Of a stretch of DNA of 64,000 nt, positions 1 to 64,000 are shown piece by piece. The stretch is from Sphingobacterium sp. CZ-UAM (GTDB lineage: Bacteria > Bacteroidota > Bacteroidia > Sphingobacteriales > Sphingobacteriaceae): assembly GCF_002000245.1 (NCBI RefSeq), contig NZ_MTCM01000002.1, positions 434,001-498,000 on the forward strand. The letters run 5' to 3'. The position numbers and the translations under genes are program-made. The notes beneath the pieces are model-generated. The model saw only the letters and a program-made list of their open reading frames with translations, was not told the origin of the DNA and searched no databases. Each line of letters starts with the position of its first letter. The stretch's first letter is position 1.

Positions 1-2741
1 AAAGCAGACCCATTACAAATGTAGGGACGGCTTTGCAGGGAGCCATGGCGAATCTGAACATTACACCGACATCAGGAAGAGCGAACAGCTCGCCGGGAAT
101 CAATGTGCGTGGTTATACCTCACTATCGGGTGGCGGGCCGCTTATCGTAATCGATGGGGTGCCAGCGACCAACGATGAACTTAACCGGATGAACCCCATG
201 GATATTGCCAGTGTGACGGTGCTAAAAGATGCCGCTTCGGCAGCTATTTACGGCAGCCGCGCCGCTTTTGGTGTTGTATTGGTAACCACCAAATCGGGTA
301 CAACAAAAGATATCAAGGTGACTGCCAACTCGATTTTTGGTGCCAAGGCTATCACACGAACAGTAGAAATCGAGGACGATCCTTATCAGGTCATGAAATA
401 CAGAAATATCATGTCCGCTCCCTGGTACAACCTTTATGATGAGAAAATGCTCGAATATGGCAAACAGCTGAGTGAAAATCCATCATTGCCGCGTGTGATT
501 GTCGATCCACAAAATCCAAATGCGTATATCTATCTGGGATCTACGGATTGGTTTAAGGAAGTTTATAAAGATATACAGCCTTCGTATACCAACAATATCA
601 GCATTTCACAAAAGAATGAACGTTCCTCGTTTTATCTCTCGGGCGAATATTATAGACAAAATGGTATGCTGCGCATTAGTCCGGATACTTATGACCGCTA
701 TAACTTTAGGGTAAAGGGTGATTATAAAATCACGGACTGGTTTACCCTGTCCAATAACACCACTTTTACAAATAATAAATATGATCAGCCTTCGGCAATC
801 GATCAGGGCTACCTCTATTGGCATAATGTCAACCGCCAGCCTTCACTAAATACAGTTTATAATCCTGACGGTACCTATACCGAAGCCGGGGTAAACATGA
901 TCGGCGCTGTTGCCGAAGGTGGCCGCAGCATCAGCCGAAATAACGATTTTCAGACGAGCTTCGGCGCAAAGATCGACTTCATCAAAAATGTATGGACCTT
1001 AAACGGAGATGCAACCTTCAGAAGGGTTTCTGGAAAATCGCATTTCTTTCAGCTGCCACTTGCCTATAGTACAGGTCCAAATGTGATGAACAAGCAAAAC
1101 TTTAATAGTTATGCCTCCAATGGGAGTAACGAAACACGTTATAATGTGTACAACATCTACTCGCAATATCAACGGACACTTAACGATCATTATTTTTCAG
1201 TGATGCTGGGCTTCAACCAGGAAGAACGGATCTATGAGTCTTTTTCGGCATCCCGGGATCAGTTGATTTCCAATTCGCTGCCAACAATAGGACTCGCGAC
1301 AGGTCAAACACCTTCTGTAGGGGCATCTGACTATGCCTGGTCTGTACGGGGGGCTTTCGCCAGATTGAATTATTCGTATAAAGATAGGTATATTCTTGAG
1401 TCTAACCTCCGCTACGACGGATCCTCAAGATTCCCTAAAAAAGATAGATTCGCATTCAATCCTTCGGTATCCGCTGCCTGGGTAGTTTCGCAGGAAAACT
1501 TCTTTCAGCCGCTGAAGGAAACAGTATCCAATTTTAAACTACGGGGATCGTACGGCTCATTGGCAAACCAGGATTTAAGGGACAACTATTACCCTTACAT
1601 TGCCAATATGTCCAAGGGCAGCGGGGCGATCCTGGATGGAAAGATCGTTCCCATTGTAGGCAGTCCGGGTTTAGTGTCCTCGACCCTGACCTGGGAGACC
1701 ATTACACAGTCCAATTTTGGGGTGGATATCGGTTTGTTTAAAAATCAGTTTTTTGGTTCATTTGACATCTATCGCCGCGATACAAAAGATATGCTAACCG
1801 CTGGCCGTACTTTGCCAATTGTACTTGGTACAGGTGTACCACTGGAAAATGCAGCCAACCTGAAAACCAATGGCTGGGAGCTGACACTCGGCTATAATAA
1901 AGAATTTATGGTAGCCAGTAAGCCATTTTCATTCTCCGCAAGAGTCAATCTAGCCGATAGTAGGGCCTATATTACCAAATACAGTAATCCTAAAAACAAC
2001 TTAAACGACTATTATGTTGGCCAGGAATTGGGCGAAATGTGGGGACTGACGACCTTGGGATTCTTCCAGTCGCAGGAAGAAATCAAGGCTCACGCCAATC
2101 AAAATGATGTTACTTCGTATCCCGGCACGAGAGGCTTGGAACCGGGTGACCTCAAGTTTGCCGATATCAATGGCGACGGAAAAATCAACCGTGGCGACTG
2201 GACCCTGGACAATCATGGGGATTACAAGATTATCGGTAACTCCAGACAGCGTTACAGCTACGGGATAGATCTGAATTCGAGCTGGAACGGCATTGATCTG
2301 CGCGTATTCCTGCAAGGCGTCGCAAAAAGAAATTACTACCCTCCGGGTGGCGACCATTATTTTTGGGGTATCTATGCACAGCCATGGGCGAGCTTGACCA
2401 AGTTCAATCTGGACCATTGGACACCCGAGAATCCAAATGCCTATTTGCCAAGGCCAAAATCTTATGTGGCCGAACAGAGCGGTATCGAACTGGCTGCGAC
2501 ACAGACAAAATATCTGCAGAACGCAGGTTATTTAAGGGTAAAGAATGTGACCCTGGGTTACACCCTTCCAAAACTGATCACCGATAGATGGGGAATAGAC
2601 CGGTTACGACTGTTCGTCAGCGGTGAAAACCTCTTTGAGTTTACTAAACTCATGGATTATCTCGATCCTGAAATTGTCGGCGACCGGACGGCATATCCTT
2701 TCCAAAGGACCTATTCGTTTGGCTTAAACTTTAATTTCTAA
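1..2741 (+). CDS. SusC/RagA-family TonB-linked outer membrane protein (5' end outside window)
   Basis: This is an outer-membrane TonB-dependent transporter subunit that pairs with SusD to import a ligand, often a glycan or peptide. The frame is open from base 3, and the TTG at 33 is an internal Leu codon, so the signal peptide and carboxypeptidase-like N-terminal domain lie upstream of the window. The visible part begins inside the plug: NVGTALQGAMANL, then NVRGYTSL, PLIVIDGVP, and VLKDAASAAIYGSRAAFGVVLVTTK, the typical SusC plug sequence. About 700 residues of alternating barrel strands follow, ending in aromatic FGLNFNF. The SusD gene starts immediately after the stop. The substrate cannot be told from sequence. 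Family assignment is secure. Confidence 0.95.
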   Translation, partial: SRPITNVGTALQGAMANLNITPTSGRANSSPGINVRGYTSLSGGGPLIVIDGVPATNDELNRMNPMDIASVTVLKDAASAAIYGSRAAFGVVLVTTKSGTTKDIKVTANSIFGAKAITRTVEIEDDPYQVMKYRNIMSAPWYNLYDEKMLEYGKQLSENPSLPRVIVDPQNPNAYIYLGSTDWFKEVYKDIQPSYTNNISISQKNERSSFYLSGEYYRQNGMLRISPDTYDRYNFRVKGDYKITDWFTLSNNTTFTNNKYDQPSAIDQGYLYWHNVNRQPSLNTVYNPDGTYTEAGVNMIGAVAEGGRSISRNNDFQTSFGAKIDFIKNVWTLNGDATFRRVSGKSHFFQLPLAYSTGPNVMNKQNFNSYASNGSNETRYNVYNIYSQYQRTLNDHYFSVMLGFNQEERIYESFSASRDQLISNSLPTIGLATGQTPSVGASDYAWSVRGAFARLNYSYKDRYILESNLRYDGSSRFPKKDRFAFNPSVSAAWVVSQENFFQPLKETVSNFKLRGSYGSLANQDLRDNYYPYIANMSKGSGAILDGKIVPIVGSPGLVSSTLTWETITQSNFGVDIGLFKNQFFGSFDIYRRDTKDMLTAGRTLPIVLGTGVPLENAANLKTNGWELTLGYNKEFMVASKPFSFSARVNLADSRAYITKYSNPKNNLNDYYVGQELGEMWGLTTLGFFQSQEEIKAHANQNDVTSYPGTRGLEPGDLKFADINGDGKINRGDWTLDNHGDYKIIGNSRQRYSYGIDLNSSWNGIDLRVFLQGVAKRNYYPPGGDHYFWGIYAQPWASLTKFNLDHWTPENPNAYLPRPKSYVAEQSGIELAATQTKYLQNAGYLRVKNVTLGYTLPKLITDRWGIDRLRLFVSGENLFEFTKLMDYLDPEIVGDRTAYPFQRTYSFGLNFNF

Positions 2742-2754
2742 AATGACTATTATC

Positions 2755-4569
2755 ATGCAAAATATAAAAAGACAAATTGGCAAGATTGGAGCGTTGTTGG
2801 GGATCTTATTTCTTATCATGAGCTGCAACGATGATTTCATGGAGCGGTATCCCACTACATCGGTTACACCGGAAGTGTTTTTTAGCAATATCAACGATCT
2901 GAAAACATATACAGATGGTTTTTATGGTAGTTTGAGTGCACCGATAGCGGATATCGGAACAGATAATCTGGCACATCACAATTCGGGAAGTACGATTGAT
3001 GAGATTATGCGTGGCGGTGTAAATCCTCAGAATGCAGCGGTATGGAGCTGGTCTACCCTGCGAAATATCAATTTCTTTCTAGAAAATGCAGGTCGTGTGA
3101 AAGGCGCTAGCGCCACCGATGTAAACCACTATATCGGTATCGCCAGGTTCTTTCGTGCCCGATTTTACATGGATAAGGTCAATCAGTATAGTGATGTGCC
3201 TTGGTATGGTCAGACTATGGGAACTTCGGATATCGAGCTGCTGCACAAAAAGCAGGATAGCCGCACGCTTGTGGTAGATTCCATTATGGCTGATCTCGAA
3301 TTTGCTGCGGCCAACATCAAAGCTGACGGCCACAAATCGACAGTCACCAAGTGGGGAGCTTTAGCCCAATTGGCGCAGTTCGCCTTGCAGGAGGGAACGT
3401 TCCGTAAATATCATACGTATTTGAACCTAAGCGGATCGGCCAATACATTTCTTCAGCGTGCTGTTTCTGCTGCCGAAGAAATTATGAAATCGTCCAAATT
3501 TTCGATCAGTACTGCGGGCGGTGTCAACCGTGCCTATCGGGATCTATTTATCAGCCTCAATCTGCAGAGCAATCCCGAGACCATCTTGTTTATAGATTAT
3601 GATAAGGATTTAGGCCGAAGACGTAATGCGCATACGGTATTGGACTATGAATGGGCGCTTAGCCAAACGCTGATGGAAAGTTATCTGATGAAAGACGGAA
3701 AGCGTTTTACAGCACAGGCGGGTTATAAAACGAAAAATATTGACCAGGTATTCGTTGACCGCGATCCGCGTCTTGAACAGACTTTTATGAAACCCGGATT
3801 TCAGCCGGTTAATGCATCAGCTCCGCAGCGTCTTAAACCAACACTGGGGGGATACAATCAGATCAAGTTTTACCCTGAAATAGCGGATATGATCAGCTGG
3901 GAAGCTGCCTATACAGATGCTTTTGTATTCCGTTATGCCGAAATCCTGTTAATCTTTGCGGAGGCCAAAGCTGAGCTTGGGACACTCACGAGCCAGGCAG
4001 ATCTCGACAAATCAATCAACCTCCTGCGGGCACGCGTGGGGATGCCGGCCATGCAGCTCGGAGAGGCGAATGCCAATGTTGATCCGGTATTGCAAGCTTA
4101 CTACCCAAATGTAAAAGGTGGCAATGTGGGACTTATCCTCGAGATCCGTAGAGAAAGACGTGTCGAACTGGCTTGTGAAGGCCAGCGATATAGAGATGTC
4201 TTTCGCTGGGAAGTGGGCGAACGCCTAGCTGATCAACAGCAAGGAATGTATGTAAAAGCGCTGGGAGCAATGGACGTGACAGGCGACGGAAAAGTGGATA
4301 TCGCCATACTCGAATCCGCAAAAGATACCGCCCCGATCAAAGATCTGACCGAAGAGGAAAAGAAGAATATTTCCCTGTATTATTTAAAGGATGCCAATGG
4401 TAACAATACGTCCATCTATCTTGAAAATGGAAATAGTGGACATATCATGTTTACCGTAGCACGAGACAAGAAGAAGACATTTGAAAAACCTAAATATTAC
4501 TATTATCCGGTCGCCAATAGCCAAATGGTACTGGATGGCAGCAAATTGGTGCAGACAAATTTCTGGTAA
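2755..4569 (+). CDS. SusD/RagB-family outer-membrane lipoprotein
   Basis: This is the surface-exposed ligand-binding lipoprotein partner of the SusC gene just upstream. The N-terminus is a lipoprotein signal, with a basic n-region (NIKRQIGK), a hydrophobic stretch and a lipobox ending at Cys24 (LIMSC). SusD hallmarks follow: NDLKTYTDGFYG near the start, RFFRARFYMDKVNQYSDVPWY, FRYAEILLIFAEAKAELG, and the C-terminal EIRRERRVELACEGQRYRDVFRWEVG. At about 604 aa it is normal for the family. An in-frame ATG at 2743, one base after the susC stop, is an alternative start, but the shorter form gives the more usual signal peptide. It is translated with susC as one transcript that ends at the terminator after 4590. 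Confidence 0.94.
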   Translation: MQNIKRQIGKIGALLGILFLIMSCNDDFMERYPTTSVTPEVFFSNINDLKTYTDGFYGSLSAPIADIGTDNLAHHNSGSTIDEIMRGGVNPQNAAVWSWSTLRNINFFLENAGRVKGASATDVNHYIGIARFFRARFYMDKVNQYSDVPWYGQTMGTSDIELLHKKQDSRTLVVDSIMADLEFAAANIKADGHKSTVTKWGALAQLAQFALQEGTFRKYHTYLNLSGSANTFLQRAVSAAEEIMKSSKFSISTAGGVNRAYRDLFISLNLQSNPETILFIDYDKDLGRRRNAHTVLDYEWALSQTLMESYLMKDGKRFTAQAGYKTKNIDQVFVDRDPRLEQTFMKPGFQPVNASAPQRLKPTLGGYNQIKFYPEIADMISWEAAYTDAFVFRYAEILLIFAEAKAELGTLTSQADLDKSINLLRARVGMPAMQLGEANANVDPVLQAYYPNVKGGNVGLILEIRRERRVELACEGQRYRDVFRWEVGERLADQQQGMYVKALGAMDVTGDGKVDIAILESAKDTAPIKDLTEEEKKNISLYYLKDANGNNTSIYLENGNSGHIMFTVARDKKKTFEKPKYYYYPVANSQMVLDGSKLVQTNFW

Positions 4570-4590
4570 TTGGTCGATTTTTTTTGACAG

Positions 4591-4644
4591 TAAAGGTAAA
4601 GATAGGATCTTCCAAAGGATGGGAAGCATCCTATCTTTCCTTTT
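4591..4644 (+). terminator. Rho-independent terminator after the first susCD unit
   Basis: A long hairpin: arm AAAGATAGGAT (4598-4608) pairs with ATCCTATCTTT (4628-4638). The stem extends inward (CTTCC/GGAAG) and outward, and ends in a T-rich stretch. It lies 21 nt after the susD stop. Confidence 0.75.
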
Positions 4645-4807
4645 AGGGTAGATTGGGAATTTTGAATAGCGCGTATTTTGATAGGAGAAGGCCGATACAC
4701 GAGTAACCTGAGGGCTAACAATAAATGTTCTTTCCATTCCAATAATATGTATTTTTGGTAAACTAATTCTAATCGATATTGTTAGCTATATGGTATATAT
4801 TAAATCT

Positions 4808-7219
4808 ATGATCCAAAACCTGTCGCTGTTTTTTTTGCTGTTATTTTCCAACACGGTATTTGCCCAGCAGGCGGATTCGGTCCAGGAGAGCTATATGGCA
4901 AAAATGGAACGTTTTTTTAAGGAATCAGAAAAGCAGAGTATACAGGATTTGAAAGTAGATAGGGCTGCTATCCGACAGAATAAAGTGTTGGAAGAGATCA
5001 AACTGTTGGCGAGTCAATCGCATACTTTTTTGAAAAAGGGCTATGATTCTGCACGTGTTAACAAGGAATTGGATAAGTTGATCGTTTTGCACAATATTGC
5101 AAAAGATGGCGTTTTTAGTCATAAAGGATCTGCCCAATCGTCCAGAAACCTTACCGTTACTTACAACATTTTAAATGCATTATCTGTCGAATTGCTAGCG
5201 AATAAAAAAAACATCGACAATTATCAGGACAGGCTGCGCAAGTATAGGCTTGAACTGGACTCGTTGAGCAATGATCCCTCGCTTTTTGTTTTCTCCCGTG
5301 ATTCTGCTGAAGTTGCGCACTATATGAAAAAGCTTCGGGTCGTGGCCGTTGAGATATCCCCTTTAACGTTACAATTAGAAGAAGCGATAAATTACATTCA
5401 GGAAATCCAGAATAACATCAATATGGAAATGCTGAAGATAGCTGCCGACAAAGCTGAGATAGAGTTTTATCAAAAGGAATTGTCTATTCAGTCCAGCCAG
5501 CGTAATTTTGTCAATATTTGGGAACCAAGGAAGTTCGACAGATCAATACAGACCATTTTATATTTTTCAGCGGTTAAGGCTAAACTTCTGCTATCTTATT
5601 ATTTGAAAGGCCATTGGGTAGCCATATTTCTGTTTTTAGTGCTAACCGTAGTTATTTTAACTTACATCAATTCGCTTCAAAAGAAAATTGAGGACAAAAC
5701 CATAGCTTCCTCTTTTTTATTATTAAAACGTCCTGTTTTTAGCGGGTTGTTGATCGCCCTATGTATCTCGCAATTCCTGTTTCCTGCGCCACCTTTCATC
5801 TTGACTTATCTATTTTTGATAGCCAGTGGTATATTTCTTTCAGTGGTGATGCGAGGATATATTACTGCCTATTGGATGGGCATTTGGCTAACGTTTTTCA
5901 TCCTTTTTATATTTGCCGGTTTGGACAATCTTATTCTACAGCCTTCACGGATAGAGCGCTGGGCAATGATTGTTATCGCATGCCTAGCAGCAACAGCTGG
6001 TATAACTGCACTGATCCATAAAAAACCGAAATCAGATCTTAAAGAAAAATGGATTTTATATCCCATCGGATTTATGGTCTTGCTCGAAATACTGTCCATT
6101 GTGCTCAATTCCTTTGGCCGATTTAACTTTAGTAAAGTCTTTATGATTGCCGGTCTGGTCAATGTGGTGGTGTGTATATTATTTTTATGGGTGGTTCGAT
6201 TGGTCAACGAAGGCTTGCAATGTGCTTCGGCTTATTATAAGAATAAAGAGCGGAGACTTTTTTACTTAAATTACAATCGGGTCGGACAACGCGCACCATT
6301 ATTTTTTTATGCTTTATTGGTGCTGGGATGGTTTGTGATATTTGGTCGAAACTTTTATGAATTCCGTTTTTTGTCGGACCCGCTGAATGAATTTCTGAAT
6401 AGCAACTATCGCCTTGGGACATATCAATTTTCTGTTTTTAATCTGATTCTTTTTTTTATCATCATTAGCTGTGCTACGGTGCTGTCTAAAATCGTATCTT
6501 TTTTTGCTGCGGATTCGCAGTGGGTGAAAAAAGACAATTCGCAGGAAAAGCAGTTTCGGCTGGGAAGCTGGATTCTTTTGATCCGTATTGCAATTGTTGT
6601 TATTGGATTCTTTTTGGCTTTTTCGGCACTTGGCATCCCCGTTGAGCAAATCGGTTTGGTGATAGGCGCCTTAGGTGTCGGTATCGGCTTCGGCTTACAG
6701 ACCTTGGTCAACAACCTGGTCAGTGGCCTAATTCTCGCTTTTGAGAAACCGGTTAACGTGGATGATCTGATCGAAATAGGGGGTAAAACCGGAAAAGTTA
6801 AATCCATTGGGTTCCGCAGCAGCGTCATTGGTACTGCAGAGGGTGCTGATTTGATTATGCCAAATGGCGATCTTCTCAATGCGCATGTCATCAATTGGAG
6901 TTCTGGCGCTTCACGAAAGCGATTCAGTATGCGACTCGAGGTAAGGTATGGTACTGATTTGGACAACATGTCCAGCGTGGTAAAGGAGGTATTTGAACAA
7001 AATAACAGCATATTACATTCGCCCGGCGTCGTAATACAGTATGCATCGGTGAGTTCGCAAGCTGTCGCCGTAGACATTTATTTTTGGCTAAGGTCAGGAG
7101 TGGATGGTGCCCAAGTAAAGAGCGACATTTTTTCCAGCATCCATGCCGTATTTCGAAATGAAAAGATTGAATTAGCCATGCCCATTCAGGAAGTTAAACT
7201 TGATAATGAGGGACTATAG
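4808..7219 (+). CDS. MscS-family mechanosensitive ion channel, large type with periplasmic domain
   Basis: A membrane-tension-gated channel that releases solutes on hypo-osmotic shock. A signal peptide (IQNLSLFFLLLFSNTVFA) is followed by about 220 residues of charged, helical, coiled-coil-like periplasmic sequence, then multiple membrane segments (about 255-600). The MscS pore and beta domain occupy about 600-795: IGLVIGALGVGIGFGLQTLVNNLVSG is the Gly/Ala-rich pore helix, followed by FEKPVNVDDLIEIGG, GKVKSIGFRSS, DLIMPNGDLLNAHVINWS. At 803 aa it is closer to MscK/MscM-type proteins than to the small E. coli MscS. The ATG at 4790 is possible, but a promoter-like -7 element near 4777 and the signal peptide favour 4808. 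Monocistronic by spacing. Confidence 0.9.
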   Translation: MIQNLSLFFLLLFSNTVFAQQADSVQESYMAKMERFFKESEKQSIQDLKVDRAAIRQNKVLEEIKLLASQSHTFLKKGYDSARVNKELDKLIVLHNIAKDGVFSHKGSAQSSRNLTVTYNILNALSVELLANKKNIDNYQDRLRKYRLELDSLSNDPSLFVFSRDSAEVAHYMKKLRVVAVEISPLTLQLEEAINYIQEIQNNINMEMLKIAADKAEIEFYQKELSIQSSQRNFVNIWEPRKFDRSIQTILYFSAVKAKLLLSYYLKGHWVAIFLFLVLTVVILTYINSLQKKIEDKTIASSFLLLKRPVFSGLLIALCISQFLFPAPPFILTYLFLIASGIFLSVVMRGYITAYWMGIWLTFFILFIFAGLDNLILQPSRIERWAMIVIACLAATAGITALIHKKPKSDLKEKWILYPIGFMVLLEILSIVLNSFGRFNFSKVFMIAGLVNVVVCILFLWVVRLVNEGLQCASAYYKNKERRLFYLNYNRVGQRAPLFFYALLVLGWFVIFGRNFYEFRFLSDPLNEFLNSNYRLGTYQFSVFNLILFFIIISCATVLSKIVSFFAADSQWVKKDNSQEKQFRLGSWILLIRIAIVVIGFFLAFSALGIPVEQIGLVIGALGVGIGFGLQTLVNNLVSGLILAFEKPVNVDDLIEIGGKTGKVKSIGFRSSVIGTAEGADLIMPNGDLLNAHVINWSSGASRKRFSMRLEVRYGTDLDNMSSVVKEVFEQNNSILHSPGVVIQYASVSSQAVAVDIYFWLRSGVDGAQVKSDIFSSIHAVFRNEKIELAMPIQEVKLDNEGL

Positions 7220-7322
7220 CTATAGATAGCAGATTGCTGTTTCTGGCCAAATGAACCGCTTATAAATAGAGGATGTATTAAAATGCAGCAGACACATAAT
7301 ATTAAACTTAAATATACTAGCG

Positions 7323-8144
7323 ATGAATTTAATTAAATTTTTACTACTTGTACAGCTCTTTTTATGGGGCGGGAAGAACGTGCTATCCGCGCAGCAAAAA
7401 GATGATATTATCTATCTCAGGGATGGACAACAAAAAAAAGGAAAAATCGTAACGATTGCTGATGATCTAATCAAGTTTTCCTATCCGGGTGAAAGCGTCT
7501 TATATGAGTTAAAGAAAGATAAAATTAACAAAATTGTATTTGCAAATGGTCGCGAGGAGGTATTTGAACAGATTGCCACTTCAGAAAGTACGACTTCAAA
7601 TACATCGCTAAGTCCAAGCGGTAATACCTTGGCAGTCATTCCATTTGAAATTGCGAGTAATGACCAAAGCATTATGACCGATGCAATGCGAAAAAAAATA
7701 CAAGAATCCTGTGTGGAAGCAATTCAGGGCCAAAAACTGGCAGTGCAGTTGCAGGATCCGCGTACGACAAATGCCATCTTGGCGAAAAATGGAATAAACT
7801 TTTCAGATATTGAGCATCACACGCCAGATGATTTAGCCAAGATCTTAAATGTCGATTACGTCGTCATGGGCGTTTACGACATCGAGAATAAAGGTGCTTC
7901 AACCTATGGATCTTCAGTTTCGACGTACGATGCAAAACAAAAAGGAGATAAAGAAAAAGGTACAGCGGTGACTTCAAATAATTCGTATACCGTAATAAAT
8001 TACGATACAAAGGTACATTTGACGATCTATGATAATACTGGACGTCAATTGTTTTCGGACTCGCGATCACCGTTTTTTGGAAGTTTAGACTCTTACAAAG
8101 GGGCACTAAAAACTTTGGCGAAACGAATGCCACTAAAAAAATAG
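7323..8144 (+). CDS. Secreted protein with LpoB/CsgG-like C-terminal fold (hypothetical)
   Basis: It has a signal peptide (NLIKFLLLVQLFLWGGKNVLSA, then QQKDD), so it is exported. Residues 30-75 (DIIYLRDGQQKKGKIVTIADDLIKFSY) resemble the short beta motif common at the start of Bacteroidota periplasmic proteins. From about 100, TLAVIPFEIASND, DAMRKKIQESCVEAI, NAILAKNGI and LAKILNVDYVVMGVYDI look like the fold shared by CsgG and LpoB-type proteins, where a product is secreted or peptidoglycan synthesis is assisted. I infer this only from pattern, and no catalytic residues are recognisable. It lies 103 nt after the channel gene on the same strand. Confidence 0.75.
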   Translation: MNLIKFLLLVQLFLWGGKNVLSAQQKDDIIYLRDGQQKKGKIVTIADDLIKFSYPGESVLYELKKDKINKIVFANGREEVFEQIATSESTTSNTSLSPSGNTLAVIPFEIASNDQSIMTDAMRKKIQESCVEAIQGQKLAVQLQDPRTTNAILAKNGINFSDIEHHTPDDLAKILNVDYVVMGVYDIENKGASTYGSSVSTYDAKQKGDKEKGTAVTSNNSYTVINYDTKVHLTIYDNTGRQLFSDSRSPFFGSLDSYKGALKTLAKRMPLKK

Positions 8145-8305
8145 ATTATGTCCCGGATTGGGATCTTTAGACCATCTATTAAACACTTCTTGTAGCTACT
8201 CATTGGAGTGTGTGTAACAATATCCAGGTATGTTGGCGTTTGTGTGGTCTATCTGAGCGGCAGGTTTAAGATCCGAAGCTAGGCTTTTAAGATCCAGGGT
8301 TAGGC

Positions 8306-8336
8306 TTTGCGTTTCAACTTGTTATTGCTAACTTTA
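8306..8336 (+). promoter_or_regulatory. Bacteroidota-type promoter of the sigma factor gene
   Basis: TTTG (8306-8309), a 19-nt spacer, then TAACTTTA (8329-8336), seven of eight matches to TANNTTTG. The start of the ECF sigma gene is 17 nt downstream of the -7 element. Confidence 0.6.
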
Positions 8337-8353
8337 GGGCAGGCAATTGTAAC

Positions 8354-8992
8354 TTGATCATTTACTTGAAAAACGCATATTATACAACAGAATCAGAACT
8401 ACTGATTCGCCTAAAAGCAGGTGATGAACTGGCTTTGGAGCAGCTGATGAGGAAATATAAAGGTCCCTTGGCTCTCTCCATGTCGCGTTTGATCAAGTCG
8501 CGCGAGGATATCGAAGAGCTGCTACAGGAATTATTTTTGCGGATCTGGAAAAATAGGGCCAACCTCGATACCGAACGTTACCTGGCCTATATGTATAAGA
8601 TTGCTGAAAATTTGGTTTACGACCGATTGCGCAAAGCTGCACGCGAAAAAAGGCTGTCGGTAGACTATTTCACCCATATTATAGAAGCCTATTCCCATAT
8701 TGAAGAGGGAATCTTTGGAAAGGAGATACTCGATGTGCTGCAACGGGGTATCCAACAATTGCCCGAACAGCGCCGAAGGGTGTTTGAGCTCTGCAAAATA
8801 GAAGGTAGGAGCTACGAAGAGGTCAGCCAGCTCTTGTCCATTTCGGTCGCAACAGTCAATTCCCATATCACCAACGCTAACGCTTCTATCAAAGCTTATT
8901 TCAGACAGCACCCTGAGCTGGCCTCAATGGTCCTGCTCACATTTTTATTCGCGAATATCAGTCCGGATACTTTCGCGGCTTCCCCGTTTTAA
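8354..8992 (+). CDS. ECF-type RNA polymerase sigma-70 factor (FecI-like)
   Basis: This sigma factor directs transcription of the transporter genes downstream when the FecR anti-sigma relays a ligand signal. Region 2 covers about 15-95 (ALEQLMRKYKGPL, REDIEELLQELFLRIWKN, YLAYMYKIAENLVYDRLRK). Region 4 covers about 130-185 (LPEQRRRVFELCKIEGRSYEEVSQLLSISVATVNSHI, the -35-binding HTH). At 212 aa it is slightly long, with a hydrophobic tail after residue 190 (SMVLLTFLFANISPDTF) seen in several Bacteroidota ECF factors. The start is a TTG placed just behind the promoter. It is followed by fecR, susC, susD and a TlpA-like gene. Confidence 0.92.
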   Translation: MIIYLKNAYYTTESELLIRLKAGDELALEQLMRKYKGPLALSMSRLIKSREDIEELLQELFLRIWKNRANLDTERYLAYMYKIAENLVYDRLRKAAREKRLSVDYFTHIIEAYSHIEEGIFGKEILDVLQRGIQQLPEQRRRVFELCKIEGRSYEEVSQLLSISVATVNSHITNANASIKAYFRQHPELASMVLLTFLFANISPDTFAASPF

Positions 8993-9140
8993 TTTTATTT
9001 TCTAATGGCCTAATCTTTTTTAGAATAGGCTCATCGGCCCCCAGCCACTTCCTAAGCGTGGTGTTTTAATTTTTTTTACTTTTTTTTCAGATCGCTTCAT
9101 TGGTTTTTTCATTGCGTTCGTATTACTAATAAAAAGAGCT

Positions 9141-10322
9141 ATGCAATCTTCCCGTTTTTCCGAATTGTTTGAAGGCTATCTGACGAATAAACTGACTCCA
9201 AAGGAGATGTTGGAGCTAGAGACCTTGATGGCGGATGAAAAAAACGACGCGGGTCTACGGCAGCTGATCGGGCTGGAGTTGTCAAGCCTGGCTACGGCCG
9301 CACAGCAGCTTGATGGCCTGGACGGCGATTTGCCGGAACTGGAGAAAAAAGTATTGCAGACCATTCGGAAACCGAAAGCCAGGGCGCGCGTGATCCTGTA
9401 CAATAAATGGATCCGCATAGCGGCGGTAGCTGTCCTTCTGGTGGGATTGGTACTTTCGGTACGTTATCTCGCCAATGAAGATGGACGGGCAGCGAAACAG
9501 GCCCGTATTATGCCGGGCGGAAATAAGGCAACGATCAGGCTGGGGGATGGCACGGTCGTAGATCTGAGCGAAAGTCAATCGGAAATCGTACTGGGACAGC
9601 ATATCGCCTATGGGGACGGTTCGCCGGTGCGGGGATTGGCGCTCGGAAATGTGGACGGTCAAGAGCTGGCTATTGATGTTCCTAAAGGCGGAACCTACAA
9701 AGTCGCGCTTCCCGATGGCACGAGGGTCTGGTTAAACGCCGATTCGCGCCTGCGGTATAACTTGAGCCTGGCTGATGAAGCGAGAAACCTAAAACTGGAA
9801 GGAGAGGCTTATTTCGAGGTAGCACATCGCTATATTACCAAAGGTAAGGAAAAAATGCGGCAGCCCTTTGTGGTACATACTGCCGATCAGATCATAAAGG
9901 TATTGGGTACCTCATTTAACGTAACGGCTTATAAAGGCGAGCCGGACCGGACTACGCTGATCGAGGGGCGGGTCGAACTGTCTCTCCCTGACGGATCAAA
10001 CAGGCAGTACCTGAAACCGAATCAACAGGCCCTCGTCAGCGGGGGAGCGATCAGCATCGCGGATGTCGAAAGCGCGGCTTACGTCTCCTGGAAAGATGGA
10101 ACATTTAATTTTTCGGATGAATCGCTTGAGTTGATCCTGAACGAGGCCGCACGCTGGTACGATATTGAGGTTGACTTTGAAGAACCTCGTCTGAAGAAGT
10201 TGAAATTTGAGGGCATTATTCCCCGGTATGAGCGGCTGGAATCGTTGTTGAAAATTTTGGAAAAGACTGGTGCGGTCAGGTTTGAGCTCCAGGGAAAACT
10301 GCTGCATGTCAGGAAAAAATAA
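9141..10322 (+). CDS. FecR-family anti-sigma factor / transmembrane signal transducer
   Basis: It holds the partner ECF sigma inactive and transmits the signal from the loaded SusC transporter across the envelope. The N-terminal 80 residues are the cytoplasmic sigma-binding part (FEGYLTNKLTPKEMLELETLM). One membrane helix lies at 91-110 (IRIAAVAVLLVGLVLSVRYL). The periplasmic FecR domain follows (VPKGGTYKVALPDGTRVWLNADSRLRY, LEGEAYFEVAH, IIKVLGTSFNVTAY, LIEGRVELSL). The C-terminal DUF4974-like domain (YDIEVDFEEPRLKKLKFEGIIPR) contacts the STN domain of SusC in such systems. Its 393 aa is typical. The STN domain in the next gene supports the pairing. Confidence 0.93.
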   Translation: MQSSRFSELFEGYLTNKLTPKEMLELETLMADEKNDAGLRQLIGLELSSLATAAQQLDGLDGDLPELEKKVLQTIRKPKARARVILYNKWIRIAAVAVLLVGLVLSVRYLANEDGRAAKQARIMPGGNKATIRLGDGTVVDLSESQSEIVLGQHIAYGDGSPVRGLALGNVDGQELAIDVPKGGTYKVALPDGTRVWLNADSRLRYNLSLADEARNLKLEGEAYFEVAHRYITKGKEKMRQPFVVHTADQIIKVLGTSFNVTAYKGEPDRTTLIEGRVELSLPDGSNRQYLKPNQQALVSGGAISIADVESAAYVSWKDGTFNFSDESLELILNEAARWYDIEVDFEEPRLKKLKFEGIIPRYERLESLLKILEKTGAVRFELQGKLLHVRKK

Positions 10323-10504
10323 ACCCAAATAGAAAAGAAACCTTAAAAAACAACTGGCCTATGAAATAAAACGACAGCAGAAAAATGATGCGAGAACGAA
10401 AAAAGGCAATAATCAGGGGCGTTTGCGGCGCCCCCGATCCAATTGTCAGTCGTGATCAAAACGCTCTTGAACAACACATTTTAATACCTAACCAACCAAC
10501 ACAA

Positions 10505-13500
10505 ATGTATAAAATAAACAGGAAAGATGTACATTGGTTACCTAACCTAACCAGAACGTGTATTATGAAAACAGCAATTACCGCTATGATTTGCAGTCTG
10601 TTTTTGGTCCATATCAGCGCGAGGACCGTGGCGCAGATGGTGACGCTCAGGCAAACAAAAATTACGCTCAAAGACGCTTTTAGAGACATCAACAAGCAGA
10701 CCGGCTACCACTATATCTGGTCTGCGGAGAAGGTGGAAAGTAACAGGAGCATCACCGTCAACATTAAAAATCAACCACTCCGCGAAGCTATACAATCCAT
10801 TATAAAGGGATTGCCGCTGACTTATGAACTTGAGGACAAGTTGATCATTATTAAAGAACAGCCGGTCGCAGCCGGTCAAAAAACTGTGCTGGTGCAGGAG
10901 GGCATTACCGTTAGGGGACGGGTGACCGATTCGTTGAATAATGGTCTTTTGGGGGTGACCGTTAAAGTGCTTTCGGCGGATCTGAAAATGCTGAAATACG
11001 CCAGCAGCAACGGCAACGGGGATATTTACATCGAGCATGTACCCGAGCAGAGTTATCTGGAATTTTCTTTGCTGGGCTATCTGCCCCAACGGATTAAAGC
11101 AGCCGAAAATATTGGAACGCTGCGCTTGCGGCAGCAGAGTCAATACCTGGATGAGCTTGTCGTGGTGGGCTATCTAAATAAGAAAGCTTCGGAAGTAACG
11201 GGTGCTGTACAGCAGGTCAGCGGGGATGTTCTGCGCAGCAGTGTCACCTCGTCCAATGTCCTGTCCATGTTAAAAGGTAAAACCGCGGGCCTGTATATTA
11301 CCGAGACATCGGGCGAGTCGGGTGCCAAAGGGCAGGTGGTCGAGCGGGGGCAGTCGTCGATGACTACGCCTACCAACAACTATCTGGGGCCGCTGATTGT
11401 GGTGGACGGGGTGATAACCAATTATCAGGCCGTGCAGGATGCCGTCAATCCGGCTGATGTCGAAAATATTTCCATTTTGAAAGACGCTTCCTCAACGGCC
11501 ATATATGGTTCACGTGCGGCGCAAGGGGTGATCGTCATTACGACCAAGCGGGGAGTATCAGGCAAAAGTGCTGTAGACGCGCATATCCAATATGGGATTA
11601 TCCAGCCCAAACGTGATTTGCGCTTTATGAATACCACCGAGCTGATTGGTTTTATGGATCAGCAGATGCGACGCTATTGGGAACAGACAGAATCTGTCCG
11701 CAAGACATTTCCGGACGTGAACGACTTTATCAAAGAACGCCGAATCTATACCGATGCAGACCGTTCGCGCAATTTTAACTGGGAAGATGCAATTTATAGC
11801 AAGGGTAATCTGCGGAATACGGAGGTCAGTGTCCGCAACGGCAACGATAAGACAAAATTCTATGCCGGCATAGGCTGGTTTAAAGAGAACGGTGCCTTAT
11901 ACGACAATTCCTTCGACCGGAAGAGCCTACGGGTGAATATTGATCATGCGGTATCGCGTAAATTTCATACGAGCCTAAGCCTCAGTACAATCGTGGACCG
12001 AACCTCCAAACGTAACGGTATTCCCGAACTGTATATGATCCAGCCTTTTATGTTTCCTTATGATGATAACGGCAATTTGCTGGACAGTCTGCAAGTGCGG
12101 CAATCCAACAATTATGGCCCTGCTACGATAAGCTGGACGCAAAATTTCCTGGCCGAAACGGACTATGACAACACGCGCCTGACGAATGTGCAAAATCACC
12201 TTGGTAACCTGCGCCTTCGTTATGATATCTTGCCGGAATTGAGTATTCAGAGTACCAATTCAATCAATTATATGGGCACCAATATCAATTCCTATTATGA
12301 TCCAAGATCATTTTCGGGGCGGTATGGCGGCTTCCCATATTTATTCCGGCCGGGGATGCCAGTACCCAATGGAACCCTGGACCTGGACGATAGGAAAATG
12401 GTCGATTATCTGACTTCCAATACATTGAACTACCGGAAAAACTTTGGAGCGCACAACCTGTCGGTGCTGGTTGGACAGGAGTGGGGCAAACGGACCACGG
12501 AGATATCCAGTGTCAGCCTGAACGATATGCTGGCCGGCGAACGGAACATGGGAGCGGCAAAAAGGTTTGGCACGGCAATAAATTTAGCATATTCGCAGCC
12601 CTATTCGCCAACGGGAGGCTATCAGGAAAGAGCCACATTTTCGGTATTTGGGCAGGCCGATTATAATTATCGGCAGAAATACCTGGCTTCGGCTTCGGTG
12701 CGTACGGATGCGACCACCAATTTCGGGCGCGACAAACGCTATGGTACCTTCTATTCCCTGAGCGCAGGCTGGCTGCTGTCATCGGAAGATTTTCTAAAAG
12801 ATGTCAAAGCGATCAATTCTCTTAAATTGCGCGCTTCGTATGGAACATCGGGGCGCGATCTGGGCGATGGCTATTTGAATACAACCTTCTATGCGACAGG
12901 AACCCCAGCGGGGCTCTTCCGTTACGAACAGGAGGGCAATACTGGGGTCCGCATTTCGCAACTGGCAAATCCCCTGATCTCCTGGGAAACGTTATACAAT
13001 ACCAATATAGGAGTGGATGCCCTATTATTTAGCCGTCTGGGAATTACCTTTGATATCTATCATAAGCGGAGCGATGGACTGCTACAGAATGTACTTTTGC
13101 CCTCTGCTCAGGGATCTCTGGCCCAATATCAGAATGTAGGGCAGATTATCAACAAAGGGCTGGAATTGATCCTCAACGCGCATGTAATCAAATCAAAAGA
13201 TTTTAACTGGCATAGCAGCCTTAATTTTAGCTTTAATAAAAATAGGCTCACCAAGCTGTATCAGGATTCGCTATTGGATAGCTATTCAGGTGCCTATTAC
13301 CGCAAGATCGGTGAGGATATTAACGTCATCAAGGCGGTGGAATACGCTGGTATCAATCCGGATAATGGTAATATGCAGCATTACAACTTTGTCAATGGTG
13401 AAAAAACAATCGTTGAAGGGCTCGGAACCACAAGTGATCTGCGCAACTGGCAGACCGTTGGTTCGGCAACACCGAAGTTTTTTGGCGGTTTTACCAATAC

Positions 13501-13999
13501 GTTTCAATACAAGGCCTTTACGCTCAGTGCCGAATGGTGGTTTCAGTATGGCAATTATCTGATGATGAGTATTGTCAATAATTTCCAGAGTCCGACTTTA
13601 CCAAGACTGGGCCGTAACAATATCGTGTTTGGCGAGAACCAGCATGTCTGGAAAGGACCGGGCGATACGGAGGCAAACTATCCGGATGTATTCAGTACGG
13701 ATCCCAATGCCTGGTCTGCATTAAGTTACCGCTCATCCAGGTTATGGGGAAATGGCAGTCATGCCCGCCTGCGTAATGTGCGATTGGCCTATAAATTACC
13801 AGAGCACATCCTCAAAACCGTAAAACTGGCAAATGCGGCGGTCTATATCAGTGGCGACAACCTGCTGCTCATTAAAGACAAGGATTTTGTTGGTGCAGAT
13901 CCGGAGGGGGCTGTACTCGGTGCCACTTCCTATGGCGGTGTAGGCACTGGGTTCGCCAATCCGCGACGTTTTTTAATGGGCATTCAAGTTACGTTTTAA
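10505..13999 (+). CDS. SusC/RagA TonB-dependent transporter with N-terminal STN signalling domain
   Basis: An outer-membrane importer that also signals substrate occupancy to FecR. Order: long signal peptide (MKTAITAMICSLFLVHISARTVA from residue 21), STN domain about 45-118 (ITLKDAFRDINKQTGYHYIW, NQPLREAIQSIIKGLPLTYEL), carboxypeptidase-regulatory-like domain about 130-210, plug from about 215 (LDELVVVGYLNKKASEVTGAV, NVLSMLKGKTAGLYI, ILKDASSTAIYGSRAAQGVIVITTKRG), then the 22-strand barrel. Possible starts are 10385, 10505 and 10565; 10505 gives the extended leader often seen in this class. The STN domain is absent from ordinary SusC proteins and fits the FecI/FecR pair upstream. Ligand unknown. 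Confidence 0.94.
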   Translation: MYKINRKDVHWLPNLTRTCIMKTAITAMICSLFLVHISARTVAQMVTLRQTKITLKDAFRDINKQTGYHYIWSAEKVESNRSITVNIKNQPLREAIQSIIKGLPLTYELEDKLIIIKEQPVAAGQKTVLVQEGITVRGRVTDSLNNGLLGVTVKVLSADLKMLKYASSNGNGDIYIEHVPEQSYLEFSLLGYLPQRIKAAENIGTLRLRQQSQYLDELVVVGYLNKKASEVTGAVQQVSGDVLRSSVTSSNVLSMLKGKTAGLYITETSGESGAKGQVVERGQSSMTTPTNNYLGPLIVVDGVITNYQAVQDAVNPADVENISILKDASSTAIYGSRAAQGVIVITTKRGVSGKSAVDAHIQYGIIQPKRDLRFMNTTELIGFMDQQMRRYWEQTESVRKTFPDVNDFIKERRIYTDADRSRNFNWEDAIYSKGNLRNTEVSVRNGNDKTKFYAGIGWFKENGALYDNSFDRKSLRVNIDHAVSRKFHTSLSLSTIVDRTSKRNGIPELYMIQPFMFPYDDNGNLLDSLQVRQSNNYGPATISWTQNFLAETDYDNTRLTNVQNHLGNLRLRYDILPELSIQSTNSINYMGTNINSYYDPRSFSGRYGGFPYLFRPGMPVPNGTLDLDDRKMVDYLTSNTLNYRKNFGAHNLSVLVGQEWGKRTTEISSVSLNDMLAGERNMGAAKRFGTAINLAYSQPYSPTGGYQERATFSVFGQADYNYRQKYLASASVRTDATTNFGRDKRYGTFYSLSAGWLLSSEDFLKDVKAINSLKLRASYGTSGRDLGDGYLNTTFYATGTPAGLFRYEQEGNTGVRISQLANPLISWETLYNTNIGVDALLFSRLGITFDIYHKRSDGLLQNVLLPSAQGSLAQYQNVGQIINKGLELILNAHVIKSKDFNWHSSLNFSFNKNRLTKLYQDSLLDSYSGAYYRKIGEDINVIKAVEYAGINPDNGNMQHYNFVNGEKTIVEGLGTTSDLRNWQTVGSATPKFFGGFTNTFQYKAFTLSAEWWFQYGNYLMMSIVNNFQSPTLPRLGRNNIVFGENQHVWKGPGDTEANYPDVFSTDPNAWSALSYRSSRLWGNGSHARLRNVRLAYKLPEHILKTVKLANAAVYISGDNLLLIKDKDFVGADPEGAVLGATSYGGVGTGFANPRRFLMGIQVTF

Positions 14000-14009
14000 T
14001 TATTTACAT

Positions 14010-15497
14010 ATGAAAATCAGATCTATATACCGATATCATAGTAGTAGAAGTCTTTATTTTCTAGCGACTATGCTTGTCGCGGGATTGACAAGCAGCTGCA
14101 ATAAGCAGCTGGATGAGCTTCGTCCGCATAATGTTATTTTTGAAGATATCCAGTTTGACCGTCCCGAAGGCTATAGCAAAGCGGTGGTAGGTACCTATAA
14201 CCTGGTCGCCGGCGGTGCGGTAGCATCTTCCTTTAATTATAACGATATGCTAATCTTCCTCTCAGAGGCAAAAGGCAACACCATTAGGGCGCTGGATGCA
14301 GAGGTCAACAAGAATACGGATGTATTTAATTATATCAATTCCAGTACCAAAGACCGCTCCCATACCTACGAGTTTTGGCGGGGCAGCTACACGGTATTGC
14401 TGCACCTCAACAAGATATTGGGCCATGTGAAAGCGGGCGAAACGAATGCTGAAATCTTGCAGGCAAAAGCTGAAGCCCTATTTCTGCGGGCTTACGTCTA
14501 TTTTAACCTGGTACGTCTGTACAGTAAACCCTACCATCAATCTCCGGGCGAATCGCTGGGGGTAATGCTTGTGCTGGATGATAAAGTCAGCCCTGAACTG
14601 GCTCCGAAGAGAGCCACTGTACAGGAGGTGTATGCACAGATCTTAAAGGATCTGGAGACAGCAGCGCCACTATTTACGCAAAAGAAATCGAATAGCTATG
14701 GCAGCAAATACGCCGCTTATGCATTGCTGTCGCGGGTGTACCTGTATATGGGTGGCACAGTGGAAAACCCGGTAGCAAATTTCAATCAGAAGGCTGCGGA
14801 ATACGCGGACAAAGTGATCAAAGAAGGCGGTTATCAGCTGTTACGGGATCAAGCCTATCTTGATTATTATAAGACCAACAATATCAACAACAAAGAGGAT
14901 ATCTTTGCGGTGAATACGGACTATTCGCAGGGGCTGATCAGCAATTATTTTGTGATGCCCGCACAGATCAACTACACCGGGGGGTTATATCGTCCATCGC
15001 CCTATCTTCTCAATTTGTTGGAGGCCGATGATAAGCGAAATAGCTTCTATTTCAACAATGTAACGCCAGGATATCCGGACGATACCCGGGCGGTTTCAAA
15101 ATACATGATCGGTTATCAGTCACTTTATGGTTTTTCACCTTTCCGCTACCTGCGTCTGGCCGAGATGTACCTCAACCGGGCAGAGGCTTATGCCAAGCTT
15201 AATAAGGACGCTGAAGCATTAAGTGATATCAATGTGATCCGCCAGCGTGCGGGTTTGACTGCCTTATCGGGATTGGTAGGTAAGGCGCTAATGGATGAAA
15301 TCCTCAAACAGCGCAAGCTGGAATTGGCCTTTGAAGGACATGCCAGTTACGACGAATTCCGAAACGGGCTACCGATGATCCGAAATTATAAATCAGGTAG
15401 TTCTGCCGAATTGAATATCAGCCCGAACGACAAAAAAATAATCATGCAGATACCAGAGGAAGAGATCATAGCAAATCCTAACCTGGTTCAGAATTAA
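14010..15497 (+). CDS. SusD/RagB-family lipoprotein
   Basis: Surface ligand-binding partner of the STN-type SusC, starting 10 nt after its stop. The lipoprotein signal ends at Cys30 (AGLTSSC). SusD features include FDRPEGYSKAVVGTYN, ALFLRAYVYFNLVRLYSKPYH, YAAYALLSRVYLYMGG, FRYLRLAEMYLNRAEAYAKL and ILKQRKLELAFEGHASYDEFRNG. At 495 aa it is at the shorter end of the family. It belongs to the same operon as the sigma/anti-sigma and the thioredoxin-like gene. Confidence 0.93.
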   Translation: MKIRSIYRYHSSRSLYFLATMLVAGLTSSCNKQLDELRPHNVIFEDIQFDRPEGYSKAVVGTYNLVAGGAVASSFNYNDMLIFLSEAKGNTIRALDAEVNKNTDVFNYINSSTKDRSHTYEFWRGSYTVLLHLNKILGHVKAGETNAEILQAKAEALFLRAYVYFNLVRLYSKPYHQSPGESLGVMLVLDDKVSPELAPKRATVQEVYAQILKDLETAAPLFTQKKSNSYGSKYAAYALLSRVYLYMGGTVENPVANFNQKAAEYADKVIKEGGYQLLRDQAYLDYYKTNNINNKEDIFAVNTDYSQGLISNYFVMPAQINYTGGLYRPSPYLLNLLEADDKRNSFYFNNVTPGYPDDTRAVSKYMIGYQSLYGFSPFRYLRLAEMYLNRAEAYAKLNKDAEALSDINVIRQRAGLTALSGLVGKALMDEILKQRKLELAFEGHASYDEFRNGLPMIRNYKSGSSAELNISPNDKKIIMQIPEEEIIANPNLVQN

Positions 15498-15540
15498 GCT
15501 AATAAATAGAGGTTTTAATCTTTCTAAAATTGAATAGCAA

Positions 15541-16746
15541 ATGAAAAAATATATTTTAAGCATCGTCTTGTTGACCGGTTTATCATCGCTTGCCCTGGCG
15601 CAGCAGCCTTTTGTACTGAAGGGGGAAACCGTAAACGTCACATCGTCCCATGTCTACCTGGCTTATCGCAGCCAGGGTGCAGGTAAATCTATCCTGGACA
15701 GTGCAAAAATTGAAAATAACAGGTTTGTTTTTAAGGGGAAAATCGAGGAGCCGGTGATGGCCTATCTGTATCTGGACCGAAAAAGCAGGAGCGTGGATGA
15801 TCCGAATTCACTGAGTTTATATCTCGAGCCCAAGAATATGAGCATCCGTCTCGAAAAGGATAAATTTAAAGATGCCCTGATCAAAGGATCAAAGACGCAG
15901 GACGAATGGGCAAAGCTCGATGTGGAGAAAAAAAATATTCGTAAAGAAATGGAACCTGTACTGGAAGAATATAGCCGTTTAAATAAGGGCTACATGGATG
16001 CGGATGCCGAACTGAAACTGTTGGAAGCCAAAGTAAAAAAGCTGAAAGAAGAAGCCTATGATTACCGTGAAAATTTTACACCATTTAATGATCGTATGAG
16101 CAAATTGGATGTGGAATTTATCAAGAAAAATCCAGATTCATATGCAAGTTCTTATCTAATGCAATTTATGACAACCGGAGGCGACCTGAATCAAATTGAA
16201 GGACTATACAATGGTTTATCTGAGCGGATCAAGAACAGCGGCTATGGCCGGGAAATCGCGGAAAAGATCCAGGGCTTAAAAAACGGTTCGCCCGGCAGCA
16301 AAGCATTTGAATTTCAGTCGGCTGACATCAACGGTACACCGCTTGAACTCGCGGCATTCAAAGGTAAATATGTGCTGCTGGATTTCTGGGCAAGCTGGTG
16401 TGTGCCCTGCCGTAAAGGGAATCCGCATCTGATCGACTTATACGGTAAATATAAAAATAAGGGTTTCGAAATTATCGGCGTTGCGGACGACGACCGGAGT
16501 GAAGCGGCCTGGCGCAAAGCTGTGGACCAGGATAAAATCGGTATCTGGAGACATGTACTGAACGGACTGAAATATGAAAATGGCGAATTTGATCGGTCCA
16601 AATCCATCTCTGTCCACTTTGGGATCAGTACCTTACCGACCAAGATCCTGATCAACCCGGAGGGCATTATTGTGGGCAGATATGGCAGTGGTGCTGAAGA
16701 TGACACCGCATTGGACAAGAAGCTGGCGGAACTATTTGGTGGATAA
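15541..16746 (+). CDS. TlpA-like thiol:disulfide protein with DUF4369-type N-terminal domain
   Basis: A periplasmic thioredoxin-fold oxidoreductase. Signal peptide KKYILSIVLLTGLSSLALA, then an N-terminal beta domain (about 25-125) of the DUF4369 kind, a charged helical linker (about 130-200), and a thioredoxin/AhpC-TSA domain from about 255. The active site is WCVPC with Cys287 and Cys290 in FWASWCVPCRKGNPHL. The cis-Pro region is GISTLPTKILINPEG. It is the last gene of the sigma/FecR/SusCD unit, 43 nt after susD. Such a protein may reduce disulfides in imported material or in the uptake machinery, which is inference. It ends at a bidirectional terminator. Confidence 0.9.
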   Translation: MKKYILSIVLLTGLSSLALAQQPFVLKGETVNVTSSHVYLAYRSQGAGKSILDSAKIENNRFVFKGKIEEPVMAYLYLDRKSRSVDDPNSLSLYLEPKNMSIRLEKDKFKDALIKGSKTQDEWAKLDVEKKNIRKEMEPVLEEYSRLNKGYMDADAELKLLEAKVKKLKEEAYDYRENFTPFNDRMSKLDVEFIKKNPDSYASSYLMQFMTTGGDLNQIEGLYNGLSERIKNSGYGREIAEKIQGLKNGSPGSKAFEFQSADINGTPLELAAFKGKYVLLDFWASWCVPCRKGNPHLIDLYGKYKNKGFEIIGVADDDRSEAAWRKAVDQDKIGIWRHVLNGLKYENGEFDRSKSISVHFGISTLPTKILINPEGIIVGRYGSGAEDDTALDKKLAELFGG

Positions 16747-16789
16747 TGGGAATAGCGCTGTTCTGTAAAGGGACAGAAAGGACCTCCTG

Positions 16790-16830
16790 AAATAAAAAGA
16801 CTAGTCGTGAGATTAGTCTTTTTTTATTTT
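16790..16830. terminator. Bidirectional terminator between convergent genes
   Basis: AAATAAAAAGACTAGTC (16790-16806), loop GTGA, then GATTAGTCTTTTTTTATTT. A-rich on one side and T-rich on the other, so it works for the TlpA-like gene (plus) and the AraC gene (minus), whose stop lies in it. Confidence 0.75.
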
Positions 16831-17178
16831 CTTTCTAAAGTTTCCCGGTGTATCTCCCGTCCATTTTTTAAAGAACTTGGCGAAATTGGAAGCATCATAG
16901 GTCAGCAGAAATGCAATTTTTGCGATGGACAGGGATGAATAGGCCATGAGTTCTTTTGCTCTGGCGATGATTTTCTGGTTGTAAAAATAACTGGGATGGT
17001 TTCCTTTTTCCTTTCGGACGGCATAAATAAGATGTTTGTGTGAGATGGCCAGTTCACTGGCGATCAGGTTGATCTCCATAAACGCCATCGTACGGCCTTG
17101 TACTACATCCTCAATGTGTCGGTCCAAAAACAATAAATATTGATTGGTGATCTGAGCGGCACGGTTTTCTGGTTTCAT
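16813..17178 (-). CDS. Short AraC-family DNA-binding protein (HTH only)
   Basis: A 121-aa protein consisting almost only of the AraC/XylS double helix-turn-helix: LIASELAISHKHLIYAVRKEKGNHPSYFYNQKIIARAKELM is the first HTH, and SIAKIAFLLTYDASNFAKFFKKWTGDTPGNFRKK the second, with the family's F-x-K/R-x-F-K-x-x-x-G-x-x-P signature. A full AraC protein of about 290 aa would carry a sensory N-terminal domain, which is missing here; I see no coding remnant upstream. It may be a constitutive binder or depend on a partner. It is convergent with the transporter operon and oriented like the lipoprotein gene that follows. Confidence 0.85.
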   Translation of the reverse strand: MKPENRAAQITNQYLLFLDRHIEDVVQGRTMAFMEINLIASELAISHKHLIYAVRKEKGNHPSYFYNQKIIARAKELMAYSSLSIAKIAFLLTYDASNFAKFFKKWTGDTPGNFRKKIKKD

Positions 17179-17311
17179 ACCTTATGGGGGGATTTATGCT
17201 GAGGCTGATATTGTTTTAGTGGATGCTGTCTTATTTATCCAGGATGTGGCGTGTGAAGAATCGAACCTCATCCCGATCGGGCAATACTATCCGAATTGAT
17301 GGGAGGGTGAA

Positions 17312-17343
17312 AAAGCCCGGCGATGGAAATCATGCCGAGCTTT
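17312..17343 (-). terminator. Probable terminator after the FISUMP lipoprotein gene
   Basis: Imperfect hairpin AAAGCCCGGC...GCCGAGCTTT about 85-115 nt downstream (minus strand) of the lipoprotein stop. Interrupted stem, so moderate support only. Confidence 0.4.
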
Positions 17344-17425
17344 AGATACCTATTATTTTCTATAGGTGTTGTTAAGTAAGTAGGGATACTTATAAAAACT
17401 ATAAAATAAAAGTATACGTTATCAG

Positions 17426-19189
17426 CTATTTATCCTGGATACAACGTACGGGATAACCAGCTCTTTTAAAATAATTCGAGGTATCCCAACCACCGTTTTC
17501 AAATCCACGGCCCTGATAAGCTCTGTCGTTACCACCTACTGCCGTATTTAACCAATAAATGGCCGAACTTTGTCGAATAAGCTGTGCTCCATTGGTCGAG
17601 CTTCTGTGCGCTGCAGCCGGAAAGCTTAATTTAATATCGCTGCTTTTTTTACTGGTCATAATATGTGCAGCCGTAAAATCTGATAATCCAGGTCCTGTTC
17701 CATTTCCGGAAAACGGAATCCAGTTTCCAATCGATGTATGGCGGGTAGCGTTGCCCAAACGGTTGAATTCAGCTTGGCTAGGTACCCGGTCTCCCGTACC
17801 ACATGGATCCAATGCTGCTTTTATAGGCGCTGTCGCAGTACCGTTATTCCAGGATCCATCTGCAGCAGGCGTTGTGTTCCAGCCAGCGATCGCGCCATCG
17901 CCGCTATAAGCATTTGCGACAGGCAATTGACGGCCCCATTGGTAGTAATTACCATATAGCGCCTGTACCGAAGGATTGGCATCCGGATTATTGCTCGCAG
18001 GGTTTACATTGGTTACACCAAGATTATAACGGTCCCAACGGTGACCAGAAATGACCGCATAGCGTGCATCTGCATCAGAACTGCTTCGGGTTACATTCGA
18101 TGCGTTGACATAACGGTCACTGTTAAAACGCAATTTCATCGTATAGGAATAGCCCGGTTTTAAACCTAAGCCCGCATTGGAGAAATTAAAGTTAACCGCT
18201 TGCGCATTGACGTCGTGGCCGATTTTGATCTGGCCGCTTGGTATAGTTAAGGCAATTGAAAAAGTAGACGACTGATTCTGGTTGACAATAAAGGTCTGGC
18301 CAGTCGCATTGAGGTTCGAAACCGGTGGAACATTCGTTACATTGCTGGAGGATACAGTCGCACCAGTGCTCAGGTCAACAGTGGCGTTAGCGAAAGCTGA
18401 AACCCATTCTGCCTGTACCGGAACCTCTGAAAGATAGCCGCCCTTTTTATAGTTCGCTGTACCAAAGGTTCCTGTCGCATCACTATTGTCGACTTGAAGC
18501 GTCACACGGGTAAACAGATGCTGCAAGGGAGCCGTCAATGGAGTTGGTGTATTGTTGCCCAGGATCGTGACATCTTTTTCGATGACGTACATCAGGTCTC
18601 CGCCATTCTCTGCAAAGCTGGTAAAAGCGAAATTAACTGTACCTGCCGTGTATAGGTTCGTTGTTGGCGCAGCAGGAGGGGCAGTAGTCGTAGACCCCAA
18701 GGAATAGATGACAAAGGTATATTTATTGCCTGCAATCAATTTATCCCCAAAAAATACTTGGGTCGAATCAGCAGCGTCACCGACAGCTTGGTCAATATAA
18801 GTACCATCTGTTTCATAAGCGACTACCCGATAAGTTACAGCACCTCTCAATGAGAGCAATTTTGAGGTTGCCTTTTTGCTGCTGGATGCTTTAAGCCCGG
18901 TACCACCTGCTGTATTTTCAGTCAGTTCTGCTGTAACGGTAAATGGTCCGGCCTGAACTTCCTGCGTTAACGTAAGGGGTTGAGCCGCGCTGGCCTTTGT
19001 AGAGGCTTTCGCTGTAGTAATGTCATCTCCACTAAATTGGGCTTCTGTTAAAGCCAGTTTTACACCACCTCGATTTGCTTCAGTAATAAGTTCAGCCTTC
19101 TCCTTACTACAGGAAGCGACGAAGGATACAAGAACAATCAGGGCTAGTTTTATCGTTGTGATCTGTGTTATTTTTTTCATCATTGTCAT
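17426..19189 (-). CDS. Surface lipoprotein: fimbrillin-like N-terminal domain plus FISUMP C-terminal domain
   Basis: A 587-aa exported lipoprotein with lipobox at Cys27 (VLVSFVASC). The N-terminal ~270 residues match the fimbrillin-like architecture of the divergent gene at 20016: TYRVVAYETDGTYIDQ, GNKYTFVIYSLGSTTTAP, GDLMYVIEKDVTI, LQHLFTRVTLQVDNS. The C-terminal ~180 residues are a Fibrobacter-succinogenes-major-paralogue (FISUMP) domain: GHRWDRYNLGVTN, YGNYYQWGRQLP, PCGTGDRVPSQAEFNRLGN, YWLNTAVGG, and the closing RAGYPVRCIQDK. Upstream ATGs (to 19312) overlap the peptide gene; starts at 19189, 19183 or 19180 leave a 19-nt gap after that gene. Role: probable cell-surface or fimbria-like structural protein. 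Confidence 0.87.
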   Translation of the reverse strand: MTMMKKITQITTIKLALIVLVSFVASCSKEKAELITEANRGGVKLALTEAQFSGDDITTAKASTKASAAQPLTLTQEVQAGPFTVTAELTENTAGGTGLKASSSKKATSKLLSLRGAVTYRVVAYETDGTYIDQAVGDAADSTQVFFGDKLIAGNKYTFVIYSLGSTTTAPPAAPTTNLYTAGTVNFAFTSFAENGGDLMYVIEKDVTILGNNTPTPLTAPLQHLFTRVTLQVDNSDATGTFGTANYKKGGYLSEVPVQAEWVSAFANATVDLSTGATVSSSNVTNVPPVSNLNATGQTFIVNQNQSSTFSIALTIPSGQIKIGHDVNAQAVNFNFSNAGLGLKPGYSYTMKLRFNSDRYVNASNVTRSSSDADARYAVISGHRWDRYNLGVTNVNPASNNPDANPSVQALYGNYYQWGRQLPVANAYSGDGAIAGWNTTPAADGSWNNGTATAPIKAALDPCGTGDRVPSQAEFNRLGNATRHTSIGNWIPFSGNGTGPGLSDFTAAHIMTSKKSSDIKLSFPAAAHRSSTNGAQLIRQSSAIYWLNTAVGGNDRAYQGRGFENGGWDTSNYFKRAGYPVRCIQDK

Positions 19190-19208
19190 AAATAAATTTT
19201 GATTGTTG

Positions 19209-19403
19209 CTAGTTCCACCATTCTCCGCCATCTGGATCTTTGGTTTCTGTTCCACCATTATTCCATTCATTTTCGTTGACGCCACTTCCGCCTCCGGGCT
19301 GGCCTGATCCAACCGATCCTGCAGCTATCCCTTCCTCCATAACCACCTGTAACTGCTCGATTACGGGTTGCACGTAAATCTTTTTTTCAGTTCTCTTTTT
19401 CAT
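19209..19403 (-). CDS. Small peptide, GIAAGS family, 64 aa
   Basis: A short hydrophilic protein without a signal peptide, first gene of a two-gene unit with the FISUMP lipoprotein 19 nt downstream. It is basic at the N-terminus (KKRTEKKIYVQPVIEQL), then VVMEEGIAAGS, then a Gly/Asn/Glu-rich tail ending GGEWWN. The block IYV-P-IE-V-E-GIAAGS is shared with the 57-aa peptide encoded at 21631, which also sits beside a lipoprotein gene. That sharing, the conserved position and the promoter box upstream argue that it is real. The leader-like first half and variable Trp-containing second half recall precursor peptides, but no processing enzyme is nearby. Function unknown. Confidence 0.75.
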   Translation of the reverse strand: MKKRTEKKIYVQPVIEQLQVVMEEGIAAGSVGSGQPGGGSGVNENEWNNGGTETKDPDGGEWWN

Positions 19404-19656
19404 GTTATCTTATTTATTATTTGGTTTATGCTTAGCACTTATTGTACAAGGCAGGTTAAATCATGGATAGAAGCAGCTGCCTACAGTTGATAAATGCTTT
19501 TTGTTAGTCGGATTTCAATTGCTAGTACTGTTAATGTCTATTTGATGTATTATTGTTGTTTATGTAATTTCTCTTCATTTAAATAATTAGCTGAACAAAG
19601 ACTTTCATTTCAGGATATATAGCTTGATCCATCGAAATAGATCCTAATTGTTGCTT

Positions 19657-19714
19657 CAAAGATAATTGAGAAAAAAAGAATAGCTATACCACATATCTAT
19701 CACACAAGTATCAC
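19657..19714 (-). promoter_or_regulatory. Promoter with 11-bp direct-repeat box for the 64-aa peptide/FISUMP unit
   Basis: On the minus strand the box GTGATACTTGTGTGATAGAT (19714 to 19695) is followed by exactly 30 nt and then TATCTTTG (19664 to 19657), a perfect TANNTTTG. GTGATA occurs twice, 11 bp apart. No good -33 TTTG is present, consistent with activator dependence. The box matches the plus-strand one at 17 of 20 positions. Confidence 0.6.
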
Positions 19715-19907
19715 TTATATTTCACTTTTATTTTTAATTTTCTGGTAAACAGTTTCTTGCGTTATTTTTTTTGAGTGTTTGTCAAAATTATTAGCCAAAT
19801 AAACTGCCGCCATCTAGGTTGTTTTTGTGTGTTGTAACATTGTTGTTCTATAATGATAATATATTTCACTTTAATACATTATAAGATTTTGAAAGGGATT
19901 TTAATAT

Positions 19908-19965
19908 GTGATATATGTGTGATATATACTTATTGTTTCTTTTCAGGAAAATATTTCAATATTTG
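19908..19965 (+). promoter_or_regulatory. Promoter with 11-bp direct-repeat box for the 520-aa lipoprotein/57-aa peptide unit
   Basis: Box GTGATATATGTGTGATATAT (19908-19927), then 30 nt, then AATATTTG (19958-19965), seven of eight to TANNTTTG, with a TTG near 19933 as possible -33. The lipoprotein ATG is 51 nt further on. The geometry is identical to the minus-strand promoter at 19657-19714. Confidence 0.6.
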
Positions 19966-20015
19966 CAGCGAATTAATTAAAATGTTTATTAATCATCACA
20001 AAAACAATTAAAAAA

Positions 20016-21578
20016 ATGATTTTACAAACACAGACAAAGGTAAGCTGGAGAGCATTCGTTCTATCAGCTTTAGTGTGTGGATCGTTGTATTCCTGTAAGG
20101 AAAGCAAAGACAGTGTAGCTGCGAGCGGTAAGGCAAGTGTGAATATTCAGCTATTGGGGGTAGAAAATCCAATCGTGACCACAAAGAAAGCAGGTAAGGG
20201 CGGTAATGCTACTGGCGTAGCCCAGACTGTAGTGGTTCCTTTGACAAACTCAAGTTCTTTTGAAGCGACATTAACGAACGAGCCGTCCGTAACGAGTGGC
20301 AACCAGTTACGGGCCTCGTCCGGAAGCCGTGCTGCGGTGACCGAAGAAAGAACGCCATTGGCAGCGAACATCAAGTATAAAATCGTGGTGTACAATGCCG
20401 ACGGTGATTATGTAACCGAAAAAACTTATACCAATACGGTTGACAATAGTGTGGCAATCGCATTGGATGCGGGACAGACTTATACGTTTGTCGCTTATTC
20501 GGTCAATAGTACTTCAACAGTGCCTGCAGTAACAGCACAAGCTGATATCGCAAATGCCAGCCTAGATAATATCAGCGCGGATCTGATGTATTTTAAGAAG
20601 GATTTAGCGGTTCAGTCGGGGGACAACAATTTGGCTGTGGTATTAAAACATCAGTATAGTGAAGTGACCACTAATCTGAGCATGGCAACTGAGATGACAG
20701 GAGCGATTACCAATCTGGGTACGACCTCCATTGATCCGACGCATGCCAGTGCAAATCTAAAACTGGCGGATGGTACAATAACGTATAATGGCAATACCAC
20801 AAGTACTGCGGTGCAATTCCCAGCTTTGGGTGCAGGTTTACGTACGGTTTCAAGTAATCCGACGCTATTGATCCATCCGGGTGCAACAAATGGGGTATTT
20901 AGCTTTGGATCAATTACGATTGACGGCGAAACCAAGAACAATGTATCTGTAGCAGGCTTAAAGATCGTCCCTGGACAACGTTACAACCTCAACCTGAACT
21001 TCAAAACCTGTACACAACCTGTAACAGGTGGAGCAGATCTAAACTGGAGCTATCCTGCTTCAGGATCCGGCGCTGTTGTTGATGGAGTGACCCGGCCGGC
21101 AGGATATGTCGTAACCAAAGATCTTACTGCTCCGGGAGCTGACTATGGATTCGTGTTTGATATCCAACAACTGGACAACTCCTTTAACATGGAGGTAAAC
21201 GGCGTTAAATTGGCAACGCAGGAGATTCAGTTTGAAGCAGGCATTGCCATCGCGCCACGAAACGTTCAATTTGCGGACGGCAGTCTCTATGGTGGAACCA
21301 ATACAGAAGGTGGCACCGTTCCTCAGGTTTACAGTTTGACCGGTACTTCAGCAAACCCAGTAATTCGTGTAGTGATTAGCCGCTCAGGTGAAGTGTCTAT
21401 GTATGGTAGCAAAGCCAATGGTGGTGAATTGTATCCTTTAGTATTGACGCAAGGTTCTTTCAACACGGTGCCTTGGAGCTCTACAACCAATAATGTCAAA
21501 ATTACACAAGTGGTTCAAGGTGCAACCAAAATGGTGGGCGCCGGAAGCGGTAGAAAGAAAGTTGCCTGTACGCAATAG
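20016..21578 (+). CDS. Surface lipoprotein with fimbrillin-like domain, paralogue of the divergent gene
   Basis: A 520-aa lipoprotein, lipobox at Cys27 (VCGSLYSC). Its first ~240 residues align by eye with the divergent FISUMP protein: YKIVVYNADGDYVTEKTY, GQTYTFVAYSVNSTSTVP, ADLMYFKKDLAVQSG, LAVVLKHQYSEVTTNLS. The C-terminal half differs. There is no FISUMP motif, instead a beta-rich region (TCTQPVTGGADLNWSYPASG ... GFVFDIQQLDNSFNMEVNGVKL ... NPVIRVVISRSGEVSMYGSKA) that looks like a lectin- or adhesin-type fold, and a tail ending KKVACTQ with a late Cys. Together with the 57-aa peptide 52 nt downstream it forms a unit closed by a terminator. Role inferred: surface adhesin or fimbrial subunit. 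Confidence 0.85.
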   Translation: MILQTQTKVSWRAFVLSALVCGSLYSCKESKDSVAASGKASVNIQLLGVENPIVTTKKAGKGGNATGVAQTVVVPLTNSSSFEATLTNEPSVTSGNQLRASSGSRAAVTEERTPLAANIKYKIVVYNADGDYVTEKTYTNTVDNSVAIALDAGQTYTFVAYSVNSTSTVPAVTAQADIANASLDNISADLMYFKKDLAVQSGDNNLAVVLKHQYSEVTTNLSMATEMTGAITNLGTTSIDPTHASANLKLADGTITYNGNTTSTAVQFPALGAGLRTVSSNPTLLIHPGATNGVFSFGSITIDGETKNNVSVAGLKIVPGQRYNLNLNFKTCTQPVTGGADLNWSYPASGSGAVVDGVTRPAGYVVTKDLTAPGADYGFVFDIQQLDNSFNMEVNGVKLATQEIQFEAGIAIAPRNVQFADGSLYGGTNTEGGTVPQVYSLTGTSANPVIRVVISRSGEVSMYGSKANGGELYPLVLTQGSFNTVPWSSTTNNVKITQVVQGATKMVGAGSGRKKVACTQ

Positions 21579-21630
21579 TCAGCACCAAATTTTAAATGCA
21601 TAACAATCGTATTTAATAAGAATATAAGAT

Positions 21631-21804
21631 ATGAAAACAAATCAGTCAAAAAATATATATGTCAGCCCAAAGATAGAGGCGATGAATGTCGAATTGGAGC
21701 AAGGTATTGCAGCAGGTTCTGCTGCTCCTGGAAATACGATTAGTAATGACCCACAGGAATCCTGGGATAATGCCGATGATGACAACCGTTTAATCAATTG
21801 GTAA
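21631..21804 (+). CDS. Small peptide, GIAAGS family, 57 aa
   Basis: A 57-aa ORF, ATG at 21631 to TAA at 21802-21804, 52 nt after the lipoprotein stop and 38 nt before a strong terminator, so it is the last gene of that transcript. The sequence begins KTNQSKNIYVSPKIEAMNV, then ELEQGIAAGS, then an acidic tail (NDPQESWDNADDD) ending in NRLINW. It shares IYV-P-IE-V-E-GIAAGS with the 64-aa peptide at 19209. There is no signal peptide and no Cys. The paralogy across two loci with otherwise different tails shows that the first half is under selection. Function unknown; a leader/core precursor or a secreted structural accessory are guesses. Confidence 0.78.
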   Translation: MKTNQSKNIYVSPKIEAMNVELEQGIAAGSAAPGNTISNDPQESWDNADDDNRLINW

Positions 21805-21842
21805 TCCCTCCAGTTCAAAATTGGTTGATTCATCTGAGTTCG

Positions 21843-21877
21843 CCCGACAGGTTTAAATTATTCCTGTCGGGTTTTTT
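21843..21877 (+). terminator. Rho-independent terminator
   Basis: CCCGACAGG (21843-21851) and CCTGTCGGG (21863-21871) form a perfect 9-bp stem followed by six T. It closes the lipoprotein/57-aa peptide unit. Confidence 0.9.
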
Positions 21878-22159
21878 GTGGCATCGATTACTTTACTGGA
21901 TACAGGAGTTAAATTATAGATTTCACTTTCCTAAGCAAGGGAAACAATATACGTTCTGAGGAAGAGTTTGCACGCAGCATGTGACATAGATTCCTTTCAG
22001 ATTAGAGGTACCATCGATTGAAAACAGAAAAATAAGCGATCTTTTTCTACAATATTGTCTTTTATTTTAAGTGCGCATGAATTGTGTCCCCTTCGTAGGT
22101 TTTCAGTTAAGGTGTTTTTTTGTAATACTAATGTCTTGTTTTTCAGTTTTTTATAAAGT

Positions 22160-22216
22160 GTGATATCAATGTGAAAGGTGCTTTTTTTTGTTTCTTTCTT
22201 TTAATGTAAATATTTG
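22160..22216 (+). promoter_or_regulatory. Third, weaker copy of the direct-repeat box with -7 element
   Basis: GTGATATCAATGTGAAAGGT (22160-22179) matches the plus-strand box at 14 of 20 positions and keeps GTGA at 11-bp spacing. It is followed by 29 nt and AATATTTG (22209-22216), the same -7 as at 19958. It lies 300 nt upstream of the stand-alone HTH gene. The 640 bp between the terminator at 21877 and that gene otherwise hold no ORF I can support. Confidence 0.4.
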
Positions 22217-22352
22217 TCAAACAGAATTAGGTCGGACATTCCAGCAGCGAAGCTACCAGATAAAAGTACAGCACAAATCTGCAGTCTTACCACCTTTAAC
22301 TTTTGGCCGTATTGAATTATCGCTCGGATTAATGCGTGAAAGTCCGTGATAA

Positions 22353-22396
22353 TATATTTGGATTTACTCGATAGGGCAGATGGAGCCCTGTCGAGT
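22353..22396 (+). promoter_or_regulatory. Promoter -7 element and leader hairpin before the HTH gene
   Basis: TATATTTG (22353-22360) is a perfect TANNTTTG. Just behind it ACTCGATAGGGC (22366-22377) pairs with GCCCTGTCGAGT (22385-22396), a 12-bp stem with one G-T pair, at the expected transcript start. The hairpin could stabilise the transcript or act as a terminator for anything arriving from 22216. Confidence 0.45.
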
Positions 22397-22516
22397 TTAA
22401 ATTATTAAGACGGCCTATTTCCTCTGGAAAACGAAAATAATTGTCGGCTTTTGGGTGAAAATATTTCGCTCAAGGAACGGAATATAAGAATAAAACTTAT
22501 TGAAATACGATGTACA

Positions 22517-22867
22517 ATGGAAAGGAATGACTTTAATCATTTAATAGCTTTAGCGAAGAATAATAATGCTGAATTTTTGGCTTTGTTCAATGAAATTTAT
22601 CCCGAGTTTGTCACCTCATTGAAGACAATAAATCCTAAAATCCGGAGCAGCGAACTGGAATTTTGTGCGATGACCTTTCTGAATTTTTCGACCAAAAATA
22701 TTGCTCAATACACCTTTGTAACGGTGCGTGCTGTACAAGTACGTAAAAATAGATTGCGCAAAAAACTGAATATCGCTTCCGACATCGATTTTAACAATTG
22801 GATGCGCGAACAGATACAACGAAAACCACCAGTTGAACAGGAGCAAAGCCCAAATAAAATTACCTAA
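22517..22867 (+). CDS. Stand-alone DNA-binding domain related to the TPR-HTH regulator downstream
   Basis: A 116-aa protein almost identical in kind to the last ~100 residues of the regulator at 23584: LEFCAM-FLNFSTKNIA-YTFVTVRAVQVRKNRLRKK is shared with few changes. This is a helix-turn-helix of the LuxR/GerE-like kind, with recognition helix around TVRAVQVRKNRLRKK. It lacks the TPR sensor and the membrane helix. The ATG at 22517 starts MERNDFNHL, matching the domain boundary in the larger protein; an earlier ATG at 22451 adds 22 unrelated residues. It is either a trimmed duplicate or a free effector domain. Possible regulator of the lipoprotein genes just upstream, by position only. Confidence 0.75.
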   Translation: MERNDFNHLIALAKNNNAEFLALFNEIYPEFVTSLKTINPKIRSSELEFCAMTFLNFSTKNIAQYTFVTVRAVQVRKNRLRKKLNIASDIDFNNWMREQIQRKPPVEQEQSPNKIT

Positions 22868-23019
22868 GGATAAAGCGTTGCTGTTTCACTTTATCTACAT
22901 ATTCATAATATTGGATATTCAAGAAAGTTCAAGTGGTCTTTGGAGAGAAGAGATATGTTTTGATGCGCAGAATAGCAGAAAAAATCTTTGATAGACTTTT
23001 GCATTAGATTTTAGGTTAT

Positions 23020-23391
23020 ATGAATAAAAAGATTTTTTTATGTGATGACAATCTGGTCATTTTGGAGGCTTTAGAAATGATACTGAGTATGACCGATGCG
23101 AAGGTTGTCAGTGAAAGCAAAAGTTCTAAAGCCCTATTCTACATTATAAATGAAAAGCCTGATATTTTTATCTGTGATTTGCAGATGCCCGAACTAAATG
23201 GTGAAGGCCTTATCAAACAGGTTCGTTCGCATAAAGAATTAGATAACCTCTTTATCCTATGCATTTCTGCTTTCTATGGGGGTAAAGATATCGCAATCCG
23301 TGCGGGTGCCGACTATTTCCTCCCTAAACCTTTCGAGATAAATGAACTATTAGCTGTTGTGAATCGTGTTTTGGATGCTGGAACATATTGA
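23020..23391 (+). CDS. Single-domain response regulator (CheY-like)
   Basis: A 123-aa receiver domain with no output domain. Asp9/Asp10 form the acidic pocket (LCDDN), Asp53 is the phosphoacceptor (FICDLQMPELNG), Ser83 the switch residue (CISAFYG) and Lys103 the conserved lysine (LPKPFE). It must act by protein contact. It lies between the stand-alone HTH gene and the TPR-HTH regulator; no histidine kinase gene is near. Pairing with either neighbour is plausible but unproven. Confidence 0.9.
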   Translation: MNKKIFLCDDNLVILEALEMILSMTDAKVVSESKSSKALFYIINEKPDIFICDLQMPELNGEGLIKQVRSHKELDNLFILCISAFYGGKDIAIRAGADYFLPKPFEINELLAVVNRVLDAGTY

Positions 23392-23498
23392 TAGAGATCT
23401 TGTTATCTGATATATTGTTGTCCTGCCAAAAGAAATTATTTGACAAGAAGCTATCCCTTGGAAATGATTTTTATATCTATATAATGATTTAAAATTGT

Positions 23499-23506
23499 TA
23501 GTTTTG
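23499..23506 (+). promoter_or_regulatory. -7 element of the TPR-HTH regulator gene
   Basis: TAGTTTTG, a perfect TANNTTTG, 77 nt before the ATG. No clear -33 element and no GTGATA box upstream. Confidence 0.4.
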
Positions 23507-23583
23507 CAGCGCGGATTTGGGTCCAAAAAATGCCTTAAATTCTCGTTCCATATAACGATTTATAATAAATGATAACCTACTAA

Positions 23584-25059
23584 ATGAAAAAACAACTTCT
23601 TTTTTTAATTTTAATATTATTTACGCTTAAAGCAGTTGCTGGCGATGGACGGAAGCAGGAGGTGGATTCACTTTTAGCGAAGTCGATGGAATTCGGTGGT
23701 AAAGGAGATCTGGTCACCTATATCGAGATGGCGATAAAAGCGCTTAATTTGGCTAGTGCGGTCAACTATGATGTAGGAAAGGCGAAATCCGGCTCTTATA
23801 TAGCTGAAGGTCTTATTACTGTAGGGTTATTTAAGGAAGGATTGAAGCAGCTGGATCGTATTGAAACCACAGACTTTTATAAGAATGAAATTTTCATGCA
23901 ATCCGAAGTGCATCGGTTGCGGGGAAGAGCTTATGGAGGGCTTATGCTTTATCAACAGGCCCTTCGGGAGTTACGTATGCAGCAGGGACTGATCAGAAAG
24001 CTGACCGGTGAAAAACAAATAAAATCCTACCAGTTTAACTATGAGAATTTAGCCGTTGTGTTTCAGCGTCTGGGGCAACTGGATTCGATGCAAAAATATA
24101 CTGAACTACAATTGGACAATCTGAAAGTGTTTGCAGAAAAAGATGCAGCTATGCGCTATCAGATTGTTTATGAAAATTTAGGCAAGTTATATGTCCAGAA
24201 AGGCGAGTTAGCAAAAGCGCAGCTATACCTTGACAAATCTTTAGCGCTGATTGAAAAATATAAGATTCCTATTGTGCTGAATACCTATGGAGTATTAGGA
24301 TCATTGGAGGAGAAGCGGGGTAATCTTAAAAAGGCGGCGGCCTTTTATGAAGAAAGTCTCAAAAAAAAGCGGGTGGCGGGTAGCAGAATTGGAATAAAGA
24401 GTTCATACCGCGAGTTGGCTGATTTTTACCGGAAGAACAACCTGGATAAAGCCAGGGCTGATCACTATGAAATGGCCTTTAGTCGACTCAATGATTCCTT
24501 GGAGAATGAAAATCGCCAGGTTGTGGATCAGGTGCTCAATCAGATTTTGCAACTAAAAGACCAGGAATCCGAGACTAAGGTTTCAAAAGTAGCTACAATC
24601 GCAATTCTGGTGTTGGTATTGTTGGTGGGTGCGATCTCATTTTTTATATGGCGGACCAGACATAATCGTAAGGCTTTGTTGCAGAAAGAAGAGGCTTTGC
24701 AGGAGACAGAATCCGTGAATAGGGAACTGACTGAGCAAATTGGTGAAAATAAATTCAATACGCTAGTGGAGCTGGCCAAAAGCAATAATCCGGAATTCCT
24801 GACATTATTTACCGAACTGTATCCACAGTTTATCCAAGCCTTAAAATCACGTGATTCAAATCTCAGAAGCACCGAACTGGAGTTTTGCGCGATGGCCTTT
24901 CTCAACTTTTCAACAAAAAATATTGCTGAATATACCTTTGTGACCGTCAGGGCGGTACAGGTCCGCAAAAACAGGTTGCGTAAGAAGTTTGATATCCCTT
25001 CGGATGCGGACTTCAATAATTGGATGCGTGGACTGGTCGATACGTCAGAACAAGCCTAG
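23584..25059 (+). CDS. TPR sensor / transmembrane / HTH transcriptional regulator
   Basis: A 491-aa one-component regulator. Signal-anchor or signal peptide (KKQLLFLILILFTLKAVA), then TPR-like helical repeats to about 310 (YENLGKLYVQKGELAKAQLYLDKSLALIEKY; LGSLEEKRGNLKKAAAFYEESLKKKR), which would lie outside the inner membrane. One membrane helix follows at about 334-356 (VATIAILVLVLLVGAISFFIW), a short coiled coil, and a cytoplasmic HTH domain (about 385-485) with LEFCAMAFLNFSTKNIAEY and VRAVQVRKNRLRKKF. This class occurs in Bacteroidota next to surface-protein genes. It is a reasonable candidate for controlling the lipoprotein island, as an inference from position. Confidence 0.87.
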   Translation: MKKQLLFLILILFTLKAVAGDGRKQEVDSLLAKSMEFGGKGDLVTYIEMAIKALNLASAVNYDVGKAKSGSYIAEGLITVGLFKEGLKQLDRIETTDFYKNEIFMQSEVHRLRGRAYGGLMLYQQALRELRMQQGLIRKLTGEKQIKSYQFNYENLAVVFQRLGQLDSMQKYTELQLDNLKVFAEKDAAMRYQIVYENLGKLYVQKGELAKAQLYLDKSLALIEKYKIPIVLNTYGVLGSLEEKRGNLKKAAAFYEESLKKKRVAGSRIGIKSSYRELADFYRKNNLDKARADHYEMAFSRLNDSLENENRQVVDQVLNQILQLKDQESETKVSKVATIAILVLVLLVGAISFFIWRTRHNRKALLQKEEALQETESVNRELTEQIGENKFNTLVELAKSNNPEFLTLFTELYPQFIQALKSRDSNLRSTELEFCAMAFLNFSTKNIAEYTFVTVRAVQVRKNRLRKKFDIPSDADFNNWMRGLVDTSEQA

Positions 25060-25136
25060 CTCATCGGCTAGGAATAAATTGCTATGCGAGGATTGAAGAT
25101 CTATTATCGTCGGGAGGATGCGCCCATAGCCTTTAT

Positions 25137-25194
25137 ATATTCTAATAAAACAGAGGGCAGGCTATTTGGCCTGCCCTCTGTTTTATTAGAATAT
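25137..25194. terminator. Bidirectional terminator, 26-bp perfect stem
   Basis: TCTAATAAAACAGAGGGCAG at 25141 begins the left arm; 25137-25162 pairs perfectly with 25169-25194 around a 6-nt loop. It serves the TPR-HTH gene (plus) and the FISUMP remnant (minus), whose stop touches the stem. Confidence 0.85.
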
Positions 25195-25382
25195 TAATTA
25201 TTGTTAATATTTCTCACACAGCGGATTGGAAGACCTTCGTTATGTGCGCGAGTGGGCACTGAAGTGTTGCCGATTGTTCCGTTATCAACCTGTGCAAAAA
25301 GAACATAGTTGGTATTATTTCCGGTATAAGCATTACTTCTCGTTATCAAATAGCCTGTTCCTGATGCTTGATGTATTTTTTT
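25194..25382 (-). pseudogene. 3' remnant of a FISUMP-domain gene
   Basis: An open minus frame of 62 codons from a stop at 25383 to TAA at 25194-25196, without a plausible start. Translation gives GYLITRSNAYTGNN, YVLFAQVDNGTIGNTS and the closing RAHNEGLPIRCVRN, the C-terminal FISUMP signature (compare RAGYPVRCIQDK in the intact gene at 17426). No upstream part is found in the next 400 bp. The rest of the gene has been deleted. Confidence 0.72.
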
Positions 25383-25797
25383 TCATAATCGTGCATAATG
25401 AATCTGGCTTGTGGCTTGGATGAAGGTCGGTTTTTATCAAATAGAAGTGGAAGGAAAGTCTCCGGATATCCAAGAATTTCTGTAACATAATCCAATTTCA
25501 CCAATTTAAAATTGTTGTTAAATACGGGATATTTATTACAAAATTCATGACTATTATCGTTAGGGGTAAACTTCGTGTATCAAATTTATTCTTTAATTAT
25601 GTAGTTGTTTGTCAATATTTTATATTTATTTTTCGTCTTTTTATTTTGCTTTTTGGAGCAAAAATGGCTTCGTTTGCAGGTTAGTAAAAATGTTTTTGAT
25701 ATAATATATTCGTATGAAGAAAGTGCTTTTAAACTCAATTTATTGGAAGATAAAAACGGATAAAAGCTTGAGAGATCTAAATTAGTATTCAAAGCAA
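25383..25797. other. Non-coding AT-rich stretch
   Basis: Between the FISUMP remnant and the first AraC gene. Short frames here have no recognisable content. It may include decayed upstream parts of the FISUMP gene, but I cannot find them in any frame. Confidence 0.5.
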
Positions 25798-26655
25798 ATG
25801 AAAGCAGATTTTCCCGTTTACACGCCTAAACAAATCGTCGATACCCCCACAAAACCCGTACTTTTTGATGAAGGCTACGATTTGTTTGGCGAAGATGGAG
25901 TCGGGGTCCATAAAGTGGACTTTTTTATTATTATGCTTGTTATCGCTGGAGGGGGTATTCATACGATCGAATCCATTAAATATCCGATCATGGCCGGAAA
26001 TCTGCATCTGGTATTTCCGCGTCAGCAACATGAAGTCGTTTTGGAGCAAGATGCTCGGGTTTATACCTTATATGTAAATAATACATTATTCAATTCGTTT
26101 ACCGATCATTTTAAATTTACTTTTTTACTATATCAGAATTATCCGGTCATCAAATTGAGCGTACGGGGTTACGGAAATATGCTGCACGAGATTCATGGAA
26201 TTAAAAACGAACTGATTTTAGTTGAACTTAATCCCGAAATTCTTAAACTCCACCTGATGATCATTGGTGAAATCATTAATCGGGAGGTATTTAGATATTT
26301 TCGGGTGGAAGAAAAAGTAAGGAATCACCGTCTGTCGGAATATGTGAAGCTGGTCGATAACTATTTCGCTGAACATAAGCAGGTTGCCTTCTACGCGAAA
26401 ATTCTGAATGTAACGGTCAATTATCTGAATGTATGCTGTAAAAAATATCTTTCCTGTACTGCAACTCAGGTGATCCAGGACCGTGTTATCCAGGAAGCAA
26501 AGCGTAAATTTAGTATTGGAAATATGTCGATCAAAGAGGTTGGATCCTCTTTAGGTTTTGACGATGTATCTTATTTTACACGATTTTTTAGGGAAAAAAC
26601 GGGATTAACACCGAGGAAATTTATTGACCTTTGCTTCTCGCCTCCCTTGAACTGA
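25798..26655 (+). CDS. AraC-family transcriptional regulator
   Basis: 285 aa. The N-terminal ~150 residues form a cupin-like sensing region (FFIIMLVIAGGGIHTIE, YPIMAGNLHLVFPRQQHEV, ARVYTLYVNNTLF). The C-terminal ~100 residues are the AraC double HTH (AKILNVTVNYLNVCCKKYL; SIKEVGSSLGFDDVSYFTRFFREKTGLTPRKFI). It resembles the regulator that follows at 26924 in length and in the VNYLN/PNYLN motif, so the two are probably an old tandem duplicate. Start ATG at 25798. No target is obvious; the neighbours are a decayed FISUMP gene and the GLPGLI/TonB operon. Confidence 0.9.
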   Translation: MKADFPVYTPKQIVDTPTKPVLFDEGYDLFGEDGVGVHKVDFFIIMLVIAGGGIHTIESIKYPIMAGNLHLVFPRQQHEVVLEQDARVYTLYVNNTLFNSFTDHFKFTFLLYQNYPVIKLSVRGYGNMLHEIHGIKNELILVELNPEILKLHLMIIGEIINREVFRYFRVEEKVRNHRLSEYVKLVDNYFAEHKQVAFYAKILNVTVNYLNVCCKKYLSCTATQVIQDRVIQEAKRKFSIGNMSIKEVGSSLGFDDVSYFTRFFREKTGLTPRKFIDLCFSPPLN

Positions 26656-26923
26656 TTGGTCCGGAATAATGAATGAAACATACAGTTTTGTCACGATTTT
26701 AACAACCGTTTTAATGATTTTAGTAACCTCGGATTTGTAAAGGGAGCTTATCTTTAGCAAGATAATTTTTAGTTATTATCTCTGGGTCTAGATACTGTTC
26801 GATCCATTATTATTTGCGAAAATTATTACCCTGGGTTCCTAAAGAATCTTAGCAACCTAGGTGGTAACAGTGCTGATATAAAGTTCTGTGAATAGGGACT
26901 GACAACTTTGAAAATCAAATCAC

Positions 26924-27805
26924 ATGCATAAATTCAATCTTCGGGACTGTGAGGTGAAAATAACTAATCTGTTTTTGCTCGATGACGTTATAAAGAACAA
27001 AAAAATCCGTGAAATCCAATATAGTCCGCTTACCTGTCCAATTGAAATCACAAGTCCCAAAACTGCAGCGTCTTTTAGTATTATCTTGTTTGAGCAAGCA
27101 AATGGTTATATCAAGATTGATGATGAACGTCATAGACTGAGCAGGCGGATGGCCATTGTGGTCTTTCCCGGGCAGATTGTCATCTGTCATTTAAAGAAAA
27201 CAACATTGGGACATTATGTCTCGTGTACACGCGAATTATATGAAGCCATGGCTTCAGCCAGCAGCATTCCTATCGGAAGATCCAAACCCATTACAGCCTT
27301 CAAATTGAATGAAAGTAATTTTTATTCCTTACTTCAGGAATTTCTGGAAATCAAAAAGCTGCTGAAAAATTATGAGCAAGAAGGAACAGAGATTGTCTCA
27401 AACCGTTTCAGAACCATCTATCTGATCTTAAAATCCAGATGTATGACTATGCGAAGATATCACGCTGATGATATCAAAAGTCCATTTCTCAAAAAATTTA
27501 TCCAGATTTTGGAAGATTCCTATCGACACGAAAAAGCAGTTGTGTATTATGCAAATGCGATACATGTGTCACCGAATTATCTCAATAAGCTTTGTAAAAG
27601 GACCTTTAAAGTGAATGCAAAACAGTTTATAAAAAACAAAATAATTGCTGAGGCCAAACGCCAACTTCTGGGAACGGATCAGTCTATCAAAGAAATTGCG
27701 TTCTATCTGGGGTTTGCAAATACAGCAAATTTCTCAAATTTTTTCAAAAGAGAATCCGGATTTTATCCGAAAGATTTTATTCAGTTCCGGAAACAAGCGG
27801 TGTAA
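26924..27805 (+). CDS. AraC-family transcriptional regulator
   Basis: 293 aa with the same layout as the preceding gene: a sensing N-terminal half (ITSPKTAASFSIILFEQANGYIKI, RRMAIVVFPGQIVICHL) and a C-terminal double HTH (ANAIHVSPNYLNKLCKRTFK; SIKEIAFYLGFANTANFSNFFKRESGFYPKDFI). The 268 bp between the two genes hold no ORF. It is convergent with the TonB-receptor operon at 27869. Regulation of that operon is possible by proximity only. Confidence 0.9.
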   Translation: MHKFNLRDCEVKITNLFLLDDVIKNKKIREIQYSPLTCPIEITSPKTAASFSIILFEQANGYIKIDDERHRLSRRMAIVVFPGQIVICHLKKTTLGHYVSCTRELYEAMASASSIPIGRSKPITAFKLNESNFYSLLQEFLEIKKLLKNYEQEGTEIVSNRFRTIYLILKSRCMTMRRYHADDIKSPFLKKFIQILEDSYRHEKAVVYYANAIHVSPNYLNKLCKRTFKVNAKQFIKNKIIAEAKRQLLGTDQSIKEIAFYLGFANTANFSNFFKRESGFYPKDFIQFRKQAV

Positions 27806-27868
27806 AAACGATAGATTGCATCCTGTGGTCGGAAAGTGAAAAAAATGATATAGCCTCTGGAGAAAATC

Positions 27869-30562
27869 CTAGAAGCTATAATCTACTCCAAAGCTGACGT
27901 AACCTGGCAACAATTTGTATTCCGTACTGCTATTGTAAAGGTCAGTCAGTTCAGTATTTCTGAAAAAACGGGTATTAAATATATTTTTTGTAGTCATGTT
28001 AAATCTCATACGTTGCTTTTGAAGTTCATAAAAGAGGGAGAAATCCGAAAAATAATAGGTCCTGGAATCTTGCCCCAGAAAACTGCCAAAGCGATAAGAC
28101 TCGTTCTTTAGATTGCACTGTAGATTTTGGCCCATGTTCACAAATATATTCAGAAATCCACGGCTATTTTTTAGGGTATTCTTGTTTTCTGAGCGGTAAG
28201 TAACCGACTGTATTGTATATCCGGTATAAATATTTAACCGGGATTTCCACGCACTCCGGAACGACAATCCATAATCGTAGGTGTCTGTATGGATCTGTCG
28301 GTTGCCCAATCCGGTCACGACCGTTTCATAATCCGCGCTATTTGCAGCTAGGTCCAGCCGGAAATTTCCGCTGACTACTTTCAGGTAATAATTCAGGTCG
28401 GTTTTATAAAAGCTGCTTTTTTTGTTTTTAAGCAATACCTGCTGCGCGAGATTGAAATTAGGATTTGGACTGCTCTCCATGCCTACATAATCGAATAGAA
28501 TCTGATGTCCGATATAGAGGTTGGCAAAAAAACGGTCCGTCATACTGCCATAGGTGTATGTCAGCGTTGCGCCAGAACTGTTTAAAGTGGCCATATCCGC
28601 CATTCCTTTAATGAAATTTCGAATACCTGTGCTATAATAATGGGGGACAAGTTCGGTGAGTGTAGCATTCTGTTGCTGAAAGTAAAGTTCCGTTTCGATG
28701 CGTCCCTTACGGTGCACGGCCCATCTGCCTATTAGACCCGGAGAAAACTGCAGGCTGTTTTTGCGGCTGCGTTTGCCAAAATCTGTTAGCCTGTTTTGAA
28801 CAACACCGATCTGCAAGCGGGGTGTCCATTCCCATTTCTTCCCCTTAAAAGTATATTTGGAAATAAGATTGGTCTGGAATACCGAGAGGTCCATTTCATT
28901 GGCAAATTTCTCAGGATAGCTGTCCCTTTCCCCAGTCTTTCCTTGCTCGGCCTGTAGCATCAATCGACTGTTCAGTTGCTGCTGTTGATAGGCCGCCGTC
29001 AGGGCGAGCTCAAAATAATTACCATTTTTTTGCCGGTTTAGATAATGGGTTGTAGCACCGAGGTAGCGTAGATCATTTTCGATATGCTGTTTTACGGCTG
29101 CGAAATCTTTCTTCCCGAACAGATCTTCGTAATAGTACCGGTCGATACTGTAGTCTACCGGGGACTGTTGATCTATCCAACGGATGGAACTGACCAGCGC
29201 CTCCCGCTCCGAAAATTTACGGCTATAGCTGAGGTTGTGGTTGGTCAGGCGGCCCTTGCTTTTGGCCAGCTCCTGACTCCGGTCACCATTAAAGAGTAAG
29301 CTACCTAGGTCATTTTGCCCAAGTGAACCCAATGTCCCGGTATAGCTCAGTGTGTTGTACGTATCAGGTTCGAACTGCAATTCCAATTTCGTGAAATAAT
29401 TATCAATACTGCGGGTAAAATGATAGTCTTCGGTATTCGTAAATTGAATATCCTGCAGCTGATAGTTTTGTATTGTATTGCGGTAGAATGATTTTTTTGT
29501 TGGATTCGCAAAACCCAGCCATTTGATTTTAAATGTTGAAGTTGGATTTAAAATGCTGTTGAGAGACAGTAATTTGTCGTTATTGAAGTTTGTCCTCCTG
29601 TAGTCAAATCCGGGCAGGCTCGGGGTATTGTCAATCAATTTGGGGGTGCTTATTCCCACTCCAATCTGTCCGGGCTCATCCGCTGAACCGGACTGGATTA
29701 GGTGATTGATGCTGCTAACGGCGTCAAGCCCATTGTTATTGGCGCTTCCCAATAGATAATATTTGTTTTTCTTTCCGAAATTCATGAGGTTGGCATTGGC
29801 CTGATAATATTTGTTGCCACCTACGGGAGAGCCCTGTAGATCGACCGAGCCTAGCCACTGTGCTTTGCTGTCTTCCTTCAATTGCAGATTTAGGGCGACC
29901 TTGTTTGAGTTTTCGATGCCTTTCAATTGTTTGTTGTTGGAATAGCGTTGCAGTACTTGAATTTTTTCCAGGGGCTGAACAGACATATTCTGCGTCAGTA
30001 ATCGATAACCTTTTTCGAAAAAATCATCTCCTTCCACCATGACCTTTTCGACTTCCTTATCGCCTATTTTGATGCTCCCGTCAGTACCGACATTGATGCC
30101 GGGAATCTTGCGGAGCAGATCTTCTACCGAGCGCTCGTCGCCTTGTAAAAAGGATTTCACGCTCAATTCAATGGTGTCTCTACCGCGACGGTAGGGCTGT
30201 TTGGAATGGACAATGACTTCCTGCAATCGTTCGACACCACCAGCCATCAATTGTACATTGATCAGGGTATCGGTCTGTGTAGCTGTCAGCGGCAGGGAGA
30301 CCGGCTCAAAGCTGAGTGCTTTGTACAATAAGGTAAATCTGCCTCCCTGCGCTGTTTGCAAACGATATTTTCCTTCGCCATCGCTAAAGGTATAGGCCAG
30401 CATTTTGGCATCGGCATCGCGCTGCAATTCAATCCGCACACCGCCCAATGCTTTTCCATTTGAGCTGACTTTTCCATGGACCGCAACCTGTGCCTGAGCA
30501 GCTATACAGAGCAGACAGAACCCCAACAGGGTTAGTATCCGCTTATTGATGTTCCCATTCAT
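27869..30562 (-). CDS. TonB-dependent receptor-like outer membrane protein with carboxypeptidase-regulatory-like domain
   Basis: 897 aa. Signal peptide NGNINKRILTLLGFCLLCIAAQA, a beta-sandwich domain at about 25-115 (VHGKVSSNGKALGGVRIEL, YRLQTAQGGRFTLLYKAL), a plug-like region (RSVEDLLRKIPGINVGTDGSIKIGDKEVEKVMVEGDDFF), then a barrel to the C-terminus ending VSFGVDYSF. This is the receptor class that accompanies GLPGLI proteins, not SusC: no SusD follows. Its start lies inside the last codons of the GLPGLI gene (20-bp overlap), so the two are translationally coupled. Cargo unknown; either import or export of a small peptide would fit the operon. Confidence 0.88.
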   Translation of the reverse strand: MNGNINKRILTLLGFCLLCIAAQAQVAVHGKVSSNGKALGGVRIELQRDADAKMLAYTFSDGEGKYRLQTAQGGRFTLLYKALSFEPVSLPLTATQTDTLINVQLMAGGVERLQEVIVHSKQPYRRGRDTIELSVKSFLQGDERSVEDLLRKIPGINVGTDGSIKIGDKEVEKVMVEGDDFFEKGYRLLTQNMSVQPLEKIQVLQRYSNNKQLKGIENSNKVALNLQLKEDSKAQWLGSVDLQGSPVGGNKYYQANANLMNFGKKNKYYLLGSANNNGLDAVSSINHLIQSGSADEPGQIGVGISTPKLIDNTPSLPGFDYRRTNFNNDKLLSLNSILNPTSTFKIKWLGFANPTKKSFYRNTIQNYQLQDIQFTNTEDYHFTRSIDNYFTKLELQFEPDTYNTLSYTGTLGSLGQNDLGSLLFNGDRSQELAKSKGRLTNHNLSYSRKFSEREALVSSIRWIDQQSPVDYSIDRYYYEDLFGKKDFAAVKQHIENDLRYLGATTHYLNRQKNGNYFELALTAAYQQQQLNSRLMLQAEQGKTGERDSYPEKFANEMDLSVFQTNLISKYTFKGKKWEWTPRLQIGVVQNRLTDFGKRSRKNSLQFSPGLIGRWAVHRKGRIETELYFQQQNATLTELVPHYYSTGIRNFIKGMADMATLNSSGATLTYTYGSMTDRFFANLYIGHQILFDYVGMESSPNPNFNLAQQVLLKNKKSSFYKTDLNYYLKVVSGNFRLDLAANSADYETVVTGLGNRQIHTDTYDYGLSFRSAWKSRLNIYTGYTIQSVTYRSENKNTLKNSRGFLNIFVNMGQNLQCNLKNESYRFGSFLGQDSRTYYFSDFSLFYELQKQRMRFNMTTKNIFNTRFFRNTELTDLYNSSTEYKLLPGYVSFGVDYSF

Positions 30563-31319
30563 ACACTTGTTCTACACTACCGCGGACTTTTTTCCCTTCT
30601 ACATGCACACCTTCCATCACCGGTATTTTGCTATATAAAACGCGCATTTGCTCTTCGGTAATACGGTCATTTTTCTTGATAAATTCCTCCAGTGTAAGTT
30701 TGGGCAGGGAATGGATATAGGTGTCATTGATGGGTGAATTGCCTGCGTATGGATAGTTTACCTCTTTCAGGTACCAGTAGTTGGGGTTGGCACTTTCGTT
30801 GTAAAGCATCACGATAAGTCCAGGCAATCCACCAAATTTTGATGGTCCCACCGGCACAGGAATATCGTTGGTATAATAAGCAATTAAGGTGGTGCCGCGG
30901 TAAGCTGCTGTCGCTTTGTGACACACATATTTGCCCAAGGTATCAACATCATTGTAGTCGGTATTCCAGACCAGTGGTGGAAATTTGTCCGTTATCAGGT
31001 AATTGACCCCTTCGATAGAGCCGGTCTCGAGTTGCTGCGCAGCATTATTTTGTTGTATCACAACTTTGTTATAGAGCTTGCCCGAACCAATAGTCATCGA
31101 AAATGTAGATGCAACCTCACCATCGATATCCTGGTTGATATCCTGATTGCGTTTGGGCAGCGAATCACGGACCGCTATCTTTACCGTTCCGTCATAATAA
31201 ACCTGTTCCTTAAAAGTAGCCATAGCCGATGGTATATATTCATATACCGCATGAAGCCGTTGCGCAAAAGAAGATCCTGAAAGGAACAAAAACAGAAAGA
31301 ATATATAATTTTTATGCAT
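30543..31319 (-). CDS. GLPGLI family protein
   Basis: 258 aa, signal peptide HKNYIFFLFLFLSGSSFA. The name-giving motif is present (KFGGLPGLIVMLYNESANPNYWYLKEV), with AVYEYIPSAMATFKEQVYYDG near the start and DFPPL-type KFPPLVWN in the middle. The family is periplasmic or outer-membrane associated in Bacteroidota and of unknown function, often next to TonB-dependent receptor genes. Here it overlaps the receptor gene by 20 bp and follows the 104-aa secreted peptide by 82 nt, with a hairpin in between. Confidence 0.9.
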   Translation of the reverse strand: MHKNYIFFLFLFLSGSSFAQRLHAVYEYIPSAMATFKEQVYYDGTVKIAVRDSLPKRNQDINQDIDGEVASTFSMTIGSGKLYNKVVIQQNNAAQQLETGSIEGVNYLITDKFPPLVWNTDYNDVDTLGKYVCHKATAAYRGTTLIAYYTNDIPVPVGPSKFGGLPGLIVMLYNESANPNYWYLKEVNYPYAGNSPINDTYIHSLPKLTLEEFIKKNDRITEEQMRVLYSKIPVMEGVHVEGKKVRGSVEQVYEWEHQ

Positions 31320-31335
31320 GTTATTTTGTTTTGGA

Positions 31336-31360
31336 GAAGCGGAGGACTGGCCTCCGCTTC
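31336..31360 (-). promoter_or_regulatory. Intercistronic hairpin between peptide and GLPGLI genes
   Basis: GAAGCGGAGG (31336-31345) and CCTCCGCTTC (31351-31360) form a perfect 10-bp stem with a 5-nt loop. No U-tract follows on the minus strand, so it is more likely an RNA-stabilising or partial-termination element than a full terminator. It would leave more peptide mRNA than receptor mRNA. Confidence 0.55.
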
Positions 31361-31401
31361 AGTTGCTGTTTATCAACACTGATTACACCTTAAAACCACC
31401 G

Positions 31402-31716
31402 TTAAACACCCCACCACTGACGGCAAGCTCTGAAGAATTCACCACAGCTACCATTGGTATAGGTCTCTGAAGTATGCGTACCCACAACGTGTAGATCGTC
31501 AGAACTTAAAAAAGTCAGCACAAAAACACAGCGGGTAAGTCCACCCTGCATTTCTGTTACCTCTTCGGTAATCTTTACGGTGGTGTTTGTTTTGGCCAAA
31601 CGGTAAGTGGACGTTTTGACTGTTGCATTTTTGTGGGATGCATTTTCCGTTGTCTTAGCAGAAGCTGCAGTAGTTAGCACCGCCAGTGCTACCAGACTCA
31701 TCATTAATTTTTTCAT
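31402..31716 (-). CDS. Small secreted cysteine-containing protein, 104 aa
   Basis: A signal peptide (KKLMMSLVALAVLTTAASA) gives a mature product of about 84 residues. It has a Thr/Lys-rich start, then TEMQGGLTRCVFVLTFLSSDDLHVVGTHTSE, and a tail with NGSCGEFFRACRQWWGV. There are three Cys, and the C-terminus is Trp-rich. No family recognised. It is the first gene of the operon with GLPGLI and the TonB-like receptor, which suggests it is the cargo or ligand of that system, but this is inference from order alone. Confidence 0.78.
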   Translation of the reverse strand: MKKLMMSLVALAVLTTAASAKTTENASHKNATVKTSTYRLAKTNTTVKITEEVTEMQGGLTRCVFVLTFLSSDDLHVVGTHTSETYTNGSCGEFFRACRQWWGV

Positions 31717-31781
31717 TGTTTTTTTATTATTTTGTGTTAAACCATAGCATGTTTTTGAAGCATGCTGTTATTGTATGCCAG

Positions 31782-31812
31782 TAAAAATAGCGGACAGTTT
31801 TAATTCGTTAAA
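31782..31812 (-). promoter_or_regulatory. Probable promoter of the peptide-GLPGLI-receptor operon
   Basis: On the minus strand TTTA (31812-31809), 19-nt spacer, TATTTTTA (31789-31782): one mismatch in each element to TTTG/TANNTTTG with correct spacing. The leader of about 60 nt contains a small AGCATG/CATGCT stem. Confidence 0.4.
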
Positions 31813-32004
31813 TAGTGACTTGTTATCCGTATCAGCTGGTTCATTATCCGTGGCTCATGGCTTATTATTCGCTAGGGTATCGGGTAGCATAAGACAACGA
31901 TAATCATATCTGTACATTTCAAATGCAGACAATTAAACACAGCATCGCTGATCTGCAGGGGCAGTATTTCAGGAAAATAGGACGTGTATTATATTAAAAT
32001 AATG

Positions 32005-32054
32005 AAATACAACCAGCTGTTGTCAAATACAACAATAAGTAGTGGAAATACAAC
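32005..32054 (+). repeat. Three direct repeats AAATACAAC at 20-21 bp period
   Basis: AAATACAAC at 32005-32013, 32025-32033 and 32046-32054, on the same DNA face, ending 18 nt before the -33 element of the HTH/pentapeptide gene. This is the pattern of an activator array. Confidence 0.6.
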
Positions 32055-32072
32055 TAGGGGTAGCGCGGTTTA

Positions 32073-32105
32073 TTTGCAGCGAAGTGGGCCTTCAAAATAA
32101 CTTTG
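32073..32105 (+). promoter_or_regulatory. Promoter of the HTH/pentapeptide gene
   Basis: TTTG (32073-32076), 21-nt spacer, TAACTTTG (32098-32105), both perfect. Transcription would start near 32112, which rules out the TTG at 32103 as start codon. Confidence 0.65.
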
Positions 32106-32129
32106 TGGTATCAAAAAAAATATAAAAAC

Positions 32130-33050
32130 ATGATGCTAAATTCTAAATCGATCGGCAATAAAATTGCTGAAGCAAGAAAGAAAACAAATCTTTCACAGGC
32201 CGAACTTGCCCAGCAGGTTTCCATCAGTCCACAGGCGGTAGGTAAATGGGAGCGGGGCGAATCCCTGCCGGATATCATGACCTTAAACAGGCTTGCGGAA
32301 ATACTCGCCGTAGATCTCAATTATTTTTCTGAAAGTTTTCAGCGGGGGACTGTTGATACTATGCTGTATGAGTCAGTCGAAGCCGATGGACAAGCCTATC
32401 CGGCAGATAGGGAGCCGAAGTCCGAAAATCAGGCTGGCCGCAGCTGGGATATGTCAAAAGGCAATTGGGAAAATGCTGATTTCTCCGGTTTAAAGAATCT
32501 GAGTGAGCAGTTCAGTTCTTCCAATATCAAAAATTGCAAGTTTACAAACGCAGATCTATCGGGGCTGATACTTGGTAAAAACAATATTGAATTATGTGAC
32601 TTCTCCTATTCAGACCTGAAAAGCAGTAGGATACAGTCTTCGAATCTACTCAAAAACCAATTTGACCATTGCTCGTTTATCGATACTGATTTTTCGAGAA
32701 GCAATATCGGAAAGTGTAATTTCTCTGGTGCGGATTTTACAGGTGCCAGATTTGATACCGGCTGTTTTGAGAGCAATGAGATGACCAATACCGTGCTAAA
32801 ACGCACCTCATTTAAAAATACTGGGATCAGTGACGTCATCTTTGAAGGCAGGATCGAAGACTGTCATTTTGAGGGCTGCGGTTTTTATAAAGTCAAATTT
32901 CAGGGCGCCATCATCTTGAATACCTTTTTTAAATACAATAGAAAATTTAAAAAAGTGGAGTTCTCCGACTGTAAAGTAGATAGACTAACCTATGCTTTCC
33001 TGAAGAATAACGAAGCAAATTTAACGGGAATAACGCTTATCGAGGAATAA
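32130..33050 (+). CDS. XRE-type HTH fused to a pentapeptide-repeat domain
   Basis: 306 aa. Residues 5-65 are a Cro/CI-type HTH (IGNKIAEARKKTNLSQAELAQQVSISPQAVGKWERG). After a polar linker, about 105-290 is a pentapeptide-repeat right-handed beta helix with the A/C-D/N-L/F-x-x rhythm (NADFSGLKNL, CKFTNADLSGLIL, CDFSYSDLKSS, CNFSGADFTGARF, CHFEGCGFYKVKF). Pentapeptide helices can mimic DNA or serve as dimer scaffolds. Here the fusion suggests a DNA-binding protein with an unusual effector or protein-contact half. The start is ATG 32130 (or 32133). It is divergent from the GLPGLI operon. Confidence 0.85.
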   Translation: MMLNSKSIGNKIAEARKKTNLSQAELAQQVSISPQAVGKWERGESLPDIMTLNRLAEILAVDLNYFSESFQRGTVDTMLYESVEADGQAYPADREPKSENQAGRSWDMSKGNWENADFSGLKNLSEQFSSSNIKNCKFTNADLSGLILGKNNIELCDFSYSDLKSSRIQSSNLLKNQFDHCSFIDTDFSRSNIGKCNFSGADFTGARFDTGCFESNEMTNTVLKRTSFKNTGISDVIFEGRIEDCHFEGCGFYKVKFQGAIILNTFFKYNRKFKKVEFSDCKVDRLTYAFLKNNEANLTGITLIEE

Positions 33051-33177
33051 GTAGGCCGATCTAAAAAACTTCAATAGCAGGCAAGCACAAAATAAAGCTT
33101 GTGAAAGACAGGAGTGAACCCCTGCGAGGTATATCGCTAAGCTAAAATGAGTGGCCCGGGAGACAAACAAGATAAAT

Positions 33178-33220
33178 GATAAACGGGGCGGTTCAAAAAG
33201 ATTGGACTGCCCCGTTTATC
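33178..33220. terminator. Bidirectional terminator-like hairpin
   Basis: GATAAACGGGGC (33178-33189) pairs with GCCCCGTTTATC (33209-33220), extended inward by a few pairs. It lies between the convergent HTH/pentapeptide gene and the kdp kinase gene. Confidence 0.6.
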
Positions 33221-33267
33221 TAACATAAGACTGCTGTTACAGGTCGTGCAAAGGCGGATTTGTATGA

Positions 33268-35007
33268 TTATACCGTTTTTTTATCCATATTAAGTGTAAA
33301 GTAGAAGGTACTTCCGGCTCCGTATTCGCTTTCGACCCAAATTTCTCCGCCTTGTGCTTCAATGAATTCTTTACTGATACTCAGGCCTAAGCCTGTACCT
33401 TCCTTCTTTGTGCCCGGAATGCGAAAATATCGTTCAAAAATCTTTTTTAGATATTGGGGTTGTATTCCCTGTCCGGTATCCGAAACTGAAAATTTGACCC
33501 TATTATTCTCCTGTTCTGTTTTGATCTGTATTTTAGCATGCTCATAGGAATAACGTATGGCATTGGAAATGAGGTTGGTCAATACCCAGGCTGATTTTTC
33601 GCTGTCGGTCACAGCAGTTAAAGCTTCATCGGACATTTCAATCTCGATCTGTATATTTTTATTGTCAGCGGCAGACTTATTGGCGTTGACCGCATATTCG
33701 ATGATCGGTTTGATGGCAGCAGGCAGCAGATTGATCTGTATGGAGCCGCTTTCGACCTGTGTAATGTTGAGCAGTTCGCCCGTTATTTTCAGTAAGCGCT
33801 GTGTGTCATCTTTTATCCCATTGACCAATTCTTTTTGTTCCCCATTCAACAGCCCTAGCTTTTCATTTTCTAAGAGTTGTACCCCCATCTGAATGGATGA
33901 AATAGGTGTTTTAAATTCGTGGGATACCGTCCCCATGAAATTTGTTTTGGCGAGATCAAGTTCTTTGAAAGGAGTGATATTACGCAATAGGATCACCTGA
34001 CCAATAAATTTTGTTGCTGTTTCGCCGGTGGGGACGATATTAATGTCGATGACTTCCTTTTCAAAATAACTTTCTTTGCCATCGGCATAGATTTTTAGCT
34101 GTTCTGCTTTGTTCGTTTTTGTCTGCGGTAGAAAAATGTCTTTGATAATATCCCGAATCAGATCATTGGTTACTGCGATATCCTGAACAGCTTTTCCAAT
34201 GAAATCCTCTTTTCTTAGTCCTGAGATGTTCAGGGCTTCGTCGTTAGCAAACAGTATCTTTTTATTTTCATCGATTCCGATAACGGGGTCATGCATGTTA
34301 TCGATCAAGGTCTCGATCCGCTTTTTCCCTTTGAGGATTTTTTCTAATTTGCTATCCGAATATTCTTCCAGCTTCTCTGCCATGGTATTAAATGATCGGG
34401 CCAGATCCCCAAATTCATTGTGGCCACCGAAGTTGACACGTTTTGAATAATTTTGACTGGCAATTTCCTTGATACTATCGGTCAGTTCGCGGATGGGGTT
34501 GGCAATATTGGATGGCAGATTGATCAGCAAAATGACGGCGATCAGAAAACACAATGCTCCTGTAAAGGAGATAATGAGTATTGCCCTGCGGGCGGTATCA
34601 TCCGCAATATTACTTTTTCTGCTGATCGCATCCATATTTAACCGCATCAATTCGGTGATATCTCTACGGATGGATGAGCTTAGCTGGGCATCATCGGGTT
34701 TATTTTTAAGTGAACCGAAGTGTTTGACAATCAGGTTTGTCGTTTCGATCTCGCCGATTTCAGTGACGTTGCCCATTTGCAATGTCAAATTATGCTGAAA
34801 GGTATCAATTGCCGCAGCATCCTTGCCGATATCTTCGAGTGCGAGCAACATATTCCGTGAATAGAGCAGGGTGTTGTAATTTGCGACAAGTATATTATTC
34901 GTGTCTCTTTTGAGCTGATTAACATACCACCCGCTGATAACAGCTAAGGCAACTATCAAGATAAATAGGAGCCCCACACCAAATGTTAATTTTGCTTTGA
35001 TTTTCAT
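33268..35007 (-). CDS. KdpD-type sensor histidine kinase (transmitter half, separate gene)
   Basis: 579 aa. Membrane helices at about 8-28 and 142-164 enclose a helical extracytoplasmic region. HAMP follows (about 165-220: LPSNIANPIRELTDSIKEIAS), then PAS (about 230-345: LIDNMHDPVIGIDENKKILFANDEALNISG), HisKA with His363 (VSHEFKTPISS) and the ATPase domain (NLISNAIRYS; SDTGQGI; GTGLGLSISKE). It starts one nucleotide after the stop of the KdpD sensor-domain gene (TAAAATG), so the two are translated together and probably work as a split KdpD. No cognate response regulator (KdpE) is in the window. Confidence 0.9.
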   Translation of the reverse strand: MKIKAKLTFGVGLLFILIVALAVISGWYVNQLKRDTNNILVANYNTLLYSRNMLLALEDIGKDAAAIDTFQHNLTLQMGNVTEIGEIETTNLIVKHFGSLKNKPDDAQLSSSIRRDITELMRLNMDAISRKSNIADDTARRAILIISFTGALCFLIAVILLINLPSNIANPIRELTDSIKEIASQNYSKRVNFGGHNEFGDLARSFNTMAEKLEEYSDSKLEKILKGKKRIETLIDNMHDPVIGIDENKKILFANDEALNISGLRKEDFIGKAVQDIAVTNDLIRDIIKDIFLPQTKTNKAEQLKIYADGKESYFEKEVIDINIVPTGETATKFIGQVILLRNITPFKELDLAKTNFMGTVSHEFKTPISSIQMGVQLLENEKLGLLNGEQKELVNGIKDDTQRLLKITGELLNITQVESGSIQINLLPAAIKPIIEYAVNANKSAADNKNIQIEIEMSDEALTAVTDSEKSAWVLTNLISNAIRYSYEHAKIQIKTEQENNRVKFSVSDTGQGIQPQYLKKIFERYFRIPGTKKEGTGLGLSISKEFIEAQGGEIWVESEYGAGSTFYFTLNMDKKTV

Positions 35008-35008
35008 T

Positions 35009-36130
35009 TTATGACAATATTACGAGATCAATATTTTCCCGGGACAATTTATTCAACAAGGTATTGAATGTATCCGTTGCGAGTATGATTTTTATTAGAT
35101 TGATATGTGGTTTACCGATACAAACTGTTGTGATCATACGTTCTTCACACTCTTTAATAATGGCTTTGGTGGTGTTCTTGGCTTTCACTTTAATAATTTC
35201 AGCCCCCAGCTCAGTGGCCAGTTTAAAGTTATTGATGAGATGCCGCTGTTTGTCCAGGGCGATCCGGTCTACACTTTCTTTGGGAACCTGTACATACATG
35301 ACATACCACTTGCTGTTATAATAGTTGGCCAGCCGGGCGGTTTTCCGGATGACATTTCTGGCCGTTTGTTCGTTTGAACTGATACAGGCCAGGAAACGTT
35401 CTTTTCGCACATTCCGACTGAGGACAACTTCCGTTTCGACCTTTCTTTGCACCTGCGAGGCCACTTCCTTTAACGCGAGTTCCCGTAGCTGCAGAATATG
35501 TTCGCTTTTGAAGAAATTGTTGAGGGCGGCAGCTACTTTTGAGCGTTCGTAAATCTTACCTTCTTTTAGTCTATTGATGAGTTCTTCTGCCGTCAAGTCT
35601 ATATTGACCACTTCATCGGCTTGGGCCAGCACGCTGTCCGGAACACGTTCCTGCACATCAATACCCGTGATAGCGCTGACTTCATCATTGAGGCTCTCAA
35701 TATGTTGGATATTTACTGCGCTGATCACATTGATGCCAGCATCAAGGATATCCATTACATCCTGCCACCTTTTTTCGTTTTTGCTACCTTCGATATTTGT
35801 ATGGGCCAGTTCATCGACAATAACCACTTCTGGACTAAGATTTAAAATGGCCTGTACATCCATTTCTTCAAGCTCCTTGCCTTTATAAAACAAAGTTCTC
35901 CTGGGGATAAGAGGCAGGCCAGCCAACAAGGCATGGGTGTCGATACGCTGATGGGTTTCGATATAGCCGATCTTGACATCGATACCACTATTTAAAAGCG
36001 CATGTGCCTCCTGAAGCATCCGGAATGTCTTACCCACTCCGGCACTCATCCCGATATAAAGCTTAAATTTACCTCTCCGGGATTTCTGAATCAGCTTTAA
36101 AAAATGTTCTGCACTTTTTCTTTCATCCAT
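35009..36130 (-). CDS. kdpD: KdpD N-terminal sensor protein (KdpD domain plus USP-like domain)
   Basis: 373 aa, equivalent to the cytoplasmic N-terminal half of E. coli KdpD. Walker A GMSAGVGKT at 27-35, the KdpD motif IGYIETHQRIDTHALLAGLPLIPRR, Walker-B-like VVIVDELAHTN, WQDVMDILDAGINVISAVNIQHIESLND. The USP-like domain from about 235 covers FLACISSNEQTARNVIRKTARLAN. It senses K+ limitation and controls the kinase. The membrane and kinase parts are on the next gene. It follows kdpC after 121 nt that include a hairpin. Confidence 0.93.
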   Translation of the reverse strand: MDERKSAEHFLKLIQKSRRGKFKLYIGMSAGVGKTFRMLQEAHALLNSGIDVKIGYIETHQRIDTHALLAGLPLIPRRTLFYKGKELEEMDVQAILNLSPEVVIVDELAHTNIEGSKNEKRWQDVMDILDAGINVISAVNIQHIESLNDEVSAITGIDVQERVPDSVLAQADEVVNIDLTAEELINRLKEGKIYERSKVAAALNNFFKSEHILQLRELALKEVASQVQRKVETEVVLSRNVRKERFLACISSNEQTARNVIRKTARLANYYNSKWYVMYVQVPKESVDRIALDKQRHLINNFKLATELGAEIIKVKAKNTTKAIIKECEERMITTVCIGKPHINLIKIILATDTFNTLLNKLSRENIDLVILS

Positions 36131-36158
36131 AATATGTGATAACTTTTATAAACTTACA

Positions 36159-36190
36159 AATTCCCCTTAAACAAATTGCCAAGGGGAATT
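36159..36190 (-). promoter_or_regulatory. Hairpin between kdpC and the kdpD sensor gene
   Basis: AATTCCCCTT (36159-36168) and AAGGGGAATT (36181-36190), a perfect 10-bp stem and 12-nt loop. No clean U-tract on the minus strand. It may reduce read-through from the transporter genes into the sensor genes. Confidence 0.5.
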
Positions 36191-36251
36191 ATTATCTATT
36201 CGCTCTGTTAAGTCAAAATAGCCCTTAAACAGTACTTGATAGCTGACACTT

Positions 36252-36818
36252 TTATTTGCTAGACATCTTGTCCAGAGCGATGTTGAGTTTTAATACATTG
36301 ATTTTTTGAGGACCAAAAATTCCCCATAAAGGGCCTTCGGTATTGTCTTCGATCAATTGATTTATTTTCTGTTCTTCGAGACTCCGCGCCGCTGCTATAC
36401 GTTTGACCTGAACTTTGGCCGCCTGTACAGAAAAATTTGGATCTAATCCGCTTCCGCTTGCTGTAATCAAATCGACAGGTATTTCAGACTTTTTGATACC
36501 GGGGTTGTGGACCAAAAAAGTATCAATACGCGCCTGCACCTGGCTCAGGTATTCTTCGTTTGAAGGTCCTTTATTGCTGCCTCCCGAACCGGCCGCATTG
36601 TAATTTACAGCAGAGGGCCTCGACCAAAAATATTTGTCGGCCGTAAATGCCTGACCGATATTTGCGTAGTATTTTTTACCATTATACGCAACTATTTTTC
36701 CCTTCCCCGCGTTGGCGGAAAATTGGGCTAGTCCCCAGACAGTTAATGGATAGATAACCGTAAAGAACAGAATAAGGATGAGCGTCAGCTTTATTGCTGG
36801 CAGAATGTGTTTTTTCAT
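36252..36818 (-). CDS. kdpC: Potassium-transporting ATPase subunit C
   Basis: 188 aa, single N-terminal membrane helix (PAIKLTLILILFFTVIYPLTVWGLAQF) and a periplasmic domain with family blocks FTADKYFWSRPSAVNYNAAGSGGSNKGPSNEEYL and LITASGSGLDPNFSVQAAKVQVKRIAAAR, and INVLKLNIALDKM at the end. It joins KdpA and KdpB and stabilises the complex. 74 nt after kdpB. Confidence 0.96.
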   Translation of the reverse strand: MKKHILPAIKLTLILILFFTVIYPLTVWGLAQFSANAGKGKIVAYNGKKYYANIGQAFTADKYFWSRPSAVNYNAAGSGGSNKGPSNEEYLSQVQARIDTFLVHNPGIKKSEIPVDLITASGSGLDPNFSVQAAKVQVKRIAAARSLEEQKINQLIEDNTEGPLWGIFGPQKINVLKLNIALDKMSSK

Positions 36819-36892
36819 TTTATTTATATTTTATGGCGATAAAATCGGGCGAAAATAAGTTCCACCGAATTCCAGTGCCTTTGATTTATGGA

Positions 36893-38902
36893 TTAAAAGA
36901 ATATAGCAACGAACATGTCGATTACCTTGATACCTAAGAAAGGAACGACAACTCCACCTAATCCAAATATGAATAGATTTCGGCGCAGCAAAGCACTTGC
37001 TCCGATCGGTTTATAGGCCACACCTTTGAGTGCCAACGGAATCAGCATTGGAATTATGATGGCATTGAAAATTACGGCTGATAGAATAGCACTTTCCGGG
37101 CTGTGCAATTTCATGATATTGAGCCCCTGTAATGCTGGGATAGCACTGATAAAAAGAGCCGGAATAATCGCAAAATATTTAGCGACGTCGTTGGCGATAC
37201 TAAAGGTTGTCAATGTTCCTCTGGTCATTAATAATTGCTTACCGATTTCAACCACCTCGATCAATTTTGTCGGATCATTATCCAGATCCACCATATTTCC
37301 CGCTTCTTTTGCAGCCTGTGTACCTGAATTCATGGCGACTCCCACATCGGCTTGGGCTAAAGCCGGAGCATCATTTGTTCCGTCTCCCATCATGGCTACC
37401 AAACGGCCTTCGGATTGCTCTTTTTTGATATAATTCATTTTATCTTCGGGTTTGGCTTCAGCGATAAAATCATCTACACCAGCTTTATCAGCAATAAATT
37501 TGGCGGTCAGGGGATTGTCGCCCGTTACCATCACTGTTTTGATCCCCATTTTGCGAAGACGTTCAAAACGTTCATGGATACCGGGTTTGATGATGTCCTG
37601 AAGTTCGATTACACCCAGTGCAATATCATTTTCAGAAACCACTAAGGGGGTTCCTCCGTTTTGGGAGATGGCCTTAACACTTTCTTCGACTTCTTCCGGA
37701 AATCTGTTACCCGCTCCTGTAACAAGATTTTTAATCGCATCAGTGGCGCCTTTTCGAATACGCACGTTGTCATAATCTATACCTGAACTTCGTGTTTCTG
37801 CGGTGAACTTGATGAATTCGGGATTCTTTACTTCATAGCTCATCGGGTTGACACCGGCCAGTTCTATAATAGATTTCCCTTCTGGCGTTTCATCAGCCAT
37901 GGAGCTCAGTACGGCAGCTTTTATTAATTTTTGTTCATCAATACCATGTGCAGGGTGAAACTGGGTAGCCTTTCGGTTACCTATCGTTATTGTCCCTGTT
38001 TTATCCAATAACAATACATCTATATCGCCTGCGGTTTCTACGGCTTTACCACTTTTGGTAATGACGTTTGCACGTAGAGCGCGATCCATACCGGCGATGC
38101 CTATTGCTGAAAGCAATCCACCAATGGTGGTCGGGATGAGGCAGACAAAGAGAGAAATAAAGGACGCTATGGTGATACCGACATTGGCATGATCTGCAAA
38201 TGGTTTTAATGTCACACAGACAATAATAAATACCAATGTAAAGCCGGCCAGTAAGATGGTTAGCGCGATTTCATTTGGGGTCTTTTGTCTTGAAGCACCT
38301 TCGACTAGCGCAATCATTTTATCGAGAAAACTCTCACCGGGTTGTGTGGTGACCTGCACAACAATTTTGTCGGAAAGTACCTTGGTACCACCCGTCACGG
38401 AGCTTTTGTCACCTCCTGCTTCCCGAATGACGGGGGCCGATTCGCCGGTGATGGCACTTTCATCAATTGTAGCAAGTCCTTCCACGATTTCACCATCTGA
38501 AGGGATAATGTCGCCGGCTTCGCAGACGAAAATATCGCCCTTTTTTAACTGGGCCGAAGAGATGGTCTGGCCAGTTTTAAGTTTGGCCGGAGTTTCTTCT
38601 CTTGTTTTGCGGAGGCTATCCGCCTGCGCTTTTCCCCTTGCTTCGGCAATAGCCTCAGCAAAGTTGGCAAACAACAGGGTGAGCAATAGTATAACGAATA
38701 CAACGAAATTATAGGCAAAACTTCCCTGTCCTTTTGCCCCAGCCAAGGTCCATAAACTGACGATGAGCATGACCATGGTTCCGATCCAGACGGTAAACAT
38801 CACCGGATTGCGGAACATTGTTTTCGGGTTTAGTTTCACAAAAGACTGTTTCAGTGCTTCCTGTACCATGTCTTTTTGAAACAGTGATGTATTTTTATTC
38901 AT
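36893..38902 (-). CDS. kdpB: Potassium-transporting P-type ATPase subunit B
   Basis: 669 aa catalytic subunit that hydrolyses ATP to drive K+ uptake through KdpA. The TGES dephosphorylation motif is at about 152-155, and the phosphorylation motif DKTGT carries Asp300. Also visible are [43 protein letters not shown] and [25 protein letters not shown]. Seven membrane helices fit the family. The length is as usual. It lies 22 nt after kdpA. Confidence 0.97.
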
Positions 38903-38924
38903 TTCTAATGTCTTTAATCAATGT

Positions 38925-40613
38925 TTAATAAAGGGAAAAGTATTCTGCAATAGGACCCAGAGCCAGTGCCGGGAAAAAAGATAATGCGGCTACTATGGCG
39001 ATCACGGCAAATACCATAAGGCCGAAAGTTGCGGTATCTGTTTTCAACGTTCCATCTCCCTCTGGAATATATTTCTTTTCTGCGAGCAGGCCTGCTATGG
39101 CCACAGGGCCAATAATCGGTAGGAATCGGGACAGTATGAGCACGAAACCGGTGCTGATATTCCACCATATGGTGTTGTCTCCTAAGCCTTCAAAACCGCT
39201 ACCATTATTTGCTGCCGATGAAGTGTATTCGTAAAGCATTTCAGTAAAGCCGTGAAATCCGGGATTGTTGAGTGTAGCGCTTGTATATTGCGGAACTGCT
39301 GCTGCCAACGCTGTTCCCACAAGGATGAGAAAAGGATGTAGCAGCGCGATGATCATGGCAATTTTCATTTCTCTGGCTTCGACTTTCTTTCCTAAAAATT
39401 CGGGTGTACGGCCGACCATAAGTCCACTGATGAATACGGCGAGGATGATGAAGATAAAGAAGTTCAATATACCGACACCACAGCCCCCATAGAAGGCATT
39501 TATCATCATGGCAAGCAATTCGTTCATACCCGATAGGGGCATGGTACTGTCGTGCATGGCATTGATCGAACCTGTTGAAATCACCGTGGTCACGATGCTC
39601 CAAAAACCGGATGCAGCTGCTCCGAAGCGGATTTCTTTTCCTTCCATCGCTCCGAGCGTATGGTCAACTCCCATTGCTGTGATCGCAGGATTACCTTTTG
39701 TTTCCATTATAATATTAGGGATAACGAGCAAAAGGAAACCGGCTGTCATGACACCAAATATCATCCATGAGAGCTTGCGCCGCTTAATAAAAATACCAAG
39801 CGCGAAGATCATGGCTATGGGGATGATCATCTGTGCGACCATTTCGACCATGTTGGATAGATAGGAAGGATTTTCAAAAGGGTGGACAGAATTTGCACCA
39901 AAAAATCCACCCCCATTTGTTCCGATATGTTTGATCGCTACAAAGGCCGCTGCAGGGCCCCGTGACACAGCCACAGTATCACCTTGCAATGTTGTAAGGG
40001 TATCTTTTCCTTCGAAGGTCATTGGTGTCCCCTCGAAAGCAAGGATAATGGCCACCACCAAGGAAAGGGGAAGCAAAATACGTGTACATGATTTTACAAA
40101 ATAGTTGTAAAAATTTCCCAATGTGTTTGCTGTACGATCGCGGAATGCCCTGAATACAAGTACAGCGGCGGCCATACCGATACCTGCACTTACAAATTGT
40201 AGGAACATCAGCCAATATTGTCCCAGGTAACTGAGCCCGGTCTCACCAGAATAGTGTTGTAGGTTACAGTTAACGACAAATGAAATGACCGTGTTGAATG
40301 CAAGGTCTGCCGACATACTCGGATTGTTGTCGGGGTTCAAGGGCAGGCTACCCTGTGTCATTAGAATGAGCATGCCCAGCAAAAACCAGATCATATTGAT
40401 ACTGATCATCGCTACCATCTGTTGCTTCCAGTTCATTTCCGTCTGTGGATTGATACCGCTGACTTTATAAAAGATCCGTTCCAGGGGATTAAATATCGGA
40501 TCAAGCAGTGTTTTTTCACCGCCATAGACTTTTGCAATGTATTTGCCCAAGGGTATTGCAAGCAATACTGTTAAGACGAACATTACGATTATTCCTAAAA
40601 TTTCTGTATTCAT
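38925..40613 (-). CDS. kdpA: Potassium-transporting ATPase subunit A (channel subunit)
   Basis: 562 aa, ten or more membrane helices, K+-selective channel-like subunit of the Kdp complex. Conserved blocks: MNWKQQMVAMISINMIWF, FNTVISFVVNCNLQHYSGETGLSYLGQ, TNGGGFFGANSVHPFENPSYLSN and AGLMVGRTPEFLGKKVEAREMK. The four GG/NC-type selectivity loops are recognisable (VNCNLQHYSG, GTNGGGFFG). 92 nt after kdpF. Confidence 0.97.
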   Translation of the reverse strand: MNTEILGIIVMFVLTVLLAIPLGKYIAKVYGGEKTLLDPIFNPLERIFYKVSGINPQTEMNWKQQMVAMISINMIWFLLGMLILMTQGSLPLNPDNNPSMSADLAFNTVISFVVNCNLQHYSGETGLSYLGQYWLMFLQFVSAGIGMAAAVLVFRAFRDRTANTLGNFYNYFVKSCTRILLPLSLVVAIILAFEGTPMTFEGKDTLTTLQGDTVAVSRGPAAAFVAIKHIGTNGGGFFGANSVHPFENPSYLSNMVEMVAQMIIPIAMIFALGIFIKRRKLSWMIFGVMTAGFLLLVIPNIIMETKGNPAITAMGVDHTLGAMEGKEIRFGAAASGFWSIVTTVISTGSINAMHDSTMPLSGMNELLAMMINAFYGGCGVGILNFFIFIILAVFISGLMVGRTPEFLGKKVEAREMKIAMIIALLHPFLILVGTALAAAVPQYTSATLNNPGFHGFTEMLYEYTSSAANNGSGFEGLGDNTIWWNISTGFVLILSRFLPIIGPVAIAGLLAEKKYIPEGDGTLKTDTATFGLMVFAVIAIVAALSFFPALALGPIAEYFSLY

Positions 40614-40705
40614 TTCTGTTGATTATTACTTAATGTCTCTAAAAACCGTCTGATGAAATCCTCCTTGCTCTATAGGTCGGAATATCTTTCATCGACTCTA
40701 GTGAT

Positions 40706-40783
40706 TTAAAATTTCTCGGGTTTTAGCAGTACGTAGCAGATGTAAATAAATACACCGATTGCTACCACAAATAGTGCTGTCAT
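40706..40783 (-). CDS. kdpF: Potassium-transporting ATPase subunit F
   Basis: A 25-aa single-helix peptide: TALFVVAIGVFIYICYVLL then KPEKF. This matches the KdpF pattern (one helix followed by a short polar tail with P/A-E-x-F). KdpF stabilises the KdpABC complex in the membrane. Its ATG overlaps the stop of the upstream 127-aa gene by four bases (ATGA type), which shows translational coupling. Confidence 0.85.
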   Translation of the reverse strand: MTALFVVAIGVFIYICYVLLKPEKF

Positions 40784-41163
40784 ATAAAGGATTGTTGAGT
40801 GATATAATTGTTGCTCTGTAACAGATAAATCTGTTTAAGATTTTTAGGAATCTGCTGATACATATAGATCCATTCTTCGGAGGTGCATCTTCTTTTCATT
40901 CCCCGAAAGGAACGTACAAAGAGATTTTCAATAATATTGCGTACCTGTTCATTTCCCCTTCTGTAAAGCCATCCCATATATTTTAATCGGCTGCCGATTT
41001 TTTCGACCTGACCATTGGAAAGCAAATAATTGATGTGATTTACAATAGCCTGAAAGATTCCGGCAAAATTTCTTCGCGATGATAGCTCGTTGATTTCTTC
41101 TTTTATTTCACCATAATGACCGGCAAGATATTGACTTGCCGACTGTTCATTTATTTTATTCAT
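40780..41163 (-). CDS. 127-aa hypothetical protein of the kdp operon
   Basis: Mostly helical and soluble: NKINEQSASQYLAGHYGEIKEEINELSS, FAGIFQAIVNHINYLLSNGQ, RGNEQVRNIIENLFVRSFRGMKRRC, EEWIYMYQQIPKNLKQIYLLQS. I do not recognise the fold or a catalytic motif. It is embedded between two tiny membrane ORFs and kdpF, overlapping kdpF by four bases, so it is made with the Kdp pump. It could be a regulator or assembly factor, but nothing in the sequence says which. Confidence 0.75.
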   Translation of the reverse strand: MNKINEQSASQYLAGHYGEIKEEINELSSRRNFAGIFQAIVNHINYLLSNGQVEKIGSRLKYMGWLYRRGNEQVRNIIENLFVRSFRGMKRRCTSEEWIYMYQQIPKNLKQIYLLQSNNYITQQSFI

Positions 41164-41168
41164 TGCGA

Positions 41169-41252
41169 TCAGATTTTATCAAAAAAGTCTATTGATTTGA
41201 TGAATAGGCCAAAGCAGGCTACGCCGGCCAGTGTTAATATGAATGTTACCAT
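41169..41252 (-). CDS. 27-aa single-helix membrane peptide upstream of kdpF
   Basis: ATG at 41252, stop at 41169-41171. VTFILTLAGVACFGLFIK followed by SIDFFDKI: one hydrophobic helix and a short charged tail, like a second KdpF in size and shape but different in sequence. It ends five nucleotides before the 127-aa gene and begins 11 nt after the 47-aa ORF. The tight packing on one strand supports a real gene. Confidence 0.6.
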   Translation of the reverse strand: MVTFILTLAGVACFGLFIKSIDFFDKI

Positions 41253-41263
41253 TTTCCTATGTA

Positions 41264-41407
41264 TTAGATTGTACTAAAGTGTTTTATCATTGCACCGAAA
41301 ATCAATACCACCGTTGTTGCAAAGAACAATAGGTGATAGGGCTTTAACCATTTTGGAAAGGATCGTGTCTCTTGTTCCTGTTGCGATTTAAAAGCTGTCT
41401 TGCTCAT
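41264..41407 (-). CDS. 47-aa single-helix membrane peptide, first ORF of the kdp operon
   Basis: ATG at 41407, stop at 41264-41266. A polar N-terminus (SKTAFKSQQEQETRSFPKWL) is followed by one helix (PYHLLFFATTVVLIFGAMI) and a short KHFSTI tail. No family recognised. It is the promoter-proximal ORF of the kdp transcript. It could be a leader peptide or an additional small subunit. Confidence 0.55.
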   Translation of the reverse strand: MSKTAFKSQQEQETRSFPKWLKPYHLLFFATTVVLIFGAMIKHFSTI

Positions 41408-41859
41408 GTTTATTTATTTTATACCCGATATGCCAAAATGTATTCCAATAGCTTTTTTAAGATTGTAATTGATTGATTTTAAGTGTTTTTCTTATTTTAT
41501 TCATGTGGCTGGGAACCAAATAACCTCTCATTTTGATAAGGTGGATTATCAAAATGAGAGGTTAGTGTTTCTATCAAATGTGGAGCCGAACAGCACCGAA
41601 TACAGGGTTTGGGCCGCTGCCGGGGATCGGCTCGGACCTCGAGCTAGTAAATTTGCTCCTTCAATGATGAAAAGTGGAGGGATATTTTGAACGTAAGATC
41701 TGTACTGATCGGTGACAAGCTAAATATAGCCAAGAAAGGGCATTGGATCTGCTTGGAAATTATTAAGAAGAATTGTGGCGGCAGCTATTTTTCGTGTGAA
41801 TCTGTCGGATATGCAAAAAGCCATGCTGTTTAACATGGCTTTTTGCACTACTTGTCAAG
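41408..41859. other. Intergenic region with a 19-bp hairpin upstream of kdp
   Basis: A perfect 19-bp inverted repeat (41521-41539 with 41546-41564, loop GGTGGA; arms contain CCTCTCATTTTGATAA) stands about 115-160 nt upstream of the first kdp ORF. The nearby frame 41469-41690 (plus) spans the hairpin and is not convincing. The kdp promoter must lie here, but I find no clean TANNTTTG. The ars terminator is at 41812-41847. Confidence 0.55.
41812..41847 (-). terminator. Terminator of the arsenic operon
   Basis: TGCAAAAAGCCATG (41812-41825) pairs perfectly with CATGGCTTTTTGCA (41834-41847), 13 nt after the acr3 stop. Confidence 0.8.
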
Positions 41860-42912
41860 CTACATTGAAGCTGAAAGTTCTTTTAGGTAATATTTTTTTC
41901 TAATCCAGAATGCCAGATTGACCAGTGCGATCAGTGCGGGTACCTCAACCAAGGGGCCGATCACTCCAACAAAAGCCTGTCCACTATTGATGCCGAATAC
42001 ACCTATCGCAACAGCGATCGCAAGTTCAAAATTATTGCCTGCCGCAGTAAAAGCAATGGCCGTACTTTGCGTATAGTCTGCACCAACGCGTTTGCCTGCA
42101 AAAAAGCTGACAATGAACATCAATGCGAAATAGATAACCAAAGGAACTGCTATACGTAATACATCCATAGGCAATTGCAGGATCATTTCGCCCTTGAGAC
42201 TGAACATCACCGTAATGGTAAAGAGTAGCGCTATCAAAGTCAGCGGGGAGATCAAAGGTATAAAACGGTTCTGAAACCAGCTTTCACCCATTAACGCGGT
42301 TAGTCCATATCTGCTCAGTACCCCGGCAAGGAAAGGAATGCCTAGATAAATAGCTACACTTTTTGCGATCTCAGCAATGGAAATGTTTACCGAAAGTCCG
42401 GTTACACCAAAAAGGGGCGGTAATACTGTGATAAAAATATAGGCGTAAACACTGTACAGTAGCACTTGAAAGATACTGTTCAATGCGATTAACCCGGCCG
42501 CATATTCTCTATTGCCGTCGGCGAGTTCATTCCATACAACTACCATTGCAATGCAGCGGGCAAGTCCAATCAAGATCAATCCGGTCATATATTCAGGGTA
42601 ACCGTTCAGAAATAAAAGCGCCAGAACAAACATTAAAATTGGGCCTATGATCCAGTTGAGGACTAAGGAGGTGCCGAGAACTTTTAAATTTCGGAAAACC
42701 TTTCCAATCTGTTCATACCGTACCTTGGCCAATGGTGGATACATCATGAGAATCAACCCGACAGCAAGCGGTATATTTGTTGTACCGCTGCTATAGCTAT
42801 TGATCCAAATTGCAGAAGAAGGAAAGAAATTGCCGAAAGAGATACCAAGAACCATTGCCAGAAATATCCATAAAGTGAGGTAGCGGTCGAGAAATTTTAA
42901 TTTCGATTGCAT
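41860..42912 (-). CDS. acr3: ACR3-family arsenite efflux permease
   Basis: 350 aa, about ten membrane helices; expels As(III) driven by proton motive force. Family blocks: [41 protein letters not shown], the Cys-containing [34 protein letters not shown], and [23 protein letters not shown] near the end. Cys in GLARC is the conserved residue needed for transport. It follows the arsenate-reductase-like gene after 3 nt, last in the ars operon. Confidence 0.95.
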
Positions 42913-42915
42913 GTG

Positions 42916-43530
42916 CTATTTCTTAATATGTGAAAAAACATAAAACATTTCTGCTGCGATTTCTAAACTACGTTCGTTATATACCCTTGTCTGTTGGGCG
43001 CTACCATCTGTAATCTTGGGATCCTCAAAAGGAAGTGGTATTCTTTTTTCAGCACCGGAAATAAAAGGACATCCGCTATCGGCCTGGGAGCAGGTCATCA
43101 CGGCAGCAAATTCCGAGGTTGGATTGAATGGGCTATCGTATTTTTTTGAAAAACCGATAAGCGGGGTGATATTGTCGCCATATTTGATCGCATAGATGGG
43201 ATTGGCAGTATCTGCGATTTTAAAAATATCAAATCCCTGTGCAGCCAGTGTTTCGGCTACCTTGGGGAACAAAGCAGTCTCTTCTGTACCCCCTGAGTAA
43301 CAGTTCACTGCTGGAGTCTTGTGGTAGGATGCTGCCACCTGAGCCCAAATCTGGGCTAAATGGCTTCTTCGGGAATTGTGCGTACAGATAAAATTGAGGT
43401 TCACCGCCTGACCACGGTCTACCTTATCCTGAATAAATTGAATCAGCGGTAGCAATAGCGTCTTACGTTCCTCCGTCAAATCCTGTTCATTGGTAATCGC
43501 GCTGAATATTTCTTTTATTTTTTGATACAT
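42916..43530 (-). CDS. arsC: Arsenate reductase-like low-molecular-weight phosphatase
   Basis: 204 aa. CX5R loop of the LMW-PTP fold: Cys49 to Arg55 in FICTHNSRRSHLAQIWAQ. CSQADSGCPFISGAEKRIPLPFEDP supplies further cysteines and the acidic DP loop. It reduces arsenate to arsenite for export by the next gene. The N-terminal ~45 residues are an extra helical segment compared with 130-140-aa ArsC. Annotated as protein-tyrosine-phosphatase in relatives, but the ars context decides for arsenate. Confidence 0.88.
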   Translation of the reverse strand: MYQKIKEIFSAITNEQDLTEERKTLLLPLIQFIQDKVDRGQAVNLNFICTHNSRRSHLAQIWAQVAASYHKTPAVNCYSGGTEETALFPKVAETLAAQGFDIFKIADTANPIYAIKYGDNITPLIGFSKKYDSPFNPTSEFAAVMTCSQADSGCPFISGAEKRIPLPFEDPKITDGSAQQTRVYNERSLEIAAEMFYVFSHIKK

Positions 43531-43548
43531 GGTATTGATCTTAAATGA

Positions 43549-44022
43549 TTAGCAGCATCCAGAACCCGGGGTACAACAAGAGGATCCGTTGACTGGCAAT
43601 GTTGACAGATTGATCTTCGGTTTTTGGGATGGTATTCCACAGGCATCCTGAGCAAGGCAAGCCGTGGTCTTGTTTTTCAATACAAAGGTCTTACCATTAA
43701 AATCTAGCTCATATTTGCCGATTGTATTGCTTTGATATTCCACTTCTATTTCCCCGTCTTCTATGCCCAATTTCTCTTCGGACAAATTAATGATATGTAA
43801 TAGCTTGCCCGGTTTTAGTCTGTGTTCATGGTCATCGGCATTCCAGAGCTGAAAGTTGACGACTTTCTCGTGCCGGATCACCCCGCCGCAGTCAATGAAA
43901 CTTTTTGAGATCTGACCTACCTCAGTGACATGAAAGTGCTCGGGAACAGATATACCATTCTCCAATTGAAACTCAACACGATCCAGTGTTGCTAAAATTT
44001 CTTTGATTTCTGATAATTTCAT
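43549..44022 (-). CDS. DUF6428-like protein of the ars operon with Cys-rich tail
   Basis: 157 aa, soluble. Starts KLSEIKEILATLDRVEFQLENGISVPEHFHVTEVG, a layout typical for the small DUF6428-type protein found between arsR and arsC in Bacteroidota. The middle is beta-rich. The C-terminus is NGSSCCTPGSGCC, with four Cys in two pairs, and ACLAQDACGIP adds two more. The tail looks like a site for As(III) or another soft metal; whether it is a chaperone or sensor is not known. A copy of the ArsR operator lies directly upstream. Confidence 0.8.
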   Translation of the reverse strand: MKLSEIKEILATLDRVEFQLENGISVPEHFHVTEVGQISKSFIDCGGVIRHEKVVNFQLWNADDHEHRLKPGKLLHIINLSEEKLGIEDGEIEVEYQSNTIGKYELDFNGKTFVLKNKTTACLAQDACGIPSQKPKINLSTLPVNGSSCCTPGSGCC

Positions 44023-44055
44023 AAAAAACTAATTTTTATTATTTGTATGTAACTA

Positions 44056-44074
44056 TATATTGCAATATTACGAT
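44056..44074 (-). promoter_or_regulatory. Second ArsR-type operator, inside the ars operon
   Basis: TATATTGCAATATTACGAT (plus strand), identical over 19 bp to 44439-44457. It is centred on the palindrome AATATTGCAATATT minus one base. It lies between arsR and the DUF6428-like gene, 34-52 nt before that start, and carries TAATATTG on the minus strand as a possible -7. Confidence 0.6.
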
Positions 44075-44092
44075 TGGTATGTGTAAAAAAAA

Positions 44093-44425
44093 CTACTTAC
44101 AACAACTCGATATGTTTACATCCTGATTGAAAAATGCATTAAATTCCTGTTGCATTTGTTTCCAGACCATTTCATTAATGCAGTAACAGACGGATTTGCC
44201 TTCAATGGTACCCTGGATGATCCCTGTATTTTTTAGTTCCTTGAGGTGTTGGGAAATGGTCGCCTGTGCAAGACCCAATTCATCAACCAGGTCATTGCAA
44301 ATACATGCCTTCTTGTCGATGATATATTGAAGGATAGCTATGCGGGCAGGATGTCCTAGCACTTTAAATGCTACAGCAAGCTTATTCTGTTCATCGGCGA
44401 AAATTTCTGTCTTTGTAAGTCCCAT
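44093..44425 (-). CDS. arsR: ArsR-family As(III)-responsive repressor
   Basis: 110-aa winged-helix repressor. KVLGHPARIAILQYIIDKKACICNDLVDELGLAQATISQHLKELKNTGIIQG contains the As(III)-binding Cys41 and Cys43 (ACICNDL, the counterpart of ELCVCDL) and the recognition helix. A second Cys pair ends the protein (NISSCCK, Cys108/Cys109). Arsenite binding releases it from the operator upstream. First gene of the operon; the operator overlaps its own -7. Confidence 0.93.
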   Translation of the reverse strand: MGLTKTEIFADEQNKLAVAFKVLGHPARIAILQYIIDKKACICNDLVDELGLAQATISQHLKELKNTGIIQGTIEGKSVCYCINEMVWKQMQQEFNAFFNQDVNISSCCK

Positions 44426-44438
44426 ATTGATGTAATAT

Positions 44439-44477
44439 TATATTGCAATATTACGATGATAATTTTGAATATCCAAA
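44439..44477 (-). promoter_or_regulatory. arsR promoter with overlapping operator
   Basis: Minus strand: TTTG (44477-44474), 20-nt spacer, TAATATTG (44453-44446). The 19-bp operator 44439-44457 covers the -7, so bound repressor would block polymerase. Confidence 0.6.
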
Positions 44478-44911
44478 TACCAGTGTAAAATTTTCAATCA
44501 GACATAATATACAGGTAACTGTATGGGAACCTAAATATGGAGGGATCATCCATGAACCAAATCATGCTGTTGGAAAGTTTTCAAATGTCCCGGTGACAAC
44601 ACATGCATTGTTATCCTTTCCAAAGCTAGTAGAACGTATTGTAAAAATCTGTTCAGAAAAATAAAAAGCGTGAACGAATTTGTCCGTACATACCTTGCAA
44701 GGGTCTTGCTGGGATCGGTAGGGAGCCGGAACATTCGATAGTTTGTAAGCTGTCTTTTTTTGGCAAAAATTTTGTTAAGGTAATGCGGATTACGAAATCA
44801 AAGGGGGCGTATGCGCCATAAGATTACACAGCAGCCAAGGTCAGTATCAAATTGATCTTGCGGTAGAGATACCATATAACTAAAGAAAACTAAATTAGCC
44901 TGCAACAAGAC
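44478..44911. other. Intergenic, no supported gene
   Basis: Divergent region between arsR and the secreted 135-aa gene. A 73-codon frame starting at a TTG inside the ars operator has no recognisable content. I see no terminator or clear promoter beyond the ars one. Confidence 0.45.
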
Positions 44912-45319
44912 ATGAGACCGATTTTATTTATCATATTCCTGCTCTTCATCGGACATTCGGAAGCGCAGGTCCAGGAGATCCCGGATCGTATCAAATCTAC
45001 TTTTACTGGGACCTGGGGGTATAAGACTCGCTTTCAAACCAATACTGTCGTCATTTGGTTTGAACCTGGTAAAGATTATGCAAGTTTTAAAGACATCGGC
45101 AGCGGAGAAGCTCCAGCACGAACTTTTCAGGCACAGGTGAAAGGAAAGGTATTGTTTATTCCGGCTAAGCAGGGGATTAATGACGAGATAGAACTGGAAA
45201 TCATCAAGGGAAAATTGAATTTAAGGGCGAGACGGATTACTTGGGATAACGACGGAAATGTTGTGCAAAAAGGCAATGTAGCAACAACATTTTTTAAACG
45301 TATTGCCGATCAGCATTAG
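44912..45319 (+). CDS. Secreted hypothetical protein, 135 aa
   Basis: Signal peptide RPILFIIFLLFIGHSEA, then QVQEIPDRIKSTFTGTWGYKT, VVIWFEPGKDYASFKDIGSG, KGKVLFIPAKQGINDEIELEIIKGKLNLRARR, a small beta-barrel-like pattern recalling lipocalin-type proteins. No catalytic motif. Single gene, no operon partner. Confidence 0.75.
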   Translation: MRPILFIIFLLFIGHSEAQVQEIPDRIKSTFTGTWGYKTRFQTNTVVIWFEPGKDYASFKDIGSGEAPARTFQAQVKGKVLFIPAKQGINDEIELEIIKGKLNLRARRITWDNDGNVVQKGNVATTFFKRIADQH

Positions 45320-45704
45320 AGATCCCCGTGCAAATTAGCACTTTTCTCGTGCGGAGCGCAATCGAACAGTAATAGGGCACAACTCAGGGCTGGCACCGTC
45401 GGAACTGCAGCCGTAGTTACAGAGCATGAGACTATTTCTTGCGAACAAGGGATTACGCAATTGGTGAAGTCGAGCAATGCAATCGAGTCAATTTCAGCTG
45501 GATAGCGTAATAGACCGCTAAATTACTCATTAAATAAAGAAAAATAGGCCTATTTACAATCCGCCTAAGATGTTTTATAATCCGAAGAAAAGTTGTCCCG
45601 ATTTTTTGAGATCGCAATAGCTTTGCATTTGGTCAATGGAAAGCAGCGGTACGTCAAAATGTTTGCTGTTTGAGGAAACCAAGGGCTTCCTTTGCAGAAA
45701 AAAC
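45320..45704. other. Intergenic region with promoter for the barrel gene
   Basis: TAGCTTTG at 45618-45625 is a perfect TANNTTTG, with a TTG 22 nt upstream. Transcription would start near 45632, so the ATG at 45636 is at the transcript start and the ATG at 45705, followed by a signal peptide, is the real one. The rest holds nothing recognisable. Confidence 0.5.
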
Positions 45705-46616
45705 ATGAAGAAACAAGTTTTATGTGCAATGTTGCTCAGTAGCTTAGCAACGCTGACGGTACAAGCCCAAAATGCAGTATCCGGACAGGTTGTTGTCGAT
45801 TACGTCCCCCTGTCAAATTATATCCGGCCTGAAGACAGTGTAAAGACTGGGGCTAAAAGTGATTTCAAAAGGATACAATTCAATCTTGAAATACCTTTAT
45901 CAACCAAAGTGGATTCCACGGGTAATATCAAACGCTGGTCCTGGAAAATGGGAGCTGCTTATGCCAAGATGCAAAACCGCGGTTATGAACAACAGCTTTT
46001 TCCGACTGAGATGTTGAACGCCGAGGTCGGTTTACAATATTTGACCTCCTTGAAGAAAAACTGGTCGCTGCTGACTTTTGCTTCGGTCGGTATCTATTCG
46101 GATCTGGTCAGAGTCAACGGTAAGGATGTGCTGGGGCAGGGGGGAGCACTTTTTATCAAACGGTTTAAACCAAATCTGGCTTTCGGCTTTGGACCAGTAT
46201 TGAGCAATAGTTTTGGTGTGCCTATGATCCTGCCGGGATTGTATTTTGACTGGAAGACCAATGGAAAAGTCAAATTCAATGTAAACTTCCCACAAGGCCT
46301 TGCAGCTGCTTATCAGGTCAACAAGTTCATGGACCTCCGTGCAGTTGTCAATCTGGATGGTATGACGGCTGAAAGGGAAAAGGACGGCAAGTCCACGCTC
46401 GGTGGATTTATGTTGTTGACGGCCGGTCTCCAGCCCCAATTTAACCTCGGTAAAAATCTTAAATTACAGTTGACAGGCGGAAGCACACTCGCAAGGATGT
46501 ATGTGGAAAACGATCGATCCTTAAAGAGTCTCTTCAAAGATAAGAAACAGGCCGACCCGCGCTTTTCACCGACCTTCTATACATCAGTAGCGTTTAAATG
46601 GAATATGCCCTACTAG
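45705..46616 (+). CDS. Outer-membrane beta-barrel protein (DUF6268-like)
   Basis: 303 aa. Signal peptide KKQVLCAMLLSSLATLTVQA, then alternating strands with aromatic girdle residues (KRIQFNLEIPLSTKV, RWSWKMGAAYAKM, AEVGLQYLTSLKKNWSLLTFASVGIYSDL) and a terminal strand FYTSVAFKWNMPY. No plug, no TonB box. The last base triplet TAG shares CTAG with the stop of the convergent LytTR gene. The convergent two-component pair could control it, as position suggests only. Confidence 0.78.
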   Translation: MKKQVLCAMLLSSLATLTVQAQNAVSGQVVVDYVPLSNYIRPEDSVKTGAKSDFKRIQFNLEIPLSTKVDSTGNIKRWSWKMGAAYAKMQNRGYEQQLFPTEMLNAEVGLQYLTSLKKNWSLLTFASVGIYSDLVRVNGKDVLGQGGALFIKRFKPNLAFGFGPVLSNSFGVPMILPGLYFDWKTNGKVKFNVNFPQGLAAAYQVNKFMDLRAVVNLDGMTAEREKDGKSTLGGFMLLTAGLQPQFNLGKNLKLQLTGGSTLARMYVENDRSLKSLFKDKKQADPRFSPTFYTSVAFKWNMPY

Positions 46617-47341
46617 CGGCTCAGGAGCTTCTTAAAAACCACGTTTTGAAGAAGCTCTTCTCTTTTTGTCCGTGATATGGGCAATTCTTGCGCTGCAATA
46701 TATACTCTTCCTCCCGAGATCATATCGATGTGATTGACGTTGACCAGATAGGATTTGTGGATACGAAAAAAATGGCTATCCGGTAAAGCTATTTCCAGCG
46801 CAAGCATGGTCTGGTGAATGGTGAGAATCCGTTCTTTAAAATGAAGTTTCGTATAATTTTGCATACTTTCGGCATAGAGCAGATCCGTCCAGGAGATTTT
46901 GACGAAAGCGTCCCCCTGTCGAACAAAAAGCATGGTATCATTGCTACTGGGTTCCTGTGTCGATTTATTACGCTGTACAAATTGCTGGAAGGCTTTGGTT
47001 GCGGCCTGAAAAAAACGCGGGAATACGATAGGTTTTAGCAGATAATCCACCGCCTGGAGACGGAATCCTTCCAGGGCATACTCCGAATAAGCTGTAATGA
47101 AAATGCATAAGGGAGGGTTTTCCAGTGATTCCAAAAAATCGATACCATTGAGATAGGGCATATTGATATCTAAAAAAATAAGATCAATATCGCCTTGTTG
47201 CAATCTGGAGGTTGCCGCTAATGCTGACGGAAAAGTCGCCACGAGATCCAGAAAATCGACCTGTTCGGTCATCTCGGCAATATGCTGCCGTAACAGCGGT
47301 TCATCGTCTACGATGATACATTTCATCTTTGTCTGTTCCAT
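46613..47341 (-). CDS. LytTR-type response regulator
   Basis: 242 aa. Receiver domain with phosphoacceptor Asp58 (LIFLDINMPYLNG), acidic VDDEP at 11-15 and the usual TAYSEYALEGF ... DYLLKPI. The C-terminal LytTR DNA-binding domain (about 140-240) contains AESMQNYTKLHF, FRIHKSYLVNVNHIDMI and LPISRTKREELL. Such regulators bind direct repeats about 21 bp apart. Paired with the LytS-like kinase that starts 6 nt upstream. Confidence 0.93.
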   Translation of the reverse strand: MEQTKMKCIIVDDEPLLRQHIAEMTEQVDFLDLVATFPSALAATSRLQQGDIDLIFLDINMPYLNGIDFLESLENPPLCIFITAYSEYALEGFRLQAVDYLLKPIVFPRFFQAATKAFQQFVQRNKSTQEPSSNDTMLFVRQGDAFVKISWTDLLYAESMQNYTKLHFKERILTIHQTMLALEIALPDSHFFRIHKSYLVNVNHIDMISGGRVYIAAQELPISRTKREELLQNVVFKKLLSR

Positions 47342-47347
47342 AAATGT

Positions 47348-48388
47348 TTAGCAGTTAAGATTGATTGTCAGATCGACGCAGAAGCTGGTGTCCTGCTTGT
47401 CGATTTTCAGTGAATACTGATTTTCATATTGTAGCTCCAAGCGCTTTTTGACATTTTCCAGTCCAATGCCGGAATGTTTGTTCGAAACTTGCAGGGGATA
47501 GTTCCGATAGCTGTTTCTGATATGAAACTGAAAATAGCCGTCTTTTTCGGTGCAGTTGACACTAATCTTACCTTTTTGGTCCGGAAGCCTATCCACATGT
47601 TTGAAGGCATTTTCCACAAAGCAGATCAACATAAGTGGTGCAATATGTAAATCTTCTGTTGCCTGGGACCAGGTACAGTCCACCTCCAGTTCATCACCCC
47701 AGCGCATCTGTTCAATTGTGATAAAATTTTGTAAATATTGAAGTTCACGGCTTAACAGCACAAAGGATTGGTTGCATTCATAGAGTTGGTAACGTAGGAT
47801 ATCGGAAAATTTCAGCAATAAAAAATCAGCCATATCGACATCTTTTTTCATCAGGATATGGATGTGGTTCAATACATTGAACATAAAGTGCGGATTGACC
47901 TGATCCTGTAAAACTTTGAGCTGGCTTTCCAGAAAGTTTTGCTGCAGCTGGCTATGGTCCTGCTGAATATTGGCATGTTCCTGATAAAACCGGATACCAC
48001 AAGCTGTGCCATTGATCAGCAGCGAAGAGGGGATAGATTTATAGCATTGAACAAATAAAAGTGTGGCCCGATCTTCCTTCGTTAGCACTTGACTATGCAG
48101 AATAAAATAAACATCCACTGCGCTGATCAGGAGCGCTAAAATAAGCACGAAAAAGATAGCTTTGAGGACAAAGGGCTTCATTTTTTGTGTCTTAATGGCT
48201 TTGGGTAAAATGCTGTCACTCAGGAATTGCGAGATAACGATGGAACAAATCATGACCAATGAAGTATGGGCCAATGCGCTATAGGAGTCCGAATCCTGTT
48301 TCACCTGTATCCACACGGCAAACCAGAGGACAAGCCAGAAGAGTGTGAGAAAAAGGTGCCGATGGACATAGTTTTTTTTGAGAAACAT
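47348..48388 (-). CDS. LytS/YehU-type sensor histidine kinase
   Basis: 346 aa. Four membrane helices in the first ~130 residues, then a coiled coil and the His_kinase domain with His167 in QDQVNPHFMFNVLNHIHILM, and the ATPase part (APLMLICFVENAFKHV, HSGIGLENVKKRLELQY). No periplasmic sensor, so the signal is probably in the membrane. It phosphorylates the LytTR regulator in the same unit. Confidence 0.92.
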   Translation of the reverse strand: MFLKKNYVHRHLFLTLFWLVLWFAVWIQVKQDSDSYSALAHTSLVMICSIVISQFLSDSILPKAIKTQKMKPFVLKAIFFVLILALLISAVDVYFILHSQVLTKEDRATLLFVQCYKSIPSSLLINGTACGIRFYQEHANIQQDHSQLQQNFLESQLKVLQDQVNPHFMFNVLNHIHILMKKDVDMADFLLLKFSDILRYQLYECNQSFVLLSRELQYLQNFITIEQMRWGDELEVDCTWSQATEDLHIAPLMLICFVENAFKHVDRLPDQKGKISVNCTEKDGYFQFHIRNSYRNYPLQVSNKHSGIGLENVKKRLELQYENQYSLKIDKQDTSFCVDLTINLNC

Positions 48389-48414
48389 GGAACAAAAATA
48401 ATCAAATATATAAC

Positions 48415-48456
48415 AAAACCTTTGAAAGCGAATACGGGATTGCCTTCAAAGGTTTT
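48415..48456 (-). terminator. Terminator of the small barrel gene
   Basis: AAAACCTTTGAA (48415-48426) and TTCAAAGGTTTT (48445-48456), 12-bp stem, with T-run on both strands. It separates the barrel gene from the kinase gene. Confidence 0.75.
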
Positions 48457-48473
48457 TTGCGTTAAGGGCTGTA

Positions 48474-49070
48474 TTAGAATATAAAGTAACCTACGCCGAT
48501 GGAAAACGCCTGTGGCTTGGATTTAAAAGATTTGGACATATCCGAAAAACCTCTTTCATAGCGAACATCGATACTGAATTTTTGGATATCGACCCCAAGA
48601 CCACCTGTAAATTGTACATTGGACTTATCGAAATGTTTGACTCCCTCTTTGATGGCCTTTAAAGGTGATAAGTTGTCATTCAGTGTATAATTATACACCG
48701 CACCGGCAAATACCCGAAAGTTCATGTCCTGTTGTTGGTAGATTTTATAACCGACCATCACAGGAATATCAATTGCATTCCATTTGAGTTTGGTTTCGGT
48801 CTGTCCCTGTGGTTTAAGTGCTGCTTTACGTTTACTGAAAAGTGCCTCGCCCTGAATGTACGCTCTTCCGAGGTTGAAACGTGCCATACCGCCCAAGTGG
48901 AGCCCCAGTGCATATTTGTCGTCCAGGTCTGCCAATTCGGTGTTGAGCTTGTTGATGCTGCTTCCACCTTTGATACCGATCTGAATAAGGGGCTGCTCCT
49001 GTGCAAATACCATTTTACTTAACATCATCGCGAAGAGTACAACGCATGATAAAATTGCTTTTCTGTTCAT
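48474..49070 (-). CDS. Outer-membrane beta-barrel protein (PorT/OmpA-barrel-like)
   Basis: 198 aa. Signal peptide NRKAILSCVVLFAMMLSKMVFA, then eight-strand barrel pattern (IQIGIKGGSSINKLNTEL, YALGLHLGGMARFNLGRAYIQGEALFSKR, VQFTGGLGVDIQKFSIDVRYERGFSDM, FSIGVGYFIF). This is the outer-membrane beta-barrel family of Bacteroidota. Longer starts up to 49190 lack a signal peptide. Function unknown. Confidence 0.82.
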   Translation of the reverse strand: MNRKAILSCVVLFAMMLSKMVFAQEQPLIQIGIKGGSSINKLNTELADLDDKYALGLHLGGMARFNLGRAYIQGEALFSKRKAALKPQGQTETKLKWNAIDIPVMVGYKIYQQQDMNFRVFAGAVYNYTLNDNLSPLKAIKEGVKHFDKSNVQFTGGLGVDIQKFSIDVRYERGFSDMSKSFKSKPQAFSIGVGYFIF

Positions 49071-49190
49071 TTTTATTGTTTTGATATGCACAAAAAAACG
49101 AAGGCCGGCGCTGATACAGAAAAGTCTTTGACGAACGGTATACTGGCGGTGACGAAAGTAAACATGAAGATGAGCCATGGTATTGATCAC

Positions 49191-49949
49191 CTATTGTTTT
49201 TCGGTCAAGTATTTCCAATATCGCTTGGGAACATGTCGCAAGTGAAGTTTTAAATTCTTCCGGGATTCGATCGTCGTGCTTTTAAAATAGGTTTTCCAGA
49301 GATGCTGGAATTCTCTTTCCTTTGGATCCAGATCTATTTCCAAACGATTAGGGGTCTGAATTTCATTTTCAGCACAGCTAGCTACTTCCTCTACGTGGTG
49401 GCAATTATAATAAAACCCGTAATTTCGTCGTATATCATAGATCAGCCACTGTTGGTCAGTAAAGCGATTCTTAAAAAAATCAATGACCAATGGCAGAACA
49501 TTAAAATCGGGCTCCACAATAGCTGTATACAGACCATTATCGGATTTAACAAAGCGTATAAAGGCTTTCATCCGGTGTCTTTCCCGGCTCACTTTCTTTA
49601 TCGTCTGATGTATACGCAACAGATCCGGCCGCCCATAATTCTGCATATCCATCTTTCCGGATTTGAAAAGTTCCACGATCAGCCGGAATCCGTTGGTCCA
49701 TTCGGATGGACTGTCGCTGAGAAAATTGTGGTAAAAGATCTTGGTATTTTGTAATCCAATTAACTTATTCATCGCGGTCAGAATACGTATGGCTTTAAGT
49801 TCATTCGTATGGATCTGACGTTTCTGCGAAAATATATTGATTTCCAGCTGCTGTGCAGTTGTTGGAATAGCGTCAAATTCTTTTCGTTCAAAGGCTTCGA
49901 AAACGCAACATAAATAACCCTGATAACTCCCGTCGAAAATATAGTTCAT
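49191..49949 (-). CDS. TIGR03915-type DNA metabolism protein (partner of the radical-SAM gene)
   Basis: 252 aa, starting NYIFDGSYQGYLCCVFEAFERKEF and with FYHNFLSDSPSEWTNGFRLI, RERHRMKAFIRFVKSDNGLYTAIVEPDFNVLPLVIDFFKNRFTDQQWLIYDIRRNYGFYY, the layout of the small partner of a radical-SAM DNA repair/modification protein. Its ATG overlaps the upstream stop by one base (TGATG at 49951-49947), so the pair is translationally coupled. Relatives have a similar domain in uracil-DNA-glycosylase fusions. The substrate lesion is not known. Confidence 0.85.
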   Translation of the reverse strand: MNYIFDGSYQGYLCCVFEAFERKEFDAIPTTAQQLEINIFSQKRQIHTNELKAIRILTAMNKLIGLQNTKIFYHNFLSDSPSEWTNGFRLIVELFKSGKMDMQNYGRPDLLRIHQTIKKVSRERHRMKAFIRFVKSDNGLYTAIVEPDFNVLPLVIDFFKNRFTDQQWLIYDIRRNYGFYYNCHHVEEVASCAENEIQTPNRLEIDLDPKEREFQHLWKTYFKSTTIESRKNLKLHLRHVPKRYWKYLTEKQ

Positions 49950-51202
49950 CAGAATAATGTTAACTGCGTTTGAATGCTGTTCGAGTTGGTGCTGGACTGA
50001 TGTCCAAGAAGAGATTTCCGAATCTGTTCCGGATAATGGAATCCGGCACTGATGACGGTATCTTGGCAAATCATAAAGTATTTTGCCCTGTTAAATGCGA
50101 TTCCCAGCTTACGCAATTGGTATTCCTTTAATTTTCCGTATTGACGTGCCTGCACGATTTTGTTTGCGGACTGTCTACCAATCCCGGGAATTCGAATAAT
50201 TGAATTGTAATCCGCTGTATTGATATCGATCGGAAAGAACTGAGGATTACGTAAAGCCCAGGCGAGTTTGGGGTCTATATCCAGTTCAAGCTGTTGATGT
50301 TGTGTATTTAGGATTTCATGCAGGGAGAACCCGTAGAACCGCAATAACCAGTCTGTTTGATAAAGTCTATTTTCACGCACAAGAGGTGGAGTGGTACCGA
50401 TTTGTGGAAGCATGCTATCGGTGGCGTTTATGGGAATGTAACCTGAATAGTAAACGCGCTTGAGCTTATAATCTTTGTAAAATTCATGAGCGGTCTGCAT
50501 AATCTGTAGGTCTGTCTCCGGTGTGGCTCCAATGACCATCTGTGTACTTTGGCCTGCGGGGACAAAGAGCGGAACGTTTTTAACAATCTTTTTATGCTGC
50601 TGAACGTTAAGGATTTCATTTTTGATAATCGCCAAAGGTTCGCGGACGGATTGATGGTCTTTTTCTGGTGCAACAAGTTTTAAGCCTTGCTCCGTAGGGA
50701 TCTCCAGATTGACACTCATCCTATCAACGTATAGGCCGGCTTGCTTTAATAGCGACTCGCTGGCCCCGGGGATAGCTTTTAAATGAATATAGCCATTAAA
50801 TCTTTCTTCGGTGCGAAGCTTTTTTACGACGAGCATCAACCTTTCCATCGTATAATCTGCGGATTTAAAAATCCCGGAACTTAAAAATAAACCTTCGATA
50901 TAATTACGGCGATAAAAGTTCATCGTTAGATCAACGACTTCCTTCACTGAAAATGCCGCTCGTTGAACATCATTGCTGCGTCTGCTGACACAAAATGAAC
51001 AATCATAGATGCAATAGTTGGTCATTAAAATTTTTAGCAAAGAGACACATCGACCATCTTCTGTATAGGTATGGCAAATCCCACTCGCTGATGCATCACC
51101 AATGCCATGCGTATTTTTTCGTTTTCCGCCACTTGAGCTACAGCTGACGTCATATTTTGCTGCATCAGCTAAGATCTTCAACTTATCATCAAATCCAATC
51201 AT
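49949..51202 (-). CDS. Putative DNA repair/modification radical SAM protein (TIGR03916-like)
   Basis: 417 aa. The radical-SAM cluster motif is Cys64, Cys68, Cys71 in NYCIYDCSFC. The opening block (FDDKLKILADAAKYDVSCSSSGGK ... GICHTYTEDGRCVSLLKILMTN) and the C-terminal helix-hairpin-helix DNA-binding segment (DYNSIIRIPGIGRQSANKIVQARQYGKL) fit the family that works on DNA. The start at 51202 opens with the conserved FDDKLKIL; upstream codons would run through the operator. First gene of a two-gene operon. Confidence 0.88.
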   Translation of the reverse strand: MIGFDDKLKILADAAKYDVSCSSSGGKRKNTHGIGDASASGICHTYTEDGRCVSLLKILMTNYCIYDCSFCVSRRSNDVQRAAFSVKEVVDLTMNFYRRNYIEGLFLSSGIFKSADYTMERLMLVVKKLRTEERFNGYIHLKAIPGASESLLKQAGLYVDRMSVNLEIPTEQGLKLVAPEKDHQSVREPLAIIKNEILNVQQHKKIVKNVPLFVPAGQSTQMVIGATPETDLQIMQTAHEFYKDYKLKRVYYSGYIPINATDSMLPQIGTTPPLVRENRLYQTDWLLRFYGFSLHEILNTQHQQLELDIDPKLAWALRNPQFFPIDINTADYNSIIRIPGIGRQSANKIVQARQYGKLKEYQLRKLGIAFNRAKYFMICQDTVISAGFHYPEQIRKSLLGHQSSTNSNSIQTQLTLF

Positions 51203-51210
51203 GATCAATA

Positions 51211-51249
51211 TCTTAGTAATTTGTGTAAAATTACTATTTTTCTTAGTAA
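51211..51249 (-). promoter_or_regulatory. Operator-like TTACTAA cluster before the DNA repair pair
   Basis: TCTTAGTAA at 51211-51219 and again at 51241-51249, exactly 30 bp apart, with the inverted TTACTA at 51231-51236 between them. TTAGTAAT and ATTACTA form an inverted repeat. They sit immediately before the start codon, where a repressor would act. Resembles a damage-responsive operator, which is inference. Confidence 0.5.
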
Positions 51250-51422
51250 ATATTGCTAAAAATAATACGATCTGAGCGAAATTGTTTTTATCCAAAGTCT
51301 CCTGGATAATGTGTTGAATTTATGTCAGGACAACCATATTTTTTCATAAATTAGATGACAGGGATCAGTTTGGCACTGCAAAAGTAAGCCAGGCTAATTT
51401 TATACCATGATAACTTAAATAT

Positions 51423-52418
51423 ATGAACAAGGTACTTCATCGGGACTATTTTAACTTTCTGGCTATAGACCATAAATCGGTCAGTTGGATATTGCTGGTC
51501 GGAGCGGTTTTGATGAGCTCCTGTCGGACTATCAAAGATCCCGGTATACGGGATGCACTATACAATAGCACTTGCAATCAACGAAACCTCTATAGCTATA
51601 CCGCTGATCAGCTTCCGGTAGCACTGCATCAGCAGCAGCTGTCAAAGCGTTTGACGGAAAAATTTGATCACAATACGCTTAATATGGCCAATGCCATAGG
51701 TATATTGGATCTGATGGATAAATATATGCAGCTGCGAACCAGGGGAGACAGTACCAGTATGGATGCCCGGGTCCGTATGTTAGAGCTCAAGCAGGATATC
51801 GACCATCGGATAAATGCGGCCTCAATCGAGATTTCTGCCGTCTCTTCGGAGATGGACTGTGAAGAGGAAAGAGTGAGTCAGGTCGCTAACTACCTCAAAG
51901 GAAGACAGGGGGATCGCGAGTCCAAATTGACAAAAGGAGCCATTGTCGTCGGGGCTTTGGGTGCTATCCTTGCCGGTGGCGCGATTAAAAATGAAGGGGT
52001 AAGCAATACCATTGGTATTACCGCGGGTATTGGTGAGGCAGGCCTGGGTTTGATGATGCTTTTTAATAAGGAATCTGTCGAATTTTATCACAAACGAAAT
52101 GCCTTAAAAGATGTATGGGACAATGTGGAGACTTCGGCAATCTTTCCGCCGCTGGTCTGGTATTACCTCAAATACAAGAATCCGTCTATCGGGCAGGATA
52201 AATCGCTAAGAGAACAGATTGTAGAAAAATGGACCAACCTGGGGCAGATCAACCTGGATCCCAAGAAGTCTTCTGCACCACTCTTTTTTGGTGAAGGAGG
52301 CAAGTACTCAACGGACGAACTGGAGAACCGGGCGGATATGTATGATCAGCTGGAATCCAGCATTACACTTATGAAGCAGGATCTCAAAGCGCTTATGCTG
52401 GCACTTGACAAGATTTAG
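51423..52418 (+). CDS. Hypothetical lipoprotein, 331 aa
   Basis: Lipobox-like VGAVLMSSC ending at Cys34 after a longish N-terminus (a later start is not available). Residues about 60-160 are helical (LTEKFDHNTLNMANAIGILDLMDKYMQLR; MLELKQDIDHRINAASIEISAVSSEM). About 168-215 is Gly/Ala-rich and hydrophobic (GAIVVGALGAILAGGAIKNEG, IGITAGIGEAGLGLMMLF). The end is helical. No family recognised. A possible promoter (TTTG, 22 nt, TAATTTTA) lies just upstream. Confidence 0.75.
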   Translation: MNKVLHRDYFNFLAIDHKSVSWILLVGAVLMSSCRTIKDPGIRDALYNSTCNQRNLYSYTADQLPVALHQQQLSKRLTEKFDHNTLNMANAIGILDLMDKYMQLRTRGDSTSMDARVRMLELKQDIDHRINAASIEISAVSSEMDCEEERVSQVANYLKGRQGDRESKLTKGAIVVGALGAILAGGAIKNEGVSNTIGITAGIGEAGLGLMMLFNKESVEFYHKRNALKDVWDNVETSAIFPPLVWYYLKYKNPSIGQDKSLREQIVEKWTNLGQINLDPKKSSAPLFFGEGGKYSTDELENRADMYDQLESSITLMKQDLKALMLALDKI

Positions 52419-52576
52419 CGCGATCATGTCTGCCGAGCGACTAACAATACTTAAGTAATACAGTGAAACTGTCGTTATAACCGTTACCCATTACATGCTT
52501 GCAAGGAATCCAGCCAAAATGTAAACTCAATTGAACTATTTGAAAAGAACAGTTGTTTAGTAGTAAACAATAGATT

Positions 52577-53083
52577 ATGGCAGAGAAAAATATGCACAAC
52601 CAAGAAGCATTAGATAAGTTAAAGTCGATCGTTGATCAGATCGACATTGGTACAATTTGTTCTTTTAGTCAGGAATCACCGTACCCACATGGTGTGCCGA
52701 TGAGTAGGCAGGAGGTGGACAATGAGGGGAATATCTGGTATATCTGCTCTGCGGAGAGCGAGACATATAAGAATATTGAGAAGGATCCAAAAGTTTCGGT
52801 TTTTTACGCTGATCCCAAAAATTATACTTTCTTAAGTATCAATGGTACGGCTAGCTTATCTAGAGATCAGGATAGAATAGATCGCTACTGGAACAAAATG
52901 ATGGAAGGCTGGTTTGAAAAAGGGAAAGAAGATCCTAACATTAGATTATTGCGGGTAAGTCCCAGGGATGCTCATTATTGGGATTCGAATTCGAATATGA
53001 TTGTCAATCTTTTTCAAATGCTGAAAGCTACGATAACAGGAAATACCGAAGATATTGGCAAGGAAGGTGACTTAAATCTTTAA
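52577..53083 (+). CDS. Pyridoxamine 5'-phosphate oxidase-family protein (general stress protein 26-like)
   Basis: 168 aa, split-barrel flavin-binding fold: LDKLKSIVDQIDIGTICSFSQ, PHGVPMSRQEVDNEGNIWYICS, ESETYKNIEKDPKVSVFYADPKNYTFLSINGTASLSRD, RYWNKMMEGWFEKGKEDPNIRLLRVSPRDAHYWDS. This is the general stress protein 26 type, which binds FMN or FAD; the true reaction is unknown. Single gene; a terminator is at 53241. Confidence 0.87.
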   Translation: MAEKNMHNQEALDKLKSIVDQIDIGTICSFSQESPYPHGVPMSRQEVDNEGNIWYICSAESETYKNIEKDPKVSVFYADPKNYTFLSINGTASLSRDQDRIDRYWNKMMEGWFEKGKEDPNIRLLRVSPRDAHYWDSNSNMIVNLFQMLKATITGNTEDIGKEGDLNL

Positions 53084-53240
53084 ACGGGCAGCTGACTAAA
53101 GAGGAAGTTGAGGAAGATAGCCAAGCTAGGGTATGACCGTATAGATTGAAACAAAGGCTATAAAAATGTATCAGTAAATCCGCTAAGAATCGAATATTTG
53201 AAAGGTGATCGAAGGCGATTGATACAGTCAAAGAGAAATA

Positions 53241-53267
53241 GAGGTGTCCAAAAAAAATGGACACCTC
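53241..53267 (+). terminator. Terminator in the 387-bp gap before the GH2 gene
   Basis: GAGGTGTCCA (53241-53250) and TGGACACCTC (53258-53267), 10-bp perfect stem followed by GTTTTGTTTT. It serves the PNPOx-like gene 160 nt upstream. The rest of 53084-53470 has a promoter-like TTTG/TACAATTG pair near 53340-53380 and no gene. Confidence 0.8.
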
Positions 53268-53470
53268 GTTTTGTTTTCAGCGAGTTGTTATTTACATGGT
53301 TTTAATAGTTTTCTACATGCCTAATTGAGTAAATATTTGTTTTTTTGTTAATGATGTCACGTAAAGCTACAATTGTAAACTGTTGCGGATTGTCGGTTTT
53401 CAGGGTTATTGGTTATAACCCGTTGATTCTATATCTACCAGATTTCATACACAAATAAAACAGAATCCCA

Positions 53471-56281
53471 ATGAATAGAATATTGTTTTTTGTCATGTTT
53501 AGTTTTTGTCTGTGCCCTATTTATGCACAGGAAATTGACTTACGGGGCCGTTGGCAATTTAGGTTGGATCCGGAAGACGAAGGGGAAAAAAACAATTGGC
53601 AGCTGAGTGATTTTAAGGAGTCATTAACCTTGCCGGGATCTTTAGCTTCTAACAATCAGGGCTATCGGATAGGCGCACATACCAAATGGACTGGAGCCAT
53701 CGTTGATTCTACCTGGTTCAAGTCCGAGCGTTATGCCAAATTTCGTACAGCGGATAATTATAAGACAATTTTTTGGCTGCAACCTAATAAAAATTTTGTT
53801 GGTTCGGCATGGTATAGCCGTAAATTCACGATCACTCAGTCCATGAGCACCGAGCAGATGCTACTTACTTTGGAAAGACCACATTGGGAAACGACCGTTT
53901 GGATTGATGGCAGGAAAATAGGTATGCGAAATTCTTTGGCTACTGCCCATGAATATGCTATCGGGCGGCTCAAATCAGGTACACATCGGATTACAATCCG
54001 GGTAGATAACCGAATTAAAGATATTGATGTTGGTGCCAATGCACATAGTGTTTCTGACCATACACAAACGAATTGGAATGGTATTATCGGCCAAATGGGG
54101 TTGAGGGCTGTTCCGCTAGTTTCGATCGAGCATATTGCTGTTTATCCGGACGTCGACAACAAGCAGATCCGCGTGGTCATGAAGACTAACAATAGGACTG
54201 AAACACAAAAAAATATAAACTTTATGCTAAATGCTTCTTCCAAATTAGCACCGAAAGTTCATCAAATCAAACCAATACATGAAAAACATCCTGTTCCTGT
54301 TGGCAAAGGCCGATTAGAATTGATTTATCCAATGGGGGAGACTTTCTATAAATGGGACGAGTTTACACCCTTTTTGTATAATCTAACAATAAGTACAGTT
54401 GATGGAAAAGACAAAAAATCCTATGATGCGACTTTTGGAATGAGAAAGTTATCAGTTAAAGGGACGCAATTTGAGATCAATGATCGTTTGACTTTTCTCC
54501 GCGGGACATTGGACTGTGCTGTGTTTCCTAAAACGGGCTATCCTCCGACAGCTATCGGGGAGTGGAAACGTATTTTTCAAGTTGTTAAAAATCATGGTCT
54601 GAACCATGTTCGATTTCATTCCTGGTGTCCGCCAAAAGCAGCCTTTGAGGCAGCAGATGAATTGGGTGTCTATCTGCAGGTAGAAGGTGGTGGATGGACA
54701 AAGGTTGGGGAGGGAAATAGATTTGATAAATGGATCTATCAGGAATCGGAGCTAATTTTAGATACTTATGGCAATCATCCTTCTTTTATTTTATATACCT
54801 ATGGTAATGAGCCTGATGGTGATCGCCAAGGTGAATTTCTTGGTCGTTTGACCGACTATTTGAAGAAATATGATAATAGGCATCTTTACACAGCGGGGGC
54901 AGGCTGGCCAGATATAAAAGCCAATGAATTCTATGATGCGATGTATCCGCGCTTATATGTGTGGGGGGATGGCTTGAAAAGTCACAACAACGCAAATCCG
55001 CCATCAACAGATTTCGATTGGGCTAAAATTATCGGCAAATATAAAGTGCCGTATATTTCTCATGAAGTGGGGCAATGGTGTGCCTATCCCAATTTCAAGG
55101 AAATCCGTAAGTATGATGGTGTTTTGAAGGCGCATAATTTTGAAGTTTTTCAGGAAACACTACAAGACGCTAAATTAGGGGATCTCGCGGATGACTTTCT
55201 GATGGCAAGTGGACGGCACCAGGCACTGACCTACAAAGCCGATATCGAAGCTGCCTTACGAACGCCAGGATTCGCTGGGTTTCAACTGTTGGGGCTGAGT
55301 GATTTTCCAGGGCAAGGGACAGCATTAGTAGGTGTACTTGACGCATTCTGGGAAGAAAAGGGATATATTTCTCCTGACGAATTTAAATCTTTCTCTGGTG
55401 GGACGGTGCCCTTGGTGAGGCTTCCGAAAATGGTTTACGAAAACACCGAGGTTTTGAATGCCACTGTAGAAATTGCACATTTTGGCCGGGAAGAAATAAA
55501 GGATATTTTACCAGTATGGGAAATCACCAAAGATGACGGTAGTTTGATTGGTCGTGGCGTATTGGAGCGGACAGCCATACCTTTGGGTAATGGAACCATG
55601 CTTGGCAACATTCAGTATGATCTGGCTGACATTAGCGAGCCTGAAGCTTTGTTGTTGACTGTAAAGGTTGGCCAGTATAGTAATCAATGGAAGATTTGGG
55701 TATATCCACATACGGCTGAAGTTGATCCTGGAGATGTTTACATAACCGATACCTTGGATAGCAAAGCTCATCTGGTCTTGGAGAAAGGTGGAAAAGTACT
55801 CTTTTCACCCCGTAAAGGGACTATCAAACCGGAAAAAGGTGGTGAAATCGTAATGGGGTATTCGCCGATCTTCTGGAATACGGCATGGACGAAAAAGTTA
55901 GCCCCCCATGTGATGGGTGTCATGGTCGATCCAAAACATCCTGCGTTTTCATTGTTCCCTACGGATTATCATTCAGATTTTCAATGGTGGGGATTGGTCT
56001 CTCATGCGAACGTGATGTTAATGGATGAACTTGGAGAAAATATACAACCTATTGTACGTGTAATAGATGACTGGTTTAGCAATAGGTCACTTGGATTAAT
56101 TGTAGAGGGCAGAGTCGGTGCTGGAAAACTGATTATTTCAACTGCAGACCTGCTTCATGATTCGGCAAATCGGCTGGAAATAAAACAGATGAAAAAATCA
56201 TTGCTTAAGTATATGAATTCCGGTTCGTTCGATCCCAAAAATATGTTTGAACGGGCTAAAGTAGCTGCTATGTTTTATTAA
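53471..56281 (+). CDS. Glycoside hydrolase family 2-like enzyme, secreted
   Basis: 936 aa. Signal peptide NRILFFVMFSFCLCPIYA, sugar-binding jelly roll (about 20-220: GRWQFRLDPEDEG ... WYSRKFTI ... RPHWETTVWIDGRKIG), an Ig-like domain, and the TIM barrel (about 330-640) with GLNHVRFHSWCPPKAAFEAADELGVYLQVEGG. Candidate acid/base Glu447 in YTYGNEPDG and nucleophile Glu532 in SHEVGQWC. C-terminal beta domains follow. GH2 covers beta-galactosidases, glucuronidases and mannosidases; specificity cannot be read here. It stands alone, without SusCD. Confidence 0.88.
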   Translation: MNRILFFVMFSFCLCPIYAQEIDLRGRWQFRLDPEDEGEKNNWQLSDFKESLTLPGSLASNNQGYRIGAHTKWTGAIVDSTWFKSERYAKFRTADNYKTIFWLQPNKNFVGSAWYSRKFTITQSMSTEQMLLTLERPHWETTVWIDGRKIGMRNSLATAHEYAIGRLKSGTHRITIRVDNRIKDIDVGANAHSVSDHTQTNWNGIIGQMGLRAVPLVSIEHIAVYPDVDNKQIRVVMKTNNRTETQKNINFMLNASSKLAPKVHQIKPIHEKHPVPVGKGRLELIYPMGETFYKWDEFTPFLYNLTISTVDGKDKKSYDATFGMRKLSVKGTQFEINDRLTFLRGTLDCAVFPKTGYPPTAIGEWKRIFQVVKNHGLNHVRFHSWCPPKAAFEAADELGVYLQVEGGGWTKVGEGNRFDKWIYQESELILDTYGNHPSFILYTYGNEPDGDRQGEFLGRLTDYLKKYDNRHLYTAGAGWPDIKANEFYDAMYPRLYVWGDGLKSHNNANPPSTDFDWAKIIGKYKVPYISHEVGQWCAYPNFKEIRKYDGVLKAHNFEVFQETLQDAKLGDLADDFLMASGRHQALTYKADIEAALRTPGFAGFQLLGLSDFPGQGTALVGVLDAFWEEKGYISPDEFKSFSGGTVPLVRLPKMVYENTEVLNATVEIAHFGREEIKDILPVWEITKDDGSLIGRGVLERTAIPLGNGTMLGNIQYDLADISEPEALLLTVKVGQYSNQWKIWVYPHTAEVDPGDVYITDTLDSKAHLVLEKGGKVLFSPRKGTIKPEKGGEIVMGYSPIFWNTAWTKKLAPHVMGVMVDPKHPAFSLFPTDYHSDFQWWGLVSHANVMLMDELGENIQPIVRVIDDWFSNRSLGLIVEGRVGAGKLIISTADLLHDSANRLEIKQMKKSLLKYMNSGSFDPKNMFERAKVAAMFY

Positions 56282-56486
56282 AATCGCCATGATTATATAG
56301 CCAATCGTTTTCAACATGCATTTCCCCTTCTGGCGGACGAGTTACTTTTTCAGTTTGTATATGAAAAGTATTCAATGGCTGAGGAGAGATCGGCAAATTG
56401 TTTTTGTATGGTACATAATTAAATTGCTTATAAAAAGCAAATTGTCTAATTTTGATTCAGATAATATTGGCCAAAACATTAAAACT

Positions 56487-56744
56487 ATGAAAGAAAAGGA
56501 ACTAACCGAGTTAACCGATCAGGAACTGTTGGATAGAAAAAAGCAGCAAAAAAGTAGCAAATTGATCAATGCCATACTTGTCGGATTTTGTGCCGGTGTT
56601 ATTGTTTATGGTGTCGTAAATAAGGGGATTACTATTTTTACGTTTATGCTTATTGTTATGGGCGCTTGGGCCTTTATTCGCTGGAGGAAATCGGATGAAG
56701 CGCTGGACAACGAGTTGAAATCCAGAAATCTGAACGAAAAATAG
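56487..56744 (+). CDS. Small membrane protein with two helices, 85 aa
   Basis: KEKELTELTDQELLDRKKQQKSSK is a polar, coiled N-terminus; LINAILVGFCAGVIVYGVV and ITIFTFMLIVMGAWAFIRW are two membrane helices; the tail KSDEALDNELKSRN is charged. No family recognised with certainty. The earlier ATG at 56316 gives a low-quality extension. Confidence 0.68.
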   Translation: MKEKELTELTDQELLDRKKQQKSSKLINAILVGFCAGVIVYGVVNKGITIFTFMLIVMGAWAFIRWRKSDEALDNELKSRNLNEK

Positions 56745-56762
56745 CTTTTGCTCCTTGAAAAC

Positions 56763-56792
56763 AAAACCGGGAACCCGAAAGCGCCCGGTTTT
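56763..56792. terminator. Bidirectional terminator
   Basis: AAAACCGGG (56763-56771) and CCCGGTTTT (56784-56792), 9-bp stem between convergent genes. Confidence 0.75.
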
Positions 56793-56840
56793 GAAATCAT
56801 CAAGAATCTACATGCCAATGGAGTATGATTTGCGCTTATA

Positions 56841-57302
56841 TTAAGCATTGTCGCGCAGCATTTTTATAGTATCATGCGCTTCCAACTGTTTGTTAAGTTG
56901 AATGGTTAAAACATTTTTAACACTGGGCGAGAGTGTATCAATATCGTCCTCCAAAATCTTTTTATAGGTAGCTTTAAAAGCATCTTCACCTTTCTCACAG
57001 CTTTCCAGCAGACTCTTTTTATCGTTGCCGGTGACATTTACCTTGATGCCCATCCATGCTCGAAATAGTTTACCACTAAGCATGGTGCTGTCTGTGGGCT
57101 CTTCTCCCTCCAATTTCAGGTAAGGGGTCAATTCGGTAATGAAGGATTCGGATTGTTCAATATATTTTCTAAAATCCGCTTCCAATTCATGCAGGCCGTG
57201 GTTGTGTGCAAGTTCGATAGCTTTTTGATAGCCTTCGATTCTATCGTTATTGATTTTGATAATGTCATTGATAACTGCGGGGTCATTGATGTTATGTTCC
57301 AT
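56841..57302 (-). CDS. DUF2383 / PA2169-type four-helix-bundle protein
   Basis: 153 aa, ferritin-like all-helical protein: NDIIKINNDRIEGYQKAIELAHNHGLHELEADFRKYIEQSESFITEL, AWMGIKVNVTGNDKKSLLESCEKGEDAFKATYKKIL, VLTIQLNKQLEAHDTIKML. Conserved DUF2383 pattern. Often stress-induced in Bacteroidota; function unknown. The start at 57302 matches the family start; an upstream ATG at 57335 adds a basic stretch. Confidence 0.85.
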   Translation of the reverse strand: MEHNINDPAVINDIIKINNDRIEGYQKAIELAHNHGLHELEADFRKYIEQSESFITELTPYLKLEGEEPTDSTMLSGKLFRAWMGIKVNVTGNDKKSLLESCEKGEDAFKATYKKILEDDIDTLSPSVKNVLTIQLNKQLEAHDTIKMLRDNA

Positions 57303-57482
57303 ATTAAATTTGATTTGTTTTCTAAAAAGAAACATTCCGTTGGATTGCTTCGTTTACAAAAAATGTGATTTAGGTATTTAATCCGCGTTGCGTATTTTTA
57401 CCAATTGAAATGCCGCGGGACTTTAAAATTGCAAACCACTATTCAGAATTCGATAATGTTATTTAGGCCCTAAGCAGCTGTG

Positions 57483-57779
57483 TTAAACATTAATTTCACC
57501 TGAGAGGTCGGGTTTATCATCGTCTTTTTTTCGCTGCTCAGCCTGCGCTTCTTCAACATCATGGGTACGGTCATCTTTAATACCTGAGAGGTCCGTATTG
57601 GGATCTTCATTATCCTGATCCGTATCCAATGGTCGATCGTCTTCATCAGCGGAAAAGGAATCCTCATCCGATCTGGTAAGATCGGGACTCGGTTCTCGTG
57701 GATCTGGATTGGGAATAGCGGTAATAACGAAGAGAAGTATTCTGGACCGTAAATCTTTGTGTTTGTTGCGTGTTTTCAT
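57483..57779 (-). CDS. Acidic low-complexity hypothetical protein, 98 aa
   Basis: After a short basic, slightly hydrophobic start (KTRNKHKDLRSRILLFVITAIP) the remainder is dominated by Asp, Glu, Pro and Ser (SDEDSFSADEDDRPLDTDQD; DLSGIKDDRTHDVEEAQAEQ). It is probably disordered. The opposite-frame reading 57470-57667 is a shadow. Real-gene support is the codon use and the place beside stress-type genes. Confidence 0.55.
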   Translation of the reverse strand: MKTRNKHKDLRSRILLFVITAIPNPDPREPSPDLTRSDEDSFSADEDDRPLDTDQDNEDPNTDLSGIKDDRTHDVEEAQAEQRKKDDDKPDLSGEINV

Positions 57780-58097
57780 ACCATTGAATTTTTAGATAGA
57801 ACCGAACGAATAGACTTAAGGTTGACCGAAGTAATACCCAATTTGCCGCATTTTTACGTAAATTGGAATATGATTGGCACTGTCAAGATGCCATTATTTG
57901 ATTGATGGTATTACCAGTTTTCATATTTAGATTTGCCTATTGTTGCATAATATGCAAAGAAAATATTTGTTATATTCTTCTACTTAATAGTAACAATAGG
58001 TGAATTATATCGTATTTGCTGTCGAATTTTTACTATTTAAAGCTCCAAAAGAAGGCTGTTCCTTTTGAAAACTCAGCTAAAAATAGCTCGTCTCAAA
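57780..58097. other. Intergenic, with a 15-nt palindrome
   Basis: TTGCATAATATGCAA at 57944-57958 is a palindrome with 7-bp arms, possibly an operator. No gene or other structure seen. Confidence 0.4.
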
Positions 58098-58122
58098 AAA
58101 AAACGCCCGAAGAGCGTTTTTT
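58098..58122 (-). terminator. Terminator of the desaturase gene
   Basis: AAAAAACGC (58098-58106) and GCGTTTTTT (58114-58122), followed on the minus strand by a run of T. Confidence 0.8.
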
Positions 58123-58156
58123 GTAAATCCAATGGATCTGATATTTATAATCAGAT

Positions 58157-59188
58157 TTATTTTTTAGCATCAAGATAAGGCTTATGGTATTGTTCATTAA
58201 AGCGTTTTTTATCATCGCGATAACTGCTGACAGCGCCTAATCGATGCATCATTTTGATGTAACACCAGGCGAGGTCGATCTGATAGGGTTTGAAACCACT
58301 TCGCGCACTTTTGGGGTAGAGATGGTGGTTGTTGTGCCATTCTCCGGCGACAATACCCGGCCATAGTTGATTGATGGATTTATCTTTTTCATTAAAATCT
58401 ATTCCTTCCCGTTGTTTATCTTCACCCTTGGCATGGCCTTCATAGTTAAAGGTACGTACACCGATGGCCCAGAAACCAGCCGCACCAAATAGGCAGCAGG
58501 CTAGGGCATGACCACCGATCAGAAAGAATACAACATACCAAAATGACCAGTTCAATACCCAGGATAGGATGGCATGGGTCGGATTGACATAAGAACCCCA
58601 TTTTTGATATTGTGCATAGGTATTGGCTGTAACGCCGGTGTGCTTCATGAGTAACTTAACGCGGTTATAAGAGTTTTCATTCAGATCTTTGGCGATCGGT
58701 TGATGGTTGACATCGGCCAAAAAACAATATAGAAATCCAGCCTGCGCGTTATAAGGATCTCCCGGCTGATCGGATTTTGCATGGTGTACATGATGCGAAA
58801 TGACATATATCTCTTCCGGTATTACATTGATGGTCAGGTTTTGCGTGAAAAAACGCCAAAAGGGATTGCTGAACTTAAAGGCCCCATGAGTGGAAAAACG
58901 ATGGTGCCAGATCGTTCCATGCGTCCCCATAATGATCATACTATAGATAAAGGCTGCCAGTACTGTCCACCAGCTCAGGTGAGCAAAGAGAAAGACAAAG
59001 AAAAATGGAATAAGACAAGCTACTTTCAGCCAGCTAAAAAAAGGTAACCAGTTGCGCTGGTCCTTAAAAACATTCAATCTTTTGAAAAATTCACCTAATA
59101 TTTGTTTTGGGCTAGGTTTAATAAGGTCTCCATTGTCGTCTTTCCAGCCATAGCTGGGTTTTTGGAGTACATGATCTAAAAAGGGCAT
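58157..59188 (-). CDS. Acyl-CoA / fatty-acid desaturase, membrane-bound
   Basis: 343 aa. Introduces a double bond into a fatty acyl chain using a di-iron site. Three histidine boxes are visible: HRFSTH (96-101), HHVHH (132-136) and NNHH (286-289, with His285 in EWHNNHH). Four membrane helices (CLIPFFFVFLFAH; WTVLAAFIYSMIIMG; LNWSFWYVVFFLIGG; CCLFGAAGFWAIG). The boxes fit the delta-9 type. Single gene with terminator. Confidence 0.92.
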   Translation of the reverse strand: MPFLDHVLQKPSYGWKDDNGDLIKPSPKQILGEFFKRLNVFKDQRNWLPFFSWLKVACLIPFFFVFLFAHLSWWTVLAAFIYSMIIMGTHGTIWHHRFSTHGAFKFSNPFWRFFTQNLTINVIPEEIYVISHHVHHAKSDQPGDPYNAQAGFLYCFLADVNHQPIAKDLNENSYNRVKLLMKHTGVTANTYAQYQKWGSYVNPTHAILSWVLNWSFWYVVFFLIGGHALACCLFGAAGFWAIGVRTFNYEGHAKGEDKQREGIDFNEKDKSINQLWPGIVAGEWHNNHHLYPKSARSGFKPYQIDLAWCYIKMMHRLGAVSSYRDDKKRFNEQYHKPYLDAKK

Positions 59189-59453
59189 TCTGTGGGTTGA
59201 TCTAATTGTTGATAAAGTGCTAAGCTACGGTATATATCGGTTAAAAAGTGTTAATTCCAAAAGTTTAACATATATTCCAAGTCTTTTGCTGCTATGACTA
59301 AGCTGCCCAAGAAAGTCAAAGTAACGAAATAGTGATTCGACTCTTTAACTGTTCGTTCCAGATGAATATTAGCCGGCCTGAAATATTGTGAAGTCAATAT
59401 TAGTATTCTTATAATAATATCTATAGAATTAGTAGTCTTTAAAATATTATTGC

Positions 59454-59461
59454 TATATTTG
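59454..59461 (+). promoter_or_regulatory. -7 element of the PIG-L gene
   Basis: TATATTTG, a perfect TANNTTTG, 27 nt before the ATG at 59489, which itself is preceded by AAAGGA. This rules out the ATG at 59450. Confidence 0.5.
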
Positions 59462-59488
59462 ACCGTTACGGATATAAAAATAAAGGAT

Positions 59489-61951
59489 ATGGCATTAGAA
59501 TTTCTCGCACAATCATCCCGACCACAACCCATAAATGGCATCTCTTCGCAAAAAAATTACAATGGTTTCATGCGTGAACTATGCAAGCTGAAGGTGTTTG
59601 GCAGGATTTTGTACGTAGGTGCACATCCGGATGATGAGAACAATAAGCTACTGACCTTTTTTGCTCAGGATCGGCTTATTGATACCGCTTATTTGTCGCT
59701 TACGCGGGGTGAAGGGGGACAGAATTTTATAGGTACAGAAAAAGGTGCCGATTTGGGTGTCCTTCGTGTGCAGGAATCCTTATCTGCCCGGAAGACGGAG
59801 GGAACAAAACAATTTTTTACACGCGCCAAAGACTTTGGATTTGTGGAGTCTGCAACTGAAACTATGCTCCGTTGGGATGAGCAGGCAGTGCTTGGGGATA
59901 TTGTATGGGCCATCCGATACTTTCGTCCGGATATTATGATCACGCGGTTTTCACCCGATATTCCCGATCTTCATGGACATCACCAGAGTTCGGCAATCCT
60001 GGCACAAAAGGCTTATGATCTCGCTGCAGATCCACAGGCTTATCCTGAACAGCTGGAGGAATTAGCTGTTTGGCAGGTACAGCGTCTGTTTTGGAATGTT
60101 TATCAGGAGAGTGGTGTCAAAGATATCGGTGGCCAAGTAAGGCCTTTGCCGCATCATTTTTCGGTAAATATCCCCACATATAATCGTTATTCGGGCTTAC
60201 ATCATGGTGAGATTGCAGCTGAAAGCCGTAATAAACACCGATCCCAGGCGATGGCCAGTTTAACACAACATAGACTTACGCCTGAATATTTTGAATTATT
60301 GAAGGGAAAACCTGTTGACCTCAAAACTGCCGATCTGCTATATACTTCGTCTGAAACCGAAGATCTGTATATTCCTGTTTTTAAGAAACTTGTTGACGGT
60401 TTGCTTCTGAGACAGGCGCAAGGGGGGAGCCGTGAATTTTCATTGGCGATCGCGACAGTTTTGATCTGGATGAGGACGGTGCCGACAAGTAGCATAATAC
60501 ATGGGAAACGTGCCTATCTTGAACTTCTTTTGCTTCGCTCGCTTGACGTATCCTTTGAAATCAATTCACTGGTCGATCGTTGGGTACCAGGTACTGATGT
60601 GCACTTATTTTTGCAGGCAAATATACCGCAGGATTCGGATCTGGTATTGACTCATGTGTCGATTCCCTTTTTTGAAACAGTATATCAGCAAGCGCATCAA
60701 GTGTCACATACAGAACGTATAGCGATTACCGGTCGGCTCAGTCCGGCTATTGAACCCTCATTTCCTGCCTGGTTAAAGGAGGAAGGAGACTCGGGTAGTT
60801 ATTCCCCACAATCATTCAGCGATATTGTACTTGCCCAAAAAGATAATCCCATCCGAGCACAGTTACAACTGCAGTTTGGAGGTTTATCCTTTGCGATCGA
60901 TGTACCTGTATTGAATAACAATAGGCCGGTTACTATTTCTCCAGCTATTACAGGAGCCTTTCATACCGACATTATTGTTCTGACTGATTCTTCCAGCCGT
61001 CTCGTCTCGGTTGACCTACAATCCCATGTGGCTTCTGCCGAGACTATTAGCGTCAGAATCAAGGGGTCAGATGGATTAAAGCTATTTCCCGAAGTACAGT
61101 CATTGACTTTGCAGGGCAATGCTTCTGAAAAAATCCATTTTCAGTTAACATCCGTAGGACCCGTTGAACAAATACAACAGATTAGCTTTGAGATAGAAAG
61201 TTCTTATGGTATGCAACAGTGGTGTTCAAAATCACTTAGTTATCCCCATATTGAAGATATCTTATATTTTCCTAAAGCCGTTTTAAGGGTTTTAAATAGT
61301 TCGGTTGTCAACACCGCCAGAAAAATTGCCTATATCGCCAATAAAAAGGATGAATTGGTAGCTGGACTGGAGCAGATGGTGGATGAGCTCGAACTTATAA
61401 CTGTATCGGCCTTGAAAGATACAGATCTTTTGACTTTTGATGCTGTGGTATTGGGCATCCGGATTTACAATACTGATCCACAACTGGTGAATTTCCATAC
61501 ACAATTGCGTAATTACATTGAAGCGGGTGGGGTCGTTATCGGCCAATATAATACACCCTATGATCTATCCGTAGACGAGCTGGGTGCTTATCCTTTAACG
61601 GTAAGTGGCGAACGGATTACGGATGTTGAATCTGCTGTTAGCTTTCTAGAGCCCGATCATAGGATCTTGAATTATCCAAATAAAATAGGGCAGCATGATT
61701 TTGCTAATTGGGTGCAGGATCGTGCGCTGTTTTTACCTAAAGCCTGGAATAGTGAATTTAAACCCATCTTACGTACCCAAAATTTCGACAGAGGAGATGA
61801 AGATGGCTTATTGCTTGTCCGTAGAAAGGGAAACGGATATTACATTTACAGTAGTCTCTCCTTGTTCAGACAGCTTCCTGCTGGGGTGTCTGGTGCCTAT
61901 CGTCTTTTTGCCAATATGCTTTCAATAGGAGGATCTGAGATTTCGGTATAG
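59489..61951 (+). CDS. PIG-L / LmbE-family deacetylase, large type
   Basis: 820 aa. Zn-dependent deacetylase of N-acetyl sugars. The metal motif AHPDDE at 45-50 (LYVGAHPDDENNKLL), then TRGEGGQNFIG, ILRVQESLSARKTEG-like VLRVQESL and the later HGHHQ (LHGHHQSSAIL). The C-terminal ~450 residues form beta-rich domains ending in a receiver-like or GATase-like fold (VVIGQYNTPYDLS). Most such Bacteroidota proteins start with a signal peptide; here the N-terminus (ALEFLAQSSRPQPINGISSQ) has none, so it may be cytosolic. Single gene. Confidence 0.86.
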   Translation: MALEFLAQSSRPQPINGISSQKNYNGFMRELCKLKVFGRILYVGAHPDDENNKLLTFFAQDRLIDTAYLSLTRGEGGQNFIGTEKGADLGVLRVQESLSARKTEGTKQFFTRAKDFGFVESATETMLRWDEQAVLGDIVWAIRYFRPDIMITRFSPDIPDLHGHHQSSAILAQKAYDLAADPQAYPEQLEELAVWQVQRLFWNVYQESGVKDIGGQVRPLPHHFSVNIPTYNRYSGLHHGEIAAESRNKHRSQAMASLTQHRLTPEYFELLKGKPVDLKTADLLYTSSETEDLYIPVFKKLVDGLLLRQAQGGSREFSLAIATVLIWMRTVPTSSIIHGKRAYLELLLLRSLDVSFEINSLVDRWVPGTDVHLFLQANIPQDSDLVLTHVSIPFFETVYQQAHQVSHTERIAITGRLSPAIEPSFPAWLKEEGDSGSYSPQSFSDIVLAQKDNPIRAQLQLQFGGLSFAIDVPVLNNNRPVTISPAITGAFHTDIIVLTDSSSRLVSVDLQSHVASAETISVRIKGSDGLKLFPEVQSLTLQGNASEKIHFQLTSVGPVEQIQQISFEIESSYGMQQWCSKSLSYPHIEDILYFPKAVLRVLNSSVVNTARKIAYIANKKDELVAGLEQMVDELELITVSALKDTDLLTFDAVVLGIRIYNTDPQLVNFHTQLRNYIEAGGVVIGQYNTPYDLSVDELGAYPLTVSGERITDVESAVSFLEPDHRILNYPNKIGQHDFANWVQDRALFLPKAWNSEFKPILRTQNFDRGDEDGLLLVRRKGNGYYIYSSLSLFRQLPAGVSGAYRLFANMLSIGGSEISV

Positions 61952-62004
61952 CGAGCCTGTGCGCAACCTTTAAGATGGTATGAAAAAGAAGCATACTCAT
62001 GCAG

Positions 62005-62038
62005 TGCCCTCAAAAAAGTTAGACACTTTCTGGGGGCA
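62005..62038. repeat. Short hairpin between convergent genes, IS-end-like
   Basis: TGCCCTCA (62005-62012) and TGGGGGCA (62031-62038) pair (one G-T), with inner AAAGT/ACTTT and loop TAGAC. The inner AAAAAGTTAGACAC recalls ends of IS3-type elements, but no transposase is near. It may equally be a terminator without U-tract. Confidence 0.4.
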
Positions 62039-62073
62039 GTCTACTAATATGCTCCTTCTTTTACCAAAGATCG

Positions 62074-62841
62074 TTATTGTACGGAGATGGAACCCACGTC
62101 TTTAACGCTTCCTTTTACAACCTGAACGTCTTCAACGGTTTTTTCCATGTAACCCGCAACCGAAGGTTGAACAAGTATTTTATAAGTACCTTCAGACATA
62201 CCTGGGAAATAGAATTTTCCAACGGAATTTGCCAACGTTCCAACGGTATCCACGCCATTGATGGCGAATACATGAGCCAATGAGGCTGCTGGGGTAACTG
62301 TACCTGTAATTGCGCCTGAGGTTGCTACCGGAATTGCACGAATAACTGGTTTAAGTAAATATTGGCCATTACCGGTTTGTACAATCGATTTCGATGCATC
62401 AAAATCAAGTAATAGGGTGTAGGCAACATTCGGAATCAACTCATCTTGTACCTTGATTTTCACACCCGAAGATTGACCACTCGGTGTTTTGAGTGAATGA
62501 CGGACGCCATCAACCCAAATTTCATTTCCTTCATCTTCAAGTTTCAGTCTAATTTCCTGAATCCTACCTGAAGGAACATCATCCCCCGCAATCACCGTAT
62601 CTTTTCCCATCGTATATTCAAGAATGTTAAAGGGGTCGCCATCAACGTCCAGGCTCTCAACACCTGAGCTTGTGCGAATTTCAATCTCATCAATATTTAG
62701 ATGGATGGCATCATAATAACCTGGGGCATCGGTCATTTTGATAGTTACAGGGGTTGTTTGTGTAGACTGATTGTCGTCTTTACTGCAGCTGCCTAGTAGC
62801 CCTATGGCTGCCAAAGCAACAAAAATAGAATTTGATTTCAT
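62074..62841 (-). CDS. DUF4382-domain lipoprotein
   Basis: 255 aa. Lipobox ending at Cys19 (AAIGLLGSC). DUF4382 at about 30-170: VTIKMTDAPGYYDAIHLNIDEIEI, LDVDGDPFNILEY, VPSGRIQEIRLKLEDEGNEIWVDG, TLLLDFDASKSIVQTGNGQYLLKPVIRAIP. A short carboxypeptidase-regulatory-like domain follows (GAITGTVTPAASLAHVFAINGVDTVGT). Surface or periplasmic; function unknown. Confidence 0.9.
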   Translation of the reverse strand: MKSNSIFVALAAIGLLGSCSKDDNQSTQTTPVTIKMTDAPGYYDAIHLNIDEIEIRTSSGVESLDVDGDPFNILEYTMGKDTVIAGDDVPSGRIQEIRLKLEDEGNEIWVDGVRHSLKTPSGQSSGVKIKVQDELIPNVAYTLLLDFDASKSIVQTGNGQYLLKPVIRAIPVATSGAITGTVTPAASLAHVFAINGVDTVGTLANSVGKFYFPGMSEGTYKILVQPSVAGYMEKTVEDVQVVKGSVKDVGSISVQ

Positions 62842-62973
62842 AGTTAGTAACTTATTACATATACTTTATATAATTCTGCCATTACAAAGGTTGTGCCACA
62901 ATAGCAAACCTTATGGTCTTTAAGGCATTTTAGCCATTGTATTAACCGTTGGTCGGGAGAGAGATGGAACACA

Positions 62974-63028
62974 ATAACTAAAAAATCCCATTTTTTAGTT
63001 ATCATAATAGCTAAAAAAATGGGATTTT
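62974..63028 (-). terminator. Terminator with two alternative stems after the PfpI-like gene
   Basis: One stem: ATAACTAAAAAA (62974-62985) with TTTTTTAGTTAT (62991-63002). Alternative: 62982-62998 (core ATCCCATTTTTTAG) with 63011-63028 (CTAAAAAAATGGGAT). Both lie 80-135 nt after the stop at 63110. The second has a T-run on the minus strand. Confidence 0.6.
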
Positions 63029-63109
63029 CAAATAGGTCGCCTGTATCAGCTATAGCCTGACGCAGCTTTGTATCTCTCAAAAAGGAATATCGTTTTAATT
63101 GTCAGTGCT

Positions 63110-63805
63110 CTATTGTTCCAATAAAGCCAGCAGTTCTTTTGCGGTCTCTTCGGATGAACCGGGATTTTGACCGGTGATCAATTTACCATCTTTGACCACA
63201 TGACTGCTCCAATCTACACCTTTACTGTAGTGTCCACCAAGTTTGACCAGTTCATCTTCCACTAGGAAAGGGACCACGTCGGTCAGCTGTACAGCTTCTT
63301 CCTCCGAATTTGAAAAGCCCGTTACCCTTTTGCCCTGTACCAATGGACTGCCATCGGTATCCTTGACAAACCGGAAAACACCTGGTGCGTGACATACGGC
63401 AGCTACAGGCTTATCATGTTTCCAGAATGATTCGATCAAGGCAATCGAAGTTTTGTCATTGGCAAGATCCCAAAGTGGGCCATGGCCACCGGGGTAGAAT
63501 ATCGCATCATAATCTTGCTCTTTAACGTTGCTTAGGGCCAGGCTGTTTGCAAGCTTGTTCTGAAGTTCCATATCTGCGTCGAAACGTCTTGTGGCTGCTG
63601 TCTGGAAATCAGGAAGTGCGCTTTTGGGATCTATAGGTGGTTGGCCACCTTTTGGGGATGCGATTGTTACTTCGATTCCGGCGTCATGCAAAACGTAGTA
63701 GGGCGCAGCAAATTCCTCCACCCAAAAGCCAGTTTTTTCTCCTGTATCTCCCAATTGATCATGTGATGTAAGTACAACCAACACTTTTAATTTGTCTTTT
63801 TTCAT
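63110..63805 (-). CDS. DJ-1/PfpI-superfamily (Hsp31-like) glutamine-amidotransferase-type protein
   Basis: 231 aa. Nucleophile elbow AVCHAPG with Cys138 and His139, oxyanion region FYPGGHGPLWDL, and the N-terminal GFWVEEFAAPYYVL with Glu30/Glu31 as acidic partner, typical of Hsp31-type glyoxalase/chaperone members. VTIASPKGGQPPIDP is a family block. Likely handles methylglyoxal or damaged protein; the exact reaction is inferred. Single gene with terminator. Confidence 0.9.
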   Translation of the reverse strand: MKKDKLKVLVVLTSHDQLGDTGEKTGFWVEEFAAPYYVLHDAGIEVTIASPKGGQPPIDPKSALPDFQTAATRRFDADMELQNKLANSLALSNVKEQDYDAIFYPGGHGPLWDLANDKTSIALIESFWKHDKPVAAVCHAPGVFRFVKDTDGSPLVQGKRVTGFSNSEEEAVQLTDVVPFLVEDELVKLGGHYSKGVDWSSHVVKDGKLITGQNPGSSEETAKELLALLEQ

Positions 63806-63919
63806 ATCTTAACTTGTTCTAAGCGGCGATGAAGCTATTTCATCAATCAGTTCCATCTATTAAAAAATTAACCATTTAACACGATAGTACAAAGTAGGGG
63901 ATAATTCGTAAGATCCCTA

Positions 63920-63972
63920 TGTGATATACATCACATTTTAAGGAATGGTTTGTTTTGGTGATATAGGTCACA
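63920..63972. promoter_or_regulatory. Tandem Crp/Fnr-like sites at the window edge
   Basis: TGTGATATACATCACA (63920-63935) is a perfect TGTGA-N6-TCACA. GGTGATATAGGTCACA (63957-63972) differs by one base; the centres are 37 bp apart. They are 115-165 nt upstream of the PfpI-like start, or belong to a gene beyond 64000. Confidence 0.5.
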
Positions 63973-64000
63973 TTATTTGCTGTGATAAAGCCGGCTGAGC

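Follow-up and report, generated by a model that had tools for sequence, protein, structure and literature searches.

The region of interest lies between two divergent groups of genes in a 64-kb window of a Sphingobacterium genome, the window being the whole stretch of DNA that was analysed. On the minus strand, the first gene of an operon encodes a 64-aa peptide that is conserved in relatives (GIAAGS peptide, 19209-19403). It is accompanied by the gene for a FISUMP-domain lipoprotein (17426-19183, minus strand), which has an unsettled start codon and a weak match, below the cut-off, to NCBIfam TIGR02145, and the operon ends with a gene for a 121-aa AraC-type protein (16813-17178). On the plus strand, a gene for a 520-aa fimbrillin-like lipoprotein (20016-21578) has a second GIAAGS peptide gene 3' of it (21631-21804). 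The fimbrillin-like protein found no match in Pfam or NCBIfam, so its name rests on an earlier description and a general resemblance. The original prediction had treated the two lipoproteins as paralogues, but they are alike only over the first ~230 residues (~25-34% identity). The two short peptides share the motif (V/M)E(E/Q)GIAAGS, one preceding the FISUMP gene and the other following the fimbrillin-like gene. Relatives of these peptides adjoin lipoprotein genes across the genus, with an SIASGS form in genome G034 and others.

Several potential regulatory genes are found further along the window. These include, on the plus strand, lux138 (22517-22867), which encodes a 116-aa stand-alone LuxR/NarL-type helix-turn-helix (HTH) protein, and a gene for a 491-aa protein combining TPRs and an HTH (TPR-HTH protein, 23584-25059), both of which are candidate regulators. 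A stand-alone receiver protein is encoded between them (23020-23391), and genes at 25798 and 26924 encode two further AraC-type proteins (285 aa and 293 aa).

Tandem boxes at three promoters

The box upstream of the fimbrillin-like gene, GTGATATATGTGTGATATAT (19908-19927, plus strand), has the form GTGATA-N5-GTGATA, with units at 19908-19913 and 19919-19924, and was recognized from the sequence and from its conservation in orthologues. The -7 element of this gene, AATATTTG (19958-19965, plus strand), is at the same place in orthologues, where the distance of 39 nt from the unit start to the -7 octamer is also kept, and it deviates from TAnnTTTG at the first base. On the other strand, the box GTGATACTTGTGTGATAGAT (19714-19695) faces the GIAAGS/FISUMP operon, with the -7 element TATCTTTG at 19664-19657. 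The sequence bore out the prediction that the two boxes are identical at 17 of 20 positions and that a gap of 30 nt separates each from its -7 element. The predicted repetition of GTGATA at 11 bp was also present in both boxes, but the minus-strand box proved to be part of an array of four units rather than two (19687-19725), with GTGAAA, GTGATA, GTGATA and GTGGTA following each other in 11-bp steps.

While both of the promoters originally predicted to share this geometry do so, a third in the window had been overlooked (22160-22216, before lux138). Here, a box with the form GTGATA-N5-GTGAAA (22160-22176, plus strand) lies 38 nt from another copy of the -7 element AATATTTG (22209-22216, plus strand). 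The same arrangement, 38 nt from AATATTTG or AATCTTTG, precedes lux138 in all of the orthologues with enough upstream DNA. An orphan promoter of the lux138 type was found in genome G110 (L245:7837, minus strand) with no lux138 gene downstream, and is possibly the remnant of a lost gene.

When the window was searched with GTGATANNTGTGTGATANAT, allowing up to three mismatches, three matches were found against 0.14 expected, the third being a shifted register of the minus-strand array. With no mismatch allowed, the plus- and minus-strand boxes were the sole two matches in the genome of 5,842,415 bases.

Long leaders follow two of the promoters. Conserved blocks are present in the leader of the GIAAGS peptide gene (19404-19650, minus strand, ~250 nt), one of them, ATAAACCAAATAAT, close to the start codon. 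The lux138 leader (22217-22516, ~300 nt) contains two conserved hairpins around CGTGATAATATATTTGGATT, the second of which is terminator-like. These hairpins are kept in 13 genomes, with changes on both sides in 5 of the 23 predicted pairs. No match to the leader was found in Rfam and its core is present as a single copy in the genome. It is a candidate attenuator or other structured leader.

Conservation, spacing and distribution of the boxes

Homologues of the locus were found in Sphingobacterium records, and the intergenic DNA that separates the divergent GIAAGS peptide and fimbrillin-like genes was compared across nine genomes. In seven of these, the double units were kept at both promoters while the remaining intergenic DNA had diverged, and the minus-strand array included two or three near-perfect units. 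At one locus (L092) the fimbrillin gene is broken and its box is found at a different offset, and at another (L098) the fimbrillin gene is absent and the region continues to lux138. Neither a GTGATA box nor other identical units at 36-41 nt were detected at the other fimbrillin-like paralogues of the genome (L093 and L094). A search for a box belonging to the TPR-HTH gene of the window found none, and in some relatives the TPR-HTH gene either has no box or has one with a 42-nt spacing.

A search of 94 genomes of the genus with the exact sequence TGTGATANNNNTGTGATA yielded 41 matches, compared to 2 in the reversed control. When a composite pattern, GTGATA-N5-GTGATA with ANNTTTG at 31-34 nt, was used with 400 genomes of the family, 39 matches were found against one in the reversed control, although such genome counts overstate independence because the genomes are related. 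Within 16 Sphingobacterium genomes were 37 of the 39, and the other two were single matches in another genus. This enrichment and the excess of matches in the window uphold the earlier view that the arrangement is unlikely to be due to chance.

The spacing was strongly constrained. When the distance was left unrestricted, the start of the last unit was 38 nt (14 sites) or 39 nt (22 sites) from ANNTTTG in 36 of 46 distinct double sites, a set that includes loci fetched via earlier patterns and draws on related genomes, but in which the exact TGTGATANNNNTGTGATA sites were chosen without regard to spacing. Each other distance was represented by at most one of the 46. A T precedes each of the two units (93 and 97% conserved) and was not demanded by the composite pattern. 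A -7 element matching TAnnTTTG exactly or with one difference was present at nearly all sites, and no TTTG at -33 was evident in the composite consensus.

Nearly all of the exact sites precede fimbrillin-like, GIAAGS/FISUMP or TPR-HTH genes, with distances to the start codon of ~90, ~250-320 and 220-480 nt, respectively. The genome scan proposed as a check on the original prediction thus gave matches concentrated at the fimbrillin, GIAAGS/FISUMP and regulator genes. In genome G046 (L193, C10:539017), a correctly spaced box lies before a 207-aa gene resembling an XRE-type HTH, which is outside the usual target classes. Several matches to relaxed patterns outside the 16 genomes resemble chance or are orphans (G110, G010). 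In G104 and G017, and in one case in G117, the relaxed match lies in shared sequence ahead of an unrelated oxidoreductase gene and is probably due to chance.

Candidate regulators and variant boxes

The AlphaFold2 model of lux138 (mean pLDDT 84.6) has a four-helix HTH fold. Almost all of the top Foldseek matches to it were LuxR/NarL DNA-binding domains (probability ~1, E-values of 0.06 and above), with a TM score by target length of up to 0.84 (ComA). At E <= 0.001, neither lux138 nor the HTH region of the TPR protein matched the LuxR/GerE profile or any other Pfam family. Besides its TPRs, the TPR-HTH protein has a signal peptide and, at about residues 325-347, a membrane helix; its C-terminal HTH was recognized by alignment with lux138. 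Its Pfam matches were to TPR_12 and, weakly, to DUF6377, with TPR_MalT below the cut-off. The recognition helix TVRAVQVRKNRLRKK is common to the two proteins, and the HTH that they share is the likeliest regulator. The stand-alone receiver protein was rejected as the regulator; it has no DNA-binding domain and is absent from several of the orthologous loci.

The shared HTH was detected at E <= 1e-40 in 20 of the 94 genomes of the genus, and all 20 include a full-length TPR version, though these are not 20 independent events because the pattern of presence and absence follows a few clades. The same 20 are the genomes with boxes, 16 with GTGATA-N5-GTGATA and four with a variant box (G008, G034, G041 and G093). 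Outside them, relaxed patterns gave 10 matches, near the control count of 7. Four genomes without a stand-alone lux138 keep the boxes, which suggests that the TPR protein is sufficient there.

MalT of Escherichia coli joins a TPR-like sensor to a LuxR-type HTH, binds cooperatively to its boxes and recruits RNA polymerase (PMC4381067). The protein encoded at 23584-25059 resembles it in having a TPR-like sensor and a C-terminal LuxR-type HTH. However, MalT has an ATPase domain, whereas no Pfam NTPase family and no MalT/STAND NOD domain was matched by the TPR-HTH protein, and MalT is soluble while the TPR-HTH proteins have a signal peptide and a membrane helix. MalT boxes, which occur as direct repeats, also differ in sequence from the GTGATA box. 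A weak match links the TPR-HTH protein to the DUF6377 TPR proteins of Bacteroidota, and the end of the BT3442 model matches the C-terminal HTH of both lux138 (E 1.3e-07) and the TPR protein (E 2.4e-05), but only the C-terminal 63-65 residues align and the scores of 30.8 and 23.3 bits are far below the cut-off of 940. In the literature searched, no binding site was reported for the BT3442/DUF6377 family, and all that is said of BT_3442 is that it is a TPR protein beside a MACPF cluster (PMC2954219). The predicted fold of lux138 is like that of the DNA-binding domains of NarL/FixJ response regulators (VraR, LiaR, ComA and NarL), but lux138 has no receiver domain. NarL-type sites are mostly inverted repeats, whereas the boxes here are direct repeats at 11 bp.

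The variant GTGATANNNATGTGAANACC was matched without mismatch only in G008, G034, G041 and G093, though as the pattern was written after G034 and G008 had been seen, independent confirmation comes from G041 and G093 alone. It lies upstream of an SIASGS-type peptide and lipoprotein pair with a -7 element like TATTATTG, and in three genomes inspected by hand its last unit is 38 nt from the -7 element. In G044, a more distant TPR-HTH protein has the altered recognition helix TPSAVQNRKNRIRKR and three promoters have [AG]TGGTA-N5-GTGGTA, 38 nt from TACTTTTG or TACTTTTA. Divergent regulator and altered box thus go together in this genome.

A TPR-HTH gene was also found in another class, in Chryseobacterium sp. 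LAM-KRS1, with an HTH of 60% identity. Just upstream of the gene are two perfect double GTGATA boxes in divergent orientation, the plus-strand box 38 nt from TAACATTG; the minus-strand box has no -7 element at 38-39 nt. Two double boxes were never obtained in 2,000 block shuffles of this locus (mean 0.0025). A second Chryseobacterium homologue (L266) had no box within its 8.3 kb. More distant, paralogous TPR-HTH/GIAAGS loci (L170, L171, L172 and L176) contain a highly conserved block, TTGGGGGGAG, of the form GAGTAG-N5-GGGGGG, with GGGGGG starting 38 nt before CATGTTTG. This is suggestive only, and the block is possibly the box of another regulator.

A proposed regulon for surface lipoproteins

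The conserved boxes, their 38-39 nt spacing and their association with particular genes support the original prediction that one regulator serves both divergent units. We think it probable that the boxes are the operators of one small regulon, bound by the LuxR/NarL-type HTH of the TPR protein and lux138, and that they serve in activation. From the sequence we also infer that the regulator would bind as a head-to-tail dimer and activate, as had been proposed. The HTH would recognize head-to-tail 7-bp units (TGTGATA) at 11-bp spacing. If the -7 octamer is placed at -12 to -5, as in Bacteroidota promoters (PMC9723704), the proximal unit would occupy about -51 to -46 and its neighbour -62 to -57, on one face of the helix. 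The bound protein would then make contact with RNA polymerase and activate promoters without a conserved -33 element. Such an upstream position is usual for activators in contact with sigma or alpha, and this position of the boxes, together with the lack of a conserved -33 element, makes activation the best reading. All of the box sites end in the TAnnTTTG -7 element of Bacteroidota sigma-A promoters (PMC9723704) or a close variant of it, but differ from those promoters in having an activator box at a fixed upstream place and no conserved -33 element. In this genome the regulon would comprise the GIAAGS/FISUMP operon, the fimbrillin-like gene together with its GIAAGS peptide gene, and lux138, whose own box would close a feedback loop. 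Expressed in this way, lux138 could strengthen or dampen the response. The TPR domain is probably periplasmic and may act as a sensor of the envelope or of exported lipoproteins.

Sequence does not prove activation, and the same HTH could use the same boxes to repress, or soluble lux138, a truncated paralogue with an identical recognition helix and its own box, could compete for the box with the membrane-bound activator. We regard this as unlikely, as the units keep a constant helical phase and are situated upstream of the -33 region, not over the -7 element or the start, and the promoters have no conserved -33 element, as in activated promoters. The boxes might instead have no regulatory function, and owe their similarity to inherited duplicated sequence or to chance, given that the flanking genes are distantly related in their N-terminal part and other AT-rich repeats occur in the window. 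This is refuted by the persistence of the units and their spacing while the surroundings diverge, by the enrichment over the control, and by the lux138 and TPR-HTH promoters, which carry the box without those flanking genes; we give it a negligible probability.

A different protein could also bind the boxes. The neighbouring AraC-type proteins (the 121-aa protein or those encoded at 25798 and 26924) have confirmed AraC HTH domains, and AraC-family proteins often bind direct repeats. However, the boxes and the locus occur in G082, G083, G009 and G117 without any protein that matches the 121-aa one at E <= 1e-20. Most of the genomes with boxes contain no close relative of the 285-aa protein (best non-self 47%), and the 293-aa protein, compared within the fetched loci, gave weak matches to the HTH only. 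As genomes with boxes lack these genes, the cognate gene does not accompany the box everywhere, and the AraC-type neighbours are largely refuted and very unlikely to be the regulator. Binding by a Crp/Fnr-type regulator is more improbable still. TGTGA, the Crp half-site, does open each unit, but Crp sites are inverted repeats (TGTGA-N6-TCACA), whereas the units here are direct repeats at 11 bp with no TCACA partner. The composite pattern also occurs only where the TPR-HTH family is present, while a broader distribution would be expected for Crp-like proteins.

Binding by the HTH of lux138 and the TPR-HTH protein thus remains the preferred reading. The promoters of Bacteroidota depart from the E. 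coli model and, to our knowledge, few operator sequences and activator geometries have been described in this phylum. Our literature search found no paper on DUF6377, on the regulation of Sphingobacterium fimbrillins, or on both combined. The outcome here is a precise, conserved putative operator with a spacing rule, a set of targets and a candidate regulator, and it suggests that a feedback loop controls surface lipoproteins. The box is a first candidate binding site for a type of regulator that is widespread but unstudied. More tentatively, and with somewhat less than even likelihood, there may be a Bacteroidota-wide family of membrane-anchored one-component TPR-HTH regulators, in which every member would recognize a tandem box of its own, with 11-bp repeats placed at a fixed 38-39 nt from the -7 element, and would have surface adhesins as targets and soluble HTH paralogues as partners. 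If so, a code relating recognition helix to box would be readable from genomes (GTGATA here and GTGGTA in G044).
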